In this document: positions 1 to 64,000 of the stretch, one piece after another | Layout of the letters: each line of letters begins with the position of its first letter | How positions within the stretch are numbered: position 1 is the stretch's first letter | Source: Comamonas granuli NBRC 101663 | GTDB lineage: Bacteria > Pseudomonadota > Gammaproteobacteria > Burkholderiales > Burkholderiaceae_C | DNA: 64,000 nt | Assembly (NCBI RefSeq): GCF_000739995.1 | Contig: NZ_BBJX01000009.1 | Span: 62,001 to 126,000 of the forward strand | Direction: 5' to 3' | The notes under the pieces: generated by a model | Seen by the model: the letters and a program-made list of their open reading frames with translations, nothing else | Told to the model about the DNA's origin: nothing | The model's database searches: none | Program-made: the position numbers and the translations under genes

Positions 1-163
1 CCTGCTGCCGCAGGACGGGGAGCCGCGGCGCGACCGCGGCCTGGCGCATGCCGCCTGCGGGCATGCGGCGCAGGCCGTGGAGGATTTGCGTGCCTACCTG
101 GCGCAGCGGCCGGACGCGCCGGATGCCGCCCGCATCGCCGAGCGCATCCGCGGCTTGCTGTGA
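1..163 (+). CDS. SirB1-like (transglutaminase-like/TPR) protein, C-terminal fragment
   Basis: Only the last 53 codons and the TGA stop lie in the window; the gene begins upstream. The visible peptide contains RRDRGLAHAACGHAAQAVED followed by LRAYLAQRPDAPDAARIAER, a helical repeat like the TPR tail that ends SirB1-family proteins (RDRGLAL... AI.DLE.YL...PDA.DA..I..RL). The assignment to SirB1 rests on this tail alone, because no catalytic domain is visible. It ends 66 bp before the convergent stress-protein gene, and a palindromic repeat lies between them. Confidence 0.5.
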   Translation, partial: LLPQDGEPRRDRGLAHAACGHAAQAVEDLRAYLAQRPDAPDAARIAERIRGLL

Positions 164-228
164 TTTTTGGATGAAATAGCCGTGTAGCCCTTATGGATCA
201 AGCGCGACATGCTATGGTAGTGGTAGCG
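164..228 (+). repeat. Dispersed palindromic repeat, copy 1 (intergenic)
   Basis: About 65 bp matching the family pattern seen elsewhere in the window: TTTTGGATGAAAT at the 5' side, a GCCCTTATGGATCAAGCGC core, then ATGCTAT and a GTAGC end. It sits between two convergent genes and could act as a transcription stop. Confidence 0.75.
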
Positions 229-229
229 T

Positions 230-625
230 TCAGCTCTGGGACTTGACGCACAGCACCGGGCAGGAGACGGTCATCAGCAGCTCCTGAGCGACGCTGCCCA
301 GCAGCAGCTTGCCGACGGCGGTGCGCTTGCGCAGGCCGATGACGAGGACGGAGATGTCCTGCGTCTCCACCAGTTCGTTGATTTCCTCCACGGCACTGCG
401 GCCGCGCACGAACTGCTTGAAATCACCCATGATGCCCTGGTTCTGGAGCATGGTCTCGAGCTGCTCGACCTCGCTGCCCAGGGCGAGCGAGGGGTCTTCC
501 TGTGTGCCGCCGGGGCCGGCGTTCACGACCAGCAGCCGCTCCTGGCGGCGCTTGGCGATTTCAATGCCCTTGTCCAGTGCGGCCCGGCCTTCGGGGCGGG
601 GCACGTAGGCGACGAGGATGGTCAT
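230..625 (-). CDS. Universal stress protein (UspA family)
   Basis: A 131-residue single-domain cytoplasmic Usp, the usual length for the family. The N-terminus MTILVAYVPRPEGRAALDKG is the first beta strand and loop, and VLVIGLRKRTAVGKLLLGSV near residues 94-113 is the nucleotide-binding segment. The canonical pattern is G-2x-G-9x-G-S/T. Here the second glycine is lysine (GLRK), while the final GS is kept, so ATP binding may be altered. An AAGGAAT Shine-Dalgarno lies just upstream of the ATG at 625. The AI-2E permease gene lies upstream on the same strand with about 109 bp between, so a separate promoter is likely. Family certain; specific role unknown. Confidence 0.93.
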   Translation of the reverse strand: MTILVAYVPRPEGRAALDKGIEIAKRRQERLLVVNAGPGGTQEDPSLALGSEVEQLETMLQNQGIMGDFKQFVRGRSAVEEINELVETQDISVLVIGLRKRTAVGKLLLGSVAQELLMTVSCPVLCVKSQS

Positions 626-734
626 GTGTGCGATTCCTTGCTATGGCAATGGTTGTTTGTAAGGTGGCGCTGGCAGGCAGCGCCAAGCCGCAGCATAGCC
701 CATCGCCATGGCATTGGCGAGTCACTCGGGCTCT

Positions 735-1781
735 TCACACCAGGCGCGCGGCGGCCAGTTCTTTCTTGGTGTAGGCGTAGTACAGCGGCGCGGCCACGAG
801 ACCGGCGGGGCCGAACAGCGCCTCGGCCACGAACATCACGGCCAGCAGCTCCCACACGCCCATTTGCGTGCGGCGGCCGACCACCTTGGCGTTGATCACG
901 TACTCTGCCTTGTGGATCAGGATCAGAAAGCCCAGGCAGGCGGCGGCGGCCAGCGGCGAGACCGACAGGCCCACGATGGTCATGACGGCGTTGCACACCA
1001 GATTGCCCACGATGGGCACCAGCCCGGCGACGAAGGTGAAGCTGATGAGCAGCGGCGTATACGGCAGCTGCAGCCCCCAGTAGGGCAGCACGAACAGCAG
1101 GAACAGCGCCGTGAGCAGGGTATTGAAGGCCGCAATCCAGAACTGCGCGGCGACGATCTGGCGGAACGCCTCGCCAAACAGCGTGATGCGCTGGGCGAGG
1201 GCGCGTGTCAGCGGGCCGGACGATGCGCCCGCTGTGCGCACCGCTGCCAGGGTGCCGATGACCAGACCCACATAGGCAAACAGCAGCCCGGCGAGCCAGG
1301 CGCGGCCCGTGGTGGCGAGGTCGCCAGCCTTGGCGCCGAGGTAGTTGGCCAGCACGCGCTGCACGCCGGCCGTGCCGTCGGGCAACTGCAGGGGAAAGTC
1401 GGGTGGCAGCTTCAGGCGCAGCTCGCGCACCGTCTTGGCCATGTATTCGAGCAGCTCGCGGTACTGCTGCGGCGCCTCGACAACGAGGCTGCGCGACTGC
1501 GTCAGGCCCGCGGCAAGCGCACACAGCGGCACCAGCATGACCAGCGCCGCCGCGGCGACCTGCGCCGCCCGCGGGGGCTGGGCCGGGGTCGGGCCGGGGC
1601 GCAGGCGCGCGAGCCAGCCCGTCCAGGCGAGCGTGAGCATATAGCCCAGGCACACGCACAGCAGGCCGGGCAGCAGGCCGCGCCAGAGTACCAGCAGCAG
1701 CGTGGCTGCCATCAGCAGGTAGCTGGCCGCCAGCACGTGCGGCGGGACCGGGGCGGTGGCGGGTGCGCGGGACGGCGCCAT
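735..1781 (-). CDS. AI-2E family transporter (PerM/YdiK-like permease)
   Basis: A 348-residue inner-membrane protein with about seven hydrophobic segments: two near the N-terminus, one around residue 80, then a block from about residue 160 to the end. VAGLVPIVGNLVCNA is the conserved loop of the AI-2E exporter/PerM superfamily, and the long soluble stretch between early and late helices is also typical. The ATG at 1781 lies 16 bp downstream of the purM stop; an upstream in-frame ATG at 1865 would overlap purM by 68 bp and is less likely. Close spacing suggests cotranscription with purM. Substrate is not predictable; despite the name, most members do not transport AI-2. Confidence 0.9.
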   Translation of the reverse strand: MAPSRAPATAPVPPHVLAASYLLMAATLLLVLWRGLLPGLLCVCLGYMLTLAWTGWLARLRPGPTPAQPPRAAQVAAAALVMLVPLCALAAGLTQSRSLVVEAPQQYRELLEYMAKTVRELRLKLPPDFPLQLPDGTAGVQRVLANYLGAKAGDLATTGRAWLAGLLFAYVGLVIGTLAAVRTAGASSGPLTRALAQRITLFGEAFRQIVAAQFWIAAFNTLLTALFLLFVLPYWGLQLPYTPLLISFTFVAGLVPIVGNLVCNAVMTIVGLSVSPLAAAACLGFLILIHKAEYVINAKVVGRRTQMGVWELLAVMFVAEALFGPAGLVAAPLYYAYTKKELAAARLV

Positions 1782-1797
1782 GGCGCGCGCGGCGCTG

Positions 1798-2862
1798 TCA
1801 GGCCACCACCACGGCCGCGCCCGTGCCACGCGCGGCAATGGTGCCCAGGGTGTAGACCGACTCACCCGCGGCGCGCAGCGTGGCGGCCGTGGCCTCGGCG
1901 GCCGCAGCCGCCACGACGACGACCATGCCGATGCCGTTGTTGAACGTGCGGTTCATCTCGGTGTCGTCGATGCCCGCGGTCTGCTGCAGCCAGGCGAAAA
2001 GTTCGCTCTGGGGCCAACTGCCTTTGCGCAGGTGCGCGGCCAGGCCTTCGGGCAGCACGCGCGGGATGTTCTCCAGCAGGCCGCCGCCCGTGATGTGGGC
2101 CAGGGCCTTGATGCCGCCGGCGCCATCCTGCGTATGCGGGTGCTGCGCCAGCGCAGCGAGCACGTTTTTCACGTACAGGCGCGTGGGCTCCATGATGGCC
2201 TGGCGGAAGGGCTTGCCGTCCAGCGTGGCGGGGTGCTGGGCGCCGGCGCGCTCGATGCATTTGCGCACCAGCGAAAAACCATTGCTGTGCACGCCGCTGG
2301 AGGCCAGGCCGAGCACCACATCGCCCGCCTGCACCTCGCGGCCGGTGAGGATCTTGGACTTCTCGACAGCGCCGACGCAAAAGCCGGCCAGGTCGTATTC
2401 GCCCGCGGGGTACATGCCGGGCATCTCGGCCGTCTCGCCACCGATCAGCGCGCAGCCCGAGAGCTCGCAGCCCCGGGCGATGCCGCCCACCACGGCGGCG
2501 GCGGTGTCCACGTCGAGCTTGCCGCAGGCGAAATAGTCGAGGAAGAACAGCGGCTCGGCGCCTTGCACCAGCACGTCGTTCACGCTCATGGCCACGAGGT
2601 CGATGCCCACGGTGTCGTGCATGTTCCACTCGAAGGCCAGCTTGAGCTTGGTGCCCACGCCATCGGTGCCGGAAACGAGCACGGGCTCGCGGTAGCGCTT
2701 GGGCACCTCGAACAGGGCGCCAAAGCCGCCGATGCCCGCCAGCACGCCTTCGCGCATCGTCTTCTTGGCCAGGGGCTTGATGCGATCGACCAGCGCGTCG
2801 CCCGCGTCGATGTCGACGCCAGCGTCCTTGTAGGAAATGGGAGGGGTGGCAGAAGTGCTCAT
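1798..2862 (-). CDS. purM: Phosphoribosylformylglycinamidine cyclo-ligase
   Basis: A 354-residue cytosolic enzyme of de novo purine synthesis that closes FGAM to AIR using ATP. Motifs are the ATP-binding GTDGVGTK at residues 65-72, [20 protein letters not shown] around 93-112, and [11 protein letters not shown] around 141-151, all diagnostic of PurM. Length agrees with the family (about 345-350). The ATG at 2862 begins [15 protein letters not shown]; the frame stays open to 3291 but that extension is arginine/proline-rich and overlaps hda on the other strand, so it is rejected. It is divergent from hda across 283 bp and probably cotranscribed with the permease downstream. Confidence 0.98.
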
Positions 2863-3145
2863 GGGTCTCGTGGTGCAGGGAGGCGGCACATGCGGCGGCC
2901 GCGAAACCCCGGATTCTATGCGGGAGGGGGCCTGCACCCCGCAGCCCCGGGGCGCGCGGCCCCCGGAACGACTAAAATCTGCCCATCGCTGCCCAGGCCC
3001 GCGCGGGCCCGGTGCCCGCGCCGCCTGACCCGGACCGCCGCCGCTGCCGCCGCCTGTGGCGGGCAGGCCCTTCCAACCCACACGTGATGCCGTTGTTTCG
3101 TCGCTCATCCGCCCCCTCGACTCCGCGGGTCTCCCGAGGCCGTCC
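2863..3145. promoter_or_regulatory. Divergent purM/hda intergenic region
   Basis: Holds no credible gene. A TAAAAT at 2973-2978 is a candidate -10 for hda. A TAGAAT on the minus strand near 2915-2920 is a candidate -10 for purM. No confident -35 boxes were found for either. Confidence 0.35.
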
Positions 3146-3844
3146 ATGAAGCAACTGGCCTTGGACATCGGCCTGGCCACGGCCCCGTCGCTGGCCAGCT
3201 TCTTCGCCGGCCCGAACGAGGCCGCGCTGCAGCATCTGCGCCTGTGGGCCGGCGCGGGCAGCAGCCAGGCCACGCGCGCGCCCGTGCCCACCTACCTGTG
3301 GGGAGCGCAGGGCAGCGGCAAGTCGCATCTGCTGCAGGCCGTGGGCGCCGCGCTGCGCGAGCAGGGGGCCAGCGTGGGCTGGCTCGACCCCGGTGTGTAT
3401 GGGCGGCCCGAGTTCGACGAGCGCTGGGCCGCCGTGCTCATGGACGACGTGCACCTGTACTCCACGGAACAGCAGGCCCTGGCGTTCAACTGGTTCGTCA
3501 ACGCCACCAGCCCGGGCGGCGGCGCGCCGCGCTGGGTGCTGGCCGCGGGCAGCCTGCCCCCGGCCGACCTGCCGCTGCGCGACGACCTGCGCACCCGGCT
3601 GGGCTGGGGCCATGTGTTCCAGCTCCAGGTGCTGGACGAAACCGCCCGCCGCGCCGTGCTGCGCCAGCAGGCCGACGCGCGCGGCATCTTCCTGTCCGAC
3701 GAGGTGATGGACTACATGCTCAACCGCTTCTCGCGCGACCTGGGCAGCCTCATGCAACTGCTTGAGCGGCTCGACGCCTACGCTCTGCGCGCGCAGCGTG
3801 CCGTCACCATTCCGCTGCTCAAGGCCATGCTTGAGGAAGAATGA
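3146..3844 (+). CDS. hda: DnaA regulatory inactivator Hda
   Basis: A 232-residue AAA+ protein related to DnaA domain III that, with the DNA-loaded beta clamp, stimulates DnaA-ATP hydrolysis after initiation (RIDA). The N-terminus carries QLALDI (residues 3-8), matching the short clamp-binding motif. Walker A is GAQGSGKS (53-60) and the Walker B region is [11 protein letters not shown] (about 94-104), with an Arg-containing sensor region later. The ATG at 3146 gives the clamp motif right at the N-terminus as in homologues; an earlier in-frame start at 3056 adds sequence with no family match. It is followed by the HAD gene after 49 bp, then pcnB and folK, a common Burkholderiales order. Confidence 0.95.
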
Positions 3845-3893
3845 AGAACACCCCCTTGCGCCGCGCCGGTGGCCCATCGCACCCCCAGAATGA

Positions 3894-4592
3894 ATGACTG
3901 ATACCCCGACCCATCGCCCCCGGCTGACCCTGTTCGACCTGGACCACACCCTGCTGCCGCTCGACTCCGACTACGAGTGGGGCGAGTTCACCATCCGCAT
4001 CGGCTGGACCGACCCGGTGGACTTCGCGCGCCGCAACGACGAGTTCTACGCCCACTACCAGGCCGGCACGCTGGACGTGCACGACTACGTGCGCTTTGCC
4101 ACCGCGGCCCTGCGCGAGCGCGGCCCCGAGCAGGCGCACGCCGCGCACGCGCGCTTCATGCGCGAGGTGATCCACCCCGCCATCCGCCCCGAGGCGCTGC
4201 AGCTCGTGCGCCAGCACCAGCAGGCGGGCGACACGGTGCTCATCGTCACGGCCACCAATGAGTTCGTCACGCGCCCCATCGCGCAGGCGCTGGGCGTGCC
4301 GGAGCTGGTGGCCATGGGCCTGTCCGTGGACGCCAGCGGCTGGTATACCGGCGACATTGAAGGCACTCCCACCATGCGCGAAGGCAAGTTGCGGCGCATG
4401 GAAGAATGGCTGGCCGGGCGTGGCCTGCGCTGGGCCGATGTGGAAAGCACTTTTTACAGCGACTCCATGAACGACGTGCCCCTGCTGGAGAAAGTGGACC
4501 ACCCCGTGGCCACCAACCCCGACCCGCGCCTGCGCGCCCTGGCGCAGGCGCGGGGCTGGCGCATCCTCGACCTGTTTTCTGCACACCCATGA
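3894..4592 (+). CDS. HAD-superfamily hydrolase, subfamily IB (phosphoserine phosphatase-like)
   Basis: A 232-residue cytosolic phosphatase. Motif I is FDLDHTLLPLD with D15 as nucleophile and D17 as acid/base; motif II lies in VLIVTATNEF, the motif III lysine is in REGKLRRMEEW, and motif IV is FYSDSMNDVPLLE. This arrangement is the HAD-IB (SerB/CicA-like) class. The N-terminal cap includes WTDPVDFARRNDEFY, frequent in Burkholderiales homologues between hda and pcnB. Its stop overlaps the pcnB start (ATGA, 4589-4592), so translation is probably coupled. The physiological substrate cannot be told from sequence. Confidence 0.92.
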   Translation: MTDTPTHRPRLTLFDLDHTLLPLDSDYEWGEFTIRIGWTDPVDFARRNDEFYAHYQAGTLDVHDYVRFATAALRERGPEQAHAAHARFMREVIHPAIRPEALQLVRQHQQAGDTVLIVTATNEFVTRPIAQALGVPELVAMGLSVDASGWYTGDIEGTPTMREGKLRRMEEWLAGRGLRWADVESTFYSDSMNDVPLLEKVDHPVATNPDPRLRALAQARGWRILDLFSAHP

Positions 4593-6175
4593 TCAAGACC
4601 TTCATCGACAAACTGCTGGGCAAGGCCTCCAAGGGCGGCAACGGCGGCAAGCCCCATTTCGGCAAGCGCGTGGAGGTGCCGGCCAGCGTGCATGGCATCG
4701 ACCCCGCGCTGGTGGACCGCCGCGCCGTGGAGGTGGTGCACACCCTCAAGCAGGCGGGCTACGAGGCCTACGTCGTCGGCGGCGCCGTGCGCGACCTGCT
4801 GCTGGGCCTGCGCCCCAAGGACTTCGACGTGGCCACCAATGCCACGCCCGAGCAGGTCAAGCAGCTCTTTCGCCGCGCCTTCATCATCGGCAAGCGCTTT
4901 CGCATCGTGCACGTGGTGCACGGGCGCGGGCGCGAGCACGAGGTGATCGAAGTCTCCACCTTCCGCGCCTACCTCGATAACGTGGCCGCCGAACAGGTGG
5001 GGGGCAACGAGAAGACCAGCAAGGCGCAACTGGCCGGCATGCAGCACGCCGTGGACGCCAGCGGCCGCGTGCTGCGCGACAACGTCTGGGGCCCGCAGGA
5101 TGAAGACGCCACGCGGCGCGACTTCACCGTCAACGCCATGTACTACGACCCCGAGGCCCAGATCGTGGTGGACTACCACAAGGGCATCCAGGACGCGAAG
5201 AAGAAACTGCTGCGCATGATCGGCGACCCCGCCCAGCGCTACCGCGAAGACCCCGTGCGCATCATCCGCGCCGTGCGTTTTGCGGCCAAGCTCAGCCCCC
5301 TGGGCTTCACCCTGGACCCCAAGACCGCCGCGCCCCTGGCGCAGTCGCAGCACCTGCTGCAGGAGGTGCCGCAAAGCCGCATGTTCGACGAAATGCTCAA
5401 GCTGCTGCAGACCGGCCACGCGCTGGCCACCGTGGAGCAATTGCGCAAGCTGGGCCTGCAGCGCGGCATCTACCCGCTGCTGGACCTAGTGGTCGAGCGC
5501 GCCGACACCCCCCTGGTGCACGCCGCCCTGCAGGACACCGACCGCCGCTTGGCCGAAGGCAAGCGCGTGGCGCCCAGCTTCCTGCTTGCCTGCGTACTCT
5601 GGCAGGACGTGCGCGAAGGCTGGCAGCGCCGCCTGGATGCGCGCGCGCACGCCTTCCCCGCGCTGCAGGACGCCATCGACGAGGTCTTCAACCAGCGCAT
5701 CGGCGACGTCTCGGGCCGCGGCAAGCTGGCCGCCGACATGCGCGAAATCTGGGTCATGCAGCCCCGCTTTGAAAAGCGCGTGGGCCGCATCCCCGAAAGC
5801 ATGGTGGCGCAACTGCGTTTCCGTGCGGGCTTTGACTTCATGCGCCTGCGCGCCGACGTGGGCGAGGTGGACGAAGCCCTGGCCGACTGGTGGCAAAAGT
5901 TCAGCACCGCCGACGAGGACGAGCGCTACGACCTCCTGGAGCAGGCGCGCGAGGAGCAAAAAGCCCGCAGCCGCCAGGCCCAGGGCACCGTGCACCGCGT
6001 GCCGCCGCGCACCCAGGCCGCCGACCCGCGCGGCCTGGCGCTGGAGGAGGGCGGTGACGAACACGCCCCCGACACCGCCTCGCCCAGCGAAGGCAGCGCC
6101 CCCAAGAAACGCCGCCGCCGGCGCCGCAAACCCGGCGGCGCCGCAGGTGGCAGCGCCCCTGCCGCAGACGCGTGA
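4589..6175 (+). CDS. pcnB: Poly(A) polymerase I
   Basis: A 528-residue class II nucleotidyltransferase that adds 3' poly(A) tails to RNA and promotes decay. The catalytic head reads VVGGAVRDLLLGLRPKDFDV (residues 62-81) with the DFD metal-binding carboxylates at 78-80, and RRDFTVNAMYYDP follows as in PcnB/Cca. A C-terminal low-complexity tail rich in Lys/Arg (KKRRRRRRKPGG near residue 510) favours PcnB over tRNA CCA-transferase; the protein is longer than the E. coli enzyme mainly because of this tail. The ATG overlaps the HAD gene stop by 4 bp and the TGA overlaps the folK GTG start, so HAD-pcnB-folK form one translationally coupled unit. Confidence 0.95.
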   Translation: MIKTFIDKLLGKASKGGNGGKPHFGKRVEVPASVHGIDPALVDRRAVEVVHTLKQAGYEAYVVGGAVRDLLLGLRPKDFDVATNATPEQVKQLFRRAFIIGKRFRIVHVVHGRGREHEVIEVSTFRAYLDNVAAEQVGGNEKTSKAQLAGMQHAVDASGRVLRDNVWGPQDEDATRRDFTVNAMYYDPEAQIVVDYHKGIQDAKKKLLRMIGDPAQRYREDPVRIIRAVRFAAKLSPLGFTLDPKTAAPLAQSQHLLQEVPQSRMFDEMLKLLQTGHALATVEQLRKLGLQRGIYPLLDLVVERADTPLVHAALQDTDRRLAEGKRVAPSFLLACVLWQDVREGWQRRLDARAHAFPALQDAIDEVFNQRIGDVSGRGKLAADMREIWVMQPRFEKRVGRIPESMVAQLRFRAGFDFMRLRADVGEVDEALADWWQKFSTADEDERYDLLEQAREEQKARSRQAQGTVHRVPPRTQAADPRGLALEEGGDEHAPDTASPSEGSAPKKRRRRRRKPGGAAGGSAPAADA

Positions 6176-6690
6176 GCACGCACCCTGCGCCGCAGGCGGG
6201 CGCACCGGCCCCCGCCGTGCAGGCCTGGGTCGGCCTGGGCGCCAACCTGGGCGACCCCGCCGCCGCCCTGCGCCAGGCCGTGCGGGCCCTGGCGCACACC
6301 CCGGGCATTCGCCTGCTGCGCACCTCCTCCCTGTACCGCAGCGCGCCGGTGGATGCCGGCGGCCCCGACTACGTCAACGCCGTGGCCGAAATCGCCACCA
6401 CCCTCGCCCCCCACGCCCTGCTGGCCGTCCTGCAGGCCCTGGAGCAGGCTGCCGGGCGCGAACGCCCCTACCGCAACGCCCCCCGCACGCTGGACCTGGA
6501 CCTGCTGCTCTACGGCGACCAGCACATCGCCACCCCCGACCTCACCGTGCCCCACCCCCGCATGTTTGAGCGCGCCTTCGTCCTGCGCCCCCTGGCCGAA
6601 CTGGCGCCGCAGCAAGTGCCGCCAGCGGCGTTGCAGGCCGTGCAGGATCAGGCCATTGGCCTGTGGCGGCCCGTTGGGTGGGCCGACTGA
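6172..6690 (+). CDS. folK: 6-hydroxymethyl-7,8-dihydropterin pyrophosphokinase
   Basis: A 172-residue HPPK enzyme that transfers pyrophosphate from ATP to 6-hydroxymethyl-dihydropterin in folate synthesis. The motifs are WVGLGANLGDP near the N-terminus, RPYRNAPRTLDLDLLLYG with the DLD metal ligands in the middle, and LTVPHPRMFERAFVLRPL, which forms the catalytic loop. Length fits the family. The start is GTG at 6172, overlapping the pcnB stop (GTGA). In many relatives panB or a deoxynucleoside kinase follows; here the next genes belong to a glycan module with its own regulatory region. Confidence 0.96.
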   Translation: MSTHPAPQAGAPAPAVQAWVGLGANLGDPAAALRQAVRALAHTPGIRLLRTSSLYRSAPVDAGGPDYVNAVAEIATTLAPHALLAVLQALEQAAGRERPYRNAPRTLDLDLLLYGDQHIATPDLTVPHPRMFERAFVLRPLAELAPQQVPPAALQAVQDQAIGLWRPVGWAD

Positions 6691-6754
6691 CATCAGCCAT
6701 TTCCTTGCAGTTTCGTCTGCCGTGCCGCGGTAGTTTCCGGTGCAGCCCTTGCAT

Positions 6755-6771
6755 CTAAGGCTCCGCTAAGG
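6755..6771 (+). promoter_or_regulatory. Direct-repeat box, PmrA/QseB (OmpR-family) type
   Basis: CTAAGG (6755-6760), a 5-bp spacer CTCCG, then CTAAGG again (6766-6771). Two identical hexamers repeat every 11 bp, as in OmpR/PhoB-family response regulator boxes (PmrA consensus CTTAAG-N5-CTTAAG). A candidate -10 AATACT starts 10 bp further on at 6782, the distance expected for activator-assisted promoters. It lies upstream of the GT2/GT39 operon. Confidence 0.55.
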
Positions 6772-6781
6772 CAAGGTGCGG

Positions 6782-6826
6782 AATACTCGCGGGGAAGACT
6801 GCCTCGTGATCGGCAGCGGGAGTATT
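6782..6826 (+). promoter_or_regulatory. Inverted repeat AATACTC...GAGTATT upstream of GT2
   Basis: Perfect 7-bp arms, AATACTC (6782-6788) and GAGTATT (6820-6826), 31 bp apart in the leader of the glycan operon. It may be a leader stem or a second operator. The left arm also forms the candidate -10. Confidence 0.35.
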
Positions 6827-6919
6827 GCTGTGACCTCCTCCCTGACCCCCGAATCGCCATCCTGCCCACCGCTGTCGTCCGTGCTGGAAGGCGCCGGCCA
6901 TGGGAGGGTGCTGCACTCG

Positions 6920-7852
6920 ATGTCGTGCGTCCTGCCGTGCTTCAACGAAAAAGAGAACCTGGACGTCCTGCTCCCGTTGCTGCGGGCCAGGCTCGCGACC
7001 CTGGCGCCGCAGTGGGAAATTGTGCTGGTCGACGACGGCAGTACCGACGGCACGGCGGAGCAATGGCCGTTGTGGCTGCAGGAGCCCGGCGTGCGGGTGG
7101 TGCAGCTGGCGCGCAATTTCGGCAAGGAGGCGGCACTGACCGCAGGCCTGGAGGCCGCCGCGGGCGATGTGGTGGTACTCATGGACGCCGACCTGCAGCA
7201 TCCGCTCGGATTGCTGGATGTTTTCGTACGCCATTGGCGCAGCGGCGCGGACATGGTGTACGCCGTGCGCGCGGACCGTGAGGACGAAGGCCGGTTCAAG
7301 CAACTGGGAACGCGCCTGTTCTATGGCATGCTCAACGGTGGCCGCCGCTTCAAGGTGCCGCCGGGTGCGGGGGATTTCCGGCTCATGGACCGCAGCGTCG
7401 TGGCAGCGCTGCGCCAGTTTCCCGAACGCAGCCGCTTCCTCAAGGGGTTGTATGCCTGGGTGGGTTTCGAAGCGGTGGCGGTGCCCTACCTCCCCGATGT
7501 GCGGGCGCATGGGCAGAGCCACTACGGCAAGCTGCGGCTCATAGGGCTGGCCCTTGATGGGCTGACGGCGTTCACCGTATGGCCGTTGCGCGCCCTGATC
7601 GCCGTGGGGTTCCTGCTGGCCATGGTGGCCTTTGCGTACGGCGCGTACCTGTCGGTGGACTACCTCCTGTACGGCCACGACGTGAGCGGCTGGACGACCA
7701 TCGTCGTGAGCCTGATGCTGATCGCGGGCATCCAACTGGTGTCGCTGGGGGTCGTGGGCGAATATGTCGGCCGCATCTATGAGGAGGTCAAGCGCCGTCC
7801 GCTGTACGTCGTCAAGCGGCAAATGGGCCGGGGGCTGCCGGAGCACGGATGA
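6920..7852 (+). CDS. Polyprenyl-phosphate glycosyltransferase (GT2, DPM1/ArnC/GtrB-like)
   Basis: A 310-residue membrane-anchored GT-A fold enzyme that transfers a sugar from a nucleotide sugar to undecaprenyl phosphate on the cytoplasmic face. VDDGSTDG (37-44) and MDADLQHP (about 88-95, the DAD metal site) are the nucleotide-sugar motifs. Two C-terminal transmembrane helices follow (about 217-245 and 255-285), then the VGEYVGRIYEEVKRRPLYVV tail typical of ArnC/GtrB. The ATG at 6920 begins directly with SCVLPCFNE, the first strand; a GGAGGG lies 11 nt upstream. A GTG at 6908 is possible. Its stop overlaps the next start (ATGA), so the pair is an operon. The sugar is unknown; the downstream ArnT-like, GtrA and deacetylase genes suggest an amino sugar for lipid A. 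Confidence 0.92.
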   Translation: MSCVLPCFNEKENLDVLLPLLRARLATLAPQWEIVLVDDGSTDGTAEQWPLWLQEPGVRVVQLARNFGKEAALTAGLEAAAGDVVVLMDADLQHPLGLLDVFVRHWRSGADMVYAVRADREDEGRFKQLGTRLFYGMLNGGRRFKVPPGAGDFRLMDRSVVAALRQFPERSRFLKGLYAWVGFEAVAVPYLPDVRAHGQSHYGKLRLIGLALDGLTAFTVWPLRALIAVGFLLAMVAFAYGAYLSVDYLLYGHDVSGWTTIVVSLMLIAGIQLVSLGVVGEYVGRIYEEVKRRPLYVVKRQMGRGLPEHG

Positions 7853-9414
7853 CCACCGGAACCCAGGGCCGGGAGGAGGGCCGCGATACCCTGAAGGTGC
7901 TGCTGCTGGTACTGGCCTGGCTGGCCTGCACGGCATGGATGCGCCCCTTGATGACGCCTGATGAAGGGCGGTACGTGGGGGTGGCCTGGGAAATGCTGCG
8001 CTCGGGAGATTGGTTGACGCCCACCCTCAATGGGCTGCCGTTTTTTCACAAGCCTCCCCTGTTCTATTGGCTTGCTGGGGCCGCGCTGGCGCTGGCGGGT
8101 TCCGTGGAAATCGCCGGGCGTGTGCCCGCGCTGCTGGGCGCTACTCTGGGCGCCCTGTCGCTGTATGTGTTTACGCGGCATTGGTGCGGGCGGCCGTTGG
8201 CGCGGCGCGTGCTGTGGGTCCTGCTGGCGCAGCCGCTTTTTTTCGTGGGCGCTCAGTTCGCCAACCTCGACATGCTGGTCGCGGGCTGCATCACTGCCAC
8301 GGTGCTGGCACTGGCGCATGCCGCGCTGCGCCTGGAGGCGCACCAAGACCACCGCGGGGCCTTGCTCCTGGGTTACGCGCTCGCGGGCATGGGGCTGCTG
8401 GCCAAGGGGCTGATCGGCCTGGTGATTCCCGCGCTGGTCCTGGGCTTGTGGCTGGCGGTGCGCCGGCGCTGGGCCACTGCCTGGGCCCTGGTGTCGCTTG
8501 CGGGCATGCTCGTGCTGCTGCTGGTGGCCGCGCCATGGTTTGTCGCTATGCAGTCCCGGTTTGCGGATTTCGGGCACTATTTTTTTTTGGTCCAGCATTT
8601 CCAGCGCTATGCGGGCGGGGGGTTCAACAATGCCATGCCGCTGTGGTTCTACCCCGTTCTCGTGGCCGTCTGCAGCATGCCATGCTTGTTTTGGGGGGGC
8701 GCGGCCCTTCGGCGCACCGGCACCGCGGGCCAGACCGAGCCCCATGCTGCAGTGCGTTGGCTCATGGTGCTGGCGGTGGTGGCCGTGGTGGGCTTCTTTT
8801 CCCTCCCGAAATCCAAGCTCGTCGGCTATATCCTGCCTGCGGTCCCGCCGCTGGCCTGGTGGATGGCCGATGCCAGCCAGGTGCTCGTGACGACCCGCTG
8901 GCGCTGCCATCTCTGGCGCGCCAGTGTGGCGGTCAGCGGCCTGCTGGGCTTGGCGGTGGTACTGGCCATCGCCCACGATGGGCGGCACACGACGCGGCTG
9001 TTCGGCCTGGCGCTGGGGGCGCAGCATGTCCAGGGCCAGCCCGTGTACATGCTGGAAGATTATTTCTATGACGTGCCGTTCTATGCGCACCTTGGGGAGC
9101 CCGTGCGCGTCGTTGCCGACTGGCGCGCGCCCGGGGAGCGCTTGCGTGACGACTGGCGAAAGGAGCTCGCCGACGCCGCGAGGTTTGATGACTCCATGGC
9201 CCGGCGCGTTTTGCTGCGCCCCGCGCAACTGCCTGCGGCGCTCGCTTGCGCCCCCGTCAGCTGGGTGATGGCCAGGACGTCGGTGCGGGAGCGTTACCCT
9301 GTGCTTGCCCGTGCCCAGGAGGTGTACAGCGTCCAGGGCAGGTCGCTGTGGCGCGTGCAGTCCGCGGATGGGCTCAGTGCTGCGGATTGCGCAGGAATGC
9401 CCAATGGCGGCTGA
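7849..9414 (+). CDS. ArnT-like glycosyltransferase (GT39/PMT family)
   Basis: A 521-residue integral membrane enzyme expected to transfer a sugar from undecaprenyl phosphate to a periplasmic acceptor. A first helix at about 16-32 precedes TPDEGRYVGVAWEML (37-51), whose D38-E39 match the catalytic DE of ArnT, and FFHKPPLFYWLAG follows as in ArnT (KPPL.YW). About eleven more hydrophobic segments run to residue about 390, then a periplasmic C-terminal domain. The start overlaps the GT2 stop by 4 bp. The gene has unusually long homopolymers for this genome, including nine T (8580-8588), seven T near 8237 and seven G near 8693. The 3' end overlaps the convergent gtrA-like gene by 41 bp. Confidence 0.9.
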   Translation: MTTGTQGREEGRDTLKVLLLVLAWLACTAWMRPLMTPDEGRYVGVAWEMLRSGDWLTPTLNGLPFFHKPPLFYWLAGAALALAGSVEIAGRVPALLGATLGALSLYVFTRHWCGRPLARRVLWVLLAQPLFFVGAQFANLDMLVAGCITATVLALAHAALRLEAHQDHRGALLLGYALAGMGLLAKGLIGLVIPALVLGLWLAVRRRWATAWALVSLAGMLVLLLVAAPWFVAMQSRFADFGHYFFLVQHFQRYAGGGFNNAMPLWFYPVLVAVCSMPCLFWGGAALRRTGTAGQTEPHAAVRWLMVLAVVAVVGFFSLPKSKLVGYILPAVPPLAWWMADASQVLVTTRWRCHLWRASVAVSGLLGLAVVLAIAHDGRHTTRLFGLALGAQHVQGQPVYMLEDYFYDVPFYAHLGEPVRVVADWRAPGERLRDDWRKELADAARFDDSMARRVLLRPAQLPAALACAPVSWVMARTSVRERYPVLARAQEVYSVQGRSLWRVQSADGLSAADCAGMPNGG

Positions 9415-9808
9415 GCACGTAGGTCAGGCCGGCGACGCCAGCGAGCACCAGGGCCAGCAAGAGGTCGTATCGCAGGCCGGACCAGCGCAGCAGCAGTGCG
9501 TATGCGGTTTCGTTGACGGCAAAGCCACCGGCGGAAATGAGGAAAAATCGGGCAGCCGCCTGGCCCAGGCGATTGCCGTGCCCGCGAAAACTCAGCAAAT
9601 GGTGACCGGCAAACGACACCGCAAGGGCGACCAGCCACCCCATGACGTTTGCCCGCAGCGGGGGCAGCCCGGCATAGGCCACGCTGGCCGTGGCAACAGT
9701 CCAGTGGACGGCGGCTGCACAGCTTCCCACCACGATGAACCAGGCCACGTGGCCGGCCTGGCGGCGCACTAGGAGCACGGAGCGATGGCGGTAGTCAACG
9801 GGATGCAT
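9374..9808 (-). CDS. GtrA-like membrane protein (possible lipid-linked sugar flippase)
   Basis: A 144-residue protein with four predicted membrane helices (about 22-45, 53-75, 85-108, 115-137), as in the GtrA/DPMS family proposed to flip polyprenyl-phosphate sugars. VGSCAAAVHW, the FAGHHLLSFRG loop and LSRHWAFLR at the C-terminus match GtrA signatures (RyWvF). It lies antisense within the glycan module: its 3' end overlaps the ArnT-like gene by 41 bp and its ATG at 9808 overlaps the start of the divergent deacetylase gene by 24 bp. Its promoter must therefore lie inside the deacetylase gene. Function is inferred from family and context. Confidence 0.85.
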   Translation of the reverse strand: MHPVDYRHRSVLLVRRQAGHVAWFIVVGSCAAAVHWTVATASVAYAGLPPLRANVMGWLVALAVSFAGHHLLSFRGHGNRLGQAAARFFLISAGGFAVNETAYALLLRWSGLRYDLLLALVLAGVAGLTYVLSRHWAFLRNPQH

Positions 9809-10666
9809 GCAGCGGCGCAGCATAGCAGCAGCAGGCGGCGCATCAGTGTGTGCGTGGACGATTTTGGAATGCATGCGGGCGTGAACGCAGCGGCAGTCCA
9901 ATTGGCCGCACGCGGGCGGGTGCAGGCGGCGTCGGCACTGGTGGGCGGGCCGGCGTGGAAGCGTGGTGTCGCGCTGCTGCGCAGCCTGGGGGCCGACGCG
10001 CCGGAGGTGGGCCTGCACCTGGATTTGACGGAATTCCCCTGCCACCCGGGCATGCGCTTTGGGTTGACGGGCTTGGTCGCGCGTGCCTATGGGCGTGGAT
10101 TGGACGGCGCGGCGCTGGCGCAGGAAATTGCGGCGCAGCTCGATGCCTTTGAAGCGGCCATGGGGCGCGCGCCGGATTACGTCGATGGCCATCAGCATGT
10201 CCATCAGCTTCCCATGGTGCGCGATGCCCTGGTGGCGGAGCTGGTGCGCCGGTATCCGTTGCGCCGCCCTTGGCTGCGCGCCACGCGCAGCCCGCCCTGG
10301 AGCGCCCACGGCGATGGGCCCACGGCCTGCAAGAGCCATGTGATCTCGCTCCTGGGCTCTCGGGGGCTGGCACAACTGGCCCGGCGCAGCGGCTTGCCGC
10401 AGAACGGGCGCCTCCTCGGTGTCTATGGCTTTGGCGGGACGGCCGCGCAGTACCGCGACCGGCTCCAGCGCTGGCTGGCCTGCGCACGGGACGGCGACCT
10501 GCTCATGAGCCATGCCAGCCTGCAGTCCCTACCGGGCGATGCCTTGGCCGCGGCCCGGTACAACGAATACTGCGTTCTCGATGCCTCCACGTTGGACGCT
10601 TTGCTGGAGGCGGCCGGGGTGGTGCTGCGCCCCATGGGTGAAATCTTGGCCACACCCGCACCGTGA
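9785..10666 (+). CDS. ChbG/YdjC/HpnK-family carbohydrate deacetylase
   Basis: A 293-residue metal-dependent deacetylase-like protein. VCVDDFGMHAGVN (about 22-34) supplies the catalytic/metal aspartates and DYVDGHQHVHQLPMVRDAL the histidine pair, the two family hallmarks. The YdjC/ChbG family removes N-acetyl groups from GlcNAc-containing substrates. An AGGAG at 9771-9775 lies nine bases before the ATG at 9785, supporting this start; ATG 9803 is an alternative. Beside GT2, ArnT-like and GtrA-like genes it fits a role in deacetylating a lipid-linked HexNAc to expose a free amine. No secretion signal is visible, so action on the cytoplasmic side is likely. No closely following plus-strand gene. 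Confidence 0.9.
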   Translation: MAVVNGMHAAAQHSSSRRRISVCVDDFGMHAGVNAAAVQLAARGRVQAASALVGGPAWKRGVALLRSLGADAPEVGLHLDLTEFPCHPGMRFGLTGLVARAYGRGLDGAALAQEIAAQLDAFEAAMGRAPDYVDGHQHVHQLPMVRDALVAELVRRYPLRRPWLRATRSPPWSAHGDGPTACKSHVISLLGSRGLAQLARRSGLPQNGRLLGVYGFGGTAAQYRDRLQRWLACARDGDLLMSHASLQSLPGDALAAARYNEYCVLDASTLDALLEAAGVVLRPMGEILATPAP

Positions 10667-10773
10667 ATCCTCCGGTTTCGGGGCAGCCGGTCCCGATCAC
10701 CCAGGATCGCCGGCCTGCACGCTTGCACAAGCCTCTTTCCCGGCGGAGCGGGCCGTGGAAAGGCCCCTTGGCT

Positions 10774-11337
10774 TCAAGATGGCCCGGGCGCCGCGCCCAG
10801 CATCCGCTCTGCCTGCTGCAGGGCGCTTGCCAGCAGGGCCTCGCGTTCGGGCCCCGGCGGCAGGGCCCGGGCTACCAGCACGGCGCCTGCCAGTTGCGCC
10901 ATCAGCGCCCAGGCGGTGGCATCGTCGCCTGTCAGATCGCGCAGCCGGGCCTGGAGTTCGCCAATGCCCTGCGCGAAGACCTGGCGTGTGGCGGCATCGG
11001 CCCGCGCGATTTCGGACGCCAGGGCGGGCAGCGCACAGCCTGAGCCGGGGTGCTCCACATGCGCCGCACTGAGGTAGCGGCGCAAGACCTCCAGCGCCTG
11101 CTCCCGCGTGGGGGCTGCGAACCGCTTGGCAGAGCGCTGCAGTTCGTTTTCCACAATGGCTTTGAGCAGCTCGTTTTTGGAACGGAAGTGGGCATAGAAA
11201 GCCCCCGAGGTCAGCCCGGCAGCCGCCATCAGGCTGTCGACGCCGCTGGCCGCAAAGCCTTTTTGCTTGGCCAGGGCGCCCGTGGCTTGTACGAGGCGCG
11301 AGCGGGCCTCTTCCTTGTGGGTGGGGGCGTAGCGCAT
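10774..11337 (-). CDS. TetR-family transcriptional regulator
   Basis: A 187-residue repressor with an N-terminal HTH; LMAAAGLTSGAFYAHFRSKNELL at about 35-57 is the turn and recognition helix with the usual YAHF. The C-terminal part is the helical ligand and dimer domain (family of VirR/AcrR-like regulators). MRYAPTHKEEARSRLV is the standard N-terminus for this subgroup, so the ATG at 11337 is preferred; an upstream ATG at 11379 is possible but neither has a clear Shine-Dalgarno. It is divergent from an SDR/DsbA-isomerase operon, and the gap holds two tandem palindromes overlapping the operon promoter. The sequence therefore suggests local repression relieved by an aromatic or other small ligand. 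Confidence 0.93.
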   Translation of the reverse strand: MRYAPTHKEEARSRLVQATGALAKQKGFAASGVDSLMAAAGLTSGAFYAHFRSKNELLKAIVENELQRSAKRFAAPTREQALEVLRRYLSAAHVEHPGSGCALPALASEIARADAATRQVFAQGIGELQARLRDLTGDDATAWALMAQLAGAVLVARALPPGPEREALLASALQQAERMLGAAPGPS

Positions 11338-11373
11338 GGCGTTGGGTTCGATTCGGCGGTTTTGCAACAGTGT

Positions 11374-11414
11374 TTGCATTGTTGCATAACGCTCGTTACT
11401 ATAACGATCGTTAT
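11374..11414 (+). promoter_or_regulatory. SDR operon promoter with two tandem TetR operators
   Basis: -35 TTGCAT (11374-11379), 17-bp spacer, -10 TACTAT (11397-11402). Two palindromes overlap it: TAACGCTCGTTA (11387-11398, imperfect only at the central CT) and the perfect ATAACGATCGTTAT (11401-11414), centres 15 bp apart. A GGAG lies just before the ATG at 11431. Confidence 0.75.
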
Positions 11415-11430
11415 TTCAACTGGAGAAAAA

Positions 11431-12177
11431 ATGAAGACAACCCTGGACCATCGCGAAGACCGTGCGGCCCTCATCATCGGCGCCGGGGACGCCACGGGCG
11501 GCGCCATCGCCCGGCGCTTCGCGCGTGAAGGGCTGATCGCCTGCGTCACGCGCCGCACGGCCGACAAGCTCACCCCCCTGGTGCAGGAGATCACCGCCGC
11601 AGGGGGGCGTGCCCATGGTTTTGCTTCCGACGCGCGCAAGGAGGACGAGGTCGCGAAGCTCGTGGACGACATCGAGCGCGACATCGCGCCCATCGAGGTC
11701 ATGGTGTTCAACATTGGCGCCAACGTGCCCTGCAGCATCCTCGACGAAACCGCGCGCAAGTACTTCAAGATCTGGGAGATGGCCTGCTTCAGCGGCTTCC
11801 TCGTGGGGCGCGAGGTGGCGCGGCGCATGGTGGCGCGCGGGCGCGGCACCATCATCTACACCGGCGCCACCGCCGGGCTGCGCGGCTCGGCGAACTTCGC
11901 CGCCTTTGCCGGCGCCAAGCATGCGCTGCGCGCGCTGGCCCAGAGCATGGCGCGCGAACTCGGGCCGAGGAACATCCACGTGGCCCACGTGGTGGTCGAT
12001 GGCGCCATCGACACCGACTTCATCCGCGAGACCTTCCCCGAGCGCTATGCGCTCAAGGACCAGGACGGCATCCTCAACCCCGACCACATCGCCGACAACT
12101 ACTGGCACCTGCACACCCAGCCGCGCGACGCCTGGACGCACGAGCTCGATCTGCGTCCCTGGATCGAGCGCTGGTGA
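11431..12177 (+). CDS. Short-chain dehydrogenase/reductase, non-canonical active site
   Basis: A 248-residue Rossmann protein. IIGAGDATGGAIARRFA (about 14-30) is the cofactor-binding turn, in the position of TGxxxGxG, and VFNIGAN is the NNAG-like strand. The catalytic tetrad is atypical: where YxxxK is expected the sequence is FAGAK (in NFAAFAGAKHALRALAQ), so Tyr is replaced by Phe, and the Ser position reads TGATAG with no Ser. The same FAAFA.AK...RALAQSMARELG pattern occurs in a recognised SDR subgroup, so it is probably not a sequencing error. It is the first gene of a TetR-controlled pair with a DsbA-like isomerase, with a 34-bp gap between them. Reaction unknown. Confidence 0.88.
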   Translation: MKTTLDHREDRAALIIGAGDATGGAIARRFAREGLIACVTRRTADKLTPLVQEITAAGGRAHGFASDARKEDEVAKLVDDIERDIAPIEVMVFNIGANVPCSILDETARKYFKIWEMACFSGFLVGREVARRMVARGRGTIIYTGATAGLRGSANFAAFAGAKHALRALAQSMARELGPRNIHVAHVVVDGAIDTDFIRETFPERYALKDQDGILNPDHIADNYWHLHTQPRDAWTHELDLRPWIERW

Positions 12178-12211
12178 ACCCCTTTCTCTTCCCCCCTTTT
12201 TTGGAGCAAGC

Positions 12212-12817
12212 ATGAGCACCACTGTGGAATTCCTCTTTGATGTCGGCAGTCCTTACACCTATCTGGCGTATCACCACCTGCCCAAGATGGCCCAGGCGCA
12301 TGGCGCGCAGATCGTCTGGACGCCGGTATTGCTGGGCGGCATCTTCCAGGCCACGGGCAACGCCAGCCCGGCCGAGGTGCCGGCCAAGAGCCTGTATTCG
12401 CAGACCGACCTGCAGCGCTGGGCGCGCAGCTACGGCGTGCCGTTTCGCATGAATCCGCACTTTCCCATCAACACCCTGGCGCTGATGCGTGGCGCCGTGG
12501 CGGCGCAGAGGCAGGGCGACGAGGTGCTGCAGCGCTATCTGGCGGCCATCTTCGGCGCCATGTTCGAGCAGCCGCGCAACCTGGGCGAGCCCGCCGTGGT
12601 CGGCGAAGTACTGGCCGCTGCGGGGTTCGATCCAGCGCAATTCCTGCAGTGGATCGCCGAGCCGGCCGTCAAGGACAGACTCAAGGAGAACACCGTGCGC
12701 GCCGTGGAGCGTGGTGTGTTCGGGGCGCCGACCTTCTTCGTGGGTCGGCAGATGTTCTGGGGCCAGGACCGGCTGGCCTTCGTGGACCAGGCGCTGGCCG
12801 CGGCAGAGGCCGCCTGA
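12212..12817 (+). CDS. 2-hydroxychromene-2-carboxylate isomerase-like protein (DsbA/GST-kappa fold)
   Basis: A 201-residue thioredoxin-fold protein. EFLFDVGSPYTYLAYHHLP at the N-terminus is the glutathione-site signature of HCCA isomerase/kappa GST, with Ser in place of the DsbA cysteine, and GVFGAPTFFVGRQMFWGQDRL near the C-terminus is the cis-Pro segment and binding loop. GGAG lies seven bases upstream of the ATG at 12212. Characterised members isomerise a naphthalene catabolite with glutathione, but many relatives have no known substrate. Coupling with the upstream SDR and TetR suggests a small xenobiotic or fatty-acid-related pathway. No other ring-degradation genes are nearby. Confidence 0.9.
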   Translation: MSTTVEFLFDVGSPYTYLAYHHLPKMAQAHGAQIVWTPVLLGGIFQATGNASPAEVPAKSLYSQTDLQRWARSYGVPFRMNPHFPINTLALMRGAVAAQRQGDEVLQRYLAAIFGAMFEQPRNLGEPAVVGEVLAAAGFDPAQFLQWIAEPAVKDRLKENTVRAVERGVFGAPTFFVGRQMFWGQDRLAFVDQALAAAEAA

Positions 12818-12965
12818 CGCCGAGCATCGGGTTTTTCCGCTACCAGATCAGCTTCAAGCTGCTCAAGGCATGAATGGCTGCTGGCCCATGCTGTGCCGAA
12901 TCTTTGAGCGGTTGCCAGAACCGCTGGAGGCGCCGACCGGCGTCGATGGCGGAGAGGCTACAGCC

Positions 12966-13035
12966 CTTCTGCTCCTGAAAACATAGCTGCTAGCGCTTGC
13001 TCCATAAGCGATAGAGCCCGATTTCTTCCTGAAAA
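12966..13035 (-). repeat. Dispersed palindromic repeat, copy 2 (intergenic)
   Basis: Reverse-orientation copy between two convergent genes. Read on the minus strand it has the ATCGGGCTCTATCGC side, TTATGGAGCAAGCGCTAGC core and AGCTATGTTTTCAGGAGCA end. Confidence 0.78.
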
Positions 13036-14100
13036 TCACTGCGGATGCTTGTCCGCCTCCGACGTGAACGCATCGGCGTAAAACTCCTCGCTCGGCAGGC
13101 CGCGCTGCGTGGTGTACGCGGTGCGGGCGGAGTCGACGACGATGGGGGCGCCGCAGGCGTACACCTGGTGGCCCGAGAGGTCGGCAAAGTCCTCCAGCAC
13201 GGCCTGGTGCACAAAGCCGGTGCGGCCGCTCCAGGCGTCCTCGGGCAGGGCGTCGGAGACCACGGGCACGTAGCGCAGTTGGGGCATGTGGGCGGCCTGC
13301 TCGCGCACCCAGGCGTCCAGGTACAGGTCGGCCGGGCGGCGGCCGCCCCAGTAAAAGTGGGTCGGCCGGTTGATGCCCTTGTGGCGCAGGTGTTCGATGA
13401 TGGCCTTGATGGGCGCAAACCCCGTGCCCGAGGCCAGCAGCACGATGGGCTTGCTCGAATCCTCGCGCAGGTAGAAGCTGCCGAACGGGCCTTCGATGCG
13501 CAGGATCTCCTTCTCCTTCATGGCGCCGAACACATGGTCGGTAAAGCGCCCCCCGGGCATGTGGCGGATGTGCAGTTCGATGCCGGGCGCCTGCGCCTGC
13601 GTGTGCGGTGCGTTGGCCATGGAGTAGGCGCGGCGTGCGCCGTCGCGCAGCACGAATTCCACGTACTGCCCGGCGTGGTAGCGGAAGGTGTCGGCCGCGG
13701 GCAGTTGCAGTTGCAGTTGCATCACGTCGACTGAGCGGCGCTGCAGCGTGCTCACGCGCACGGGCAGCTTCTTGATGGGGTAGGCGCTTTCGTCCGTCAC
13801 CTGGCGCGACTCGATGGCCACCGGCGTCTGCGCCACGCCGCAGCAGGTCAGGATCCAGCCCGCGGCCTCCTCCTCGGCGCTCAGCGCCTTGTCCTGGTGC
13901 GTGCCGTGCACCACGGAGCCTTCGAGCTTGCGGCATTTGCACGAGCCGCAGGCGCCGTCCTTGCAGCCATAGGGCAGGCCCACGCCGGCGCGGATGGCGG
14001 CGGCCAGGATGGTCTCGCCCGGCTGGGCGTCAAAGCTGCGGCCGCTGGGCTGCACGGTGATGGTGTGGGGCAGGGCGGGCGTAGGCGCTGCGGAGGTCAT
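13036..14100 (-). CDS. 2Fe-2S/FAD NAD(P)H reductase (CDP-6-deoxy-delta-3,4-glucoseen reductase-like)
   Basis: A 354-residue electron-transfer protein. The N-terminal plant-type ferredoxin domain has YGCKDGACGSCKC with C46, C51 and C54 and a fourth Cys in ILTCCG (about 86). It is followed by an FAD domain with RRAYSMANAP (RxYS) and an NAD domain with LASGTGFAPIKAIIEHL and a C-terminal YACGAPIVVDSA. This ferredoxin-FAD-NAD order is that of AscD/Fre-type oxygenase reductases. The ATG at 14100 is preferred over one 30 bases upstream. No partner oxygenase or deoxysugar dehydratase is adjacent, so the physiological acceptor is unknown; Burkholderiales commonly carry this gene as a single unit. Confidence 0.9.
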   Translation of the reverse strand: MTSAAPTPALPHTITVQPSGRSFDAQPGETILAAAIRAGVGLPYGCKDGACGSCKCRKLEGSVVHGTHQDKALSAEEEAAGWILTCCGVAQTPVAIESRQVTDESAYPIKKLPVRVSTLQRRSVDVMQLQLQLPAADTFRYHAGQYVEFVLRDGARRAYSMANAPHTQAQAPGIELHIRHMPGGRFTDHVFGAMKEKEILRIEGPFGSFYLREDSSKPIVLLASGTGFAPIKAIIEHLRHKGINRPTHFYWGGRRPADLYLDAWVREQAAHMPQLRYVPVVSDALPEDAWSGRTGFVHQAVLEDFADLSGHQVYACGAPIVVDSARTAYTTQRGLPSEEFYADAFTSEADKHPQ

Positions 14101-14215
14101 GCTTTGGTTATCCTCGCGGGGGTCGAACACGGCAATGCCCCGAATTGTGCCCGCTGCCTTAAGCCCTTTCCCGTGTCCGGCCCTTGCCTATCCAGGGGTG
14201 TCCATCGGATTTTTC

Positions 14216-15157
14216 ATGAGCTCTGCCTCCTCCGCCTGTTCTCTGGGCGCCCTGCCTGCGCGTTTTCGGCGTGCACGGGTGCTCATCGTCGGCTGCGGCG
14301 ACGTGGGCACGCGCGTGGCGCGCGCCTTGCAGGCGCCCGCGGCGCGCCGCCCGCCCGTGCGTGTGCTGGCGCTGACCTCCAGCCCCGAGCGCCAGCCCAC
14401 CCTGCGCGCGCTGGGCATCACGCCGCTGTGCGGCAACCTGGACCAGGCCGCCAGCCTGCGGCGCCTGGCCGCCCTGGCCACGCATGTGCTGCACCTGGCG
14501 CCCCCGCCCGGCCAGGGCGAGCGCGACCCGCGCACCCTGGCGCTGGTGCGCGCGCTGCGCCGGCGCAGCCTGCCGGCGGCGCTGGTGTACGCCTCGACCA
14601 GCGGGGTGTACGGCGACTGCGGCGGCGCCCGGGTGACCGAGGCCCGGCCCGTGGCCCCGGCCACCGCGCGCGCCCGGCGCCGCGTGGATGCCGAGCGCGT
14701 GGTGCGCGCCTGGGGCCGCGCCAGCGGGGTGCGCGCCAGCATCCTGCGCGTGCCCGGCATCTATGCCCCCGACCGCGAGGGCGGCACGCCCGAAGCGCGC
14801 CTGCGCCGGGGCACGCCCGTGCTCACGCCCGAGGACGATGTGTACACCAACCACATCCACGCCGACGACCTGGCCCGCGCCTGCGTGGCCGCCCTGTGGC
14901 GCGGCGCCGCGCAGCGCGTGTACCACGCGAGCGACGACAGCGACCTGAAGATGGGCGACTACTTCGACCTGGCGGCGGGCCTGTACGGCCTGGTGCGCCC
15001 GCCGCGCATCCCGCGCGCCCAGGCGCAGGCCGAGATCGCCCCCATGCTGCTGAGCTTCATGAGCGAGTCGCGCCGCATGGACAACACGCGCCTGCGCCGC
15101 GAACTGCGTGTGCGCCTGCGCTACCCCACGGTGGTGCAGGGTTTGCGCACGGCCTGA
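14216..15157 (+). CDS. NAD(P)-binding extended SDR-like protein (YeeZ-type epimerase fold)
   Basis: A 313-residue Rossmann protein; VLIVGCGDVGTRVARALQ near residue 22 is the dinucleotide-binding glycine motif (GxGxxG). VYASTSGVYGDCGG in the middle is the Ser/Tyr region of extended SDRs, and IHADDLARACVAALWR matches the hADDla segment of NAD-dependent epimerase homologues such as YeeZ. The YxxxK lysine is not evident (ARARRRVDAER occupies the place), so it may not be an oxidoreductase. The ATG at 14216 is 115 bp from the divergent reductase gene. Very high GC and Arg content. Cytosolic; substrate unknown. Confidence 0.82.
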   Translation: MSSASSACSLGALPARFRRARVLIVGCGDVGTRVARALQAPAARRPPVRVLALTSSPERQPTLRALGITPLCGNLDQAASLRRLAALATHVLHLAPPPGQGERDPRTLALVRALRRRSLPAALVYASTSGVYGDCGGARVTEARPVAPATARARRRVDAERVVRAWGRASGVRASILRVPGIYAPDREGGTPEARLRRGTPVLTPEDDVYTNHIHADDLARACVAALWRGAAQRVYHASDDSDLKMGDYFDLAAGLYGLVRPPRIPRAQAQAEIAPMLLSFMSESRRMDNTRLRRELRVRLRYPTVVQGLRTA

Positions 15158-15370
15158 TCCACTACGCCCTGCTCCGGGGTTTTGTTCTCATGCGGGCCTT
15201 GGGGGCGTGGACGGCGGGCGGTCCCCCTTGCCCTCTCCAGCGGATGACCAGAGCACCCGTGGAGCGGGCTCCGCCCGGCCACTGGGTGCGTCCCCCTGCC
15301 CGCAGCGCGCAGCGCTGCGAGAGCGGGGGGAAGCGGCGTAGCCGCTCAGGGGGGTGTGCGCTAAGGTTCG
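15158..15370. repeat. GC-rich intergenic stretch with probable interspersed repeat
   Basis: No coding sequence is credible. The segment from about 15200 to 15360 contains GCTGCGAGAGCGGGGGGAAG and GGCGTAGCCGCTCAGGGGGG, a pattern I recognise as a recurrent intergenic sequence in Comamonadaceae. It occurs once here, so repeat status is from memory rather than from this window. Confidence 0.35.
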
Positions 15371-16066
15371 CTAGCACGGCGCGCGCCCGCCGGCCGAACG
15401 GCAGGTGCCGTCCGGCCCGGGCAGGCGGCCGGGGCCGGCGCGCGGGTAGGACTTGCCCTGGTCGTCAAAGCACTGGAATTCCGAGCAGTGCGTGAGCCGC
15501 GGCCGGGGCGGCGGCGGGGCGGGGCGCGCCCGCGCCGGGGGCACGACCACGATCTGCGGGCGCTGGGCGCGGGCCTTTTCCAGCTCGGCATAGCCCTCGG
15601 GGCCCAGGCAGTGGAGGTCCATCTGGCGCTGGGCGGCGTCCAGGCCGGGCTGCAGCACCAGGGGCTCGCGCATTTGCGCTTCGTTCAGCTCCTGCCACTG
15701 GCGGCGCGCGGCCTGGCATTGGGGTGAGGCGGCATAGTCCGGCCGCACCGGCGCGGGCCGCTCCAGCAGCTCGCGCTGGCGCTGGGCCTGCAGGCGTGCG
15801 GCTTCGGCCTCCTGGCGGGTTTTTTCCAGTTCCAGGCGCTGCTGCTTGCGCTCCAGCGCCTCGGCGGCCTGGGCGCGTTCCCGTTCGAGTTCCTCGGCGG
15901 TTTTGCGCGCTTCGACTTCGCGCGCCTTCTCGCCGCTGGCGCAGGCACCGTCGGTGTAGGTCACCTGGCCGGTGCGCGCGTCCTGGCAGCGCACGACCTG
16001 GGCCTGGGCGCCCAGGCCGAGCAGGCTGGCGCACAGCAGGAGGGATGCAGGGCGCAGCCGTGCCAT
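15371..16066 (-). CDS. DUF4124-domain protein, exported
   Basis: A 231-residue protein with a signal peptide (MARLRPASLLLCASLLGLGAQ, cleavage likely after AQA at about 23). Next comes VVRCQDARTGQVTYTDGACA, the DUF4124 signature (V.RC....G...Y.d..C). A charged helical stretch rich in Glu, Arg and Gln (about 45-105) is a probable coiled coil, followed by a proline-rich hinge and a Cys-containing tail. It is probably periplasmic or envelope-associated, as expected for DUF4124 proteins; function unknown. It lies 22 bp downstream of the similarly oriented charged lipoprotein gene, suggesting one transcription unit. Start chosen to include the signal peptide. Confidence 0.82.
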   Translation of the reverse strand: MARLRPASLLLCASLLGLGAQAQVVRCQDARTGQVTYTDGACASGEKAREVEARKTAEELERERAQAAEALERKQQRLELEKTRQEAEAARLQAQRQRELLERPAPVRPDYAASPQCQAARRQWQELNEAQMREPLVLQPGLDAAQRQMDLHCLGPEGYAELEKARAQRPQIVVVPPARARPAPPPPRPRLTHCSEFQCFDDQGKSYPRAGPGRLPGPDGTCRSAGGRAPC

Positions 16067-16088
16067 GGCGGATCTGCCGGCGGGGCGC

Positions 16089-16580
16089 TCAGGGCATGTC
16101 TTCCGAGCGCGGCATCCACTGGCCGCTGCGCGGGTTGTAGCGGTCGTAGTCGCGGCGGTTGGCGTTCTGGCGCTCGCGTTCGCGCCGTTCGCGCTCGCGC
16201 ATTTCCTGCTCGCGGCGCGCTTCCTGTTCGCGCTGCTGGCGCTCGCGGGCCTCGCGTTCGCGCTGGTCGCGGGCACGGGCGTCGCGTTCGCGCGCCTGGC
16301 GCTCGCGCTGGTCGCGGTCCCAGCGCTCGCGATCGCGCCGTTCACGCTCCCAGCGTTCGCGCTCGCGCTCGTTCTGGCGCCAGTCGGGCGCGGGATAAAC
16401 CGGGTACACGGGCTGCACGCCGGGGCTGTGGATGATCACGGACTCACTCGGGCCGGGGTAGGGATAGGGGTAGCCGGGCGGGCCTGCACGGTAGGGGCCC
16501 TCGGTGGTGGCGCAGCCCGAGGCCAGCAAGGCCAGGCCACCCAGGACGAGGGTGCGTGCGCTCAGCGGTAGGTGTTTCAT
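16089..16580 (-). CDS. Charged Arg/Glu-repeat lipoprotein, hypothetical
   Basis: A 163-residue predicted lipoprotein with n-region MKHLPLSARTLV, hydrophobic core and lipobox LLASGC (lipidated Cys at about 23). After a Pro/Tyr-rich stretch (GPPGYPYPYPGP) comes a region of about 75 residues almost entirely made of Arg, Glu and Gln repeats (RERERWERERRDRERWDRDQ and similar), predicted as a single charged helix. It ends in RRDYDRYNPRSGQWMPRSED. Short regular RE/RD runs suggest expansion by slippage. It is probably anchored in the outer membrane; function unknown. The DUF4124 gene follows on the same strand. Confidence 0.8.
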   Translation of the reverse strand: MKHLPLSARTLVLGGLALLASGCATTEGPYRAGPPGYPYPYPGPSESVIIHSPGVQPVYPVYPAPDWRQNERERERWERERRDRERWDRDQRERQARERDARARDQREREARERQQREQEARREQEMRERERRERERQNANRRDYDRYNPRSGQWMPRSEDMP

Positions 16581-16697
16581 GGCGTGTATCTTTCGGCAGT
16601 GTGCAGGGGCGGCCCCATCTTTGAATGACGCGCCAGGCGCCCTGGCGGTTGACCTGCTTCGGTGTCGTCCCAAGGTGTAATGTGCGGCGCATGCACC

Positions 16698-16736
16698 GCC
16701 TTGACAAGGCGTGTGCGGTGGTTGTTTTTGCAACCA
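16698..16736 (+). promoter_or_regulatory. Dyad elements upstream of acyl-CoA synthetase
   Basis: GCCTTGACAAGGC (16698-16710) is a perfect 6-1-6 palindrome that includes a TTGACA -35-like hexamer. TGGTTG...CAACCA (16719-16736) forms a hairpin followed by a T-rich stretch. These are plausible operator and leader elements; the cognate regulator is unknown. Confidence 0.35.
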
Positions 16737-16802
16737 TTTTGTCTTTTTTCGTGGGCCGGCGCTTTGCACAATGGCCCGCTGCATTCCCAAGGAGACTTCG
16801 CC

Positions 16803-18530
<1,728 letters not shown>

Positions 18531-18597
18531 TGATTTAATGCCAAATTGGCATTGAAGCCATACACAGCAAGCGCCAGCAGCTATTGATAAGATAGCA
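18531..18597 (+). repeat. Dispersed palindromic repeat, copy 3 (intergenic)
   Basis: Forward copy that starts at the stop of the acyl-CoA synthetase gene: TTTAATGCCAAATTGGCATT, then ACAGCAAGCGCCAGCAGCTA and a GATAGCA end. The 5' part carries its own small dyad (TGCCAAATTGGCA). Confidence 0.8.
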
Positions 18598-18778
18598 GGC
18601 AAGGCCCCCGGTCCGCTAAACTCGGCGGACCTTGCGTGCCGCGGCTCGCGCCCTGGCTCACCTTGGAGTGGGCGGTGCGGCGTGCTGCGGCCTCTGTGCT
18701 TTGCTGGAGTTCTGGAACGTGCCTCGCCTGCCTGTGTGCCTGCCCTTGCCCCTTGCCCTGCCTGCCCGTAGGGGCGCC

Positions 18779-19312
18779 GTGCTGCGCAGCCTGGGGCTGG
18801 TGCTGGCCTTGCTGCTGGCGGGCTGCGGCTCCGCGCCGCTGCCGCACTACGGGCCGCAGGAGCGCTTCAGCTCCGTGGCCACATACGCCCGCCTGTTTGA
18901 CGCCCCGCCCGCCCAGACCTGCGAGGCCGCGCGCCGCGCCCTGCTGAGCCAGGGCTACCTGATCCAGGGCGCCACGGCCGAGCAGGTGGAAGGACGCAAG
19001 AATTTCCAGCCCGACACCGAATCGCACCTGCAGATCTACATCCGCGTGGTCTGCGTGCCCGATGCGCCGCACGGCGTGCTCAGCACCGGCTTCGTCACGG
19101 CGGTGCAGGACCGCTACACCATCAAGAAGGTCAGCAACTCCGCCAGCCTGGGCGTGGGCGGCATAGGCTCGCTCTCGCTGCCTCTGTCGGCGGGCAGCGA
19201 GGCGCTGGTCAAGGTGGGCAGCGAGACCATCGCCAGCGAATCGTTCTACGACAGTTTCTTCGAGCTGGTGCGCGGCTACCTGGACTCCACCGAACCCGAG
19301 GCTGCGCACTGA
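18779..19312 (+). CDS. DUF2242 family lipoprotein
   Basis: A predicted 177-residue lipoprotein. From the GTG at 18779 the N-terminus reads MLRSLGLVLALLLAGCGSAP, a compact signal with lipobox LLAGC; AGGGG lies five bases upstream. The frame is open from 18632, but the extra leader is low-complexity and gives an improbable long n-region, so the GTG is preferred. The body (VATYARLFDAPPAQTCEAAR, then QIYIRVVCVPDAPHGVLSTG and a C-terminal SESFYDSFFELVRGYL) matches DUF2242, a Burkholderiales lipoprotein family without known function. Outer-membrane location inferred. Confidence 0.82.
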   Translation: MLRSLGLVLALLLAGCGSAPLPHYGPQERFSSVATYARLFDAPPAQTCEAARRALLSQGYLIQGATAEQVEGRKNFQPDTESHLQIYIRVVCVPDAPHGVLSTGFVTAVQDRYTIKKVSNSASLGVGGIGSLSLPLSAGSEALVKVGSETIASESFYDSFFELVRGYLDSTEPEAAH

Positions 19313-19334
19313 CGCGCGTGCGCCTGGGGCGGGC

Positions 19335-19586
19335 TCAGTCGTCGGTGGCGAACTCGTAGGTCACGGCTTCGCTGTCCACCATGTCGAGGATGTCGTTGAG
19401 CTCGTCCTCGTCCTCGGTGCTGCTCCATACATCCTCGGGGTCGGCCGCGAACAGCGGCTCCACCGCCATGTCCAGGTAGGCGCCATCCGCCATGCGGATG
19501 ACCGGCGTGCCTTCGGAGGTTTGCACCAGCTCCCAGTCGTCGGGGACGGACATCTCCAGCTCGATGGTGACTTTGAGGGTTCTCAT
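19335..19586 (-). CDS. Small acidic conserved hypothetical protein
   Basis: An 83-residue cytoplasmic protein beginning MRTLKVTIELEMSVPDDWEL with a strongly acidic C-terminal half (PEDVWSSTEDEDELNDILDM). GGAGCGCC precedes the ATG at 19586. No catalytic motif, membrane segment or signal is visible. It is divergent from the M14 peptidase gene across 107 bp. Similar short acidic proteins occur in Burkholderiales without a named domain. Function unknown. Confidence 0.7.
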   Translation of the reverse strand: MRTLKVTIELEMSVPDDWELVQTSEGTPVIRMADGAYLDMAVEPLFAADPEDVWSSTEDEDELNDILDMVDSEAVTYEFATDD

Positions 19587-19693
19587 GGCGGCGCTCCAAA
19601 AAAAGGGGAAGGGGGCCGAGGGTAACGCAAGTGCCGGCACAATCGTGTGTCCATTGATCACACCCCTCGGGCATTGCCCGCACCGCCCGCACC

Positions 19694-20623
19694 ATGCCCC
19701 CCGAACCCGCTCCCCGCCACGCCGCCATCGGCACCCCCGGCCAGCCCTGGGGCCCGGCGGAAATCGCCCAGTGGCGCGCACGCCAGGTGCGCCGGCGCAG
19801 CTACGCCGACGAGGTGCTGGCCCCCATCGAGCGCCTGCGCCCGCGTTTCGCCGTGCAGCCCTACGGCGAGGTGATCTACGGGCCCGAGCGCTACCCCCTG
19901 CTCGCGCTGCGCAGCCGCGATTGGCGGCCGGGCCGGCCCGGCGTGCTGGTCACGGGCGGCGTGCACGGCTATGAAACCAGCGGCGTGCACGGCGCGCTGC
20001 GCTTTCTGGACCTGCATGCCGAGGCCTGCGCCGCGCAGGTGAACCTGCTCGTGGCGCCCTGCGTGAGCCCCTGGGCCTACGAGCGCATCCACCGCTGGAA
20101 CCATGACGCCATCGACCCCAACCGCGCGTTCCGCGAGCCCAGCCCGGCGCAGGAGTCGGCGGCGCTCATGCGCCTGGTGGCGCCGCTGCGCGGGCAGTTC
20201 GCAGCGCATATCGACCTGCACGAAACCACCGACACCGACGAGAGCGAATTCCGCCCCGCGCTGGCCGCGCGCGACGGCAAGCCGTTCGAGCCCGGCAGCA
20301 TCCCGGACGGCTTCTACCTGGTGGACGACACCGAGAACCCGCAGCCCGCGTTCCAGCAGGCCATCATCGAGGCGGTGGAGCCCATCACGCACATCGCGCC
20401 CGCCGACGCCCAGGGCCAGCTCATTGGCACGCCCGCCGTGGCGCGCGGCGTGGTGCGCTACCCACTGCGCGCGCTGGGCTTGTGCGCCAGCGTCACCGGC
20501 GCGCGCTACACCACCACCACCGAGGTCTACCCCGACAGCCCGCGCGCCACGCCCGCGCAGTGCAACGCCGCGCAGGCGGCGGCGGTGTGCGCGGCCATCG
20601 GCTTCGTGCTCGCGCAGGGCTGA
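19694..20623 (+). CDS. M14-family zinc metallocarboxypeptidase-like protein
   Basis: A 309-residue protein with the M14 zinc site: GGVHGYETSG supplies H91 and E94, and HIDLHET supplies the third ligand. DPNRAF downstream of the HxxE is the substrate-binding Asn-Arg segment, and TTTEVYPDSP near residue 276 carries the candidate catalytic Glu. No signal peptide is visible, so it is probably cytosolic, unlike secreted carboxypeptidases; homologues are annotated M14 metallocarboxypeptidase or succinylglutamate-desuccinylase-like. Substrate unknown. A palindromic repeat separates its end from the convergent SRPBCC gene. Confidence 0.85.
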   Translation: MPPEPAPRHAAIGTPGQPWGPAEIAQWRARQVRRRSYADEVLAPIERLRPRFAVQPYGEVIYGPERYPLLALRSRDWRPGRPGVLVTGGVHGYETSGVHGALRFLDLHAEACAAQVNLLVAPCVSPWAYERIHRWNHDAIDPNRAFREPSPAQESAALMRLVAPLRGQFAAHIDLHETTDTDESEFRPALAARDGKPFEPGSIPDGFYLVDDTENPQPAFQQAIIEAVEPITHIAPADAQGQLIGTPAVARGVVRYPLRALGLCASVTGARYTTTTEVYPDSPRATPAQCNAAQAAAVCAAIGFVLAQG

Positions 20624-20625
20624 CT

Positions 20626-20694
20626 GTTTTTTGAATGAAATCTGCCTCCAGGGCAGATGCTGCATGCGCGACCAGCTACTGAAAAAGGAGCGCT
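20626..20694 (+). repeat. Dispersed palindromic repeat, copy 4 (intergenic, divergent copy)
   Basis: TTTTTTGAATGAAATCTGCC, then CAGCTACTGAAAAAGGAGC. The outer parts match the family, whereas the core (CTCCAGGGCAGATGCTGCAT) has drifted. It lies between convergent genes. Confidence 0.65.
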
Positions 20695-20695
20695 G

Positions 20696-21148
20696 TCATG
20701 CAGCGGGAATGTCCGGCTCCACCAGCAGCGCCAGCAACTGCAGCGACTCCTGCCAGCCCAGGTAGCACGCCTCGGTGGGAATGGCGGCCGGGATGCCCTG
20801 CTGCACCACACGCAGCTCCGTGCCCACGGCCAAGGCCTGGAGCGTGACCGTGGTGCGCATCTCGCCCGGCAGGTGGGCGTCGTCGAAACGGTCGGTGTGC
20901 ACGATGCGCGCGCCCGGAACCAGCTCCAGGTACTCGCCGCCGAAGGCATGCACCTGGCCGTTGCCCAGGTTCGTGAACTGCATGCGGTAGCGGCCGCCCG
21001 CGCGCAGGTCCTGCTCCAGCACGCGCCCGGTAAAGCCGTGCGGCGGCAGCCATTTGCACATGGCATCGGGGTCGAGGAAGGCGCGGTACACGCGCTCGGG
21101 CGGCGCGCGCAGCACGCGGTGCAGGGTGACGGTGCCGGTGGTGGTCAT
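20696..21148 (-). CDS. SRPBCC/AHSA1-family protein
   Basis: A 150-residue START-like fold protein. MTTTGTVTLHRVLRAPPERVYRAFLDPDAMCKWLPPHGFT is the usual AHSA1 opening (here only described: residues 1-40 with VYRAFLDPDAMCKWL), GGRYRMQFTNLGNGQ lies in the middle and WQESLQLLALLVE at the C-terminus. Length and order fit the Aha1/SRPBCC ligand-binding family. Ligand unknown. In Burkholderiales these often pair with an ArsR gene, but none is adjacent here. The C-terminus abuts repeat copy 4. Confidence 0.88.
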   Translation of the reverse strand: MTTTGTVTLHRVLRAPPERVYRAFLDPDAMCKWLPPHGFTGRVLEQDLRAGGRYRMQFTNLGNGQVHAFGGEYLELVPGARIVHTDRFDDAHLPGEMRTTVTLQALAVGTELRVVQQGIPAAIPTEACYLGWQESLQLLALLVEPDIPAA

Positions 21149-21259
21149 GGGCAGGCTCCTTTCGACGCGAGGGGGGCGGGCCGCACCACGGGGCGGCGCG
21201 GCCCGTGGGCCACTCTACGCCGAACGCGCCGGGCGCGCTCGCCCAGGCCCGGCCGCCCG

Positions 21260-21577
21260 TCAGGCGGCGACGGTCCGCGCGCGGTAGCTCGCGCTGCCCT
21301 CGGCCCAGGCCCGCAGGCGGTCGATATTGGGGTGCTTGCCGGGGTGGGCCAGCGCGTCCTGCGTGTGCTCGGCATACCACTCCAGCCCCAGGCGCGCGGC
21401 GGCGGGCGTGATGACGCCGCCATACAGCGCGGCCAGCGCGGCGTACACCGCCAGGGAGCCGGCCTGGCCGGGCTTGTTCTCGATGGTGGCGAGCACCTGG
21501 CCGCTAGCGTCCAGCAGTTGCAGGGCGGCGAGGTGGGTGGTGGCGGGCAGTTGCTGGAGGCGGTCGGCGAAGTTCAT
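21260..21577 (-). CDS. DUF2322 family protein
   Basis: A 105-residue cytoplasmic protein. MNFADRLQQLPATTHLAALQ, VLATIENKPGQAGSLAVYAA and GLEWYAEHTQDALAHPGKHP correspond along their whole length to DUF2322, including the terminal HPNIDRL. No catalytic residues can be assigned; DUF2322 has no established role. It is 111 bp downstream of the SRPBCC gene on the same strand and may be read from its own promoter within 21578-21893. Confidence 0.85.
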   Translation of the reverse strand: MNFADRLQQLPATTHLAALQLLDASGQVLATIENKPGQAGSLAVYAALAALYGGVITPAAARLGLEWYAEHTQDALAHPGKHPNIDRLRAWAEGSASYRARTVAA

Positions 21578-21893
21578 GGTCCGGACGGGATGGGGAGGGC
21601 GCTGGGGCGCAAAAGTGCCATTGCGGCATGGGGATCCAGCGCTGCATGCTAGCAAGATCGAAGCAACCCGCGTTCCCCCGGCGGCAGTCGCCCGCTGCGC
21701 CAGCCCGGCCGGGCGCGAGAAAACGCGCGCCCTTGCTAGAATCCGCCCCTCGGGTGCTGAGGGGCGCCCGCCCGCACAAGAGGCTCTCACCCTCGGCCCG
21801 GTTTCCGGGTTGCTTTCTCGTTGCCTGACAGCTTCATCCCTTGTTTCGTCGGCCCCGCGCGGGGTGGCCGCACACGATGCCAAGGAACCTGTC
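21578..21893 (+). promoter_or_regulatory. Long structured leader/promoter region before the GIY-YIG operon
   Basis: 316 bp without a gene. TAGAAT at 21737-21742 is a plausible -10. Immediately downstream GCCCCTC/GAGGGGC (21745-21751 and 21759-21765) forms a 7-bp hairpin with a 7-base loop, and CCCGG-TTT-CCGGG lies near 21800. The implied untranslated leader is about 145 nt. No known riboswitch class was recognised. Confidence 0.35.
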
Positions 21894-22262
21894 ATGGACT
21901 CATCCCCCGTTTCCCCGTCCTCCCAACCCGGCGCCGCCGCGCAGCGCCGCGCGCTCGTCCGCCACTACAAGGACAACCCGCCGCCCATGGGCGTGTACGC
22001 AATCCGCTGCGCTGCGGAAGGGCTCGTCTGCGTCAAGGCCAGCACCAACCTGCCGGGCGCGTTCAACCGCGAGCGCTTCCAGTTGCGCCTGGGCGGCCAC
22101 CCCGACCGGCGCCTGCAGCAGGCCTGGCGCACGCACGGCGAGGCGGCGCTGTGCTTCGAGGTGCTCGATACGCTGAAACCCCGCGCCGACGCCACCGAGG
22201 CCGAGCACCGCCGTGAGCTCGCCGCGCTGCTTGCGCTGTGGCAAGAGGAGCTGGCGGCATGA
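21894..22262 (+). CDS. GIY-YIG nuclease-family protein
   Basis: A 122-residue protein. MGVYAIRCAAEGLVCVKAST at about 32-51 corresponds to the GIY...YIG strand pair, in the variant group reading MG.Y.I.N...V.VG.S.NL. NLPGAFNRERFQLRLGGHPD matches the Arg-containing helix, and the catalytic Glu would be in EVLDTLKP or the helix after. The YIG motif is weak (VKAST), so nuclease activity is doubtful. First gene of a three-gene run joined by two ATGA overlaps to a MarR-type regulator and an unknown gene. Function unknown; the fixed pairing with a regulator suggests a role in regulation or stress. Confidence 0.75.
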   Translation: MDSSPVSPSSQPGAAAQRRALVRHYKDNPPPMGVYAIRCAAEGLVCVKASTNLPGAFNRERFQLRLGGHPDRRLQQAWRTHGEAALCFEVLDTLKPRADATEAEHRRELAALLALWQEELAA

Positions 22263-22681
22263 GCGCGCCGGCCCTGGACCTCTGCCTGGACGTCAGCCGG
22301 GCCCACGCCAGGCTGCAACTGGCGCTCGACGACGCGCTGGGCACCTGGCACGGCATAGCCCATGCCGACTTCATCCTGCTGCACGCGCTCGCCCGGGCCG
22401 AGGGCGGCCGCCTGCCCCTGGCCGCGCTGGTGGCGCCGCTGGGCGTGCCGCAGTCGGCCGTGGTGCGCCGCCTGATCCCGCTGGAAAAGACCGGCCATAT
22501 CGCGCGCGACGCGGGCCATGTCAGCCTGCGCCCCGCCGGCCGCGCCGTGCTGGACCAAGCCCGCACCACGGCCGGTGCTCTGTGCGCCGAGGCGCTGCGG
22601 GGCCTGCCCGAGGGCGCCACGGATGCGGCGGCGGCGCTGTTGCACCACCTGGCGCCCACCACCACGGCGAGGGCGGCATGA
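22259..22681 (+). CDS. MarR-type transcriptional regulator
   Basis: A 140-residue winged-helix protein. LARAEGGRLPLAALVAPLGV followed by PQSAVVRRLIPLEKTGHIAR (about 45-85) is the HTH and start of the wing, and AGHVSLRPAGRAVLDQART is the wing and following helix, as in MarR. It overlaps the GIY-YIG gene upstream and an unknown gene downstream by 4 bp each, so all three should be translated together. Autoregulation from the leader at 21.6-21.9 kb is plausible but no operator was identified with confidence. Confidence 0.85.
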   Translation: MSAPALDLCLDVSRAHARLQLALDDALGTWHGIAHADFILLHALARAEGGRLPLAALVAPLGVPQSAVVRRLIPLEKTGHIARDAGHVSLRPAGRAVLDQARTTAGALCAEALRGLPEGATDAAAALLHHLAPTTTARAA

Positions 22682-23157
22682 ACAGCGCGCTCGACGAACT
22701 CAAGACCCGAGCCCGCGTGCGGCTCAACCGCGCGCGGCGCGAGGGCGTGGCGGGCAGCCTGCAACTGGCCGACTGCCTGCACGACGCTGCGCGCGCCGTG
22801 GGCTTTGCCCACTGGGACCACGCCCGCTGCGTGCTCGGCGGCCTGTCCACGGCGGGGGATGACCTGGGCGACTTCTGGCACGCGCCGGGCACCGGCATCC
22901 TGCTCAACCACTGGTTCGCGCGCCACGAGGACGCCCTGGCCGTGCTCGATGCCGACCGCGCGGCCTACCTGCTGCCCTACCGGCGCCAGTGCTTCATCGT
23001 GCAGGTGCCGTTCATTGAGGCCCTGGGCCTGGACCCGGACGACCCGCACTGGGGCCTGCTGCGCCACGACCTGGTGGCGGGCCTGGGCACGCCGGCCTGG
23101 CAGGCGCTGGCGGCGCGGCGGGTGCGGGCGCCGCGGGAGACATTCGCCAGCCGCTAG
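22678..23157 (+). CDS. Hypothetical protein, third gene of GIY-YIG/MarR operon
   Basis: A 159-residue cytoplasmic protein. The N-terminal LKTRARVRLNRARREGVAGS and LQLADCLHDAARAVGFAHWD resemble the short helical module found before glyoxalase-like domains (L...LA...GF..W..A), but no glyoxalase metal ligands follow. The remainder includes LLNHWFARHEDALAVLDADR and is not recognised. Its ATG overlaps the MarR stop and its TAG overlaps the convergent DUF924 stop by 4 bp. No function assigned. Confidence 0.6.
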   Translation: MNSALDELKTRARVRLNRARREGVAGSLQLADCLHDAARAVGFAHWDHARCVLGGLSTAGDDLGDFWHAPGTGILLNHWFARHEDALAVLDADRAAYLLPYRRQCFIVQVPFIEALGLDPDDPHWGLLRHDLVAGLGTPAWQALAARRVRAPRETFASR

Positions 23158-23711
23158 AAGCTCGACCCCGGCTCGCGCAGGAACGCCAGCTCCTGCGCCG
23201 TGGACGCCCGCCCCAGCACGGCGTTGCGGTGCGGGTAGCGGCCAAAGCGCTCGATGATGGCCTGGTGCTGCAGCGCGAAGCGCAGGTTGCCCTCCAGCCC
23301 CGGCTGCGCGAACAGCCGCACCGACTGCGCGTGGATGGCGGCCGATTCGCTGTGCATGTAGGGCATGTAGGCGAACGCCCGCTGCGCCGGGGGCAGGGCG
23401 CGGTCTTGCCCGCTGGCCACCAGCTCCTGCGCCAGCACCAGGGCCATGCCGTCCTGCGCGAAGGCGCGCGGCGTATCGCGCCACACGTTGCGCGAGAACT
23501 GGTCCAGCACCACGATCTCGGCCAGCCGCCCCGGCGTGCTGGCGCGCCAGCCCGACAGCTCGCCGCGCGCGGCAGCTTCCAGGGTGGGGCCGAAGCGCCG
23601 GGCGATGGCGGCGTCGAGCGCGGCGTCCTTGGCGAAATGCTGCGCGGCGCTCAGCTCGTCAAACCAGAATTGCAGGACGGCCGTGGGGTCGGTGGGGATT
23701 GAATGGGTCAT
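23154..23711 (-). CDS. DUF924 family protein
   Basis: A 185-residue soluble helical protein of the DUF924 (TPR-like alpha-alpha superhelix) family. VLQFWFDELSAAQHFAKDAA at the N-terminus, IVVLDQFSRNVWRDTPRAFA in the middle and YMPYMHSESAAIHAQSVRLF near 115 are diagnostic. Length is typical. No biochemical role is established. The ATG at 23711 is followed upstream by repeat copy 5, and the 3' end overlaps the preceding convergent gene by 4 bp. Confidence 0.93.
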   Translation of the reverse strand: MTHSIPTDPTAVLQFWFDELSAAQHFAKDAALDAAIARRFGPTLEAAARGELSGWRASTPGRLAEIVVLDQFSRNVWRDTPRAFAQDGMALVLAQELVASGQDRALPPAQRAFAYMPYMHSESAAIHAQSVRLFAQPGLEGNLRFALQHQAIIERFGRYPHRNAVLGRASTAQELAFLREPGSSF

Positions 23712-23713
23712 GG

Positions 23714-23777
23714 TTTTGAATCAAATTGGCTTGTAACGCCCATGGATCAAGCGCCACAAGCTATTGAAAGAGGAGCT
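23714..23777 (+). repeat. Dispersed palindromic repeat, copy 5 (intergenic)
   Basis: One of the best-conserved copies: TTTTGAATCAAATTGGC, CGCCCATGGATCAAGCGCC, then ACAAGCTATTGAAAGAGGAG. It lies between two minus-strand genes, upstream of DUF924 and downstream of merR. Confidence 0.85.
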
Positions 23778-23784
23778 ATTGCGC

Positions 23785-24210
23785 TCACTTCCCGCGCGGC
23801 GCCAGCGGCCGGGGCTGCGCCTCCATCATGCCGGCCGCCGCCGCCTTCAGCAGCCGCTGGAACGACGGGCAAGCCGCATGGCTGGGCGCGGGGCACACGG
23901 CGGCGTGGCGCAGGCCCTCGCTCATGGCCTTGAGGCGCTTGACCGTGCGGTCCAGCTCGTCGGCCTTGGCGGACAGCAGCGCGCGGTCGATGTTGGGCTC
24001 CCCGCCGGGCGTGAACATGCAGCGGATCTCGTCCAGCGAGAACCCCGCCGCCTGCCCCAGCGCGATGAGCGCGAGCTGGTCCAGCACCTCGGGCGCGAAG
24101 CGGCGCCGCCCGCCGTCCCGCGCCAGCGCGTGGATGAGCCCCTTGCTCTCGTAATAGCGCAGCGCCGAGGTCGGCACGCCCGACAGCCGGGCCACCTCGG
24201 AAATGTCCAT
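23785..24210 (-). CDS. MerR-family transcriptional regulator
   Basis: A 141-residue regulator. MDISEVARLSGVPTSALRYY is the MerR HTH, with ESKGLIHALARDGGRRRFAP the wing, followed by a long dimerisation helix (about 80-115) and CPAPSHAACPSF with three Cys residues that could bind metal or sense redox. It is divergent from the DUF2938 gene. The shared promoter has a 19-bp spacer with an internal dyad, the architecture MerR proteins activate by DNA untwisting. The ligand is not deducible; SoxR-like or metal-sensing roles are both possible. Confidence 0.93.
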   Translation of the reverse strand: MDISEVARLSGVPTSALRYYESKGLIHALARDGGRRRFAPEVLDQLALIALGQAAGFSLDEIRCMFTPGGEPNIDRALLSAKADELDRTVKRLKAMSEGLRHAAVCPAPSHAACPSFQRLLKAAAAGMMEAQPRPLAPRGK

Positions 24211-24221
24211 GCAAAAACCTC

Positions 24222-24252
24222 TTGACTTGAAGTTGACTTGAACTTCTATATT
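24222..24252 (+). promoter_or_regulatory. MerR-type promoter with 19-bp spacer and operator dyad
   Basis: -35 TTGACT (24222-24227), 19-bp spacer, -10 TATATT (24247-24252). Inside the spacer GAAGTT (24229-24234), 6 bp, AACTTC (24241-24246) form a perfect dyad. The overlong spacer is the hallmark of MerR-activated promoters. It reads toward DUF2938. Confidence 0.8.
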
Positions 24253-24296
24253 AACCAGCAACCGCTCCAGCGGTCCATTGCAAAAGGAGTTTCCAC

Positions 24297-24788
24297 ATGC
24301 CCTCACTTCCAGACATCGCCACCATCGCCCTCGTGGGCGCGGGCGCCACCGCCGTGCTGGACGCCTGGCTGCTGCTGTTGCAGCGCCTGGGCCTGCCCAC
24401 CATGAACTTCGTGCTGCTCGGCCGCTGGGTCGGGCACGGCCTGCGCGGACGCTGGCGGCACGCCTCCATCGCGCAGGCCGTGCCCGTGCCGGGCGAGCGC
24501 GGCCTGGGCTGGCTGGTGCACTACCTCGTCGGCATCGCCTTCGCCGGGGTGCTGGCGGCGTTGCCGGGCGGCTGGCTGCAGGCCCCCACGCTGTGGCCCG
24601 CGCTGGCCTTTGGCGTGGGCACCGTGGCCGTGCCGCTGTTCGTCATGCAGCCGGCCATGGGGCTGGGCGTGGCCGCCCGCAAGACGCCCGCGCCGCTCCA
24701 GAACTGCGCGCGCAGCCTGACCAACCACGCCGTCTTCGGCGCGGGCCTGTACCTCGCGGCCGCCGCCGTGCAGCAGATCGGCCGCTGA
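24297..24788 (+). CDS. DUF2938 family membrane protein
   Basis: A 163-residue inner-membrane protein with four to five helices: about 9-30, a second around 75-95, then 100-125 and 140-158. IALVGAGATAVLDAWLLLLQ and LLGRWVGHGLRGRW are typical of DUF2938, as is GLGWLVHYLVGIAFAGVLAA. AGGAG precedes the ATG at 24297 with proper spacing. It is the first gene under the MerR-type promoter and is followed after 49 bp by a DUF2798 gene. Transport or stress function is guessed from regulation only. Confidence 0.85.
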   Translation: MPSLPDIATIALVGAGATAVLDAWLLLLQRLGLPTMNFVLLGRWVGHGLRGRWRHASIAQAVPVPGERGLGWLVHYLVGIAFAGVLAALPGGWLQAPTLWPALAFGVGTVAVPLFVMQPAMGLGVAARKTPAPLQNCARSLTNHAVFGAGLYLAAAAVQQIGR

Positions 24789-24837
24789 GCGGCCGAGTCA
24801 TTTCCCGTCCACCTTCATCCACGAAAGAGAGTCCACC

Positions 24838-25065
24838 ATGTTTCCCCCAAAATACGCCCCCGCACTGTTCGGCTTCATCCTCTCCGGCCTGATGTCCTTT
24901 CTGGTCTCCGGCATCTCCACCGCCCGCGCCGTAGGGCTGGCGGCCCATTTCCCCGGCCTGTGGGCCACGGCCTGGCTGACGGCGTGGCTCATCGCCTTTC
25001 CGGTGGTGCTGGTGGTGGCGCCGCTCACGCGCAAGGCGGTGGGCTGGTTGACGCGGCAGGGGTGA
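24838..25065 (+). CDS. DUF2798 family small membrane protein
   Basis: A 75-residue protein with two hydrophobic helices (about 7-29 and 41-63). KYAPALFGFILSGLMSFLVS and the APLTRKAVGWL end match DUF2798, a two-helix bacterial inner-membrane family. Shares the MerR-controlled transcription unit with DUF2938. No function is established. Confidence 0.85.
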   Translation: MFPPKYAPALFGFILSGLMSFLVSGISTARAVGLAAHFPGLWATAWLTAWLIAFPVVLVVAPLTRKAVGWLTRQG

Positions 25066-25095
25066 TGCACCGGTGGCGGGTGCTGCCGAAGGCTC

Positions 25096-25425
25096 TCAGG
25101 CCTGCCACACCCCAAAGCCTGCCGAACGCAGGTCGATGCCGATCTCGATCTCCCGGTCCACCGCCTCGTCGTAGCCCATGGGGTTGAAGCCCTCGTACAA
25201 ATCGGGCAGCAGGCGCAGGCCGTACTGCGTCACAAACCGGTTGGCCTGGATGCCCGCCTTGTGCTTGTCGAAGCGCACATCCGGGTCCAGCCCCGTCATG
25301 CCCACGTACACGCAGGGCTTGCCGTCGATGTAGCCGGGGTTGCACTTGCGAAAGCGTGGCTCGTTCAGCACGTCCTTGGAGAGTTCGACCACATAGACGT
25401 GGTGGTGGGGTTGGCGGCGGCGCAT
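25096..25425 (-). CDS. GIY-YIG-like small protein, hypothetical
   Basis: A 109-residue protein. HHHVYVVELSKDVL near the start and CVYVGMTGLDPDVRFDKHKA in the middle resemble the two strands and helix of a GIY-YIG core (YV.....YVG.T...R...H), with Glu candidates in EAVDREIEIG. An endonuclease-like fold is inferred; activity is unproven. It marks the left edge of an accessory stretch with toxin-antitoxin genes and an IS scar. The start codon region carries RRR and His-rich residues. Repeat copy 6 lies upstream. Confidence 0.65.
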   Translation of the reverse strand: MRRRQPHHHVYVVELSKDVLNEPRFRKCNPGYIDGKPCVYVGMTGLDPDVRFDKHKAGIQANRFVTQYGLRLLPDLYEGFNPMGYDEAVDREIEIGIDLRSAGFGVWQA

Positions 25426-25454
25426 GCGAGGGATGAGCGCAACAGGTTACTGCG

Positions 25455-25511
25455 AATTTTTGCCTTCATCGCCCGTGAGAAAGCGGGAATAGCTATCAAA
25501 ATCGTAGCAAA
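25455..25511 (+). repeat. Dispersed palindromic repeat, copy 6 (intergenic, diverged)
   Basis: TTTTTGCCTTCATCGCCCGT, AAGCGGGAATAGCTATCAAA, ATCGTAGCAAA. The 3' half is well conserved and the core is drifted. Ends at the hepT stop. Confidence 0.6.
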
Positions 25512-25865
25512 TCAGGGCTGAAGTGCAGACACTTGTTTTTGGAGCGCAGGCAGATCGCTCTGCACGGTTTGCCAGACGATGCCCACATCTACGGTGAAGT
25601 AACCATGCGCAAGGGCGTTGCGCATTTCATAGGCAAAGCCCCAAGGCACATGGGCGTGCTCTCGCGCAAAGTCGGGGTGGTTTTTGGCGACGTTGTTGCA
25701 GGCCTCGCCAATGATTTCAAGATTGCGGATCACGGCATCGCAAGTCTTGCGGTCTGCCATGAACGCGGTCAAGTCCATGCCCGCGATGTAGTCCTGAATG
25801 TTGCCGATGGCCTGCTGAATGTGCTGCAAATAATCTGCCACCCGCAGCGGGTGCGCCCGGCTCAT
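25512..25865 (-). CDS. hepT: HepT-like HEPN RNase toxin (DUF86)
   Basis: A 117-residue all-helical HEPN protein. RNALAHGYFTVDV at about 83-95 has the RX4HXY active site of HEPN RNases (R-NALA-H-G-Y), and RNLEIIGEACNNVAKNHP is the preceding family helix. In characterised type VII systems HepT cleaves or blocks RNA and is silenced by AMPylation of the active-site Tyr by MntA. The cognate nucleotidyltransferase gene is directly upstream and overlaps by 4 bp (ATGA). The active-site residues are intact, so the toxin should be functional. Confidence 0.93.
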   Translation of the reverse strand: MSRAHPLRVADYLQHIQQAIGNIQDYIAGMDLTAFMADRKTCDAVIRNLEIIGEACNNVAKNHPDFAREHAHVPWGFAYEMRNALAHGYFTVDVGIVWQTVQSDLPALQKQVSALQP

Positions 25866-26152
25866 ACCGCGATGGCCTCGCGCAGCACCTGATCGCGGAA
25901 GCTCGCGGGCAGGCTGTTGGGGGTCAGCACGTCCACATCCATGCCCAGCAACTGCTTCAGTTCAAACCGGATGGCGCCGATGTCCATCAGCGTGGTTTCA
26001 GCAGTCGGTTCGACCAACAAGTCCAGATCGCTTTCGGGCGTGTCAGTGCCGTGGAGTGCGGAACCAAACACCCGCACGCTGCCGACGCGATGGCGCAACG
26101 CTATCGCGCGGATCTCCGCGCGGTGCTGTGAGAGGGCTTCAGAGGGGCGCAT
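25862..26152 (-). CDS. mntA: MntA-like nucleotidyltransferase antitoxin
   Basis: A 96-residue minimal nucleotidyltransferase. VRVFGSALHGTDTPESDLDL carries GSx10DxD, and the third carboxylate is expected in the strand MDVDVLT. Members AMPylate the Tyr of the partner HepT. It is the first gene of the pair and overlaps hepT by 4 bp. ATG 26152 (MRPSEALSQHRAEI) gives the normal N-terminus; longer in-frame starts exist but add unrelated residues. No clear operator was found upstream. Confidence 0.92.
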   Translation of the reverse strand: MRPSEALSQHRAEIRAIALRHRVGSVRVFGSALHGTDTPESDLDLLVEPTAETTLMDIGAIRFELKQLLGMDVDVLTPNSLPASFRDQVLREAIAV

Positions 26153-26274
26153 GGGCCAAGTGTACTGACAGGGGGCGTGTATCGACAACATGCAACTTCT
26201 TCTGTCCACGGCCACTGGAGCTTGACCCCAAATGCGCTGAGGCCCGTGGCCAGCGTTCATGACCGTCTTTAGAG

Positions 26275-26333
26275 GGTGAAAGCACTTCCAGCCCTTGAAA
26301 TACAAGCGCAAGAAGCTATTAAAATAGAAGCAA
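26275..26333 (+). repeat. Dispersed palindromic repeat, copy 7 (intergenic)
   Basis: TGAAAGCACTTCCAGCCCTT, ACAAGCGCAAGAAGCTATTA and AAATAGAAGCA. Lies between mntA and the next minus-strand gene. The rest of 26153-26350 holds no recognisable gene. Confidence 0.72.
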
Positions 26334-26350
26334 GCTGGGCGCGCAAGAAA

Positions 26351-26680
26351 TCAAGGCGATGAATCCGGCCTGCCCGCCAGCGCACCCAGCAACCGCGCGC
26401 TCACTTCGGTGGCATCGGGCGTGGCGAACTGCATGTTGTGCTGCTCCGTCAGCGGGCCGTGGCCGGGCTCCATGCCACCGGCCGCGTCGTAGCCCATGGC
26501 CTTGAACTTCCAGACCCCGCCCACCTTTTTGAGCGAGCCCACATGCGCGCCTGTGGCTGTGTGCACTGCGACCACCTCGGCGTTGATGGGGAGCAACTGC
26601 AAGGGGCCCGCCACCGGACCGGGCGGTACATGGGCATAGGTGGGTGTGAAGGTCGGCGCGTGGGGCGGGGTCAGAAGCAT
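26351..26680 (-). CDS. Conserved hypothetical protein
   Basis: A 109-residue protein. The central VAVHTATGAHVGSLKKVGGV and WKFKAMGYDAAGGMEPGHGP followed by LTEQHNMQF resemble a conserved orphan family seen in beta-proteobacteria (VG.LK..GGVWKFKA.GY...G...PG.GPLT..HN). Proline-rich N-terminus of uncertain start. No catalytic motif, signal or membrane helix. Lies between a TA module and an IS scar. Function unknown. Confidence 0.6.
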   Translation of the reverse strand: MLLTPPHAPTFTPTYAHVPPGPVAGPLQLLPINAEVVAVHTATGAHVGSLKKVGGVWKFKAMGYDAAGGMEPGHGPLTEQHNMQFATPDATEVSARLLGALAGRPDSSP

Positions 26681-26753
26681 GGCGATGTTTGTATCCCAAA
26701 CGCGCGGGGCCGACCGCCACGCGGATTGCGGTGTGTCAGGGGCGGGCTGCGTT

Positions 26754-26816
26754 CAAGTGTCAAATTGGCATCTGGCGCTTGCAGCTAAAGCGCTAATAGC
26801 TACTGAAAACGTAGCA
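26754..26816 (+). repeat. Dispersed palindromic repeat, copy 8 (adjacent to IS scar)
   Basis: GTGTCAAATTGGCATCTGGC, TTGCAGCTAAAGCGCTAATA, GCTACTGAAAACGTAGCA. Ends about 12 bp before the recognisable transposase remnant. Confidence 0.8.
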
Positions 26817-26827
26817 TTCCAGACCAG

Positions 26828-27094
26828 GTGTGCTGGCACCGCCTGGGTTATGGCCGTGGCCTCATGGCGCTGATCCTGTACCGCGTCACGCTCCAGCGTC
26901 TCCAGAGAGCCGGTGGCGATCTGCCTCCCGAATCGGCCCTGGCTGATTTGTGCCGCATCCAGCACCATACCGTGCGCATGGACAATGGCCCGCCCACCCA
27001 GGGTGTCTCCACCATCGCCCCACGCCAGGCCGATGGCCTGGATGCCCGTCATGCCAGGAACCCCTCGCACGATGCGCAAATGGCCCGGTTGTAG
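26828..27094 (+). pseudogene. C-terminal remnant of an IS transposase (IS1634-like)
   Basis: Translation of this frame gives [38 protein letters not shown], then QGVSTIAPRQADGLDAR and SHDAQMARL before a TAG at 27092. This resembles the C-terminus of IS1634-type DDE transposases (LALILYRVMR.RL, PERAL..LRRIQHH, GVSTI...Q...L, DAQL.LL). The catalytic domain, N-terminus and inverted repeats are absent. The upstream boundary coincides with repeat copy 8, so insertion or deletion at that repeat is possible. Family naming is from memory of the conserved tail. Confidence 0.65.
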
Positions 27095-27167
27095 TGAAAA
27101 TTTCAAGAGACTGATTCAAGAAAATCAACAATAAAGCCGCCAGGCTGGTCGGCGGCACGGGCAATGA

Positions 27168-29453
27168 CTAACCGCAAACACCGCGAATAGTGGCGTCTGT
27201 TTCGCGAATCATTTGATTCATCGCGTCAATGCCCTCCCGACTTTTGCAGACCGTATAGACCGACAAGCCAATCTCGCCCACCTTGCGGTTCAGCCGGGCC
27301 GCTTCGCACGCGCCGGGTTTGTTGGCAAGCACCCGCTGCCGAATTTCTTCTATTTGCGCCATGCCTCTTGTTTCAGCTGCTTTGCAATCACTACCCAAAT
27401 CAATCGCAGACGCGCCAACCGAATGAGCTGCATTCGCCGGATTGGTCAGTTGGTTCGTTGCCGTAACGGACTGAAGCAGCGCGCTGCCGCCCATGGCAGC
27501 CGGGGCATTTGAAACGGGCTTGACCGTTGGTGCAGGGCCGGTTGCGACCTTGAGCGCAATGCGCCGTCCGTCGGGTGCAGTCACGCTCGGGTTGCGCAGT
27601 TCTAAAAAATCCCCGTCTAGCAAGGCTAAATCACCCTGCACCTCGATGTTGCGGGCCTGGGCAAAAAGACGGGCATCTGTCGGCGCCAACGGCACATGGA
27701 CGGGCGCACCATTCCAAGAGCCGCTGAATGCTCCCGCATCAGCGTCGTAGTCGTGCAGGCTTACATTCAAGCGATACGGCAGCGTGAGCCCAGCAAGGCG
27801 TGCTCGGTATTCTGCTGTGGACTCAAATTTGTCTTTCTGCAGCGAAGCTATGAATTTTTCAGTAGGTGGATCTTCTTGGAAAGTAATTTTCCAAAAACGT
27901 GAATATTTACCTCTCTCGTAAGAGCGCAGATATCCGCCTTGCACATCATTGAAGCGGGGCAAATCTCTCCGCACCTGCCCAGAATCGAGATTAACCAAAA
28001 CGGAGCGCGGGATTTGATCCAAATCTACCCCTGAATACACATAGACCATCCCTAGGAGCAAATTGGGGTTTGCTGGTGATTGCAGCCATAGGTCAGAAAA
28101 TTTAGAATCCAGGCCATTGGATAAAGTAAAATCCGTCTGGACGGTGTGACGAATTTTCCATGAGGCAATGTCAATAATATCTACGCGCCCGGTTTGTGTT
28201 TCGTGAAGGTATGCCAGATTGCCGCGAATCATTAATCTTTCATTGGCAGCGCCGAGCCGTTGTAATTGGCAGCCCGGAAGGGTCAAGCGTTGAGCGGGGT
28301 AGTTGACATAGAAACCTCCAAAACCATCTTCCAAAAACATCCCTCGGATTCCGTAAGGATTATCATTGATGGAATTTGGGGAAATGCTCGAAAGATCGCA
28401 CAGCATTTTTCCTTGACTAATATCCCACAAACGAGGGGAGGATGAATGGCCAGCATAGGTGACGGCATAAGAGCTTTTGCCCAGCCATGTCGCATATTTG
28501 CCACCCCCTTTGTTTTTATCGATTGGGCGGTTGTCACCTTCGAAGGAGGCGATTTTTATGCCGGCTCTGTGTACTGTAATGGTTTCGCCAGAAAAAAGAG
28601 AATTGTCATTCAAGGTGAGCACTTCTAGTCGACCGTCATCAGTGATGCGAGTCGCACAATGCTCCGAATTGGCAGCATCAACGTTATCGATGAGCTGGCC
28701 TTTTGCTGTATAGAGCGCAGCGCCGTCACAGAACCACTTATGCTTCTCTGTGTCGTACCGATTTTTGGTGTGCAAAACATAACGGCCAGAGGAAGATGTA
28801 ACTGGAAAGGCAAGGCCCGAAAATTTTTGCAGGGTATTGCCCTGGAGATCAATAAATTCAAAAAAATTCAAAGATCCAAAAACCAGGCTTTCTTCATCCA
28901 CAAAGTATATGGAGTAAATATCTTTTAAGCCTGTGCGCAAAATTTTCTCATCCTTTGTCGCTGGATCCCGTAATTTAAGAGCCCCACTCTGATCAATGTA
29001 GGCGTGCCATCGCCCCTGTGGGGAAATATTCGTGGTAGATGATGGAAGTTCAAAATCTGGCGGTGGTGATTGTGGGTTTTTCGTATTTTCCAAAAAAACC
29101 TGTCGGTGAATGCTGATGCGGCCTGCATACTCAACGGGAGGGGTAATGGTTTGACGCCAATTTTCACGTGCGATAGCTGTTTGGCGCTGGCGCTGCGCTG
29201 CAGCGGCGGCTTCTGCCGCCCGCTCCTGGGCCTGTTGCTGCCGCTCGCGCTCTTCTTGCATCCGCTGGCGCGCGGCATTGCGTTGTTCTTCTGCCGCCAT
29301 AGATCGCCCCAAGGCTTCCAAGCCTTTACCCAGTGCTTCGAGCCGCTGGATATCCCCCTTGCCCTGTGCGAACCCCAAGCCGCTGCACAGGCACACGACC
29401 AGGCCAAGTGAAAATGGCCGCATGTGCTGGCGATACGAGTAATCGCGTTTCAT
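27168..29453 (-). CDS. Large exported protein of unknown function (coiled coil plus beta-propeller-like region)
   Basis: A 761-residue protein clearly lower in GC than its neighbours, suggesting transfer. GGGAG seven bases before the ATG at 29453 supports this start; a second Met (residue 11) precedes the signal core SLGLVVCLCSGLGFAQ, so export is likely. Residues about 33-100 are a Gln/Glu/Arg/Ala coiled coil. From about 125 to 540 there are repeated strand-turn units (GRWHAYIDQSGALKLRDP; GRYVLHTKNRYD; DDGRLEVLTLND; SSPRLWDISQGKMLCDL) that look like a beta propeller with weak WD-type repeats. A C-terminal module begins with DKFESTAEYRARLAGL and contains VSLHDYDADAGAFSGSW. The tail holds paired Cys residues. 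It lies between an IS scar and a zeta-kinase gene; function unknown. Confidence 0.75.
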   Translation of the reverse strand: MKRDYSYRQHMRPFSLGLVVCLCSGLGFAQGKGDIQRLEALGKGLEALGRSMAAEEQRNAARQRMQEERERQQQAQERAAEAAAAAQRQRQTAIARENWRQTITPPVEYAGRISIHRQVFLENTKNPQSPPPDFELPSSTTNISPQGRWHAYIDQSGALKLRDPATKDEKILRTGLKDIYSIYFVDEESLVFGSLNFFEFIDLQGNTLQKFSGLAFPVTSSSGRYVLHTKNRYDTEKHKWFCDGAALYTAKGQLIDNVDAANSEHCATRITDDGRLEVLTLNDNSLFSGETITVHRAGIKIASFEGDNRPIDKNKGGGKYATWLGKSSYAVTYAGHSSSPRLWDISQGKMLCDLSSISPNSINDNPYGIRGMFLEDGFGGFYVNYPAQRLTLPGCQLQRLGAANERLMIRGNLAYLHETQTGRVDIIDIASWKIRHTVQTDFTLSNGLDSKFSDLWLQSPANPNLLLGMVYVYSGVDLDQIPRSVLVNLDSGQVRRDLPRFNDVQGGYLRSYERGKYSRFWKITFQEDPPTEKFIASLQKDKFESTAEYRARLAGLTLPYRLNVSLHDYDADAGAFSGSWNGAPVHVPLAPTDARLFAQARNIEVQGDLALLDGDFLELRNPSVTAPDGRRIALKVATGPAPTVKPVSNAPAAMGGSALLQSVTATNQLTNPANAAHSVGASAIDLGSDCKAAETRGMAQIEEIRQRVLANKPGACEAARLNRKVGEIGLSVYTVCKSREGIDAMNQMIRETDATIRGVCG

Positions 29454-29556
29454 TTTGTCTCCCGTTATGGTTTTAATACCCGCAAAATTTGTGATTTCAA
29501 TACGCTGTCAGCGCCGGAGTTTCCACTCCTGAAACGAGCCATCGTTTTCAATGCAA

Positions 29557-29745
29557 TCAGTGCGCGGAAGGGCTGGCGAGGGCCGTTTTCTCTGGGGGCG
29601 GTGTGGCCTTTCGCTTTTCTGCCGGCACCACTTTGCCGAAGGCCTGGGCCAGTTTTTGGGCCTGCTGGGCGGATTGCAGCAGGGCCTTTTGCAGCGCGCG
29701 GGGGCTGGGGGTCAGTTGCGGGCCATGGTTTGCAGTTTGCGCCAT
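29557..29745 (-). CDS. Small partner protein of zeta-type kinase (candidate antitoxin)
   Basis: A 62-residue protein, MAQTANHGPQLTPSPRALQK then LLQSAQQAQKLAQAFGKVVP and a basic Lys/Pro-rich tail. Its start lies within the 3' end of the kinase gene (34-bp overlap in another frame), so translation is coupled. The Ala/Gln-rich helix followed by A.AFG.VVP recurs, as I recall, in small proteins linked to such kinases. A role as antitoxin or accessory subunit is inferred from position and size only. Confidence 0.6.
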   Translation of the reverse strand: MAQTANHGPQLTPSPRALQKALLQSAQQAQKLAQAFGKVVPAEKRKATPPPEKTALASPSAH

Positions 29746-30302
29746 AGTGCTGTGTCCTCGATGGTCTGCTGTCCGTGGGTCAGATGGGCCACGGTCTGGG
29801 CGGTGTGCCCGCTGGAATTGTCAAACACCATCCACTCGTCTGCCACGCCTGCATAAAGCTGCAAGAAGTTCCGCAGGCTGCGCCCGAAGCGGCGCTTGAT
29901 CACATCGGCCGGTACATCGTGGCCACCCAGGGCCACGCGGTGTTTGACGCGGCGCTGGGCCAGCCGGCTGCTGCTCAAGACAAAGTAGTAGATGGCCACA
30001 TGGTAGCCGCGCTCCTTGAGCCGCAACAAGAATGGGTGAAAGCTCCTGCTGGACAAGGTGGACTCAAAAGCAAAGTCGGCTCGCGCCTGGGCCAGCTCGC
30101 GCAAGCGGTTGTGCATGATGCGGCCCGCCGCAAAGGCCACGGTCTCGGTGCGTTGGCCGGCCAGGCCGCGGGCAATGTAGTCCGCGTTGACGAAGGTGGG
30201 GATGCCCAGCGCCCCCAAGATCGCATCGGCGTGGGTGGACTTGCCGGCCCCGTTGGGGCCAGCGAACACCACGACGCGCGGGGCGGGCGGGTCAAGGGAC
30301 AT
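29712..30302 (-). CDS. Zeta-toxin-family P-loop kinase
   Basis: A 196-residue P-loop protein. VVVFAGPNGAGKSTHADAIL has Walker A GPNGAGKST (15-23); NADYIARGL is the substrate-binding Asp/Asn segment, ARADFAFESTLSSRSF the strand and Ser/Thr-rich loop, and RRVKHRVALGGHDVPADVIK followed by RRFGRSLRNF the lid with several Arg. This is the zeta/PezT-like set (UDP-GlcNAc kinases in characterised toxins), though many genomic copies may be non-toxic. The ATG directly abuts the glnS stop (TGAATG, 30300-30305), so it is probably cotranscribed with an essential synthetase gene. A 62-residue partner overlaps its 3' end. Confidence 0.9.
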   Translation of the reverse strand: MSLDPPAPRVVVFAGPNGAGKSTHADAILGALGIPTFVNADYIARGLAGQRTETVAFAAGRIMHNRLRELAQARADFAFESTLSSRSFHPFLLRLKERGYHVAIYYFVLSSSRLAQRRVKHRVALGGHDVPADVIKRRFGRSLRNFLQLYAGVADEWMVFDNSSGHTAQTVAHLTHGQQTIEDTALWRKLQTMARN

Positions 30303-32141
<1,839 letters not shown>

Positions 32142-32318
32142 GCGGCCATTTTAGGCGGCGCATCCGTGCAGTAATGCGCGCCACGGCCTGGGGGTGTGTA
32201 CCTTCGGAAACAATAAACCCTGCGGTTTCTGCCATCCTTGGGGGCATCTCGTGCGTTATGGGCGCATGGGTCGGGCTTGGCAGGGTGCCTGGGCTCGTCT
32301 GGTTAATAGGAGTTGTCG

Positions 32319-32684
32319 ATGACCTCAACCCGTTCTTTCCTCGGCATGGCACTGGCTGCCGGTGTGGCAGTGGCCTTGACGGTGGGCGCCGCCCCGGCGC
32401 AGGCGCGCGATGTGAATTGGTCTGTGGGCCTGAGTTCGCCCGGTGTGTCCGTGGGCGTGAGCAATGGCTATCCGGTGTATGTGGCGCCGGCCCCGGTATA
32501 CGTGGCCCCGGCGCCCGTCTATTACGCCCCCCCGCCGCCGCCCCCGCGCCCGGTGTATTACGCGCCGCCGCGTCCCGTGTATTACGCCCCACCGGCGCCG
32601 GTGTACTACGGGCCGCCTCCCGGGCATTACTACCGCGAGCACCACCGCCATCACCGCCACGGGCGCGACCACTGGCGTAACTGA
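32319..32684 (+). CDS. Tyr/Pro-repeat exported protein, hypothetical
   Basis: A 121-residue protein with a signal peptide (MTSTRSFLGMALAAGVAVAL..., cleavage near APAQA at about 29). A short strand segment DVNWSVGLSSPGVSVGVSNG is followed by about ten repeats of the type YVAPAPVY/YYAPP/RPVYYAPP, and a His/Arg-rich tail (REHHRHHRHGRDHWRN) that could bind metal. AGGAG lies six bases before ATG 32319. Such proline/tyrosine-rich envelope proteins are common in Burkholderiales; function unknown. Confidence 0.82.
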   Translation: MTSTRSFLGMALAAGVAVALTVGAAPAQARDVNWSVGLSSPGVSVGVSNGYPVYVAPAPVYVAPAPVYYAPPPPPPRPVYYAPPRPVYYAPPAPVYYGPPPGHYYREHHRHHRHGRDHWRN

Positions 32685-32807
32685 AGGAGGGCGCCCACGG
32701 GCACCATGAACGGCGCCCGCCTGTCCACCCTGCGGCCCGCCTGACCGCATAATCCCAAGCCATGCCCGCCACTGTGGTGGGCATGTGCATTGCGGAGGCT
32801 GCTGCCC

Positions 32808-33254
32808 GTGAAAACCGTTTTCGTCCTCAATGGCCCCAACCTGAACCTGCTGGGCACGCGCGAGCCTGCCGTGTACGGCGCGCAAACCCTGGCCGATGTG
32901 GAGCAGATCTGCGCCGCCGCCTGCGCGCGCTATGGCTTGGCGCTGCGCTTTCACCAGAGCAACCACGAGGGCGCGCTGATCGACTGGATCCACGAGGCTG
33001 GCCGCCTGCAGGCCGCCGGGGAGTTGGCGGGCCTGGTGCTCAACGCCGGCGCCTATACGCACACCAGCGTGGCGCTGGCGGACGCCGTCAAGGGCACGGG
33101 CGTGACGTTGATCGAGCTGCACATCAGCAATGTGCACGCGCGCGAGCCGTTCCGCCACCATTCCTATCTGTCGGCCGTGGCGCGCGCGGTGATGTGCGGC
33201 TTTGGCGTGGCGGGCTACGGGCTGGCCATCGACGCGCTGGCGCAAATGCAGTGA
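32808..33254 (+). CDS. aroQ: 3-dehydroquinate dehydratase, type II
   Basis: A 148-residue cytosolic shikimate-pathway enzyme. LNGPNLNLLGTREPAVYG at the N-terminus contains the catalytic Tyr/Arg loop; QSNHEGALIDWIHEA, LNAGAYTHTSVALADA and ELHISNVHAREPFRHHS complete the type II fingerprint. The GTG at 32808 has GGAGG about ten bases upstream and gives the family length; a TTG at 32790 is the alternative. arfB starts five bases after its stop, so they likely share a transcript. Confidence 0.97.
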   Translation: MKTVFVLNGPNLNLLGTREPAVYGAQTLADVEQICAAACARYGLALRFHQSNHEGALIDWIHEAGRLQAAGELAGLVLNAGAYTHTSVALADAVKGTGVTLIELHISNVHAREPFRHHSYLSAVARAVMCGFGVAGYGLAIDALAQMQ

Positions 33255-33258
33255 CGCC

Positions 33259-33669
33259 ATGACCGCCGGGGCACTGCCCGCGATCACCGAGAGCGAAGTC
33301 GAGTTCACCGCCATGCGCGCCCAGGGCGCGGGCGGGCAGAACGTCAACAAGGTGTCGAGTGCGGTGCACCTGCGCTTTGACGTCGGCGCCTCCGCGCTGC
33401 CCCTGGACGTGAAGGCGCGCCTGCTGGCGCTGCGCGACAGCCGCATCACGCAGGAGGGCGTGGTCGTCATCAAGGCTCAGCAGTACCGCAGCCAGGAGCA
33501 GAACCGCGCCGACGCGCTGGCACGCCTCAATGCGCTGGTGCAAAGCGTGGCGCAGCCGCCGCCGGTGCGCCGCCCCACCAGGCCCACCTACGGATCGAAA
33601 CAGCGCCGGCTGGAGTCCAAAAGCCAGCGCGGCCAGACCAAGGCCCTGCGCGGCAAGGTGCCCATGTAA
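33259..33669 (+). CDS. arfB: Alternative ribosome-rescue peptidyl-tRNA hydrolase ArfB
   Basis: A 136-residue codon-independent release factor. RAQGAGGQNVNKVSSAVHLR contains the catalytic GGQ (25-27), and the C-terminal tail is basic (KQRRLESKSQRGQTKALRGK), as needed for occupying the empty mRNA channel of stalled ribosomes. Length matches ArfB/YaeJ. ATG 33259 follows the aroQ stop by four bases. Acts on non-stop ribosomes in the cytoplasm. Confidence 0.96.
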   Translation: MTAGALPAITESEVEFTAMRAQGAGGQNVNKVSSAVHLRFDVGASALPLDVKARLLALRDSRITQEGVVVIKAQQYRSQEQNRADALARLNALVQSVAQPPPVRRPTRPTYGSKQRRLESKSQRGQTKALRGKVPM

Positions 33670-33786
33670 AACGGGGTTTCACGCTGCGCTGCGGCAAGCG
33701 GGTTCATTGGTCTTGTTTTTGGAACGAAGAGTCGGATGGTGGGTGCTTTATGCGCACACGCCAAACTCTTAGAGTGCCGGTAAAGG

Positions 33787-34623
33787 ATGACCACCATGAC
33801 CGCCACCGCCTCCCCCCACCCCGTTGTTCCCCCGATGTTCGTGTCGCACGGTGCGCCGCTGTTCGCCGTGGACGCGGGCGAAACCGGCCCCGCGCTCACC
33901 CGCTGGGGGCAGGAGCTGCGTGCGCGCTTCCCGGGCCTGCGTGGCGTGGTGCTCATGTCGCCGCACTGGATGGCGCGGGGGGTGCGCGTGACCACCGGTG
34001 CCCAGCCGGCCACCTGGCATGACTTTGGCGGCTTTCCGCCCGCGCTGTACGAACTGCAATACCCCGCGCCGGGCGCACCGGGGCTGGCGCAGGAGGTGCT
34101 GGACCTGCTCGCCGCCGCCGGCGTGGCCGCGCAGGGCGATGCGCAGCGCCCCTTCGACCACGGCGCCTGGGTGCCGTTGCGGCACCTGTTCCCCCAGGCC
34201 GATGTACCCGTGGTGCAGGTGGCCCTGCCCGTGGGCGCCGGGCCCACGCAGGTGCATGCCCTGGGGGCGGTGTTGCGCCCGCTGGCGCAGCAGGGGGTGT
34301 TGCTGGTGGGTACGGGCAGCATGACGCACAACCTGGCCGAGTTCATGGGCGCAGGGGGTACCGAGGGCGGCCCCGACCCCTATGTGCAGGCCTTCAGCCG
34401 CTGGGTGGAAGACGCGCTGCGGCGCCGCGATGTGCCGGCCTTGCTGGACTACCGGGACCGCGCACCGCATGCACGGCGCGCGCACCCCACGGACGAGCAT
34501 TTCCTGCCCCTGTTCTTCGCCCTGGGTGCGGCGCCGCAGGACTGGCAGGCCCAGTACATCAGCCGTGAAGTGATGTACCGCATGCTGGCCATGGATGCGT
34601 TTGCGCTGCAGCCGGTGGTGTGA
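33787..34623 (+). CDS. Class III extradiol dioxygenase, DODA/YgiD type
   Basis: A 278-residue LigB-superfamily protein. MFVSHGAPLFAVD, MSPHWMARGVRV, DHGAWVPLRHLFP and GTGSMTHNLAEF include the conserved His residues for Fe or Zn binding in the 4,5-DOPA-extradiol dioxygenase/YgiD group. ATG 33787 is followed by a second ATG four codons on. Characterised members open catechol-type rings, but most bacterial ones lack a known substrate. The next gene is an esterase 49 bp downstream. Cytosolic. Confidence 0.9.
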   Translation: MTTMTATASPHPVVPPMFVSHGAPLFAVDAGETGPALTRWGQELRARFPGLRGVVLMSPHWMARGVRVTTGAQPATWHDFGGFPPALYELQYPAPGAPGLAQEVLDLLAAAGVAAQGDAQRPFDHGAWVPLRHLFPQADVPVVQVALPVGAGPTQVHALGAVLRPLAQQGVLLVGTGSMTHNLAEFMGAGGTEGGPDPYVQAFSRWVEDALRRRDVPALLDYRDRAPHARRAHPTDEHFLPLFFALGAAPQDWQAQYISREVMYRMLAMDAFALQPVV

Positions 34624-34672
34624 TGGCACCTGCTGCAGTACCATCGGAAACCACTGCTTTGGGAGCCAGGCC

Positions 34673-35344
34673 ATGTTGGATTTGCCGCTCACTTTTCTGC
34701 AGCGCCCTGCGGCGCCTGCTACGCCCAAGCCCTGGCTGCTGGTGCTGATGCACGGGGTGGGCAGCAATGAGCAGGACCTGTTCGCTCTGGCCGGGCAGTT
34801 CCCGGAGCGCTACTACGTGCTCAGCCTGCGCGCGCCGCACCGCATGGGGCCGGGATCGTTCGCGTGGTACGACTTCTCGCTGGAGCCCGGGGGCACGCGC
34901 CGCATCGACGAGGCGCAGGAGGCCCAGAGCCGTGCGCTGATCGCGCAGACCCTGGAGGCGGCGGCGCACCAGACCGGCATCCCGCCCGAGCGCGTGGTGG
35001 TGGGCGGCTTCAGCCAGGGCGGCACCATGGCGCTGTCCATGCTGCTCACGCGGCCCGAGCTGCTGCTGGGCTGCATCGTCTGGCATGGCCGCCTGCTGAC
35101 CGAGGTGCTGCCCCTGCAAGCCGCGGCCGACGCCTTCCATGGCCGCAAGCTGTGGGTGAGCCACGGCGTGCACGACGACGTGGTGCCGCGCTCCAGCGCG
35201 CAGGCCATTTGCCACCATTTCGACACGCTGCCGGTGTCCGTCACCAGCCGCGAGTTCTCCAGCGCGCACGAGATCCGCCCGTCCGAGCTGGCGCAAACCC
35301 TGGCCTGGCTGGAGGGCCTGTCCACCACGCCCACGGCGTTTTGA
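34673..35344 (+). CDS. Alpha/beta-hydrolase, phospholipase/carboxylesterase family
   Basis: A 223-residue serine hydrolase. LMHGVGSNEQDLF is the oxyanion region, GGFSQGGTMALSML holds the nucleophile Ser in GFSQG, HGVHDDVVP the Asp, and SSAHEIRP the His. This triad order and size match the carboxylesterase/YpfH group (often annotated phospholipase/carboxylesterase). GGAG precedes ATG 34673. The stop abuts the convergent Lrp gene with no gap. Confidence 0.92.
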   Translation: MLDLPLTFLQRPAAPATPKPWLLVLMHGVGSNEQDLFALAGQFPERYYVLSLRAPHRMGPGSFAWYDFSLEPGGTRRIDEAQEAQSRALIAQTLEAAAHQTGIPPERVVVGGFSQGGTMALSMLLTRPELLLGCIVWHGRLLTEVLPLQAAADAFHGRKLWVSHGVHDDVVPRSSAQAICHHFDTLPVSVTSREFSSAHEIRPSELAQTLAWLEGLSTTPTAF

Positions 35345-35818
35345 CTACACCGGCAGCGCCACCGTGCGCTTGACTTCCTTGAGCGAAAAGCTGGTGGAGA
35401 TTTCGCGCACCCCGGGCAGGCTGCGGATGCTGGTGCGCACGAATTCGGCAAAAAACTCCAGGTCGGGCGCCACCACCTCCAGTTGGTAGTCGTAGCGGCC
35501 CGAGAGGTTGTGGCAGGCCAGCACCTGCGGCAAGGCCTGCACTTCGCGCTCGAAGGCGGCGGTGATTTCCGCCGTGTGGTTGTACAGGCCGATCTGCACG
35601 AAGCCGAGCACGCCCAGGCCCACGTGGTGGCGGTCCAGGTGCGCGTGGTAGCCGCTGATGATGCCGCTGTCCTCCAGCTGGCGCACGCGCCGCCAGCAGG
35701 GCGAGGGCGAGAGGTGGACGCGCTCGGCCAGTTCACCGACGGTGGCGCGGCCGTCCTGCTGCAGCGCGCCCAGCAGGGCACGGTCCACGGCATCCAGGGG
35801 GGTGACAGGGTGGGGCAT
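35345..35818 (-). CDS. Lrp/AsnC-family regulator divergent from mdeA
   Basis: A 157-residue Lrp-type regulator. LDAVDRALLGALQQDGRATV, ELAERVHLSPSPCWRRVRQL form the HTH, and a C-terminal RAM domain ends with GVREISTSFSLKEVKRTVAL. Start ATG 35818. It is divergent from mdeA across 133 AT-rich bases that contain GGAAATTAATTCC (35845-35857) and GAAAATTTTC (35888-35897), plausible Lrp-type sites. By position it corresponds to MdeR of Pseudomonas putida, which activates methionine gamma-lyase in response to methionine (established for that system, inferred here). Confidence 0.93.
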   Translation of the reverse strand: MPHPVTPLDAVDRALLGALQQDGRATVGELAERVHLSPSPCWRRVRQLEDSGIISGYHAHLDRHHVGLGVLGFVQIGLYNHTAEITAAFEREVQALPQVLACHNLSGRYDYQLEVVAPDLEFFAEFVRTSIRSLPGVREISTSFSLKEVKRTVALPV

Positions 35819-35951
35819 GGTATGCCTTGATTGGTTTGATTGGAGGAAATTAATTCCAATTTTGCGCGAAATAACCGCGCTAATGGCGAAAATTTTCCAG
35901 TGGTTTTGGCAAACAATTTTGCTCATTCCAACCCCTCCAGGAGACCCCACC
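35819..35951 (+). promoter_or_regulatory. mdeA/lrp divergent control region with AT-rich dyads
   Basis: Markedly AT-rich compared with flanking DNA. Dyads GGAAATTAATTCC (35845-35857) and GAAAATTTTC (35888-35897), centres about 42 bp (four turns) apart, fit cooperative Lrp-octamer binding. AGGAG precedes the mdeA start. Confidence 0.55.
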
Positions 35952-37226
35952 ATGAGCAAGGCCTACGACCACCGCGGCGGTTTTTCCACGCGCGCCATCC
36001 ACTTCGGCTACGACCCGGCCGAGAACCAGGGCGCGCTGGTGCCGCCCATCCACACCTCGGCCACCTGGGTGTTTCCCGACGTGGGCTACGGCGCGCGCTG
36101 CTTTGCGGGCGAGGAAAGCGGCTACATCTACACGCGCATTGCCAACCCCACGCTGGCGCTGCTCGAAGGGCGCCTGGCCAGTCTGGAGCAGGGCGCGGCC
36201 GCGGTGGTCTTCGGCTCGGGCATGGGGGCCATCACGGCCACGCTGTGGTCCATGCTGGAGCCCGGCGACGAGGTGCTGACCGACATGACGCTGTACGGCT
36301 GCACCTTTGCGTTCCTGCACCACGGCCTGGGGCGCTTTGGCGTGGCGGTGCGCCATGTGGACATGACCAACCCGGCCAACGTCGCCGCGGCGCTCAGCGA
36401 CAAGACGCGCGTGGTCTACCTGGAGTCGCCCGCCAACCCCAACATGCGCCTGGCGGACATCGCCGCCATCGCGGCGCTGGCCCATGCCAAGGGCGCCAAG
36501 GTGGTGGTGGACAACACCTACTGCACGCCCTACCTGCAGCAGCCGCTGGTGCTGGGTGCCGATGTGAGCGTGCACTCCGTTACCAAGTACCTGGGCGGCC
36601 ATGGCGACCTGACAGCGGGCGCCGCCGTCTTTGCCGACGCCGAACTGGCCCAGCGCGTGCGCCTGTACGGCCTCAAGGACATGACGGGCGCGGTGATGTC
36701 GGCGCACGACGCGCACCTGGTGATGCGCGGCCTCAAGACCCTGGCGCTGCGCATGGACCGCCACTGCCAGAGCGCGCAAAAGGTGGCCGAGTTCATCGCG
36801 GCGCACCCGGCGGCGGCCGTGGTGCACTTCCCCGGCCTGCCCAGCTTTCCCCAGCACGCGCTGGCCCAGCGGCAGATGCGCCAGATGGGCGGCATGATCG
36901 CCTTCGAGCTGCACGGCGGCCTGCCGGCCGGTGTGCGCTTCATGGACGCGCTGCGCCTGGTGACGCGCGCCGTGAGCCTGGGCGACGGCGAGTCCCTGGC
37001 CCAGCACCCGGCCAGCATGACGCATTCCACCTACACGCCCGAAGAGCGCGCCGCGCACGGCATCTCCGAGGGGCTGGTGCGCCTGTCGGTGGGCCTGGAG
37101 GACGTGGAGGACATCCTGGCCGACGTGGGCCAGGCCCTCGACCTGGTGCAGGCCCTGGGCTTCAGCCGCGCCCAGCCTGGGGCGGCTGCGGCAACGGCAG
37201 CGCCGTCTTGTAGCGCACCTGCTTGA
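35952..37226 (+). CDS. mdeA: Methionine gamma-lyase
   Basis: A 424-residue PLP enzyme of the Cys/Met metabolism family, splitting L-methionine into 2-oxobutanoate, methanethiol and ammonia. DMTLYGCTFAFLHHGLGRFG contains Y115 and C117, equivalent to the Tyr and the diagnostic Cys of Pseudomonas MGL; SVHSVTKYLGGHGDLTAG holds the PLP Lys K212; YIYTRIANPTL is the phosphate-binding Tyr-Arg region. The Cys separates it from cystathionine gamma-synthase/lyase. The last 20 residues are a low-complexity Ala/Pro tail, and the gene overlaps the convergent second Lrp gene by 65 bp. The product 2-oxobutanoate would be oxidised by the mdeB gene downstream. Confidence 0.92.
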   Translation: MSKAYDHRGGFSTRAIHFGYDPAENQGALVPPIHTSATWVFPDVGYGARCFAGEESGYIYTRIANPTLALLEGRLASLEQGAAAVVFGSGMGAITATLWSMLEPGDEVLTDMTLYGCTFAFLHHGLGRFGVAVRHVDMTNPANVAAALSDKTRVVYLESPANPNMRLADIAAIAALAHAKGAKVVVDNTYCTPYLQQPLVLGADVSVHSVTKYLGGHGDLTAGAAVFADAELAQRVRLYGLKDMTGAVMSAHDAHLVMRGLKTLALRMDRHCQSAQKVAEFIAAHPAAAVVHFPGLPSFPQHALAQRQMRQMGGMIAFELHGGLPAGVRFMDALRLVTRAVSLGDGESLAQHPASMTHSTYTPEERAAHGISEGLVRLSVGLEDVEDILADVGQALDLVQALGFSRAQPGAAAATAAPSCSAPA

Positions 37227-37647
37227 GGGCGAAGCTGGAGCGGATCTTCTCCACCCCCGGGATGGGCGAGAGCCGCTCCAGGATGAGCTTTTCCAGCGCC
37301 GCCATGTCGGCCACGGCCACGCGCAGCAGGTAGTCGCTGTCGCCGGTCATGAGGTAGCACTCCATCACCTCGTCCTGCTCGGCGATGCGCTGCTCGAAGC
37401 CGGCCAGGGCTGCCTTGCTCTGCGTCTTGAGGCTGACGCTGATGAACACATTGAGCCCCAGGCCCAGCGCGGCGGCGTTGGCCAGCGCCACGTAGCGGCT
37501 GATGACGCCCGCGGCCTCCAGCGCCTTCACGCGCGCCAGGCAGGGCGAGGGCGAGAGATGCACGCGCCGCGCCAGCTCCACGTTGGAGAGCGCGCCGTCG
37601 GCCTGCAGTTCGGCCAGTATGCGCAGGTCGATGGCGTCAAGCTTCAT
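37162..37647 (-). CDS. Second Lrp/AsnC-family regulator, divergent from mdeB
   Basis: A 161-residue Lrp-type regulator. MKLDAIDLRILAELQADGAL and LARRVHLSPSPCLARVKALE are the HTH, with a RAM domain ending VEKIRSSFALKQVRYKTALP. It overlaps the end of mdeA in the antisense direction by 65 bp, and its ATG at 37647 lies 102 bp from the divergent mdeB start. It probably regulates mdeB and perhaps mdeA. The two regulators are paralogous but clearly distinct in the C-terminal domain. Confidence 0.93.
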   Translation of the reverse strand: MKLDAIDLRILAELQADGALSNVELARRVHLSPSPCLARVKALEAAGVISRYVALANAAALGLGLNVFISVSLKTQSKAALAGFEQRIAEQDEVMECYLMTGDSDYLLRVAVADMAALEKLILERLSPIPGVEKIRSSFALKQVRYKTALPLPQPPQAGRG

Positions 37648-37749
37648 ATGCTGAAAAAAGCGTTTTGGTCAGTATTTCATGCTGCTGTTTGCTGATTTTG
37701 CCCGCAAAACGGCAGCCCATTTTGCTTGTCAAGGAATAGAGTGGCAGCC
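37648..37749 (+). promoter_or_regulatory. mdeB/lrp2 divergent control region
   Basis: AT-rich gap with TTTTG-CCCG-CAAAA dyad (37696-37709), a possible Lrp-type half-site pair. AAGGA at 37731-37735 could serve a GTG start at 37741 (5 nt) or the ATG at 37750 (14 nt). Confidence 0.45.
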
Positions 37750-40410
37750 ATGAACGCACCCACGCCCCTGTCCGCCCTGGCCCCTGCCGAGGGCCTGCCC
37801 GACACCGACCCCCAGGAGACCGCCGAGTGGCGCGAGGCCTTCCTGGCCCTCGTGGCCACCGCAGGCCCCGAGCGCGCGCGCTTCCTGCTCGACGAGCTCG
37901 CGCGCCTGGCGCGCGCCCAGCGCGTGGGCTGGCAGCCGGGCCTGAACACGCCCTATGTGAACACCGTGGCCGTGCAGGACCAGGGCGTGTTCCCCGGCGA
38001 CCTGGCCGTGGAAGAGCGGCTCGCGTCCATCATGCGCTGGAACGCGCTGGCCATGGTGGTGCGCGCCAACCAGGCCTATGGCGAGCTGGGCGGCCACATC
38101 GCCAGCTACGCCAGCGCGGCGGATCTGTTCGAGACCGGCTTCAACCATTTCTTCCACGCCCGCGAGGGCCTGGGCGCGGGCCAGCACCGCGGCGATCTGG
38201 TGTTCTTCCAGCCGCACAGCGCGCCCGGCGTGTACGCGCGTGCCTTCCTCGAAGGGCGCCTCTCCGAGCAGGACCTGATGCACTACCGCCAGGAAATCAC
38301 CGCGCCCAGCGTGGGCGCGCGCGGCCTCTCCAGCTACCCGCACCCCTGGCTCATGCCCGACTTCTGGCAGTTCCCCACGGGCTCCATGGGCATCGGCCCC
38401 ATCAGCAGCATCTACCACGCGCGCTTCATGCGCTACCTCACGCACCGCAACCTGCTCGACTGCACGGGCCGCAAGGTGTGGGGCGTGTTCGGCGACGGCG
38501 AGATGGACGAACCCGAGAGCATGAGTGCGCTGACGCTGGCCGCGCGCGAGGGCCTGGACAACCTCGTCTGGGTGGTCAACTGCAACCTGCAGCGCCTGGA
38601 CGGCCCGGTGCGCGGCAACGGCCGCATCATCGACGAGCTGGAGCGCCTGTTCGCTGGCGCGGGCTGGAACGTGGTCAAGCTGGTCTGGGGCAGCGACTGG
38701 GACGGCCTGTTCGCCCGCGACCTCACAGGCGCGCTGGTGCGCACGCTCGAAGGCACGGTGGACGGGCAGATGCAGACCTTCGCCGCCAAGGACGGGCGCT
38801 ACAACCGTGACAACTTCTTCGGCCAGAACCCCGAGCTGGCCGCGCTGGCCCAGGGCATGACGGACGAGCAGATCGACCGCCTCAAGCGCGGCGGCCACGA
38901 CCTGGTGAAGATCCACGCCGCCTACGCCGCCGCCGCCGCCCACCAGGGCCAGCCCACGGTGATCCTGGCGCACACCAAGAAGGGCTACGGCATGGGTCAG
39001 GCCGGCCAGGGCAAGATGACCACGCACAGCCAGAAGAAGCTGGACGATGGCGACCTCATCGAGTTCCGCAACCGCTTCAACCTGCCTTTGAGCGACGCGC
39101 AGGCCACTGGCCTGGCCTTCTACAAGCCACAGGAGGACAGCGCCGAGATGCAGTACCTGCGCCGCCACCGCCAGGCTTTGGGCGGCTACCTTCCCCGGCG
39201 CGAGACGGTGTGCGAGGCGCTGCCCGTGCCGCCCCTCGCCAGCTACGCGCAGTTCGCGCTGGCGGCCGATGGCAAGGAGATGAGCACCACCATGGCCTTC
39301 GTGCGCATGCTGGGCACGCTGCTGAAAGATGGGCAACTCGGCCCGCGCATCGTGCCCATCGTGGCCGACGAGGCACGCACCTTTGGCATGGCCAACCTGT
39401 TCAAGCAGGTCGGCATCTACAGCAGCGTGGGCCAGCGCTACGCGCCCGAGGACATCGGCTCGGTGCTGAGCTACCGCGAGGCGCTGGACGGCCAGATCTT
39501 GGAAGAAGGCATCAGCGAAGCGGGTGCGATTGCGAGCTGGACGGCGGCGGCCACCAGCTACAGCGTGCACGGCCTGGCCATGCTGCCGTTCTACATCTAC
39601 TACTCCATGTTCGGCTTCCAGCGCGTGGGCGACGCCATCTGGGCCGCCGCCGACCAGCGCGCGCGCGGCTTTTTGCTGGGCGCCACCTCGGGGCGTACCA
39701 CGCTGGGCGGCGAGGGCCTGCAGCACCAGGACGGCAGCAGCCACCTCGTGGCCGCCACCATCCCCAACTGCAAGGCCTACGACCCGGCCTTCGCGGGCGA
39801 GATGGCCGTCATCATCGACGCCGGCATGCGCGAGATGGTGACCGAGCAGCGCGATGTGTTCTATTACGTCACGCTGATGAACGAGAACTACGCCCAGCCC
39901 GACCTGCCACCCGGCGCGCACGAGGGCGTGCTGCGCGGGTGCTATATCTTCAATAGCTACCCGCGCTTGTCGGGTGGGCGTCAGAGCCCTTTTTCATCTG
40001 AAAAATCCGTGACCCTGCTGGGCTCCGGCGCCATCCTCACCGAGGTCATCAAAGCCGCCGCGCTGCTGGCCGCCGAGGGCATTGCCGCCACCGTGGTCAG
40101 CGTGACGAGCTGGAGCGAACTGGCGCGCGACGGCCAGGCCTGCGAGGCGCGCCTGCTGGCGGGCGAGCCGGCCCCCGGCACGCCCTGGATTGCCCAGGTG
40201 CTGCAGGCCACGCAGGGCCCGGTGGTCGCCGCCACCGACTATGTGCGCGCCGTGCCCGAGACCGTGCGCGCCTTCCTGCCGCCGGGGCGGCGCTTAGTCA
40301 CGCTGGGGACGGACGGCTTCGGCTGCAGCGACACGCGGGCTGCGCTGCGCAGCCACTTCGGCGTGGATGCGGCGCACATCGCCCAGGCCGCGCGCCACCT
40401 GGTGGCTTAG
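37750..40410 (+). CDS. mdeB: AceE-type 2-oxoacid dehydrogenase E1 (probable 2-oxobutanoate dehydrogenase, mdeB-like)
   Basis: An 886-residue homodimeric E1, TPP-dependent. GDGEMDEPESMSAL with WVVNCNLQRLDGPV is the GDG...N TPP motif, and QRYAPEDIGSVLSYREALDG and SGRTTLGGEGLQHQDGSSHL are typical of AceE. Adjacency to mdeA and an Lrp gene makes a 2-oxobutanoate dehydrogenase more likely than the housekeeping pyruvate enzyme, as in P. putida mdeB; no E2/E3 genes follow. Residues about 730-753 (GCYIFNSYPRLSGG...) derive from a dispersed palindromic repeat read antisense and in frame. Start ATG 37750; GTG 37741 is an alternative with better ribosome-site spacing. The MITE-like hairpin begins right after the stop. 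Confidence 0.88.
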   Translation: MNAPTPLSALAPAEGLPDTDPQETAEWREAFLALVATAGPERARFLLDELARLARAQRVGWQPGLNTPYVNTVAVQDQGVFPGDLAVEERLASIMRWNALAMVVRANQAYGELGGHIASYASAADLFETGFNHFFHAREGLGAGQHRGDLVFFQPHSAPGVYARAFLEGRLSEQDLMHYRQEITAPSVGARGLSSYPHPWLMPDFWQFPTGSMGIGPISSIYHARFMRYLTHRNLLDCTGRKVWGVFGDGEMDEPESMSALTLAAREGLDNLVWVVNCNLQRLDGPVRGNGRIIDELERLFAGAGWNVVKLVWGSDWDGLFARDLTGALVRTLEGTVDGQMQTFAAKDGRYNRDNFFGQNPELAALAQGMTDEQIDRLKRGGHDLVKIHAAYAAAAAHQGQPTVILAHTKKGYGMGQAGQGKMTTHSQKKLDDGDLIEFRNRFNLPLSDAQATGLAFYKPQEDSAEMQYLRRHRQALGGYLPRRETVCEALPVPPLASYAQFALAADGKEMSTTMAFVRMLGTLLKDGQLGPRIVPIVADEARTFGMANLFKQVGIYSSVGQRYAPEDIGSVLSYREALDGQILEEGISEAGAIASWTAAATSYSVHGLAMLPFYIYYSMFGFQRVGDAIWAAADQRARGFLLGATSGRTTLGGEGLQHQDGSSHLVAATIPNCKAYDPAFAGEMAVIIDAGMREMVTEQRDVFYYVTLMNENYAQPDLPPGAHEGVLRGCYIFNSYPRLSGGRQSPFSSEKSVTLLGSGAILTEVIKAAALLAAEGIAATVVSVTSWSELARDGQACEARLLAGEPAPGTPWIAQVLQATQGPVVAATDYVRAVPETVRAFLPPGRRLVTLGTDGFGCSDTRAALRSHFGVDAAHIAQAARHLVA
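39939..40008 (-). repeat. Dispersed palindromic repeat, copy 9, in frame inside mdeB
   Basis: Read on the minus strand: GATTTTTCAGATGAAAAAGG, CTCTGACGCCCACCCGACAA, GCGCGGGTAGCTATTGAAGA, TATAGCA. It agrees with the family at both ends and contributes about 23 codons to mdeB without stop. Confidence 0.8.
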
Positions 40411-40496
40411 GGCGACGCTGAATAGGTCCCTGTGATGGCGCGCGCCCGGCTTTGGGATGGGATGCGCGGCGCGCGAGGGACTTGTTCAGCGTTGCC
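40411..40496. mobile_element. 86-bp hairpin/MITE-like element between mdeB and ybiB
   Basis: Terminal inverted repeats GGCGACGCTGAATAGGTCCC (left) and, reverse-complemented right end, GGCAACGCTGAACAAGTCCC: 17 of 20 match, and all three differences are G-U pairs in RNA. Inner CGCGCGCC arms extend the hairpin. It starts one base after the mdeB stop and ends one base before the ybiB stop, exactly filling a convergent gap. It could be a MITE or IS-end derivative acting as a two-way terminator. Confidence 0.6.
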
Positions 40497-41414
40497 TCAG
40501 CGCATCTGCCGCGCCAGCGCCACGATGTGCTGCACCTGCAGCGCCACGGGGGCTGGCACCGGCGCCTCGCCCTGCAGCACGGCGCGGGTATAGGCCGCGG
40601 TGCTGGCCGCGCCGATGTCGGTGGGCAGGGCGGGCACGCTGGCGAGCGGGCCGCCCTGGGCCTCCTGCATGCGCTGGGCCTGGCCGTACAGGTAGGCGTC
40701 CATTTGCGGGGTGCGGCGTGCATCGGCCACGGGTTCGCCCTCGGTGCCGCGCAGCAGCAGGGCGCAGGCGCCGGTCAGCGCCAGGGTAGCCGCCATGGAT
40801 TGCGCGTATTCGGGGTGGGTGTAGCTGCCGACGACGATGCTGTGCGCCCCTGCGGGCACCAGCGGGTCCAGCAGCTTGACCAGGCTGTGCGCGCTGTTGC
40901 GCAGGCCCAGCACGCGGCGTACCTGCAGCAAGCGCTCCAGGCCGGGGCACAGCAACGCCGTGGGCGCATAGGCCACGCTGCCCGCGGCCACGGCCTGCGG
41001 CTGCGCCAGGGCCTCGACGCCCAGGGCGGCCAGCACCTCGGCGCTGCTGGCGCGGCGCTCTTCGGTGGCCGTGCCGTGCACCAGCACGGCCAGGCCCTCG
41101 CGCGCCAGCAGCAGAGCCAGCAGCGGCGTGAGCAGGGGGAGCTTGCGCGCGCCGTTGTAGCTGGGCAGCACCACCAGGGGGGCGGTGCTGGCAGGCAGGT
41201 GCGGCAGGCGCTGGTGGATGGCGTCGAGAAAGCCGGCCATTTCCTCGGGCGTTTCGCCCTTGATGCGCATGGCCAGGCAGAAGGCGCCCACTTCGAGGTC
41301 GCTCACGGCGCCGTCGAGCACCTGGCCCAGCAGGTCGGCGGCCTGGGTGCGGTCGAGGGCGCGCGCGCCCTCCTTGCCGCGGCCTATGTCCTTGAGGTAA
41401 TGGCGAATGCCCAT
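40497..41414 (-). CDS. ybiB: YbiB-type DNA-binding protein (anthranilate phosphoribosyltransferase fold)
   Basis: A 305-residue protein of the NP-II/TrpD2 family. MGIRHYLKDIGRGKEGARAL, GAFCLAMRIKGETPEEMAGF and DAIHQRLPHLP resemble anthranilate phosphoribosyltransferase, but PRPP-binding residues are altered (VLPSYNGARKLPLLTPLLAL), as in E. coli YbiB, which binds DNA non-specifically and is LexA-regulated there. Start ATG 41414 gives the normal N-terminus. It converges on mdeB with the hairpin element between. No SOS box was identified upstream. Confidence 0.85.
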   Translation of the reverse strand: MGIRHYLKDIGRGKEGARALDRTQAADLLGQVLDGAVSDLEVGAFCLAMRIKGETPEEMAGFLDAIHQRLPHLPASTAPLVVLPSYNGARKLPLLTPLLALLLAREGLAVLVHGTATEERRASSAEVLAALGVEALAQPQAVAAGSVAYAPTALLCPGLERLLQVRRVLGLRNSAHSLVKLLDPLVPAGAHSIVVGSYTHPEYAQSMAATLALTGACALLLRGTEGEPVADARRTPQMDAYLYGQAQRMQEAQGGPLASVPALPTDIGAASTAAYTRAVLQGEAPVPAPVALQVQHIVALARQMR

Positions 41415-41522
41415 GGATAGCTGTGTGTTGGCTGCAGGGCCGGCCATTGTGCAGCAATCGGTAGCCATCCAAGCAAGTGGTACGCCGCCAAAACGCCCGG
41501 CCCGCAGGCGGACCTGCGGGCC

Positions 41523-41533
41523 GGGGGGGGGGG
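41523..41533 (+). repeat. Homopolymeric tract of eleven G
   Basis: Eleven consecutive G in the 180-bp gap between the divergently placed ybiB start and the DUF4148 stop. Long enough for slipped-strand variation or for a sequencing length error. Confidence 0.85.
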
Positions 41534-41594
41534 CGCCTGGCGGAGCCGCGCCGGGGTGCGCCGAGATGCGCCCGGGAGGCGGGCGCTGGGCCGA

Positions 41595-41891
41595 TCAGCT
41601 CAGTTCGCCCAGGGCGATGCGGTGTGCGCGGGCAGCGATGGCGCCTTCGTTGCGCACGGCAGGGCGCTCCTGGGTGCTGGCGGCGGCAGCGGCGTGGTCG
41701 GCCACAGGGCCGCGGGCGAACTGGGGCAGCGCCTTCTGGCCTTCGGCGCGCACATCGGTGCGGTTGCGCACGGATTGCACCTTGGCTTCGAAGTCGGTGC
41801 CGTACAGGTCGCCGTTGAGTTCAGCGGCCTGGGCGCCCAGCGTGGCGAAAGCGGAGAGGGCGGCGATAGCGAGGATGCGTGCGTTTTGCAT
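41595..41891 (-). CDS. DUF4148 domain protein, exported
   Basis: A 98-residue protein with a signal peptide (MQNARILAIAALSAFATLGA, cleavage near AQA-AEL at 22). The mature part is short, with NGDLYGTDFEAKVQSVRNRT then EGQKALPQFARGPVADHAAA, features of the small exported DUF4148 family abundant in Burkholderiales. AAGGAA precedes ATG 41891. Periplasmic location expected; role unknown. Confidence 0.8.
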   Translation of the reverse strand: MQNARILAIAALSAFATLGAQAAELNGDLYGTDFEAKVQSVRNRTDVRAEGQKALPQFARGPVADHAAAAASTQERPAVRNEGAIAARAHRIALGELS

Positions 41892-42218
41892 GATGTTTTC
41901 CTTGGTCAAAAGTCACTTGTCAAAGTGCTCCTGCAAAGGCTTGGGGGTGCTTGCGGGAGCGGTGTCGGTGAGGGCGGTGTGTGTTTGCGTCTCATCGATG
42001 GGGAGACTGTATTCCTCATCCGCCTGCAAAAAAACCGCCTGGTCGCGAATTGACCATTTCGTTTATAGAAATAATCTACGGTGCTGGCACGGGCGCGGCG
42101 GGCCCGGGGTGTTGCGCCGTGGCACCTGACGGCGTGCGCGGGGCGCGGCATGGGTTGCTTTCCGCCGAAGGATGGGCTGAAATGGGCTGGTCCAAGACCC
42201 CGTGCACAAGGAGGCAGC
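41892..42218 (+). promoter_or_regulatory. Divergent intergenic region with sigma-70 promoter for the CBS gene
   Basis: 327 bp without a convincing gene. TTGACC (42050-42055), 16-bp spacer, TAATCT (42072-42077) is a good promoter reading right, implying a leader of about 135 nt. AGGAG at 42208-42212 serves the CBS gene. Nothing else recognised; a short frame on the plus strand from 42081 merely extends the CBS gene upstream. Confidence 0.5.
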
Positions 42219-42656
42219 ATGACCAGCGTTGCAGAAATCCTCAAATCCAAGCCCGATGCCAGCGTGCACAGCGTGGCCCCCGGCGACACCGTGTTCCAGG
42301 CCCTGCGCACCATGGCCGACAAGGACGTGGGTGCCCTGCTGGTGCTCGAGGCCGGGGCCATCGTCGGCATCTTCACCGAGCGCGACTACGCCCGCCGCCT
42401 GGCCCTGCAGGGCCGGCCCTCCATGAGCACGCCCGTGCGCGACGTGATGACGTCCACCGTGCTGTGCGTGCGCTCCACGCAGACCAGCGAGCAGTGCATG
42501 CAGATCATGACAGGCAAGCGCCTGCGCCACCTGCCCGTGGTGGACGATGGCCGCCTGCTGGGCATGATCTCCATTGGCGACCTGGTCAAGGACATCATCT
42601 CCGAGCAGCAGTTCATCATCGAGCAGCTGGAGCACTACATCGCCGGCCGGCGCTGA
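42219..42656 (+). CDS. Tandem CBS-domain protein
   Basis: A 145-residue protein made of two CBS domains: SVHSVAPGDTVFQALRTMAD, VGALLVLEAGAIVGIFTERD (first, about 15-60) and VLCVRSTQTSEQCMQIMTGK, HLPVVDDGRLLGMISIGDLV (second, about 82-125). It ends with IISEQQFIIEQLEHYIAGRR, a C-terminal helix common in this stand-alone group. CBS pairs bind adenine nucleotides and often regulate partner enzymes; no partner is coded adjacent. ATG 42219 has AGGAG seven bases upstream. Cytosolic. Confidence 0.93.
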   Translation: MTSVAEILKSKPDASVHSVAPGDTVFQALRTMADKDVGALLVLEAGAIVGIFTERDYARRLALQGRPSMSTPVRDVMTSTVLCVRSTQTSEQCMQIMTGKRLRHLPVVDDGRLLGMISIGDLVKDIISEQQFIIEQLEHYIAGRR

Positions 42657-42805
42657 GTGTGCGCGGACGCGAGTCCGTGCCGCCCGTCCGCTCGGGGTGG
42701 GCTTGCGGGCATGGATAATTGCTTATGCAAGGGCTTACCCGGTGGTTTTTCGCGGGGAGCTCCGTTATACCCGCCGCATCGTAACGATTTGCACGGAGTG
42801 ATTTC

Positions 42806-43969
42806 ATGCCTTCATCCTTGAACCGGCGCCGGTTTACCGCTGGTCTGGCCGTGGCTCCCTGGGCCGCGGGCGGTTTGCTTTCTGGCTGCAGCAGCATTCC
42901 CGACAGCGTCAAGATCGGGGTGGCCCAGCCGCTGAGCGGGCCGATCAGCGCCTTGGGCAAAGACCTGCTCAATGGCGTGCAGCTGGCCGTGGACGAGCTC
43001 AACAAGGCCAACTTCTCCATCGATGGCAAGCGCGTGGCGCTGGAGATCATGTCGGTGGACGACAAGTCGGACGCCGCCACGGGCAAGGCGGTCGCGCAGC
43101 AACTCGTCGATGCCGGGGTGGTGGCCGTGATCGGGCACCTGAACTCGGGGGTGAGCATCGAGGCCGCGCCCATTTACTCCGGTGCGGGCATGGCGCAGAT
43201 CGCCATCTCCACCAACCCGAAGTTCACGCAGCTGGGCTACGACACCACCTTCCGCATGGTGGCCAACGACAACCTGCAGGCGCGCGCCATCGGTGCCTTC
43301 GCTGCAGGCCAGTTCGGCGAGGCGGCGCGCTACGCCGCGTTCGACGACGGCACGCCCTACGGCAAGGGCCTGATCGACGGCGCCGTCGAACAGCTCAAGG
43401 CCGAGAAGCGCGAAGTCGTGCTGCGCGAATCCTTTGACGACAAGACCGTCGCATTCGAGGAACTGGCCGAGAAGATCAAGGCCGAAAAGATCGCGGTCAT
43501 CGTGACCACGCTCAACGACTTCCAGAACCTCGCGCTGATCGAGGCCCTCAGGAAGATCGACTACACCAACGTGCGCATGCTCGGGGGCGACACGGCCAAG
43601 ACCACCGACATGACCAAGGGGGCAGGCCTGATCCAGGGCATCTTTGCCACCTCGCCGGTGCTGGAGGCCAAGGAATTCGTGGCCGGGCGCCAGTTCCTGG
43701 AAAAGTACCTGGGCGCCTTCAAGATCCCTCCGGCCTATGGCGGGCACTACACCTACGACAGCATGTACGTGCTCTCGGCGGCCATGCAGGCGGCCAAGTC
43801 CGTCAAGCCCCGGGACGTGGTGGCTGCGCTGCATCGCATCAACGGCTACGCGCCCGTCACCGGCACCATGAAGTGGGACGAAAAGGGCGAGCAGCGCTAC
43901 GCAGCCGTGGGCGTGTACGAGCTGCGCCGCGGCAACTGGGAGCTGCGCATGCGCTCCGACCGCTGGTGA
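42806..43969 (+). CDS. LivK-like ABC transporter substrate-binding lipoprotein
   Basis: A 387-residue periplasmic binding protein of the branched-chain amino acid/amide type. The N-terminus [20 protein letters not shown] carries a twin-arginine-like RRRF and then lipobox LLSGC, suggesting a Tat-exported lipoprotein. [20 protein letters not shown] and [10 protein letters not shown] are the LivK opening; [20 protein letters not shown] lies near the end. No permease or ATPase genes are adjacent, so it is an orphan binding protein. Ligand uncertain. Confidence 0.92.
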
Positions 43970-44018
43970 TGGTGCGGGCGTAGGCCGGGCGCGCGGGCCG
44001 CTGGCCCGCCGCAATTTT

Positions 44019-45404
<1,386 letters not shown>

Positions 45405-45577
45405 GGTCTGGTGTGCAACGGGGGCCAGCGCCCCCGGGGAAATGAACCAGGCCGCCGCGGATGGGCGCAGCCTGGGGCCGTTGGCCCGCAGCGTGCGGCC
45501 GCCGCGGCGCGCTGGCAAGCGCGCATTCCCTGAGCCGGCAGCCCGACCCGTGCGTGTCGGGTGGGGCGGGAGTGGAG

Positions 45578-45645
45578 TTTGCTATGAAAAAAAGAGCTGC
45601 TCGCGCTTTATCCCAGGGCGCTGGAGCCGTTTTTGTCTGATTTCT
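45578..45645 (-). repeat. Dispersed palindromic repeat, copy 10 (intergenic)
   Basis: On the minus strand: AAATCAGACAAAAACGGCTC, CAGCGCCCTGGGATAAAGCG, CGAGCAGCTCTTTTTTTCAT, AGCAAA. Situated between the sdaA start and the hpnC stop on the same strand. The remainder of 45405-45685 has no recognisable gene. Confidence 0.78.
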
Positions 45646-45685
45646 TTGGCGCTGAGCAGCCCCGGTTGCGGCCCATGAATGTTTC

Positions 45686-46540
45686 TTACATGGCCAGGGC
45701 ACGGGCCAGCATGCCCGGAGCGTCCCAGGCGCGGATGCGCGGGCGCTGGCACAGGCTGCGGCCGCGCAGCGCGTCCACCTTGTCCAGGATGCGCAGCCCC
45801 CCCTGCACCACCAGGCGCAGCTCCCAGCCGATGCGGCCGGGCAGGCGGTGCACCAGGGGCGTGCCCTGCTGCATGGTGCTGCGCGCCCAGTGCGCGAGGT
45901 CGCCGATCAGCGCCGTGGTCTGCGCCGTCGGCTGCAGCGCCTGCAACTGCGCGCGGTCCACGCCGTGTGCGGCGCAGTCGGCCTCGGGCAGGTAAAAGCG
46001 CCCACGCGGCAGGTCCACGCTCAGGTCCTGCCAGAAATTGATGAGCTGCAGCGCGGTGCAGATGGCGTCGCTCTCGCGCAGGGCCTGCGCGTCGTGCACG
46101 CCATACAGGTGCAGCAGCAGCCGGCCCACGGGGTTGGCCGAGCGGCGGCAGTAGTCCAGCAGCTCGGTGCGCTGGGCGTAGCCCGCGCCGTCGCGCGTCT
46201 TCTCCACGTCCTGGATGAAGGCGCTGAGCAGGTCGTCGAGCAGCGGCACGGGCAGGCTGTGCCGCTGCAGCATGACTGCCAGGGGCGCGAACACCGCCGG
46301 CCAGCGCGCCGACGGGGCCTGGCCCGCCGCCAGGGCGTGCAGGTCGGCGCGGTAGGCGGCGAGCGCGGCCAGGCGTTCGGCGGCGCTGGCCGGGCCCTCG
46401 TCGGCCAGGTCGTCCGCCGTGCGCGCAAAGGCGTAGATGGCGGCAATGGGCGCGCGCAGCTGCGGCGGGCACAGCCAGGAGGCGACGGGAAAGTTCTCGT
46501 AGTGCGTGACGGCGAGGGGGGGGCTGGGGTTCGGGTCCAC
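45686..46540 (-). CDS. hpnC: Squalene synthase HpnC-type
   Basis: A 284-residue trans-isoprenyl diphosphate synthase. FARTADDLADEGP has the first Asp-rich motif (DDLADE), and NFWQDLSVDLPRGRFYLPEA the second (QDLSVD). HYENFPVASWLCPPQLRAPI near the N-terminus is typical of HpnC, which with HpnD/HpnE makes squalene for hopanoids. No hpnD/E in the window. GTG 46540 starts MDPNPSPPLAVTHYENFPVA; a longer frame to 46657 would overlap the promoter of the RND operon. No clear ribosome site. Confidence 0.88.
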   Translation of the reverse strand: MDPNPSPPLAVTHYENFPVASWLCPPQLRAPIAAIYAFARTADDLADEGPASAAERLAALAAYRADLHALAAGQAPSARWPAVFAPLAVMLQRHSLPVPLLDDLLSAFIQDVEKTRDGAGYAQRTELLDYCRRSANPVGRLLLHLYGVHDAQALRESDAICTALQLINFWQDLSVDLPRGRFYLPEADCAAHGVDRAQLQALQPTAQTTALIGDLAHWARSTMQQGTPLVHRLPGRIGWELRLVVQGGLRILDKVDALRGRSLCQRPRIRAWDAPGMLARALAM

Positions 46541-46584
46541 GCGCGCATTGTCGCTGCAGGCGCCGCCTGCGCTGCGCGGGTGCC

Positions 46585-46634
46585 TTGACAAGCGGCAGGC
46601 GATCACATAGATTACTAACCAGTCAGTCAGTAAT
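46585..46634 (+). promoter_or_regulatory. RND operon promoter with TetR-type operator
   Basis: -35 TTGACA (46585-46590), 17-bp spacer, -10 TAGATT (46608-46613): near-consensus. Immediately after, ATTACT (46611-46616) and AGTAAT (46629-46634) are inverted arms around CTAACCAGTCAGTC-like sequence, the style of TetR/AcrR operators controlling efflux operons. No tetR gene is next to it. Confidence 0.75.
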
Positions 46635-46649
46635 TTTCTGGACCCACCC

Positions 46650-47867
46650 ATGCGCACCTCGTCCGCACCGCGGCCCCGTCAGGGGCTTTTTTTGGTTTCC
46701 GCCGCCCGGCCCGGGGCCCAGGCGGCCGCTGCGGCGGCGGCGCTGGCCCTGCTGGCCGCCTGCACGCCCGCCGAGCCTGTGGCCGAGCCCGTGCGCGCGG
46801 TCAAGCTGCTGACCGTGGGCGCCAGTGCGCTGCAGGCCGAGCAGGAATACGCCGGCGAGGTGCGTGCGCGCGTGGAGTCGCGCCTGGGCTTTCGCGTGGC
46901 GGGCAAGCTGGTCGAGCGCCCCGCGCAACTGGGCCAGCGCGTGCAGGCCGGGCAGGTGCTGGCGCAGCTCGATCCGCAGGACTACCAACTGAGCGCCGCC
47001 GCGGCGCGCGCCCAGGTGGCCGCCGCGCAAACCCAGTACGACCTGGCGGCGGCAGACTTCCAGCGCTTTGCCAAGCTGCAGGAGCAGAACTTCATCAGCG
47101 GCGCCGAGCTCGAGCGCCGCGAGAGCGCGCTGAAGGCGGCGCGCTCGCAGTTGCAGCAGGCCCAGGCCCAGGCGCAGGCGCAGGGCCACCAGGCGCAGTA
47201 CACGCGCCTGCTGGCCGATGCCGCGGGCGTCATCACCGCTATCGAGGCCGAGCCCGGCCAGGTGGTGGCGGCGGGCACGCCGGTGCTGCGCCTGGCGCAG
47301 GACGGCGCGCGCGACGTGGTGTTTGCCGTGCCCGAGGACAAGGTCGCCCGCCTGCGGGCGGGCCAGCCGGTGCAGGTGCGCGCCTGGGCCACGGGCGCGT
47401 CCCTGCCCGGCACGGTGCGCGAGGTGGCGGCCAGCGCCGACCCGGTCACGCGCACCTTCACCGTCAAGGTGGACATCGCCGCGGCCAGCGCGCCGCCGCT
47501 GGGCTCCACGGTGTACGTGGCGCCGCAGGCGCTGGCGGCCCAGGGGCAGCAGGCCATCAAGCTGCCCACCACGGCGCTGCGCCAGGAGGGCCAGGCCACG
47601 GCGGTGTGGGTGTACGAGGCCGACAAGGGCACGGTGCGCTCGCAGGCCGTGCAGGTGGCCACGGCCGACGGCAATGAGGCCGTCATCGTGGGCGGTCTCA
47701 CGCCCGGCATGCAGGTGGTGAGCACCGGCGTGCATGTGCTCACGCCGGGGCAGAAGGTCGTGGTCTATCAGCAAAAATCGGCTCCAGGGCAATCTGGGCA
47801 GGCGCAAGCAGCTACAAAAACAGTAGCAAATGGCGCCGCGCCGGCCGCGGCCTCCTCTGCCCAGTGA
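46650..47867 (+). CDS. RND efflux periplasmic adaptor (membrane fusion) lipoprotein
   Basis: A 405-residue adaptor. Hydrophobic N-terminus (AAAALALLAAC, lipobox Cys at about 38), lipoyl half LGFRVAGKLVERPAQLGQRV, a long coiled-coil hairpin (about 110-175, rich in Gln/Ala), and beta-barrel with FAVPEDKVARLRAGQPVQVR. It joins the inner-membrane RND pump to an outer-membrane channel. Residues about 374-394 (KSAPGQSGQAQAATKTVANG) are encoded by a dispersed palindromic repeat read in frame, extending the C-terminus. The permease start follows seven bases after its stop. Substrate unknown. Confidence 0.93.
   Translation: MRTSSAPRPRQGLFLVSAARPGAQAAAAAAALALLAACTPAEPVAEPVRAVKLLTVGASALQAEQEYAGEVRARVESRLGFRVAGKLVERPAQLGQRVQAGQVLAQLDPQDYQLSAAAARAQVAAAQTQYDLAAADFQRFAKLQEQNFISGAELERRESALKAARSQLQQAQAQAQAQGHQAQYTRLLADAAGVITAIEAEPGQVVAAGTPVLRLAQDGARDVVFAVPEDKVARLRAGQPVQVRAWATGASLPGTVREVAASADPVTRTFTVKVDIAAASAPPLGSTVYVAPQALAAQGQQAIKLPTTALRQEGQATAVWVYEADKGTVRSQAVQVATADGNEAVIVGGLTPGMQVVSTGVHVLTPGQKVVVYQQKSAPGQSGQAQAATKTVANGAAPAAASSAQ
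47770..47830 (+). repeat. Dispersed palindromic repeat, copy 11, in frame inside RND adaptor
   Basis: AGCAAAAATCGGCTCCAGGG, CAATCTGGGCAGGCGCAAGC, AGCTACAAAAACAGTAGCAA. Forward orientation; codes for about 20 residues at the adaptor C-terminus. Confidence 0.75.
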
Positions 47868-47874
47868 GCCTGCC

Positions 47875-50800
47875 ATGACGCCAGTGCAACCGAAAGAGGG
47901 CTTCAACCTCTCCCGCTGGGCCATCGAGCATGCCCCGCTCACGCGCTACCTGATGGTGGTGCTGATGGTGCTGGGCATTGCGGCCTACTTCCAACTGGGG
48001 CAGGACGAAGACCCGCCCTTCACCTTCCGCGCCATGGTGGTGCGCACCTATTGGCCCGGCGCGACGGCGCAGCAGGTGGCCGAGCAGGTGACCGACAAGA
48101 TCGAGCGCACCCTGCAGGAGGTGCCCAACGCCGACAAGATCCGCAGCTACTCCAAGCCGGGCGAGTCGCAGATCATCCTGGAGATCAAGGACAGCACGCG
48201 CGCCGCCGAGGTGGCGAACATCTGGTACACCGTGCGCAAGAAGGTGGGCGACATGCGCTACACCCTGCCGCAGGGCATCCAGGGGCCGTTCTTCAACGAT
48301 GACTTCGGCGATGTCTACGGCGTGATCTATGCGCTGCAGGCCCAGGGCTACAGCTATGCCGAGGTCAAGCAGTTCGCCGACGACGTGCGCCAGCAACTGC
48401 TGCGCGTGCCCGACGTGGCCAAGGTGGAGCTGTTCGGCGTGCAGGACGAGAAGCTCTACATCGAGATCTCGCAGAGGCGCCTGTCGCAGCTCGGCCTGGA
48501 CATGAACCAGGTGCTGGCGCAACTGGGCCAGCAGAACGCGGTGGAGAGCGCAGGTGTGGTGCAGACGCCGCAGGACCAGGTGCAGGTGCGCGTGGCCGGG
48601 CAGTTCCAGGCCATCGAAGACCTGCGCGCCATGCCCATCCGGGGGGCGTCGGGCCACATGCTGCGCCTGGGCGACATCGCCGAGATCCGGCGTGGCTACG
48701 TGGAGCCCACGGCGGTGAAGGTGCGCCACGAAGGCCAGGAGGTGATTGCGCTGGGCGTCTCCATGACCAAGGGCGGCGACATCATCCGGCTGGGCAAGGC
48801 CTTGCACGCAGCCACCGAATCACTCGCCAAGACCCTGCCCGCCGGCGTGCAACTGGTGAACGTGCAGGACCAGCCCCAGTCGGTGGCCAGCTCGGTCAAT
48901 GAATTCGTCAAGGTGCTGATCGAGGCCGTGGCCATCGTGCTGGCCGTGAGCTTTGTCAGCCTGGGGCTGCACCAGCGCACGGGCGCGCAGCGCTGGTGGC
49001 GCCGCTGGTACATCGACCCGCGCCCCGGGCTGGTGGTGGCCATCACCATTCCGCTGGTGCTGGCGGTCACCTTTCTGGCCATGTGGTACTGGGGCATCGG
49101 CCTGCACAAGGTGTCGCTGGGCTCGCTCATCATCGCGCTGGGCCTGCTGGTGGACGACGCCATCATCGCCGTCGAGATGATGGTGCGCAAAATGGAAGAG
49201 GGCTACGACAAGCTGCGCGCGGCCACCTTTGCCTACGAGATCACGGCCATTCCCATGCTCACCGGCACGCTGATCACGGCGGTGGGCTTCCTGCCCATCG
49301 GCATAGCCAAGTCGGCGGTGGGGGAGTACACCTTCGCCATCTTTGCGGTCACGGTCATCGCGCTGGTGCTGAGCTGGATTGCGTCGGTGTATTTCGTGCC
49401 CTACCTGGGCACGCTGCTGTTCAAGCCACCGCCGCATGTGCTGGCGGCGGGCATCACCGACGACCCGCACGAGGTGTTCGACAGCCCGTTCTACACGGCT
49501 TTCCGGCGCCTGGTGCACTGGTGCGTGGAGCACCGCTGGGTCACCATCGGCGCCACCGTGCTGGTTTTTGCCCTGGGCATCGTGGGCATGGGCAAGGTGC
49601 AGCAGCAGTTCTTCCCGGATTCCAACCGCCCCGAGATCCTGGTGGACCTGTGGTTCCCCGAGGGCACCTCGTTTGCGGGCAACGAGGAAGTCACGCTGCG
49701 CGTGGAAAAGCGCCTCAGGGAGCAGCCCGGCGTGGCCACGGTCAGCGGCTGGGTGGGCTCGGGCGTGCCGCGCTTCTATCTGCCGCTGGACCAGGTGTTT
49801 CCGCAGAGCAATGTGTCGCAGTTCATCGTGCTGGCCGAGGACCTGAAAAAGCGCGAAGCCCTGCTGCGCGCGCTGCCGGCCCTGCTGGCGCAGGAGTTCC
49901 CGGAGGTGCGCGGGCGCGTCAAGCTGCTGCCCAACGGGCCGCCGGTGCCGTACCCGGTGCAGTTCCGCGTGCTGGGCCCCGACCCGGCGCTGCTGCGCGC
50001 GCACGCCGACGAGGTGAAGGCCGTGCTGCGCGCCTCGCCGAACATGCGCGGAGTGAACGACAACTGGAACGAGTCCGTCAAGGTGCTGCGCCTGGAGGTA
50101 GACCAGGACAAGGCGCGCGCGCTGGGCGTGACCAGCCAGTCCATCGCGCAGGCCTCCAAGGTCATGCAGTCGGGCATGCAGGTGGGGCAGTACCGCGAGG
50201 GTGACAAGCTCATCGACATCGTGCTGCGCCAGCCCGAGGACGAGCGCCGCGCCATCACGGACATTGCCAACGCCTACCTGCCCACGGCCTCGGGCAAGTC
50301 GATCCCGCTCACGCAGATCGCCAAGCCGGTGTTCACCTGGGAGCCGGGCGTGATGTGGCGCGAGGGGCGCGAGTACGCCATCACCGTGCAGGGCGACGTG
50401 GTGCAGGGCCTGCAGGGCGCCACGGTCACGCAGCAGCTCCTGCCCGCGCTGCGCAAGATCGAGGCCGACTGGCACGCCGCAGGGCAGAATGCCTACCGCA
50501 TCACCGTGGCGGGCGCCGTGGCGGAAAGCTCCAAGGGCTCGTCGTCCATCGCGGCGGGCGTGCCCATCATGCTGTTCATCACCTTCACGCTGCTCATGCT
50601 GCAACTGCACAGCTTCAGCCGCGCCATGCTGGTGTTCCTGACCGGCCCGCTGGGCATTGCCGGGGTGGCGGCGGCGCTGATCCTGCTGGGGCGGCCGTTC
50701 GGCTTCGTGGCGCTGCTGGGCGTGATCGCGCTCATGGGCATGATCCAGCGCAACTCGGTGATCCTGATCGACCAGATCGAGCAGGACAGGGCGCGCGGCG

Positions 50801-51036
50801 TGCCCGCGTGGGACGCCATCGTCGAGTCGGCCGTGCGCCGCCTGCGCCCCATCGTGTTGACGGCCGCCGCCGCCGTGCTGGCCATGATCCCGCTCTCGCG
50901 CAGCGTGTTCTGGGGGCCGATGGCTGTGGCCATCATGGGCGGGCTGATCGTTGCCACCGTGCTCACGCTGCTGGCCCTGCCTGCCATGTACGCGGCCTGG
51001 TTCCGCGTGCGTCGGCCGGCGCCCGAGGTGGGCTGA
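47875..51036 (+). CDS. RND efflux inner-membrane permease
   Basis: A 1053-residue AcrB-type proton antiporter. TM1 at LTRYLMVVLMVLGIAAYFQL, the large periplasmic loop, a TM2-TM6 block with LGLLVDDAIIAVEMMVRKME (charged TM4 D-D pair), a second loop, and FGFVALLGVIALMGMIQRNS in the C-terminal half as in AcrB/MexB/CusA-like pumps. MTPVQPKEGFNLSRWAIEHA starts at ATG 47875; the frame open to 47830 overlaps the adaptor. An outer-membrane channel gene is not adjacent. Multidrug, not heavy-metal, subtype more likely as CusA Met motifs are absent. Confidence 0.95.
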   Translation: MTPVQPKEGFNLSRWAIEHAPLTRYLMVVLMVLGIAAYFQLGQDEDPPFTFRAMVVRTYWPGATAQQVAEQVTDKIERTLQEVPNADKIRSYSKPGESQIILEIKDSTRAAEVANIWYTVRKKVGDMRYTLPQGIQGPFFNDDFGDVYGVIYALQAQGYSYAEVKQFADDVRQQLLRVPDVAKVELFGVQDEKLYIEISQRRLSQLGLDMNQVLAQLGQQNAVESAGVVQTPQDQVQVRVAGQFQAIEDLRAMPIRGASGHMLRLGDIAEIRRGYVEPTAVKVRHEGQEVIALGVSMTKGGDIIRLGKALHAATESLAKTLPAGVQLVNVQDQPQSVASSVNEFVKVLIEAVAIVLAVSFVSLGLHQRTGAQRWWRRWYIDPRPGLVVAITIPLVLAVTFLAMWYWGIGLHKVSLGSLIIALGLLVDDAIIAVEMMVRKMEEGYDKLRAATFAYEITAIPMLTGTLITAVGFLPIGIAKSAVGEYTFAIFAVTVIALVLSWIASVYFVPYLGTLLFKPPPHVLAAGITDDPHEVFDSPFYTAFRRLVHWCVEHRWVTIGATVLVFALGIVGMGKVQQQFFPDSNRPEILVDLWFPEGTSFAGNEEVTLRVEKRLREQPGVATVSGWVGSGVPRFYLPLDQVFPQSNVSQFIVLAEDLKKREALLRALPALLAQEFPEVRGRVKLLPNGPPVPYPVQFRVLGPDPALLRAHADEVKAVLRASPNMRGVNDNWNESVKVLRLEVDQDKARALGVTSQSIAQASKVMQSGMQVGQYREGDKLIDIVLRQPEDERRAITDIANAYLPTASGKSIPLTQIAKPVFTWEPGVMWREGREYAITVQGDVVQGLQGATVTQQLLPALRKIEADWHAAGQNAYRITVAGAVAESSKGSSSIAAGVPIMLFITFTLLMLQLHSFSRAMLVFLTGPLGIAGVAAALILLGRPFGFVALLGVIALMGMIQRNSVILIDQIEQDRARGVPAWDAIVESAVRRLRPIVLTAAAAVLAMIPLSRSVFWGPMAVAIMGGLIVATVLTLLALPAMYAAWFRVRRPAPEVG

Positions 51037-51129
51037 GCGGGGGGTGCCGGGCGCGTCAGGTTAAAATCAAGGGTTCACCAAATTCATGCAGGGGCATGCG
51101 TGGCCATGCCGCCTGCCTGTTTGCAGACC

Positions 51130-51216
51130 GCGCGGGTGGCGAAATTGGTAGACGCACCAGGTTTAGGTCCTGACGCCAGCAATGGTGTGGGGGTTCGAGT
51201 CCCCCCCCGCGCACCA
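51130..51216 (+). tRNA. tRNA-Leu (TAG anticodon)
   Basis: 87 nt with CCA encoded. Acceptor GCGCGGG (51130-51136) pairs with CCCGCGC; D-arm GAAATTGGTAGAC; anticodon stem-loop CCAGG-TTTAGGT-CCTGA with TAG; long variable arm typical of tRNA-Leu; GGTTCGAGTCC T-arm. TAAAAT upstream at 51062 is a possible -10. Confidence 0.95.
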
Positions 51217-51286
51217 CGTATCTGAATTCGGGACACGGCGCCGCTGCCGAGCGGTCGGCGCATTCATCACAAATGTAGGAGTAGCC

Positions 51287-52612
51287 ATGGCAGTTACCGT
51301 TGAAACCCTGGAAAAACTGGAACGCAAGATCACGTTGAGCCTGCCCCTGGCGGCCATCCAGAACGAGGTCGAGTCGCGCCTCAAGCGCCTGGCGCGTACC
51401 GTCAAGATGGACGGCTTCCGTCCCGGCAAGGTGCCGCTGAGCGTGGTCTCGCAGCGCTATGGCTACTCGGTGCACTACGAGGTGCTCAACGACAAGGTCG
51501 GCGAAGCCTTTTCCCAGGCGGCCAACGAGGCCAAGCTGCGCGTGGCCGGCCAGCCGCGCATCAGCGAGAAGGAAGGCGCGCCCGAGGGCGAGGTCACCTT
51601 CGATGCCGTGTTCGAGGTGTTCCCCGAAGTCAAGATCGGTGACCTGTCCGAGGTCGAGGTCGAGAAACTCGAAACCGAAGTGACCGACGGCGCCATCGAC
51701 CGCACCCTGGAGATCCTGCGCAAGCAGCGCCGCAGCTTTGCCCAGCGCGCGCTGGACGCCGCCGCCCAGGACGGCGACCGCGTGACCGTGGACTTCGAGG
51801 GCAAGATCGACGGCGAACCCTTTGCCGGCGGCAAGGCCGAGGGCTTCCAGTTCCTCGTCGGCGAAGGTCAGATGCTCAAGGAATTCGAGGACGCCGTGCG
51901 CGGTATGAAGTCCGGCGAGAGCAAGACCTTCCCGCTTGCCTTCCCCGAGGACTACCATGGCAAGGATGTGGCGGGCAAGACGGCGGACTTCCTCGTGACC
52001 GTCAAGAAGATCGAGGCCTCGCACCTGCCCGAAGTGAACGAGCAGTTCGCCAAGTCGCTGGGCATTCTCGAAGCCACCGTGGACGCCCTGCGCGCCGACA
52101 TCAAGAAGAACCTGGAGCGTGAGGTCAAGTTCCGCCTCTTGGGCCGCAACAAGGCTGCCGTGATGGACGCGCTGCTCTCCAAGGCCGAGCTCGACCTGCC
52201 CAACGCCAGCGTGCAGGCCGAGATCGAGCGCCTCAAGGACGGCGCCCGTGCCGACCTCAAGCAGCGCGGCATCAAGGACGCCGACAAGGCCGAGCTGCCC
52301 GACGACATCTTCCGCCCCCAGGCCGAGCGTCGCGTGCGCCTGGGCCTGGTCGTGGCCGAAGTGGTGCGCGCCAACGAACTGCAGGCCAAGCCCGAGCAGC
52401 TCAAGGCCCACATCGACGAGCTGGCCGCCAGCTACGAGAAGCCCGAGGACGTGGTGCGCTGGTACTTCAGCGACCGCCAGCGCCTGGGCGAGGTCGAGGC
52501 CGTGGTGATCGAGAACAATGTCGCCGAATTCGTCCTGGGCAAGGCCAAGGTGAACACCAAGAGCGTGTCCTTCGACGAATTGATGGGCAGCGCCGCCCAG
52601 GCGCAGGCCTGA
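51287..52612 (+). CDS. tig: Trigger factor (ribosome-bound chaperone/PPIase)
   Basis: A 441-residue protein: N-terminal ribosome-binding domain with FRPGKVP (GFRxGKxP signature) at about 43-50, central FKBP-type domain [20 protein letters not shown] through [14 protein letters not shown] (about 165-250), and C-terminal helical arms. ATG 51287 ([17 protein letters not shown]), with AGGAG seven bases upstream. It binds nascent chains at the exit tunnel. Same order, tig-clpP-clpX-lon, as in many proteobacteria. Confidence 0.97.
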
Positions 52613-52625
52613 TCGGTCTGCCGTA

Positions 52626-52651
52626 CCGGGGCCGTGCGCTTGCGGCCCCGG
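52626..52651 (+). terminator. GC-rich hairpin after tig
   Basis: CCGGGGCCG (52626-52634), 8-base loop, CGGCCCCGG (52643-52651), a perfect 9-bp stem but without a T tract, so termination strength is uncertain; could attenuate readthrough into clpP. Confidence 0.5.
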
Positions 52652-52678
52652 CGGGCGGCGAAACCATGCCGGGAGGGG

Positions 52679-52706
52679 CTTGTGGTCAAGGGCACAAGCC
52701 CCAATT
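52679..52706 (+). promoter_or_regulatory. Sigma-32-like promoter for clpP
   Basis: CTTGTGG (52679-52685), 13-bp spacer, CCCCAATT (52699-52706). Compare sigma-32 CTTGAAA-N11-16-CCCCATNT. Correct distance upstream of ATG 52747. Confidence 0.6.
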
Positions 52707-52746
52707 CATTTCTGGGTACAGTACCCGCCTGAATGGAGAAATACAC

Positions 52747-53355
52747 ATGAGCGCACTGGAAACACAGGCCCTGGGCATGGTCCCCATGGTCATCGAACAG
52801 TCGGGCCGCGGCGAGCGTGCCTACGACATCTACTCGCGCCTGCTCAAGGAGCGGGTCATCTTCCTCGTGGGTGAGGTCAACGACCAGACGGCCAACCTCG
52901 TGGTCGCCCAGTTGCTGTTCCTGGAGAGCGAAAACCCGGACAAGGACATCTCGCTCTACATCAACTCGCCGGGCGGCAGCGTCACCGCGGGCATGGCCAT
53001 CTATGACACCATGCAGTTCATCAAGCCCGACGTCTCGACCCTGTGCTGCGGCTTTGCCGCGAGCATGGGCGCCTTCCTGCTGGCTGCGGGGGCCAAGGGC
53101 AAGCGTTTCTCGCTGCCCAACTCCAAGATCATGATCCACCAGGTGCTGGGCGGCGCACGCGGCCAGGCCACCGACATCGAGATCCATGCGCGCGACATCC
53201 TGCGCACCAAGGACCAGATGAACCGCATCCTGGCCGAGCGCACCGGCCAGCCGATGGAGAAGGTCAAGGCCGATACCGAGCGCGACTATTTCATGACGGC
53301 CGACGAGGCCAAGGACTACGGCATCATCGACCAGGTCATCGCCAAGCGCCCCTGA
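52747..53355 (+). CDS. clpP: ATP-dependent Clp protease proteolytic subunit
   Basis: A 202-residue serine protease forming the 14-mer chamber. [36 protein letters not shown] with nucleophile S106, and [20 protein letters not shown] with H131 are the ClpP signatures; the Asp is in the C-terminal part. Near the N-terminus [20 protein letters not shown] lies the processing/axial region. ATG 52747, GGAGAA just upstream. Likely one heat-shock transcript with its own promoter. The clpX gene follows by 101 bp. Confidence 0.98.
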
Positions 53356-53456
53356 CCTGACGGGCCTGGGGCCGGGCGCAGCGCCGCCCGGCACCCGCGC
53401 TCTCCTTTGGTTATCATCCGGTCCACTTTCCGTACTACACAAGGCACAGCTTCCCC

Positions 53457-54722
53457 ATGGCCGAGAAAAAAGGCTCATCCAGCGAAAAAACCCTTTACTG
53501 CTCGTTCTGCGGCAAGAGCCAGCACGAGGTAAAGAAGCTGATTGCCGGCCCGTCGGTCTTCATCTGCGACGAGTGCATCGATCTGTGCAACGAAGTCATC
53601 CGCGACGAGCTGCCCGGCAGTGACGCGGGCCGTGAGGCGCGCACCGACCTGCCCACGCCGGCCGAGATCAAGGCCAACCTGGACCACTACGTCATCGGCC
53701 AGGAGGCGGCCAAGCGCACCCTGGCCGTGGCCGTGTACAACCACTACAAACGCCTGCGCCACAAGGACAAGGCGCACAAGGACGATGTCGAGCTCTCCAA
53801 GAGCAACATCCTGCTCATCGGCCCCACGGGCTCGGGCAAGACGTTGCTGGCCCAGACCCTGGCACGCCAGCTCGACGTGCCTTTCGTGATGGCCGACGCC
53901 ACCACGCTGACCGAGGCCGGCTACGTGGGCGAGGATGTGGAAAACATCATCCAGAAGCTGCTGCAGAGCTGCAACTACGAGGTCGAGCGCGCCCAGCGCG
54001 GCATCGTCTACATCGACGAGATAGACAAGATCTCGCGCAAGTCCGACAACCCCAGCATCACGCGCGACGTGTCGGGCGAGGGCGTGCAGCAGGCGCTGCT
54101 CAAGCTCATCGAGGGCACCATGGCCAGCGTGCCGCCCCAGGGTGGGCGCAAGCATCCCAACCAGGATTTCCTGCAGATCGACACGACCAACATCCTGTTC
54201 ATCTGCGGAGGTGCCTTCGCCGGCCTGGAAAAGGTCATCGAAAGCCGCACCGAGGCCTCGGGCATCGGCTTTGGCGCCGCCGTGCGCAGCAAGAAGCAGC
54301 GTTCCCTGAGCGAGGTGTTCCAGGACATCGAGCCCGAGGACCTGATCAAGTTCGGCCTGATCCCCGAACTGGTGGGCCGCATGCCGGTGGTCGCTGCGCT
54401 GGCCGAGCTGGGTGAGGACGCGCTGGTGCAAATCCTCACCGAACCCAAGAACGCGCTCGTCAAGCAGTACAACAAGCTGCTGGCCATGGAGGGCGCCGAG
54501 CTGGAGATCCGCCCGGCCGCGCTCAAGGCCATCGCCCGCAAGGCGCTGGCGCGCAAGACCGGTGCGCGCGGCCTGCGCTCCATTCTGGAGCAGGCGCTGA
54601 TCGGCACCATGTTCGATCTGCCCAACGCAAGCAATGTCGAGAAGGTGGTGGTCGATGAGTCCACCATCGAGGAAGGCAAGCCGCCGCTGCTGGTGTACCG
54701 CGAGGCAGCGAAGACGGCCTGA
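53457..54722 (+). CDS. clpX: ATP-dependent Clp protease ATPase subunit ClpX
   Basis: A 421-residue AAA+ unfoldase. Zinc domain [14 protein letters not shown] with C15, C18, C37 and C40; Walker A GPTGSGKT (122-129); Walker [13 protein letters not shown] (about 182); sensor and [11 protein letters not shown] loop. IGF-type ClpP contact loop (SGIGFG, around 266) present. Works with ClpP on ssrA-tagged and other substrates. ATG 53457. Confidence 0.98.
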
Positions 54723-54830
54723 GCAGCCTCCCGGCTGCTGCGGCGCGCCCGGCCCCGGCTGGCGCGCCGGCACCGCTGCCGTGTATGCTGCAGCGTGATC
54801 GGTGTGCGGACTGTGGCGCTGCACATACGA

Positions 54831-54858
54831 CTTGAAATCCGTCGTCGGCGGGCCATAT
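54831..54858 (+). promoter_or_regulatory. Sigma-32-like promoter for lon
   Basis: CTTGAAA (54831-54837, exact -35 match), 13-bp spacer, GGCCATAT (54851-54858, six of eight to CCCCATNT). 26 bp before ATG 54884. Confidence 0.75.
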
Positions 54859-54883
54859 TCCCGATAGTTAGATGAGGAATCCC

Positions 54884-57313
<2,430 letters not shown>

Positions 57314-57326
57314 GATGCGGATTTTT

Positions 57327-57385
57327 TGCAAAACCACCCAAAAAATGCGCTACAATGCAAACACTGCAGACAAGCGTTGTATAAT
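57327..57385 (+). promoter_or_regulatory. tRNA-Gly promoters (proximal and distal)
   Basis: TTGCAA (57327-57332) N18 TACAAT (57351-57356) is one good pair. A second perfect TATAAT lies at 57380-57385, 17 bp before the tRNA-Gly gene. Confidence 0.55.
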
Positions 57386-57402
57386 GTGAGGCTGTAGTCA
57401 AT

Positions 57403-57478
57403 GCGGGAATAGCTCAGTTGGTAGAGCGCAACCTTGCCAAGGTTGAGGTCGAGAGTTCGAGACTCTTTTCCCGCTCCA
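57403..57478 (+). tRNA. tRNA-Gly (GCC anticodon), copy 1
   Basis: 76 nt with encoded CCA. Acceptor GCGGGAA/TTCCCGC, D-arm AGCTCAGTTGGTAGAGC, anticodon loop TTGCCAA with GCC at 57436-57438, T-arm GAGTTCGAGACTC. Identical to copy 2 at 57718. Confidence 0.98.
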
Positions 57479-57488
57479 CATTTTCAGA

Positions 57489-57516
57489 AAAGGGAAGGCT
57501 TGCTCTTCCCTTTTTT
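57489..57516 (+). terminator. Rho-independent terminator after tRNA-Gly copy 1
   Basis: AAAGGGAAG (57489-57497), 7-base loop, CTTCCCTTT (57505-57513) then T-rich tail. 9-bp stem. Confidence 0.75.
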
Positions 57517-57529
57517 GTCATAGGTTTGC

Positions 57530-57603
57530 GGCGCGGTAGCAAAGCGGTTATGCCCCGGATTGCAAATCCGGTTAGCCCGGTTCGACTCCGGGCCGCGCCT
57601 CCA
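57530..57603 (+). tRNA. tRNA-Cys (GCA anticodon)
   Basis: 74 nt with CCA encoded. Acceptor GGCGCGG/CCGCGCC, anticodon loop TTGCAAA with GCA at about 57562-57564, T-arm CGGTTCGACTCCG. Confidence 0.97.
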
Positions 57604-57662
57604 GATGAATGGGCCCGGCGGACAGGCGGTGCAAATTTTCTGGAAAGTGCGTGAAAATGCAC

Positions 57663-57668
57663 TATAAT
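57663..57668 (+). promoter_or_regulatory. tRNA-Gly copy 2 -10 box
   Basis: TATAAT followed by GCGAGGCT, sharing TATAATG.GAGGCT with the box at 57380 before copy 1. The corresponding -35 (around 57640, CTGGAA) is weak. Confidence 0.55.
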
Positions 57669-57717
57669 GCGAGGCTTGCCAGCCTAGGTCTGCGACAGCA
57701 GGTCGAACAGGCACCGT

Positions 57718-57793
57718 GCGGGAATAGCTCAGTTGGTAGAGCGCAACCTTGCCAAGGTTGAGGTCGAGAGTTCGAGACTCTTTTCCCGCTCCA
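57718..57793 (+). tRNA. tRNA-Gly (GCC anticodon), copy 2
   Basis: 76 nt, sequence identical to copy 1 (315 bp upstream) including CCA. The gene dose of this isoacceptor is doubled, as is common for the GCC anticodon in GC-rich genomes. Confidence 0.98.
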
Positions 57794-57799
57794 GTTTGA

Positions 57800-57830
57800 A
57801 AAAGGGAAGCTTCGGCTTCCCTTTTGCTTT
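57800..57830 (+). terminator. Strong terminator after tRNA-Gly copy 2
   Basis: AAAAGGGAAGC (57800-57810), TTCG tetraloop, GCTTCCCTTTT (57815-57825) then a T-rich tail. A perfect 11-bp stem with stable UUCG loop. Confidence 0.85.
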
Positions 57831-57928
57831 TGCGGAAACGGTGGCCAGGGCAGCTGCGGTGCCGGGCATTGCACGCACGGCGGTCCAGGGAGTACCCTGT
57901 GCCCGTGCGGGCAGAGCGGGCCTGGCGC

Positions 57929-58020
57929 GCCCCGATGGTGAAATTGGTAGACACTGCGGACTTAAAATCCGCCGCTTCCTGCAAAGGGGCGTGCCGGTTC
58001 GACCCCGGCTCGGGGCACCA
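57929..58020 (+). tRNA. tRNA-Leu (TAA anticodon)
   Basis: 92 nt with CCA encoded. Acceptor GCCCCGA/TCGGGGC, D-arm AATTGGTAGACA, anticodon stem-loop GCGGA-CTTAAAA-TCCGC with TAA, and a long variable arm (CGCTTC...GGGGCG with G-U pairs). Downstream of the strong terminator, so it probably has its own promoter, not identified. Confidence 0.93.
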
Positions 58021-58035
58021 CCACTGAGAACGAAC

Positions 58036-58662
58036 ATGTCAAACTACAACGCTCCTTTTGAAATCCATGTGCATGGCCAGGTGCCCTTGCGCGCGGATGT
58101 CGGCTACGACCAGTTGCAGGAGGCCCTCAAGCCCTTGTGGAAGTACGCAGGCGCGCGCTCCCTGGCTGCCGGGGCGGCCAGCGCCTACGAAGAGGAGCCG
58201 GGCATCGAATTCGACGCCAAGACCCATCTGCTGCAGATCTGCTGGACGGTGCGGGGCGACGAGGATTTTCGCCAGTCGCTGGACGACCTGTGCATGGGCC
58301 TGAACGAGCTGGCCGAGCAGGGCGCTGCCCTGGAAGTGACCTTCTACGACACCGAGTTCGATGAGGACGAGGCCGACGCGGATGCCGAGGCGCGGGATGA
58401 CTTCGTCATGCTGTTCGTGGGCCCCACGCCGGCGGCCATCATGCAGGCGCAGCGCGACCTGCTGGTGCAGGACGTGGTGAACATGATGGAGCGCCATTTC
58501 GACGGCTCGGAGCTCGGCGGCGTGGTCGCCGAGATCGACAAGCTGTTCACCCAGCGTTTCGATGCCCTGGTCAACTCGCTGGAGCTGGGCAAGCCACCGC
58601 GCGGTCCCGGCGGCCCGGCGGGCGGGCATGGCGGCGGCCGCCGCCCGCGCCACCTGCATTGA
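58036..58662 (+). CDS. Conserved hypothetical protein (DUF6806-like)
   Basis: A 208-residue cytoplasmic protein. MSNYNAPFEIHVHGQVPLRA, QLQEALKPLWKYAGARSLAA and FDAKTHLLQICWTVRGDEDF are conserved among Burkholderiales. A strongly acidic stretch (TEFDEDEADADAEA) precedes DFVMLFVGPTPAAIMQAQRD, and the C-terminal tail is Gly/His/Arg-rich (GGHGGGRRPRHLH). It starts 15 bp after the tRNA-Leu gene. Domain name from memory; function unknown. Confidence 0.7.
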   Translation: MSNYNAPFEIHVHGQVPLRADVGYDQLQEALKPLWKYAGARSLAAGAASAYEEEPGIEFDAKTHLLQICWTVRGDEDFRQSLDDLCMGLNELAEQGAALEVTFYDTEFDEDEADADAEARDDFVMLFVGPTPAAIMQAQRDLLVQDVVNMMERHFDGSELGGVVAEIDKLFTQRFDALVNSLELGKPPRGPGGPAGGHGGGRRPRHLH

Positions 58663-58718
58663 GCGGCGGTACCGGCCCAGGGCCGGCGCGCACTGGCAAT
58701 GCCAGTGGGAGCGGGCCG

Positions 58719-59591
58719 TTAACGCGGATGCGGCACGTCCACCGTGGCGCAGCAGTGCGGCGGCAGTTGCAGCCAGCGCTGGGCGGCGTTTTGCAGCGGC
58801 TCCAGCGCGCCGGTGGTCAGCAGGGTGATGCGCTCCTGCGGCAGGGGCGGCAGCCCGCTCTCTGCGGCCAGGGTGCCGGCGGCCTGCAGCAGGCGGCGCG
58901 TCTGGCGCGCCACGGGCTCACCCGTGGCGATCAGCGTGACGCCGGGGCCCAGCAGGTCGCGCAGCACCTCCTGGGCGAAGACGTAGTGCGTGCAGCCCAG
59001 CACCAGGGTATCGATGTCTCCGGGATTTGAGCCAAATCGGCCCATAGCGCCCGTGTAGCGGGCGCAAAGCGCTCTTATTTCAGTAGCGTCCTGCACCGCG
59101 GCGGGCGGTACGGCCGTGCTGCGCTCGATGGCGTGGGCCAGGCCGTTGCAGGGCTGGACGATGAACTCCGCCTGCCCGTGCAGCGAGGCCAGCAACCGGG
59201 CGAACTTGTGGCTGCTGAGGGTGCCGCGCGTGCCGATCACGCCGATGCGCCCGGTGCGTGTCGCGGCCACGGCGGGCTTGAGCGCGGGCTCCACGCCCAC
59301 CAGGGGCAGTTGCGGATGGCGTGCGCGCGCTTCGTGGATGGCGGCGGCCGTGGCCGTGTTGCAGGCCACGACCAAGGCCTTGATGTGGTGCTGCGTGCAG
59401 AGGTAGTCGCCAATGGCGTGCGTGCGCGCCGCCACGAAGGCGTCACCGCGCTCGCCGTAGGGCGCGTTGCCGCTGTCGGCCAGGTAGACGAAGCGCTCGT
59501 GCGGCAGCTCGGTGCGCAGCGCCTGCAGCACGCTCAGGCCGCCGACGCCGCTGTCGAACACGCCGATGGGCTGCTGCGCTGCGTCGGTCAT
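58719..59591 (-). CDS. murI: Glutamate racemase
   Basis: A 290-residue enzyme making D-glutamate for peptidoglycan. [13 protein letters not shown] with D13, [12 protein letters not shown] with C77 (first catalytic Cys), and [13 protein letters not shown] with C200 (second) are the racemase set. Residues about 168-189 ([18 protein letters not shown]...) come from a dispersed palindromic repeat read antisense in frame, an extra loop between the two half-domains not seen in typical MurI. Both Cys are intact. ATG 59591 begins [10 protein letters not shown]. Same strand and just downstream of the fumarase gene (26-bp gap), so probably cotranscribed. Confidence 0.95.
59024..59089 (+). repeat. Dispersed palindromic repeat, copy 12, in frame inside murI
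   Basis: GGATTTGAGCCAAATCGGCC, CATAGCGCCCGTGTAGCGGG, CGCAAAGCGCTCTTATTTCA, GTAGC. The gene reads the opposite strand through the whole element without a stop, in a frame different from that used in mdeB. Confidence 0.8.
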
Positions 59592-59617
59592 GCGTGCGGC
59601 AGAGAGCGCCCGGGCGG

Positions 59618-61168
59618 TCAGCCGGCGTTGACGCTGATGCCCTTGAACTCGCCCGTGGCGATGCGCTTTTGCCACTCGGCCGGGCCGGTGATGTGGGCGC
59701 TGGTGCCGCCGGCGTCCACGGCCACGGTCACGGGCATGTCCACCACGTCGAATTCGTAGATGGCTTCCATGCCCAGATCGGCAAAGCCCACCACCTGGGC
59801 GCCCTTGATGGCCTTGGAGACCAGGTAGGCGGCGCCGCCCACGGCCATGAGGTAGGCGCTCTTGTGGTTCTTGATGGCCTCGATGGCGGCGGGGCCGCGC
59901 TCGGCCTTGCCCACCATGGCGATCAGGCCGGTGCTCGAGAGCATCATGTCGGTGAACTTGTCCATGCGCGTGGCGGTGGTCGGGCCGGCGGGGCCGACGA
60001 CTTCATCGCGCACCGGATCGACGGGGCCGACGTAGTAGATCACGCGGTTGGTGAAGTCCACGGGCAGCTTCTCGCCCTTGGCCAGCATGTCCTGGATGCG
60101 CTTGTGCGCGGCGTCGCGGCCGGTGAGCATCTTGCCGTTGAGCAGCAGGGTCTGGCCGGGCTTCCAGCTCGCGACCTCTTCCTTGGTGAGCGTGTTGAGG
60201 TCCACGCGCTTGCTGGTCTCGGTGTTGGGCGCCCAGTCCACCTTGGGCCAGAGGTCCAGGCTGGGCGGGTCCATGTAGACCGGGCCGGAGCCATCCATCA
60301 CGAAATGGGCGTGGCGCGTGGCCGCGCAGTTGGGGATCATGGCCACGGGCTTGCTGGCCGCGTGCGTGGGGTACATCTTGATCTTCACGTCCAGCACCGT
60401 GGTCAGGCCGCCCAGGCCCTGCGCGCCGATGCCCAGGGCGTTGACCTTCTCGAACAGCTCCAGGCGCAGCTCTTCCACCTGCGTGAGCTTCTCGCCCCGC
60501 GCGCTCTTGGCCTGCAGCTCGTACATGTCCAGGTCGTCCATCAGGCTTTCCTTGGCCAGCAGCACGGCCTTTTCGGCCGTGCCGCCGATGCCGATGCCCA
60601 GCATGCCCGGCGGGCACCAGCCGGCACCCATGGTGGGCACGGTCTTGAGCACCCAGTCCACCAGGTTGTCGCTGGGGTTCATCATGACCATCTTGGACTT
60701 GTTCTCGCTGCCGCCGCCCTTGGCCGCGACGGTGATGTCCAGGGTGTCGCCGGCCACGATCTCGGTGAAGATGACGGCGGGCGTGTTGTCCTTGGTGTTC
60801 TTGCGCGCGAACAGCGGGTCGGCCACCACGCTGGCGCGCAGCGTGTTGTCGGGGTGGTTGTAGCCGCGGCGCACGCCTTCGTTGACGGCGTCTTCCAGGC
60901 TGCCGGTGAAGCCTTCCCAGCGCACGTTCATGCCCACCTTGAGGAAGACGTTGACGATGCCCGTGTCCTGGCAGATGGGGCGGTGGCCGTAGGCGCTCAT
61001 CTTGCTGTTGGTCAGGATCTGCGCCATGGCGTCCTTGGCGGCGGGACTTTGCTCGCGCTCATAGGCGCGGGCCAGGTGCTGGATGTAGTCGGCCGGGTGG
61101 TAGTAGCTGATGTACTGCAGCGCGGCGGCGATGGACTCGATCAGGTCTTCTTGGCGGATGGTCGTCAT
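59618..61168 (-). CDS. Class I fumarate hydratase (iron-sulfur)
   Basis: A 516-residue single-chain class I fumarase of the FumA/FumB type, interconverting fumarate and malate with a [4Fe-4S] cluster. [18 protein letters not shown] has the first Cys, [19 protein letters not shown] the core loop, and [20 protein letters not shown] the C-terminal part. Start [20 protein letters not shown] at ATG 61168. It is divergent from the class II fumarase, 120 bp apart. Oxygen-sensitive cluster; the two enzymes could serve different oxygen regimes. Confidence 0.95.
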
Positions 61169-61288
61169 GGCGTGGGGGAGGGGGAACGGGTGTCGCGAAA
61201 CCCCCGATTATCCCCCCGGGGCTTGCATGGATCTGTCGCCCTGCAGGGGGCCGGGGTATGCTGCGGCCGTGTCTACCCGGGAGCCGCC

Positions 61289-62692
61289 ATGTCCAGCCTT
61301 GCCGCATCCAGCCACGCCACGCGCACCGAGCGCGACAGCTTCGGCCCCATCGAGGTGCCGCGCGAGCGGCTCTGGGGCGCGCAGACCCAGCGCTCGCTGC
61401 AGCATTTCGCCATCTCGGGCGAGCGCATGGCGCCCGAGCTGCTGTGCGCGCTCGCCCAGGTCAAGCGCGCCTGTGCCTACGTGAACCACCGCCTGGGCCT
61501 GCTCGACGCGGGCAAGACCACGGCCATCGTCGCTGCGGCGGACGAGATCATCGCGAACGGGCCGGGGGCGGAGTTTCCGCTCGTGGTCTGGCAGACGGGC
61601 TCGGGCACGCAGACGAACATGAACATGAACGAGGTGCTCGCCAACCGCGCGAGCGAGCTGCTCGGCGGCGCCCGCGGGCCGGCACGCCTGGTGCACCCGA
61701 ACGACGAGGTGAACCTGAGCCAGTCGAGCAACGACGTCTTCCCCACGGCCATGCACGTGGCGGCCGTGGATGCGCTGCTGCACCGCCTGCTGCCCGCGCT
61801 GCAGGCCCTGCGCGCCACGCTGGCGGGCAAGGCCGAGGCGTTTGCCGACGTGGTGAAGATCGGCCGCACGCACCTGCAGGACGCCACGCCGGTGACGCTG
61901 GGCCAGGAGATCTCGGGCTGGGTGGCGCAGCTCCAGCACGCCGAGCAGCATGTGCGCGCTGCGCTGCCGCACCTGTGCGAGCTGGCCCTGGGCGGCACGG
62001 CCGTGGGCACCGGGCTCAACGCCCCGCCGGGCTACGCCCAGGCCGTGGCGCAGGAGCTGGCCGACCTGACGGGCATGCCCTTCGTGACGGCGCCGAACAA
62101 GTTCGAGGCCCTGGCCAGTTGCGACGCCCTGGTGCACGCGCATGGCGCGCTCAAGACCCTGGCCGCCAGCCTGATGAAGATCGCCAACGACGTGCGCTGG
62201 CTCGCCAGCGGGCCGCGCAGCGGGCTGGGGGAGATCAGCATCCCGGAGAACGAACCGGGCTCGTCCATCATGCCCGGCAAGGTCAACCCCACGCAGTGCG
62301 AGGCGCTGACCATGCTGTGCTGCCAGGTGCTGGGCAACGACGTGGCCATCAACATCGGCGGGGCCAGCGGCAACTTCGAGCTCAACGTGTTCCGCCCCCT
62401 GGTGGCGCACAACTTCCTGCAGAGCGTGCGCCTGCTGGCCGACGGCATGCGCAGCTTCGATCAGCATTGCGCCGTGGGCATAGAGCCGCAGCGCGCGCGC
62501 ATCGCCGAGCTGCTGGAGCGCTCGCTGATGCTGGTGACTGCGCTCAACCCGCACATCGGCTACGACAAGGCCGCGCAGATCGCCAAGGCCGCGCACCAGC
62601 AGGGCCTGAGCCTGCGCGCCGCGGCCATTGCCAGCGGCCATGTGACGGCCGAGCAGTTCGACGCCTGGGTGCAGCCTGCGCGCATGGTGTAG
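61289..62692 (+). CDS. fumC: Class II fumarate hydratase
   Basis: A 467-residue iron-independent fumarase of the aspartase/fumarase family. [40 protein letters not shown], and the signature [20 protein letters not shown] are diagnostic. ATG 61289 starts [20 protein letters not shown]; a longer frame reaching far upstream is antisense to the class I gene and is not coding. Divergent from class I fumarase. Homotetramer, cytosolic. Confidence 0.97.
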
Positions 62693-62757
62693 GGACGTGT
62701 TGGCGGTCTTTGCCTGGCGCCCGCGGCCCGGCAAAGGCACGGCGCGGGAAACCGGCG

Positions 62758-62787
62758 TATACTTAAAGTTCATTTCACATGAATGTT
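62758..62787 (+). promoter_or_regulatory. Promoter with NsrR-like 11-1-11 dyad for DUF2249 gene
   Basis: -10 TATACT (62758-62763) overlaps AAAGTTCATTT (62765-62775), one base, ACATGAATGTT (62777-62787). Each half matches 8 of 11 of the NsrR half-site AAGATGCATTT. The dyad lies between -10 and ATG 62794, a repressor position. Confidence 0.5.
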
Positions 62788-62793
62788 TAAGCC

Positions 62794-63042
62794 ATGCACG
62801 ACCATTCCACCCCTGAAGCCATCTACCCGTTCGATGCCCGCGGCGTTGCCAAGCGGTTTCGCCATGCGGCCATTTTTGGTGCGCTCGACGCGCTGCACCC
62901 GGGCGAGACCATGCGTTTCGTGAACGACCACGACCCCCTGCCGCTGCTGCACCAGATGCAGATGCGCTATGGCAATGGCGTGCGCATCGAGTACCGCCAG
63001 CGCGAGCCCGGCGCCATCCTGATCGACTTCATCCGCGAATAA
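62794..63042 (+). CDS. DUF2249 domain protein
   Basis: An 82-residue TusA-like protein: IYPFDARGVAKRFRHAAIFG, LHPGETMRFVNDHDPLPLLH and a C-terminal YRQREPGAILIDFIRE match DUF2249. Such proteins often accompany hemerythrin/YtfE and nitric oxide detoxification genes, and the NsrR-like dyad upstream agrees, but the biochemical role is not established. A dispersed repeat follows the stop. Confidence 0.88.
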   Translation: MHDHSTPEAIYPFDARGVAKRFRHAAIFGALDALHPGETMRFVNDHDPLPLLHQMQMRYGNGVRIEYRQREPGAILIDFIRE

Positions 63043-63043
63043 G

Positions 63044-63108
63044 ATTCGCTATCAAAAAAATAGCTTCCAACGCTTGTATATAGGGCGCTGGAAGCTGTTT
63101 TTATATGT
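63044..63108 (-). repeat. Dispersed palindromic repeat, copy 13 (intergenic)
   Basis: Minus strand: ATAAAAACAGCTTCCAGCGC, CCTATATACAAGCGTTGGAA, GCTATTTTTTTGATAGCGAA. Between convergent DUF2249 and mnmH genes. The extended GCTTCCAGCGC...GCGTTGGAAGC palindrome suggests a bidirectional terminator. Confidence 0.82.
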
Positions 63109-63118
63109 ATTGCTCCGC

Positions 63119-64000
63119 TCAGGGCAGCGCCAGGATCTGGCACGCCAGCGCCTCGATGCCGGCGTCCGTGAGGCTGTCGGCGCGCACCGTCCGGCGCTGT
63201 GCCCACTGGTGCAAATGGGTGCTTTGCGAGCGGGCGTACAGTGGGTCGTAATGCAGCGCCATGAGCTCCGCGAACAGGGGCTGCAAGGCCCCTTCTGCAG
63301 CCCAGGCCTGCCAGCGCTCGATGACCTGGCGCCCATGCAGCTCGCACAGCGTGCCCAGCAGCCCTGCCAGCGCCGCGCGGTCCTGGCCCAGGTGGGCGTA
63401 TTCGCGCAGCAGAAAGGCCAGGCGCTCGCCGGTATCGGCCTCGATGGCGATGCACGGGCTGGCGCGCAGGTGGCGGATCAGCGGCAGCGGCACCGTCAGG
63501 CGGCCGATGCGGCTGCTCTCGGCCTCCACGTACACGGGGCGCTGCAGGTCCAGGCCTTCGATCTGCGCGGCGATCAGCGTCTCGAACGCCGTTTGCGCGG
63601 GCTGGGCCACGCCGGGCAGTGCGCCGAGCACCGAGCCGCGGTGGCGCGCGCAGGCCTCCAGGTCCAGGGTCTGCGCGCCCAGGGCGGCCAGGGCATGCAG
63701 CACGCGCGTCTTGGCGCTGCCCGTGGGGCCGCTGAGCACGCGCAGAGGCAGTTGCGGGCTGAGCGTCTCCAACTGGGTGATCACATGGCGGCGCCAGGAC
63801 TTGTAGCCGCCCGCGAGCTGCTGCGCATCCCAGCCCACCAGGCGCAGCCAGGTGACCATGGAGCCGCTGCGCATGCCGCCGCGCCAGCAGTACACCAACG
63901 GCCGCCAGGAGGCGGGCTTGTCAGCAAACTGCTCCCGCAAATGGCGCGCCAGGTTGGCCGCCACGAAAGCGCCGCCCACGCGCCGCGCCTCGAAGGCGCC
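63119..64000 (-). CDS. mnmH: tRNA 2-selenouridine synthase, C-terminal part (runs off window)
   Basis: At least 293 residues; the frame stays open to the window edge (GAFEARRVGGAFVAANLARH at the visible left side), so the N-terminus lies beyond 64000. PLVYCWRGGMRSGSM contains the rhodanese catalytic Cys, and RVLSGPTGSAKTRVLHAL the Walker A GPTGSAKT. Uses selenophosphate to convert 2-thiouridine to 2-selenouridine at the wobble position. No selD is visible in the window. A GTG within the visible part is internal, not a true start. Confidence 0.93.
   Translation of the reverse strand, partial: GAFEARRVGGAFVAANLARHLREQFADKPASWRPLVYCWRGGMRSGSMVTWLRLVGWDAQQLAGGYKSWRRHVITQLETLSPQLPLRVLSGPTGSAKTRVLHALAALGAQTLDLEACARHRGSVLGALPGVAQPAQTAFETLIAAQIEGLDLQRPVYVEAESSRIGRLTVPLPLIRHLRASPCIAIEADTGERLAFLLREYAHLGQDRAALAGLLGTLCELHGRQVIERWQAWAAEGALQPLFAELMALHYDPLYARSQSTHLHQWAQRRTVRADSLTDAGIEALACQILALP

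Follow-up and report, generated by a model that had tools for sequence, protein, structure and literature searches.

A family-specific repeat read in frame within mdeB of Comamonas granuli, probably kept mainly for its DNA sequence

Does a stretch of about 23 codons in the mdeB gene of Comamonas granuli NBRC 101663 represent native enzyme or a translated copy of a dispersed repeat, and, if the latter, is it the peptide or the DNA that has been preserved? The gene lies in a window of 64,000 nucleotides, the whole stretch of DNA analysed here, and the initial annotation had proposed that a palindromic repeat interrupts it, in frame, near residue 730 of the product. The two features at issue are:

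37750 to 40410, forward strand: coding sequence of mdeB, an AceE-type (homodimeric) E1 dehydrogenase, assigned from the open frame, TIGR03186, TIGR00759, Pfam and AceE structures matched by sequence
39939 to 40005, forward strand: in-frame repeat copy, residues 730-752 of the mdeB product (R1, 50.4 bits, E 2.1e-12)

The mdeB frame runs uninterrupted and without frameshift from the ATG at 37750, taken here as the start (the listed open reading frame begins with a TTG at 37726), to the stop codon at 40410 and encodes 886 amino acids. The product scores 1460.9 bits against NCBIfam TIGR03186 (cut-off 1408.3) and 1288.3 bits against TIGR00759 aceE (cut-off 859.9), carries the Pfam domains PDH_E1_M and Transketolase_C_1, and matches solved AceE structures in a sequence search; the nearest named mdeB is that of S. 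lacusdiani, at 93%. When aligned with E. coli AceE, the stretch following GVLRG is longer and dissimilar. R1, a covariance model built from 22 copies in the host genome with the mdeB copy excluded, matches positions 39939-40005 over its full length (positions 1-67 of the model). Three elements of the initial proposal are thereby confirmed: positions 39939-40005 are a copy of a dispersed repeat, given the E-value returned by a model blind to this copy; the copy accounts for about 23 codons; and reading passes through it without stop or frameshift. The repeat stretch folds better than shuffled sequences on both strands (z -3.9 and -5.6). In the predicted structure of the product, strands are placed at residues 731-737 and 753-759, and mean pLDDT drops to 53 at residues 741-750, from 92 and 91 in the adjoining blocks, in a model whose overall mean is 76.5 and in which further stretches are also poor.

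The repeat family itself is abundant. Out of 3245 first-look candidates from the whole genome, 150 were scored and all match R1, the weakest with an E-value of 2.2e-8; extrapolating from density, we would expect that the host genome may hold several hundred copies. Copies are about 67 bp long, share a mean mutual identity of 61% within the genome (a difference of about 39%) and have a mean GC content of 47% (147 copies; 49% for the stretch in mdeB) in a window of 68% GC. The consensus, drawn from 127 copies that exclude the in-frame set, is ntGCTattnantnnATAGCTgctnGCGCTTGntgganaaGCGCTggAGgCcnaTTTnactnnaAann; it holds 67 bits of total information, and parts of it look palindromic. A search of the window against Rfam returned only tRNAs at gathering scores, and a known Rfam family was rejected as the source of the repeat. 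There are 13 R1 matches with E < 1e-9 in the window, and those outside mdeB are the following:

163 to 229, reverse strand: dispersed repeat copy (R1)
12969 to 13035, forward strand: dispersed repeat copy (R1)
18532 to 18598, reverse strand: dispersed repeat copy (R1)
20627 to 20693, reverse strand: dispersed repeat copy (R1)
23712 to 23778, reverse strand: dispersed repeat copy, the top score of the window (R1, 66.2 bits)
25445 to 25510, reverse strand: dispersed repeat copy (R1)
26267 to 26333, reverse strand: dispersed repeat copy (R1)
26751 to 26817, reverse strand: dispersed repeat copy (R1)
45579 to 45645, forward strand: dispersed repeat copy (R1)
47763 to 47829, reverse strand: in-frame copy, C-terminal tail of an RND efflux adaptor (46611 to 47864, forward strand; TIGR01730) (R1, 42.5 bits)
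59023 to 59089, reverse strand: in-frame copy in the glutamate racemase (MurI) frame (58722 to 60002, reverse strand) (R1, 61.5 bits)
63046 to 63112, forward strand: dispersed repeat copy, soon after a TAA that closes a frame (by eye) (R1)

Most copies are found at gene ends, a placement that is REP-like. Among 132 intergenic copies that were classified, 86 lie between tandem, 37 between convergent and 9 between divergent genes, and 142 of 160 neighbouring gene 3' ends fall within 50 nt of a copy; this count omits four of 136 copies, two with one side not called and two inside a called gene. Such clustering at 3' ends, with divergent placements rare, would suit a role of the hairpin at the RNA level, in mRNA stability, pausing or termination, as would the folding of the mdeB copy on both strands and a weak covariation excess in the 22-copy alignment. 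That excess vanished in the 127 copies outside the in-frame set, where pair covariation is absent (1659 pairs versus 1656.8 expected), and a conserved RNA hairpin was dropped. Pairing among them matches the level expected from column composition and gives no support for the palindrome as such being important. Given also that in-gene copies occur on either strand and in five of the six frames, we consider an RNA-level role very unlikely.

The copy in mdeB is no isolated instance: mdeB is one of 12 genes with in-frame copies among 148 examined copies of the host genome, 11 of them further to mdeB. The 148 distinct copies comprise 137 loci (30 + 107) and 13 window copies less two duplicates, and seven of the 150 scored genome copies fall outside this set; being the best-scoring copies, they give no genome-wide rate. 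All 12 in-frame copies have coding-type codon usage on both flanks, with the repeat itself negative in host codon usage. Eight carriers besides mdeB exceed a curated NCBIfam cut-off, namely GluQRS, DnaX, dihydrolipoyl dehydrogenase, a TrmJ/YjtD-type protein, DapF, MutS, MurI and a 5-oxoprolinase/urea-amidolyase-related protein. This leaves a lipoyl E2 that falls below cut-offs and two weakly named proteins, one methyltransferase-like and one FAD-enzyme-like. Two of the 12 copies, those of mdeB and murI, lie in the window; the MurI frame scores 171.7 bits against glut_race TIGR00067 (cut-off 146.65) and has coding flanks around its copy, and the copy in the RND adaptor stands outside the 12. 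The copies in dnaX, lpd and the E2 gene occupy interdomain positions, and several of the in-gene copies are situated in linkers, loops or tails. Reading frames are mixed, an Ala/Pro/Gln-rich reading being the commonest, and by reading of the copies five of the six frames are used, on either gene strand.

This behaviour recalls the Rickettsia palindromic elements (RPE), small palindromic repeats described in the cited passages as both intergenic and in frame in conserved protein genes (PMC2229807, PMC3733652), to which the initial annotation had compared the mdeB segment. The likeness holds for in-frame copies in unrelated conserved genes. It does not extend to size, lineage or constraint on the DNA: RPE are given as 105-146 bp long (PMC2229807) against 67 bp here, and the present repeat belongs to a beta-proteobacterial family, shows codon constraint at motif columns and brings a smaller net gain in length, with none in MutS. 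By analogy the repeat appears to work like an RPE, yet we do not file it as one, its length setting it apart.

The mdeB copy is shared widely among relatives. R1 matches the loop in 38 of 97 mdeB loci, host included and with E-values of up to 1 accepted, and all 38 matches share one register, beginning 59 nt beyond the first NENY base; the weakest, at about 14-20 bits, are uncertain and mostly belong to Rhodoferax- and Polaromonas-like rows. Within the genus, 11 of the 12 mdeB sequences that span the loop have matching DNA (host included; L035 is the exception, and the fragments L038, which lacks the loop, and G006:C53 were left out). In a tree of mdeB from which the loop was omitted, the Acidovorax-group clade has 34 rows, 28 of them with the repeat. 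A recent insertion in mdeB was rejected, given that relatives share the copy in the same register, and these alignments indicate that it is old and common to related genera. At least 14 label changes are needed on the tree, nine of them forced by starred branches, compared with 32.5 in shuffles. One gain alone, with no loss and no noise in the labels, is thereby excluded; on the evidence of this tree the distribution calls for losses, noisy labels or repeated gain. The loop is variable in other loci as well, and that of L089 contains a different inverted repeat, also in frame.

How far the copy constitutes an insert is a separate matter. The distance from NENY to GSG is 49-50 residues in most carriers and 41-45 in the Variovorax, Hydrogenophaga and Limnohabitans sequences that were measured. 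The net gain is thus about 4-9 residues, so the repeat mostly replaces native loop: the in-frame palindromic copy proposed at the outset is present, whereas an addition of 23 residues is not. In TrmJ, the loop measures 52-59 residues in eight of ten carriers (L392 has 71, and L399 was measured from another start point). Of the 18 non-carriers measured, 12 have 36-44 and six 48-75. In GluQRS, the corresponding figures are 53-62 residues in ten of 11 carriers and 33-43 in 13 of 17 measured non-carriers, with 52-68 in the remaining four; lengths are missing for two TrmJ and two GluQRS loci, and L427, like L399, was measured from another start point. To judge from these lengths there is a net in-frame gain in both genes, but loops can also be long where the repeat is absent. 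MutS shows no net gain: its RPR-to-RDG interval spans 61 residues in 13 of the 14 family carriers and likewise in eight of the 15 non-carriers measured. DapF proteins differ little in length between carriers and genus-level non-carriers. The unchanged lengths of MutS and DapF imply more than plain addition, or later trimming of native sequence.

The repeat is confined to part of the family. With E-values of at most 1e-6, it was found in 19 of 40 family genera, with 1 to 129 matches and 129 candidates scored per genome, and no match at this threshold was obtained in the other 21; an order-level scan with stricter filters recovered it in one of 80 genomes, the host's own. For three genes, we compared presence in the gene with presence in the genome at 30 loci per gene drawn from the 40 genera. 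Presence in the gene was set by hand after checking the position within the loop, matches outside the loop and in-loop matches below 15 bits (MutS of G050, 12.8; TrmJ of G031, 12.8; GluQRS of G052, 12.5) being counted as absent. The numbers of loci with the repeat in genome and gene, in the genome only, in the gene only and in neither were 14/4/0/12 for MutS, 10/7/0/13 for TrmJ and 11/5/0/14 for GluQRS, and Fisher tests on such counts ignore kinship. When at least 10 genomic matches were required, they became 13/2/1/14, 9/5/1/15 and 11/2/0/17, respectively, the exception being genus G056, which has three genomic matches and in-gene copies in MutS and TrmJ. G050, whose weak match lies in the MutS loop, has zero genomic matches. 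In the three genes, clear in-gene copies thus appear only in repeat-bearing genera, and this agreement implies that the loop residues come from the repeat.

The same agreement bears on another explanation, that the segment is native protein sequence which resembles the repeat by chance. In its favour, a C-Y-x-F pattern is present in several mdeB loops that lack the repeat, and QxWPL occurs in DapF non-carriers. A match with an E-value of 2e-12, the same motif in many unrelated genes and the tie to repeat-bearing genomes make a chance origin vanishingly improbable, and we rule it out on the E-values of the copy-blind model together with its agreement with genome content. The same residues at the same place in unrelated families, named initially as the mark of native sequence, were not encountered; in relatives outside the repeat-bearing groups the loops differ and are mostly shorter.

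Codons ending in A or T bear on what has been preserved in these copies. For each such codon in one species, we asked if it is retained in a second species that shares the residue, using carriers chosen by repeat score. The fractions kept inside and outside the repeat are 0.63 versus 0.27 in mdeB, 0.84 versus 0.42 in DapF, 0.79 versus 0.31 in MutS, 0.74 versus 0.34 in TrmJ and 0.88 versus 0.27 in GluQRS. An equally long outside stretch keeping as many A/T-ending codons does not exist in any of the five alignments; by fraction alone, no outside window reaches the inside value in four of the genes, and six of 977 do so in mdeB, for which this test is weaker. As a control, five DapF sequences without the repeat kept 0.49 at the same place (n 70) and 0.52 outside. 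Plain synonymous identity speaks against this: counting any codon ending, it does not set the repeat apart from its gene in mdeB (0.707 inside versus 0.733 outside), DapF (0.749 versus 0.684; best outside window 0.845) or MutS (0.813 versus 0.703; best outside window 0.845), and in all three the best windows outside score higher. Over 52 positions of four- or sixfold degeneracy, the third base is better conserved where the corresponding column holds more information among the copies behind the model (rho 0.52, p 9e-5). Conservation averages 0.80 for the 22 informative columns and 0.57 for the 17 uninformative ones; a preferred G or C ending at some of the sites contributes to this pattern, and since neither sites nor species are independent, p-values are indicative.

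The residues are less constant. Amino acid identity is 0.55 inside and 0.88 outside the repeat in mdeB, and 0.34 and 0.67 in GluQRS, where third positions inside the repeat (0.65) are more conserved than first (0.57) or second (0.55) positions. Since A/T-ending codons are kept, and more so at columns that are conserved among other copies, the DNA motif rather than the peptide appears to be preserved in the in-gene copies.

These patterns weigh on the reading, put forward for RPE, in which a selfish element, once mobile, inserted in frame at loops and linkers and was never purged, its DNA being under no selection. The small number of in-gene copies and the location of several in linkers, loops or tails are in keeping with it, as are the net gain in length in TrmJ and GluQRS carriers and a single RAYT-like gene in the genome, which falls just below its cut-off (79.2 of 80 bits). 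A neutral relic should, however, drift to the GC-rich codons of the host, whereas codons ending in A or T persist from one species or genus to another, with stronger retention at motif columns, and MutS carries its copy with no net gain. We regard a tolerated insertion as unlikely; mere tolerance would not predict the retention of synonymous sites.

Ectopic gene conversion, by which in-gene copies are rewritten repeatedly from others in the genome, could keep the consensus without selection. Donors are plentiful (13 copies per 64 kb), in-gene copies accompany the dispersed family, and ongoing conversion would likewise keep the motif. Against this, the codons CTA CAA AAA of mutS are present in all family carriers but one (13 of 14; CTA TCA AAA in L367) and in genus-level carriers, and the CTA codon in all 21 genus carriers in genes whose GC3 outside the repeat is 0.88; this locus-specific variant persists even though copies within one genome differ by about 39%. 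Its persistence leans towards selection, and we consider gene conversion a rather improbable cause. A signal for DNA uptake or a comparable recognition process, accumulating through molecular drive in coding sequence too, would resemble the repeat in being a genome-wide motif that also occurs within genes, and the motif is indeed family-specific and conserved as such in genes on either strand. Known DNA uptake motifs are far shorter than this repeat with its 67 bits, and most copies sit at gene ends, which makes an uptake signal highly doubtful.

We thus favour the interpretation that the mdeB segment is an old in-frame copy of the family-specific repeat, translated and probably kept mainly for its DNA sequence. 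Its arrival in mdeB would date from an ancestor of the Acidovorax/Simplicispira group, or possibly from further back, and its site would be a loop of variable length that separates two strands close to where the C-terminal domain begins; MdeB would tolerate the copy because it lies in this loop. Given the open, conserved frame, it is presumably read as protein; its residues would change between species, and synonymous positions in agreement with the motif would change less. A role at the DNA level, for example as a site for a putative trans-acting DNA-binding factor, is the likeliest reason for this retention. More tentatively, we suggest as a possibility that a family-specific, genome-wide DNA site recognised in trans is kept by selection in about a dozen conserved genes, mutS, dapF, trmJ, gluQRS and mdeB among them, and that a demand on the DNA with no bearing on coding has dictated residues of enzyme loops across many genera.

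Protein-coding palindromic repeats have been described in Rickettsia, Wolbachia and a few MITEs and are, in the sections consulted here, discussed as mostly neutral (PMC2229807). Among the latter, open frames fused in frame to genes are reported for the enterobacterial ERIC/RU and the 107-bp Neisseria Correia elements (PMC2229807); these belong to other lineages, and their description there, on which this comparison rests, makes no mention of synonymous constraint in the parts cited. The beta-proteobacterial repeat element BRE, whose full-length copies in Bordetella measure 75-91 bp with about 69% GC and for which Table 2 of PMC3110155 gives up to 29 copies per genome, has also been reported from Comamonadaceae, with some copies wholly inside coding sequences (PMC3110155, Hot et al. 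2011); judged by that partial description, the repeat studied here differs in length (67 bp), GC content (mean 47%) and copy number (at least 150). Within the open-licence literature, we recognised no published account of this Comamonadaceae repeat. RPE-like behaviour is now seen in a beta-proteobacterial family and in core genes, mutS and dapF among them, where the codon signature and the agreement between carriers and genomes make a DNA function of protein-coding repeats testable. If our interpretation is correct, such repeats may be retained for a function of their DNA rather than tolerated as selfish DNA, and some conserved protein loops may record DNA constraint and not protein function.

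REP sequences and their RAYT transposases offer a last comparison. Like REPs, the copies are short palindromic repeats, numerous and mostly located at gene 3' ends; the GTAG and CGTC tags are absent, by eye, from the ends of the 127-copy consensus, and here some copies lie in frame in genes. The RAYT-like gene is the one Y1_Tnp gene above the Pfam cut-off, its score just below threshold referring to the NCBIfam REP-transposase model, and is a candidate mobiliser of the repeat. A weak repeat match of 17 bits adjoins it.

In Comamonas granuli NBRC 101663, the region 3' of the aceE paralogue also holds the dispersed palindromic repeat, with two copies at locus L052 4474-4540 (equivalent to L266 95-161) and L266 1501-1567. 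One of these lies in frame, ahead of the FAD part of dihydrolipoyl dehydrogenase, and the other, which scores 38.8 bits, gives a translated reading that looks like an E2 linker. Similar profile matches lie next to aceE in the loci L041, L045, L051, L053, and L055.

Two further in-frame copies occur in the window:

59023-59089 (-), within the glutamate racemase gene (58722-60002, -), directly before a 13-residue stretch
47763-47829, within the RND efflux adaptor gene (46611-47864, +), encoding part of the C-terminal tail

The length-variable loop of mdeB, the AceE-type E1 gene, seems to have accepted two unrelated repeats, given that the corresponding loop of a Burkholderiales MAG (L089, near 5113-5334) contains an in-frame inverted repeat of another kind, TCGACAAGCTCA ... 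TGAGCTCGTCGA. In a same-genus MAG (L035, genome G019), the loop is equal in length and without a repeat match, and the neighbouring residues differ (EADVVKGCYKF); this mdeB may stem from transfer or from a contaminating contig.

A single gene resembling REP-associated tyrosine transposases was found in the genome (L381 1162-1908, -); its score of 79.2 bits falls just short of the cut-off, which is 80. At 25445-26817, three copies of the repeat share a stretch of 1.4 kb. A 77-nt tRNA gene is present in the window as two identical copies (57402-57478 and 57717-57793), 315 nt apart and with another tRNA in between.
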